A stretch of DNA of 7,267 nt from Candidatus Poribacteria bacterium (GTDB lineage: Bacteria > Poribacteria > DTPJ01 > WJIO01), in NCBI GenBank assembly GCA_014730235.1, contig WJIO01000118.1:1-7267 (forward strand), given 5' to 3'. Positions 1 to 7,267 of this stretch are shown one piece after another. Numbering within the stretch: position 1 is the stretch's first letter; each line of letters begins with the position of its first letter. A program made the position numbers and the translations under genes. Under the pieces are notes generated by a model, which had not been told where the DNA came from, did no database searches, and worked only from the letters and a program-made list of their open reading frames with translations.

Positions 1-2319
1 TAGTTCTTCTATAATATTAAATAACCTTTTTTGATCACTGATTAATAATTTCTCGATATGTGAGATATCAATATCAGGTCTCATTCTAAGCGGATGCATC
101 GCTTCTTTTATACATTCAATTACCTTTTTTTTCACTTCTATATGATTTGAATTAATAGACTTTCTCAGTAAATCAATAGCTCTTTTTCGAAGTTCAGCTA
201 CTTGAGGTGTATATTTTAGAATGTGCCAAGAAATATTAATTTTTCCACTTTCGAAAATAGTTTCAGATATCTCAAGTATGAATAATGATTTTACAGCTTC
301 TAGCATAGGTATACTAAGCCTGGGATCATCTATATTTGCCCAAATATCAAATTTATCTAAAGCCTTAAATTGAAATGTTAAGGATTTACTTGTTTTAAAA
401 CTGATCATATCTTTTAATAGTTCTATTGCCGGTTCTGGGTATATAGATTTTCTATTATTGGGAAGAAGCTTTTGAATTATATCTATGGTTTCAACAAAAC
501 CTTCTAATGTAAATGTAGTCTTTCTTGCTTCTTCTATTATTTTTCTTATTAAATCTTTATGGGCTATTGTCCTTTGTCCTAGAAGAGAAGAATCAATTAT
601 TGATTCTTCTGTCTTTGGATTATTGATTATCATATTGAATATATCAATAGCATCACTTGACCGATAATAACATAATCCCTCGATTGAAAGAAGAATATTG
701 TATCTTATTGAATTATTTCCTTCTAAAACATTTCTCTTAATTTCAGAAACAAATATGTCAAGTAAAGTTTTCTGATCTATCATGGATTCAATTTTGGCTA
801 AATTCTTGATCACATTATCTGGAGCAAATCTTAGGAACTTATTCAAAAGCTCATCATGGAATCCATGTAAACATTCGCTTCTGAGTATATAATCTGATAG
901 CTGGTCAGGAAAAATTCTAAGCTTTTTGCTTCTTTTAACAACAAATCCATAATCAATTAAATCACTCAGAACTTTGTTTACTTCATATTTTTTGATATTC
1001 AATACTTCGGCCAGTTGGTTAATAATATACTCGTTATCTTCTTCAATTGGCTCAATACCACTGAGCCAATTTAACATATCTCTATGTTTTGTGTTTCTTA
1101 TTGTTAATTTGGTGTTAAATATATCTCTAATATAAGATTCAAATACGTGATCTATAAGCTTATCACCAGTTAATTCCTTTAAATCTTTTTTCTGACTATA
1201 ATAATCAATTATCATTACTGCTATCAAAGGTGTATCTCTTGCTATTCTCGCTAAACTTGACAATATTGATTCATTATTTATTACTGAATATTTGGATATT
1301 AACTCTTTTGTTTTATCTCTTGAAAGACTTGATAGTCTTAGTTCTCTAATTGCCTGAGAGGGAAATCTATATATGAAATTATCTTCTATGAATTTCTTGA
1401 AAGGTTCTCTTGTTATTAGAATTACTTTGGAATTCTGGTAATTTTTATCGTCTAATATTGCTGCAAGACTGCCAAAATGACCATAAAATTCATGTGCATT
1501 ATCTATAAAAAATAAATAATCTTTATTGGGCGGTATATAATAAAAAGAATCTTCAAAATTTTGGACACTTTCTCTTATAAATAAAGGTTCTATTTCTTTT
1601 TCTTGTTCTATTCTTTTAGCCAAATCTATTGAAAGTTTTGTTTTACCAATCCCTCCTGTTCCATATAGTATCATTATACGGCTATTTGCATCATTTATAA
1701 ATGACCATAATTCCTCCATTTCTTTCTCTCTACCTATAGTCTTATAATCATATCTTAGAAGTTTATGCTTACCTTTGATTTGACTCTTGAACAATTCATC
1801 CCAAGAAAAGAATACTTTTCTATCAATAGGGAGAAAAGAAGTCATAATATACGGAAATTTTTCCACCATAGAATTTAGATCTGCTTGATCCCAGCAAAAT
1901 AAATTAAATTTATATCCTTTTTCTTCTTTTGCTTTCTGGAGTTTGTCATAATTGCCTTTGGTAAGACTAATATTTGTTAAAAGGACATAGTAATCACAGC
2001 CTAATTCATATGCTTTGTCAATTTCACCTTTTTTTCTTTTGGTACCAATAACTGTATTGAGAAAGTTTCTTCTCTTTTTCATATTATCCATTGTTGGATC
2101 AGAGTATTTATATTGGAAAATCCAGTATCCATTTTCGTAATTACCTTTATATTCATATGCTCCACTATATTCAGCATCGGTTCCTTTATCTCTACCTGAA
2201 GCAGAATAAACCTTAACTAAGCGGGATATTTCTGTTTTCAAAAAGATATTGCAAAACCGCTCAAAATCTTTTTCTGATTTTATGTAGTCTAAATATCCTT
2301 CATTTTCCTTGCTCTGCAT
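1..2319 (-). CDS. STAND NTPase with N-terminal restriction-endonuclease-like domain (Avs-like defence protein), 3' end outside the window
   Basis: The frame is open for 773 codons from the ATG at 2317-2319 to the left edge, with no stop. Residues about 14-155 resemble the Mrr/PD-(D/E)xK nuclease fold: GTDAEY (candidate catalytic D48), then WIFQYKY (Q69-x-K71), then a YYVLLTN strand (111-117) and a CWDQADL segment (142-148). Next come GRE (196-198) and a STAND ATPase core: P-loop GTGGIGKT (220-227), Walker B LFFID (269-273) followed by NAHE, a sensor-like VILITRE (299-305), and TPL (363-365), matching the GxP region of NB-ARC-type ATPases. About 434-470 looks like a winged helix. The rest is helical and may be HEAT- or TPR-like. 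By family logic the C-terminus senses a phage product, the ATPase oligomerises, and the nuclease cuts DNA; this role is inferred. The only in-frame ATG before the upstream stop at 2356-2358 was taken as start. The gene is much more AT-rich than its neighbours. It could instead be another nuclease-STAND family of unknown trigger. Confidence 0.85.
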   Translation of the reverse strand, partial: MQSKENEGYLDYIKSEKDFERFCNIFLKTEISRLVKVYSASGRDKGTDAEYSGAYEYKGNYENGYWIFQYKYSDPTMDNMKKRRNFLNTVIGTKRKKGEIDKAYELGCDYYVLLTNISLTKGNYDKLQKAKEEKGYKFNLFCWDQADLNSMVEKFPYIMTSFLPIDRKVFFSWDELFKSQIKGKHKLLRYDYKTIGREKEMEELWSFINDANSRIMILYGTGGIGKTKLSIDLAKRIEQEKEIEPLFIRESVQNFEDSFYYIPPNKDYLFFIDNAHEFYGHFGSLAAILDDKNYQNSKVILITREPFKKFIEDNFIYRFPSQAIRELRLSSLSRDKTKELISKYSVINNESILSSLARIARDTPLIAVMIIDYYSQKKDLKELTGDKLIDHVFESYIRDIFNTKLTIRNTKHRDMLNWLSGIEPIEEDNEYIINQLAEVLNIKKYEVNKVLSDLIDYGFVVKRSKKLRIFPDQLSDYILRSECLHGFHDELLNKFLRFAPDNVIKNLAKIESMIDQKTLLDIFVSEIKRNVLEGNNSIRYNILLSIEGLCYYRSSDAIDIFNMIINNPKTEESIIDSSLLGQRTIAHKDLIRKIIEEARKTTFTLEGFVETIDIIQKLLPNNRKSIYPEPAIELLKDMISFKTSKSLTFQFKALDKFDIWANIDDPRLSIPMLEAVKSLFILEISETIFESGKINISWHILKYTPQVAELRKRAIDLLRKSINSNHIEVKKKVIECIKEAMHPLRMRPDIDISHIEKLLISDQKRLFNIIEEL
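586..610. repeat. Perfect 12-base inverted repeat inside the STAND gene
   Basis: AGAAGAATCAAT (586-597) is followed by a single T (598) and its exact reverse complement ATTGATTCTTCT (599-610). It lies in coding sequence for about residues 571-579 (EESIIDSS region). The match ends at 585/611. It could form a cruciform in DNA or a hairpin in RNA, or be chance in AT-rich sequence. There is no T-run after it on the coding strand, so it is not a standard terminator. Confidence 0.7.
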
Positions 2320-2325
2320 AGTATA

Positions 2326-2329
2326 CCCC
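2326..2329 (-). promoter_or_regulatory. Weak ribosome binding site of the STAND gene
   Basis: The minus strand reads GGGG six bases before the ATG at 2317-2319. It is a poorer match to the anti-Shine-Dalgarno sequence than the AGGTG sites of the two operon genes. It supports this ATG mainly because no other ATG, GTG or TTG codon lies between it and the upstream in-frame stop. Confidence 0.4.
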
Positions 2330-2385
2330 AGTAAAGCTATATCTGATAATCTTGGTTATTAGGAATAAAATATCGAATCATATAT

Positions 2386-2415
2386 ACTATAGCCATTTAA
2401 TCCATATTTCGTAAA
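2386..2415 (-). promoter_or_regulatory. Candidate promoter for the STAND gene
   Basis: In the 122-base gap after hsdR the minus strand has TTTACG (2410-2415, four of six matches to a -35 box) and TATAGT (2386-2391, five of six matches to a -10 box), separated by 18 bases. The -10 end lies about 66 bases before the ATG, leaving room for a leader. The adjoining TATATATG would also serve as a TATA-like box if the host were an archaeon. The gap is AT-rich, so a chance match is quite possible. No hairpin followed by a T-run was seen after hsdR, so read-through from the restriction operon is also possible. Confidence 0.35.
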
Positions 2416-2441
2416 TACTACTGAACTGCCCCTAATCTGCC

Positions 2442-5408
2442 TTAAGCCTGCGCCAACTTCTCATAAGCCTGCTCAAACATCATTGCCAATAATGCTGCCT
2501 TAACCTCTTTTCCATCATTTATTCGTCTGTAAAAATCGAAATGTTCCTTATACATATCGTCAAGCACATCATCAAAAAGATGCCCAAACGTCATTTTTAC
2601 TTTCTGTTTGCTGTTTACCTTAGCGCTGGTTTTAAGTGATGGATTGGATTCCATCCTTGACTGCATCTGCTGGATTATTACTTTATCACTATCAGAGAAA
2701 TCAGTCCCAAACCTGTCGTTTATATCCTCTATTATCTTTGACAGTATTTCTTTATCCTTCTTATCTGTCAGCTTGGTACCCACATCAGATATTGGTTGAA
2801 GTTCACCTTCACCTTTATCCAGATTGATCCCATCATCGCTGATAAGCTGTATTCTGTATGAGTCCATATCAACCTGATCCATAACCTCAACAGGAAGTCT
2901 GTCTTTTTCTATTGGGAGCTTTCTGATTAGCATCCTTCCAAAGACATAGAGTTTTTCGAGACCAGGATCTTTGAATGGAATAATCTGCGACAGGAAAGCA
3001 TAAAGCCTGATATAGGACCTGAGCAGTTTTTTAAATTCCTCTTTTTTCTCATTTGTTAATTTAACAAATCGTTCTGCAACTTCGTTAAGTATAGGATTAA
3101 GCCTGTCCTGCTTTACTCTTCTGTCAAAGTAAAGTTTGGCAAAAGCTTCTATATCTTCATTTGAGTATACATAGAAATCAGATAACTGCAACTGAATATC
3201 ATAGAGTTTATTAGGATCAGTTCCCTCGCTTAGAAGTGTGGTTCCGTAATAATCGGAAAATGCCTGCTCAATTTCATCAGCTTCGTTTGCAAAGTCAAGA
3301 ATAATGGGTTCTTCTTTATTTAGATGGATTCTGTTAGAGCGACTGAGTGTCTGGACAGCAGCAACTCCAGAGAGTTTTTTATCAATATACATGGCATAAA
3401 GCAAAGGCTGATCAAAGCCTGTCTGGAATTTATTTGCCACAATCAAAAATTTGTATGACGGCTTTTTATATTCCTCTTTGGTCTGCTTTTCAGAAAAGCC
3501 GTTCATGCCCGGTTCTGTATATTCTATACCGTCATCAGGGTCAACAACAGTTCCAGAGAACGCAGCAAGAGTTTTGAATTTATAGCCTCTTTCCTTGATA
3601 TATTTATCGCATGCGATCTTGAATCTTACTGCATGAAGCCTGGATCTGGTCACTACCATGGCTTTTGCCCGACCGTTTCCGTTCTTGTCTGGAATTTTGT
3701 TTTTCACATTCTCATTATAATGCTCAACAATAATCTCAACCTTTTTCTGAATAGATATTTCATGCAGATCCACAAATGATCTCAATAATCTTGTGGCCTT
3801 TCTCTTATCATATCTGGGATCATCTTCGATTTTTTTCAGCAGGTTGAAGTATGTTTTGTAGGTAGTGTAGTTCTTTAACACATCAAGAATAAAGCCCTCT
3901 TCTATGGCCTGCTTCATGCTGTAGAGGTGAAAGGGAAGATAAGTTCCATCTGGCTGTTTTTCTCCGAAAAGCTCAAATGTTTTGCCCTTAGGTGTGGCAG
4001 TAAAAGCAAAGAAACTAACGTTCTTTTGTCTACCCCGAGCTTCCATTTCCTTGGCGATCTCATCTTCGTATGTCTCTTCTTCTGAATCGGTTGCCTCAGC
4101 ATCTTCCAGGTCTTGGGCTTTCAATACTTTTTTCAGGCTTTTGCTGGTCTCTCCTGACTGGGATGAATGGGCTTCGTCAACTGCAACTGCAAACTTTTTT
4201 CCGGGAAGTTCCTGAATATCCTCAATAATGTATGGGAATTTCTGTAGTGTTGTTACTATTATGTTTTTGCCGTTCTCCAGGGCTTCCTTTAGTTGCCTTG
4301 AGCGTTTATCTATCTTTTTTACCACTCCGTCCACTTGCTCAAACTGCTTGATTGTTTCCTGCAACTGCCTGTCAATTACTCTCCTGTCTGAAACTACAAT
4401 TATTGTGTCAAACACACGTTTATCATTTTTGTCGTGCAAGCCTGCCAGTTGATGGCAAAGCCAAGCAATTGTATTGCTTTTACCGCTTCCTGCGCTGTGC
4501 TGTATGAGGTAATTTCTTCCAGTTCCTGCATTTTGAGAATGGGATATTAGCTTTCTTACAGCGTCAAGCTGATGGTATCTTGGGAATATCTGTATCTGCT
4601 CCCCTGTAGGCATTCCGTTGTCATCAAGAACATCAGCCACATGCACAAAGTGCTGGATGATGTTCATAAAGCTGTCTCTTTGCAGAATTTCTTTCCACAG
4701 GTATTCTGTTTTATAACCATCTGTAGGCGGGTTTCCTGCGCCGTTGTTAAGGCCTTTATTGAATGGAAAGAATCTTGTCTTTGTTCCGTCAAGCTTTGTT
4801 GTCATGTATACCAGGTCTTCATCAACTGCAAAGAAAACCAAACATCGTTTGAAATGAAATAATGGCTCTTTTGGATCACGGTCTTCTTTGTATTGTTTGA
4901 TTGCAGAATTTACATTGTATCCTGAGCCTGAGAGCTTATCTTTTAATTCTATTACTGATATTGGAAGGCCGTTAAGGAATATGACCATATCTACAGATTT
5001 ATTGTTATTTTCGCTGAAATAAACCTGGCGGGTGATGCTTAACAGATTCGCTTTGTATAAGGTTTCAAGGGTTTTGTTAAGTCCGCTTACTGGCTGAAAA
5101 TACGCCAGATCAAAATGGCATCCATAGTCTCTTACCCCTTTGCGGAGAACGTCTAAAGTGCCTCTTTTGTCTATTTCGCTTTTTAGTCTTAAAAGGAATT
5201 TGTCTTTTACCTGTTCACGGTGCTGTTCCTTTAGCTTTTCCCATTCCTCTGGCTGTGTGGCAAAGATAAAGCTCATAACAAGCTCAGGATCCATGCAGAG
5301 CTTTTTGTCATACTGGGAGTGATTTCTTTTCAGGAAGCCTGATTCAGTAAAGAATATTTCGATCTGCTCTTCCATGTTTTGCTCTGATGTTTTGTTTTGT
5401 CTTCCCAT
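2442..5408 (-). CDS. hsdR: Type I restriction enzyme R (motor and nuclease) subunit HsdR
   Basis: HsdR is the DNA translocase and nuclease of the HsdR-HsdM-HsdS complex: at unmethylated target sites it pulls DNA past the bound enzyme using ATP and cuts at a distance. The 988-residue length is normal for the family. The N-terminal PD-(D/E)xK nuclease shows D140 in SVDMVIF and E154-x-K156 in VIELKDK, then AIKQY (169-173). The superfamily 2 motor follows: Walker A HSAGSGKS (304-311), VVSDRRVIDRQ (motif Ia region, about 338-348), DEAH box (411-414), FTATP (469-473), FQTGFDQP (661-668) and QTLSRSNR (686-693). The remaining roughly 290 residues match the helical C-terminal region that contacts the methylase. 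An acidic stretch at about 432-451 lies between motifs II and III. All catalytic motifs look intact. The start is fixed by an AGGTG site five bases upstream. The gene follows the DUF262 gene by 8 bases and is probably translationally coupled to it. Confidence 0.97.
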   Translation of the reverse strand: MGRQNKTSEQNMEEQIEIFFTESGFLKRNHSQYDKKLCMDPELVMSFIFATQPEEWEKLKEQHREQVKDKFLLRLKSEIDKRGTLDVLRKGVRDYGCHFDLAYFQPVSGLNKTLETLYKANLLSITRQVYFSENNNKSVDMVIFLNGLPISVIELKDKLSGSGYNVNSAIKQYKEDRDPKEPLFHFKRCLVFFAVDEDLVYMTTKLDGTKTRFFPFNKGLNNGAGNPPTDGYKTEYLWKEILQRDSFMNIIQHFVHVADVLDDNGMPTGEQIQIFPRYHQLDAVRKLISHSQNAGTGRNYLIQHSAGSGKSNTIAWLCHQLAGLHDKNDKRVFDTIIVVSDRRVIDRQLQETIKQFEQVDGVVKKIDKRSRQLKEALENGKNIIVTTLQKFPYIIEDIQELPGKKFAVAVDEAHSSQSGETSKSLKKVLKAQDLEDAEATDSEEETYEDEIAKEMEARGRQKNVSFFAFTATPKGKTFELFGEKQPDGTYLPFHLYSMKQAIEEGFILDVLKNYTTYKTYFNLLKKIEDDPRYDKRKATRLLRSFVDLHEISIQKKVEIIVEHYNENVKNKIPDKNGNGRAKAMVVTRSRLHAVRFKIACDKYIKERGYKFKTLAAFSGTVVDPDDGIEYTEPGMNGFSEKQTKEEYKKPSYKFLIVANKFQTGFDQPLLYAMYIDKKLSGVAAVQTLSRSNRIHLNKEEPIILDFANEADEIEQAFSDYYGTTLLSEGTDPNKLYDIQLQLSDFYVYSNEDIEAFAKLYFDRRVKQDRLNPILNEVAERFVKLTNEKKEEFKKLLRSYIRLYAFLSQIIPFKDPGLEKLYVFGRMLIRKLPIEKDRLPVEVMDQVDMDSYRIQLISDDGINLDKGEGELQPISDVGTKLTDKKDKEILSKIIEDINDRFGTDFSDSDKVIIQQMQSRMESNPSLKTSAKVNSKQKVKMTFGHLFDDVLDDMYKEHFDFYRRINDGKEVKAALLAMMFEQAYEKLAQA

Positions 5409-5413
5409 TTTCT

Positions 5414-5418
5414 CACCT
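5414..5418 (-). promoter_or_regulatory. Ribosome binding site of hsdR overlapping the upstream stop codon
   Basis: The minus strand reads AGGTG, five bases before the hsdR ATG at 5406-5408. Its AG is also the end of the TAG stop (5417-5419) of the DUF262 gene. A ribosome terminating there covers the hsdR start site, which favours coupled translation. Confidence 0.8.
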
Positions 5419-7213
5419 ACAAAGATTGATAGTATGTTTTGATTTTCTGGGATATTAGCTTTCTTCTTGCTTCCAGAAACTCTTCATAATCCTGGATTTC
5501 CATATTGATTACTGATTCAGGGACGCAATTCATTTTAAGATTTGCTGTCAATTCATCTGTACTATCAATTCCGCCGTATTTCAGCTCTCCTCCGCCGCAT
5601 TGCTCCAGCAATTCCTCAAAATATACTTTAGGCGGTTTCTTGCCTATCTTAATATTTATCTCAGACTGCATATAGACATAGTTTGCTATCTGGTTATATT
5701 GACCCCTTTTCAGCCCATGGGATTTCAGATAATCTCTTGGAAAAATGTGGTGTATATCCCCTCTGTGGGTAATGAGGTCATTAACCGTAATATCTTTAGA
5801 TAAAAAGCCTTTATCATTTGCTTTAACCTGGGCCGCCAGATAGACATTGAAGTATGGACTGCTTGCTACAGAAGTATTAAGGCTTTGTATCAAAGCGGCA
5901 TTCCAGTATGCATCTGAAAGGTCGGCGCTTTCTACATCCCTTAGGAAGCTTCCAAAGTCTCTGTTGGATATGTTTTTAATGTCAAAGTCAAACTGGGATT
6001 CTGACGCTCCTGAGTATCTTCCGGTAAGTATGCTCAGGACAAACCATCTCCTGACGTATTTTTCTATGTCTGCTGGATTATAATTCTGCGATTTTAGTTT
6101 TAGATACAAAATGTATGCAAAATTCAGGGTGTTTTGTGATCTTATCATTCCTGAAGAAATAAATCCTGCTGACCTTATTATCATCAGGAATCTTTTAAAG
6201 CTTGTCTCGTTTATAGCATCCAGTATTCCTTTTTCCAACTGGTCAAATGAATTCTGGGCAATTTCTTCTTCATAGGTTCGGGTTTCAAAATTCCTGCCGG
6301 AAAGAAGGCTTACCAGATCCGCCAATCTTCCTCTGTTAAAGCGATATGTAAATGCAACTCTCAACAGGTCTGCATAACTAGGATCATATAAATCATCATT
6401 TTCATTTTTTAGCCATTCGATCTTTGGGAAGTAATCAGTTTTGGCAAAATCCTTATCACCGTTTTTAATGTGGTCAAAGAATTCAGGGGCAACAACCAGG
6501 TGGCTGAAATAGTCTATTAGTTTTCTCAGGGTTGATCCGCCGTAAGTTTCATTTGAAGCTATCTTTGACATGGCAAAATCTGCCTGGCTTAATGGAACAC
6601 CCTCTGAATTAATCCTGATAAATATTTCTGTTACTGTTTCTATATCCAGTTCTGGCTCTAACTCTATTAACCCTATCTGCTTCTTCATTATCTGCTTGAG
6701 GTTCTCTAACGAAGACCATACTTTCTTTTTATCAGCTTCCGGGTTCCTCTTGTTGTATTCATCAACAAAGTCATATAACATTATTTGGTTATTTATTATT
6801 GGACTTATGTCCTGAATCCATGTAGGATCTCTTGCTATTGCAGTATTGAAGACTTCAAATCTTTCCTCAATAGGATTGAATGCGATCTTGATTCTGATTT
6901 TCTGATATTCCTTGTTAACAACCTCTTTTCCCAGTATGGCTGAGATTAAGGCCATAATTCTTTGCTGGCCGTCAATGAGTATCTTCTTTCCTTCTGATCT
7001 GCTTCCGTCTTTAAGCCTTATATTTGGATTTCGCCATACAATAAGATAACCTATTGGATAGCCCTGATATAATGAGTCCATCAGGTTTCTGACTTTAGTA
7101 GAATCCCAGACAATGGGTCTCTGTATTTCAGGAACTGCTATTTCTCCTGAGTTTACCCAGGCAAGTATAGTTTCTGTGAATTGCTGATTTACTGAGTATT
7201 TTTGCGTTTGCAT
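5417..7213 (-). CDS. DUF262 / GmrSD-like protein with C-terminal HNH-type motif
   Basis: The 598-residue protein has the DUF262 N-terminus: EIQRPIVWD (29-37), then SLYQGYPIG (47-55), then the hallmark ILIDGQQR (78-85), the nucleotide-binding or nucleotidase motif on a ParB/sulfiredoxin-like fold. FIRINSEGVPLSQADF (198-213) is another typical block. The middle is helical. The C-terminus has GDIHHIFPRDYL (485-496), followed by N511 and N520 in the usual spacing and IGKKPP (523-528), an HNH-nuclease-like pattern comparable to the DUF1524/GmrD half. Known relatives (GmrSD, BrxU, SspE) are nucleotide-dependent nucleases that act on modified DNA or partner a modification system. Activity against modified phage DNA here is inference. 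The gene lies between hsdS and hsdR: its ATG overlaps the hsdS stop as TAATG, and a GAGGTG site precedes it. It may be an extra restriction effector expressed with the type I enzyme. An obligate subunit is less likely, since classical type I systems lack it. Confidence 0.93.
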   Translation of the reverse strand: MQTQKYSVNQQFTETILAWVNSGEIAVPEIQRPIVWDSTKVRNLMDSLYQGYPIGYLIVWRNPNIRLKDGSRSEGKKILIDGQQRIMALISAILGKEVVNKEYQKIRIKIAFNPIEERFEVFNTAIARDPTWIQDISPIINNQIMLYDFVDEYNKRNPEADKKKVWSSLENLKQIMKKQIGLIELEPELDIETVTEIFIRINSEGVPLSQADFAMSKIASNETYGGSTLRKLIDYFSHLVVAPEFFDHIKNGDKDFAKTDYFPKIEWLKNENDDLYDPSYADLLRVAFTYRFNRGRLADLVSLLSGRNFETRTYEEEIAQNSFDQLEKGILDAINETSFKRFLMIIRSAGFISSGMIRSQNTLNFAYILYLKLKSQNYNPADIEKYVRRWFVLSILTGRYSGASESQFDFDIKNISNRDFGSFLRDVESADLSDAYWNAALIQSLNTSVASSPYFNVYLAAQVKANDKGFLSKDITVNDLITHRGDIHHIFPRDYLKSHGLKRGQYNQIANYVYMQSEINIKIGKKPPKVYFEELLEQCGGGELKYGGIDSTDELTANLKMNCVPESVINMEIQDYEEFLEARRKLISQKIKTYYQSL

Positions 7214-7267
7214 TAAGCCACCTCGCCGCGGATATCAATTTTCCCTGTGACAGCATGGGATATAAGA
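7213..7267 (-). CDS. hsdS: C-terminal tail of type I specificity subunit HsdS (5' part outside the window)
   Basis: Only the last 17 codons and the TAA stop (7213-7215) are present, encoding LISHAVTGKIDIRGEVA. The block AVTGKIDIR matches the characteristic C-terminal end of many HsdS subunits (AVTGKIDVR-like), which recognise the target sequence and hold the two methylase subunits. The identification rests on this short motif plus its position in the same operon as hsdR, and the two agree. The stop shares one base with the DUF262 start (TAATG). The target recognition domains lie to the right of the window, so no specificity can be inferred. Confidence 0.85.
   Translation of the reverse strand, partial: LISHAVTGKIDIRGEVA
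7219..7224 (-). promoter_or_regulatory. Ribosome binding site of the DUF262 gene
   Basis: The minus strand reads GAGGTG five bases before the ATG at 7211-7213. It lies inside the last codons of hsdS and fixes the start of the DUF262 gene. Confidence 0.8.

Follow-up and report, generated by a model that had tools for sequence, protein, structure and literature searches.

The window, by which we mean the whole 7,267-bp stretch of DNA that was analysed, is the entire contig C35 of a 5.5-Mb assembly in 451 contigs. All of its genes lie on the minus strand and, from left to right, they are a nuclease-STAND gene, hsdR, a GmrSD_N/DUF262 gene and an hsdS-like tail. The hsdR gene (2442–5408), which encodes a type I restriction subunit, was assigned from its matches to PADLOC REase_I (4.8e-38) and to TIGR00348 (1.2e-62), the latter scoring under the curated cut-off of 284.55 bits. 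The GmrSD_N/DUF262 gene (5417–7213; PF03235, 1.7e-31; PADLOC HEC-05, 6.3e-29) is located 8 bp upstream of hsdR, between that gene and the probable hsdS tail, and belongs to the type I operon. The tail (7214–7267) consists of 17 residues, LISHAVTGKIDIRGEVA*, identified by translation only, which we take to resemble the C-terminal ends of HsdS proteins; PF01420 (HsdS) was not found in the assembly and the hsdS assignment depends on these 17 residues. An earlier, sequence-only reading of this DNA placed the STAND gene beside a type I restriction operon. This description holds for hsdR, the GmrSD_N/DUF262 gene and the probable hsdS tail, but hsdM is absent from contig C35. The restriction genes are neighbours that lie outside the two-gene unit described below. 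The 122 bp that separate hsdR from the STAND gene (2320–2441) contain no terminator-like site, and promoter-like sites in them are no more frequent than expected by chance.

The nuclease-STAND gene occupies positions 1–2319 of the minus strand as a single open reading frame of 773 codons, with its ATG at 2319, and is cut by the left end of the contig. It encodes residues 1–773 of a protein of approximately 1,300 residues. The N-terminal region (residues 11–160; 1840–2289) is a PD-(D/E)xK nuclease domain of the Mrr/QxK type, having an α-β-β-β-α-β core with the E…D…QxK pattern. Residues Glu30, Asp44, Asp48, Gln69 and Lys71 are invariant in an alignment of 13 sequences; the codons for Glu30, Asp48, Gln69 and Lys71 are at 2230–2232, 2176–2178, 2113–2115 and 2107–2109, respectively. 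PADLOC matches the candidate model PDC-M58A to residues 16–159 (6.5e-7), and the domain is predicted to carry out metal-dependent DNA cleavage. It is followed by a STAND NTPase core with a winged-helix-like region (residues 190–480; 880–1752). The P-loop (1639–1662; Gly220, Gly222, Gly223, Gly225, Lys226 and Thr227), Walker B motif (1501–1518; Asp273), Thr-Arg pair (1408–1413; Thr303-Arg304) and GLPL-like TPL motif (1225–1233, within the RDTPL sequence of residues 361–365) are invariant in the same alignment, in which identity between the window sequence and the others is no more than 43–47%. As is characteristic of the STAND NTPase superfamily, a single chain contains the P-loop, Walker B motif, Thr-Arg sensor, GLPL-like motif and winged helix, with an effector on one side of them and repeats on the other. 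Pfam matches to the P-loop/STAND region of the window protein are all below the curated cut-offs (ATPase_2, 2e-4; nSTAND3, 4e-4; AAA_16, 9e-4), and nSTAND3 is matched at E ≤ 0.01 in ten of the 13 family members. The remaining residues (480–773; 1–882) form the first half of a helical, HEAT-like region that is a putative sensor. The sequence-only reading had seen no recognisable motif in the C-terminal part; HEAT-like repeats are found there, with HEAT_2 matched in 12 of the 13 members and with HEAT/ARM structural matches. Its description of positions 1–2319 as a single frame joining a PD-(D/E)xK-like N-terminus, a STAND core and a helical C-terminus is borne out by the invariant motifs and by an AlphaFold2 model. 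The window gene is the N-terminal part of a PD-(D/E)xK–STAND–helical-repeat protein.

Sixteen distinct full-length relatives were identified in Candidatus Poribacteria; they are 1,301–1,348 residues in length and 43–48% identical to the window protein. Because the full-length relatives are of this size, the window protein represents approximately 59% of the whole and lacks some 530 residues. Among 58 whole genomes, 12 relatives align with residues 10–772 of the window protein, with identities of 44–48%. A scan of genome contigs with an alignment found 13 poribacterial loci, several of them on the same contigs as the whole-genome matches, together with five distant ones; a scan of the same contigs with a single sequence found no relative. 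The relatives are 55% identical to the window protein in the nuclease domain but 40% identical in the first C-terminal part. Whole-gene dN/dS values for the STAND gene were 0.16–0.25 in nine pairs, and in six of these the value was lowest in the nuclease domain, for which the range was 0.07–0.17. The STAND gene is under purifying selection. Two copies from one assembly (loci L027 and L029, assembly G020) are identical in the middle but only 54–90% identical in stretches at both ends, which suggests recombination, or strain mixing within this assembly.

Outside this family, the distant relatives at loci L048–L052 have an N-terminus without the QxK motif, and no partner gene was seen beside them by eye. 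Relatives on plasmids were found in Aulosira (22% identity over 83% of a full-length relative), Xanthobacter, Rhizobium and haloarchaea; these have the STAND part in common while their N-termini differ. No comparable partner gene was seen beside the plasmid relatives, and a tblastn search of plasmids with the partner was empty. No relative was found in phage records or in IMG/VR. We note that the genome from which the window derives contains a second NLR-like candidate, a CHAT (caspase-like)–STAND–TPR protein of 1,161 residues on contig C173 (L057:581-4066).

An AlphaFold2 model of the window protein was calculated from 14 aligned sequences and has a mean pLDDT of 66.7, being weak in the NTPase and better in the nuclease core and helical C-terminus, where the helices are mostly of high pLDDT. 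In the model, the α-β-β-β-α-β order of the PD-(D/E)xK fold is found at residues 16–115, ahead of the NTPase, and the region after approximately residue 470 is almost wholly composed of helical repeats. The sequence-only reading had proposed that a predicted structure be compared with Avs proteins. Of the 350,542 PDB chains searched with Foldseek, Avs4 bound to a phage portal protein was the best match (E = 1e-9), followed by EfAvs5 (6.9e-6) and by a third match at 2.4e-3; plant NB-ARC and the MspJI endonuclease (E = 0.026, a weak match) were also returned. Alignment with VIA-align superposed model residues 8–518 on residues 3–515 of Avs4 with a Z score of 9.1, although the match is loose, with an r.m.s.d. 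of 17.5 over 274 residues. Residues 500–773 matched HEAT/ARM proteins with Z scores of up to 11. Middling Z scores are commonplace for helical models, and at the level of the predicted structure this match shows a shared helical-repeat arrangement only. The alignment with Avs4 ends near residue 518, and it is the effector and switch that may be described as Avs4-like.

Contig C35 ends at the STAND gene and cannot be extended leftwards, as the sequence-only reading had suggested, but the search for the rest of the protein was successful elsewhere in the assembly. At the start of contig C195 a family-profile search located the C-terminal 246 residues of a STAND protein (E = 6.8e-51), followed with an 8-bp overlap by a gene for a HEPN-like partner (L056:736-1548) that had gone unnoticed earlier. 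Since the assembly contains a single N-terminal and a single C-terminal fragment, we infer that C35 and C195 carry the two ends of one STAND gene, with approximately 280–290 residues between them missing from the assembly. Downstream of the partner, contig C195 contains an open frame of at least 333 residues (L056:2179-3177), for which Pfam gave no convincing match and PADLOC and the plasmid search gave none, and between the two lie short overlapping frames resembling insertion-sequence remains.

The nuclease-STAND gene is the first half of a conserved two-gene unit. In 14 of the 16 relatives a partner gene encoding approximately 275 residues directly follows the STAND gene with an overlap of 1–8 bp; at locus L025 the partner reaches the contig end. 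Two kinds of disrupted partner were observed. At L041 the gene is split into two frames; at L031/L042 an in-frame deletion leaves 22 residues from its N-terminus and 36 from its C-terminus (L031:12831-13010), and the STAND gene retains its open frame. A search of 84 genomes of the phylum detected the partner in 16 (E ≤ 0.001).

The R-x4-H motif is characteristic of HEPN RNases. In the partner, Arg187 and His192 of the sequence RNQLTH are invariant in 14 sequences, which are 28–34% identical to the first of them, and this spacing falls within the R-x4-6-H pattern of HEPN proteins. Pfam matches of the partner to HEPN_Cthe2314 (PF18730; 4e-4) and HEPN_Apea (0.034) are both under the cut-offs; across the partner family, again below the cut-offs, HEPN_Cthe2314 is matched in five of 14 members and HEPN_Apea, weakly, in three of 14. 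At E ≤ 0.01 the only protein matched by PF18730 among 58 poribacterial genomes is the partner copy from the window's genome, and there are no matches in 14 control genomes. The sequences RNNIVH, RNNFTH and RNSYTH occur in three genuine members of PF18730 (from the class to which a Roseburia genome belongs), and these motifs and the RNQLTH of the partner are in register in hhalign comparisons of weak statistical significance (probability 2%, E = 0.025 in one comparison). The AlphaFold model of the partner is poor (pLDDT 48), and a Foldseek search with this low-confidence model returned nothing. We consider it likely that the partner is a HEPN-like protein. We also observed a Cthe_2314-like HEPN gene adjoining a gene for an MspI-type restriction endonuclease (PF09208, 1.8e-68) at L086:267-2088.

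At 11 loci the pair has a Gfo/Idh/MocA oxidoreductase gene on either side and lies on the opposite strand to both. These flanking genes are 4.93–5.11 kb apart where the pair is present alone and up to 9 kb apart where there are extra genes, whereas a gap of 20–124 bp separates them in 15 other genomes, which lack the pair. The pair is a presence/absence unit at one chromosomal site. Mean identities at this shared site are 59.9% for the partner, 75.8% for the STAND protein and 88.5% for a flanking gene, so that the partner evolves fastest. In three of the loci at this site (L034:3800-6289, L044:14786-17119 and L028:13096-15459) the same-strand gene after the partner encodes a WD40 protein whose C-terminal part contains a trypsin-like protease motif (GSSGGP); the L034 protein has an apparent signal peptide, and L027 holds a remnant of this gene. 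Locus L028 also contains a TnpB-like (IS605 OrfB/Cas12f-like) gene beside the STAND gene, inside the same site (L028:6990-8141).

Away from the MocA site, all four of the readable loci have defence neighbours. These are the type I restriction–modification (R-M) genes and GmrSD_N gene in the window, type III Mod and Res at L024, genes homologous by clustering to the L024 Mod and Res at L031, and a CAP12-type TIR gene at L030 (PDC-S35, 2e-64). A type I R-M neighbour was found in the window's genome only. The presence of defence neighbours at all four loci is suggestive of a defence setting, the number of loci being small and no formal background rate being available. The sequence-only reading had named an ordinary regulator C-terminus, with no defence association among homologues, as grounds for abandoning a defence role; the C-terminus is instead HEAT-like and the homologues away from the MocA site have the neighbours listed above.

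In our view, the most consistent interpretation is a poribacterial anti-phage unit of two genes, Avs-like in kind, of which the window carries the front part and in which the HEPN-like partner serves as a second effector or regulator, and we place the probability of this reading at roughly 0.7. In the resting cell the STAND protein of approximately 1,300 residues would be inactive. Binding of a phage product by the C-terminal HEAT-like repeats would lead to ATP-dependent oligomerization through the STAND core, uniting the N-terminal PD-(D/E)xK domains (E…D…QxK), and the paired nuclease domains would then cut DNA and halt the infection. The partner, which is produced from the overlapping gene and retains an intact R-x4-H motif, may most simply be a second (RNase) effector or a subunit gating the effector, switched on by the same oligomer. 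The role in phage defence, the phage-protein trigger, the DNA target and the function of the partner are all inferred. Several observations do not favour this reading: most homologues lie between metabolic (MocA) genes, most of the partner is missing from one genome in which the STAND gene is intact, the HEPN matches are below the Pfam cut-offs and the structural match to Avs4 is loose. More tentatively, the unit could represent a new, two-effector class of bacterial NLR-like defence. One phage-sensing oligomer would then activate its own DNase domains together with a HEPN RNase encoded by a second gene, and the two genes would form a cassette that is gained and lost at one fixed position in the genomes of sponge symbionts.

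It is possible, though doubtful, that the partner acts as an inhibitor or antitoxin, a chaperone or a co-sensor of the STAND protein rather than as an RNase effector, with DNA cleavage as the sole effector activity. The sub-threshold HEPN matches, the poor AlphaFold model and the empty fold search are compatible with such a regulatory partner, and its fast evolution is as expected for a specificity factor, but the invariance of the R-x4-H motif, as in HEPN RNases, is not readily accommodated, and an obligatory antitoxin is difficult to reconcile with the intact STAND gene found beside an internally deleted partner in one genome. A further alternative invokes the neighbouring genes. PrrC is a HEPN protein that is frequent in R-M operons (PMC3710099), and the unit might guard the adjacent restriction system as PrrC does with EcoprrI, sensing a block of the type I enzyme by phage and killing the cell. 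In the window, a spacer of 122 bp that lacks any terminator-like site separates the STAND gene from hsdR upstream of it, and two other loci adjoin type III R-M genes, but the type of R-M varies from locus to locus and the 11 loci at the metabolic site have no R-M genes between their flanks. Because the pair occurs without R-M genes, these are not required, and we consider a guardian function improbable.

The location of most copies among oxidoreductase genes, in sponge-associated bacteria, could also be taken to indicate a STAND signalling protein of development, symbiosis or stress with a vestigial nuclease domain. However, the nuclease residues are invariant, dN/dS in that domain is low, and the unit is present or absent at one site and has defence neighbours elsewhere; since the nuclease site has been kept, a non-defence role of this kind appears very improbable.

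Avs proteins are the bacterial counterparts of the NLR immune receptors of animals and plants. If the unit works as proposed, it would add to them a nuclease-STAND family whose repeats are HEAT-like, and an NLR-like sensor coupled to a second, RNA-targeting effector gene. It would also be a defence system of Poribacteria, uncultured sponge symbionts on whose interactions with phages we found little in the literature. A gene context would also be gained for Cthe_2314-like HEPN proteins, for which a 2013 survey of HEPN proteins gives none (PMC3710099). The partner resembles that family in its sub-threshold match to PF18730 and in its motif, although the relationship is remote. Searches of an open-access library gave no description of a HEPN partner of such a sensor, which is not proof of absence. 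Avs1 systems have partner genes, such as a protease-activated nuclease (PMC12799240), and an extra effector gene therefore has a precedent.

Avs systems have a tripartite effector–STAND–repeat layout, and Avs1–4 cut DNA on recognizing conserved phage proteins, among them those of packaging; terminase, portal, Ksap1 and JADA are listed as triggers of Avs systems (PMC12931631). The window protein has the layout of Avs types 1–5, and the designation of an Avs-like nuclease-STAND sensor made by the sequence-only reading is supported at the level of architecture by the top structural match to Avs4 and by the defence neighbours outside the MocA site. This architecture does not by itself place the protein in one of the five Avs sequence families: the C-terminus is HEAT-like, the alignment with Avs4 ends near residue 518 and, in PADLOC, no model named Avs or AVAST was matched at E ≤ 0.1 by the window protein or its relatives, or at 0.01 by any member. 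Avs4 (AVAST type 4; PDB entry 8dgf) likewise has a PD-(D/E)xK-type nuclease at its N-terminus and a STAND NTPase after it, an arrangement colinear with residues 8–518, and is the best structural match in the PDB. It differs in that the HEAT-like C-terminus does not align with it, and a sequence-based PDB profile search did not list it. A HEPN-like partner gene is conserved here, whereas we know of no partner gene for Avs4. Avs5 (SIR2–STAND; PDB entry 9jap), the second-best structural match, shares an nSTAND3-type NTPase, as reported for PaAvs5 (PMC12931631) and matched below the cut-off in the window protein, but its effector is a SIR2 NADase where that of the window protein is a nuclease. The PADLOC candidates PDC-M58A, covering the nuclease domain of the window protein, and PDC-S73, covering the nuclease and P-loop in relatives (1.5e-9), are uncharacterized and match only in part, and the second gene matched no HEPN-like PADLOC partner model. 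In some relatives residues 901–1167, within the C-terminal region, weakly match Olokun OloA (3.6e-8), which leaves the nuclease-STAND part unmatched, and the match probably reflects shared helical repeats only. The Avs-type effector–STAND–repeat design is already known, and what this analysis adds is that the gene belongs with a HEPN-like partner, encoded outside the window, to a presence/absence unit.
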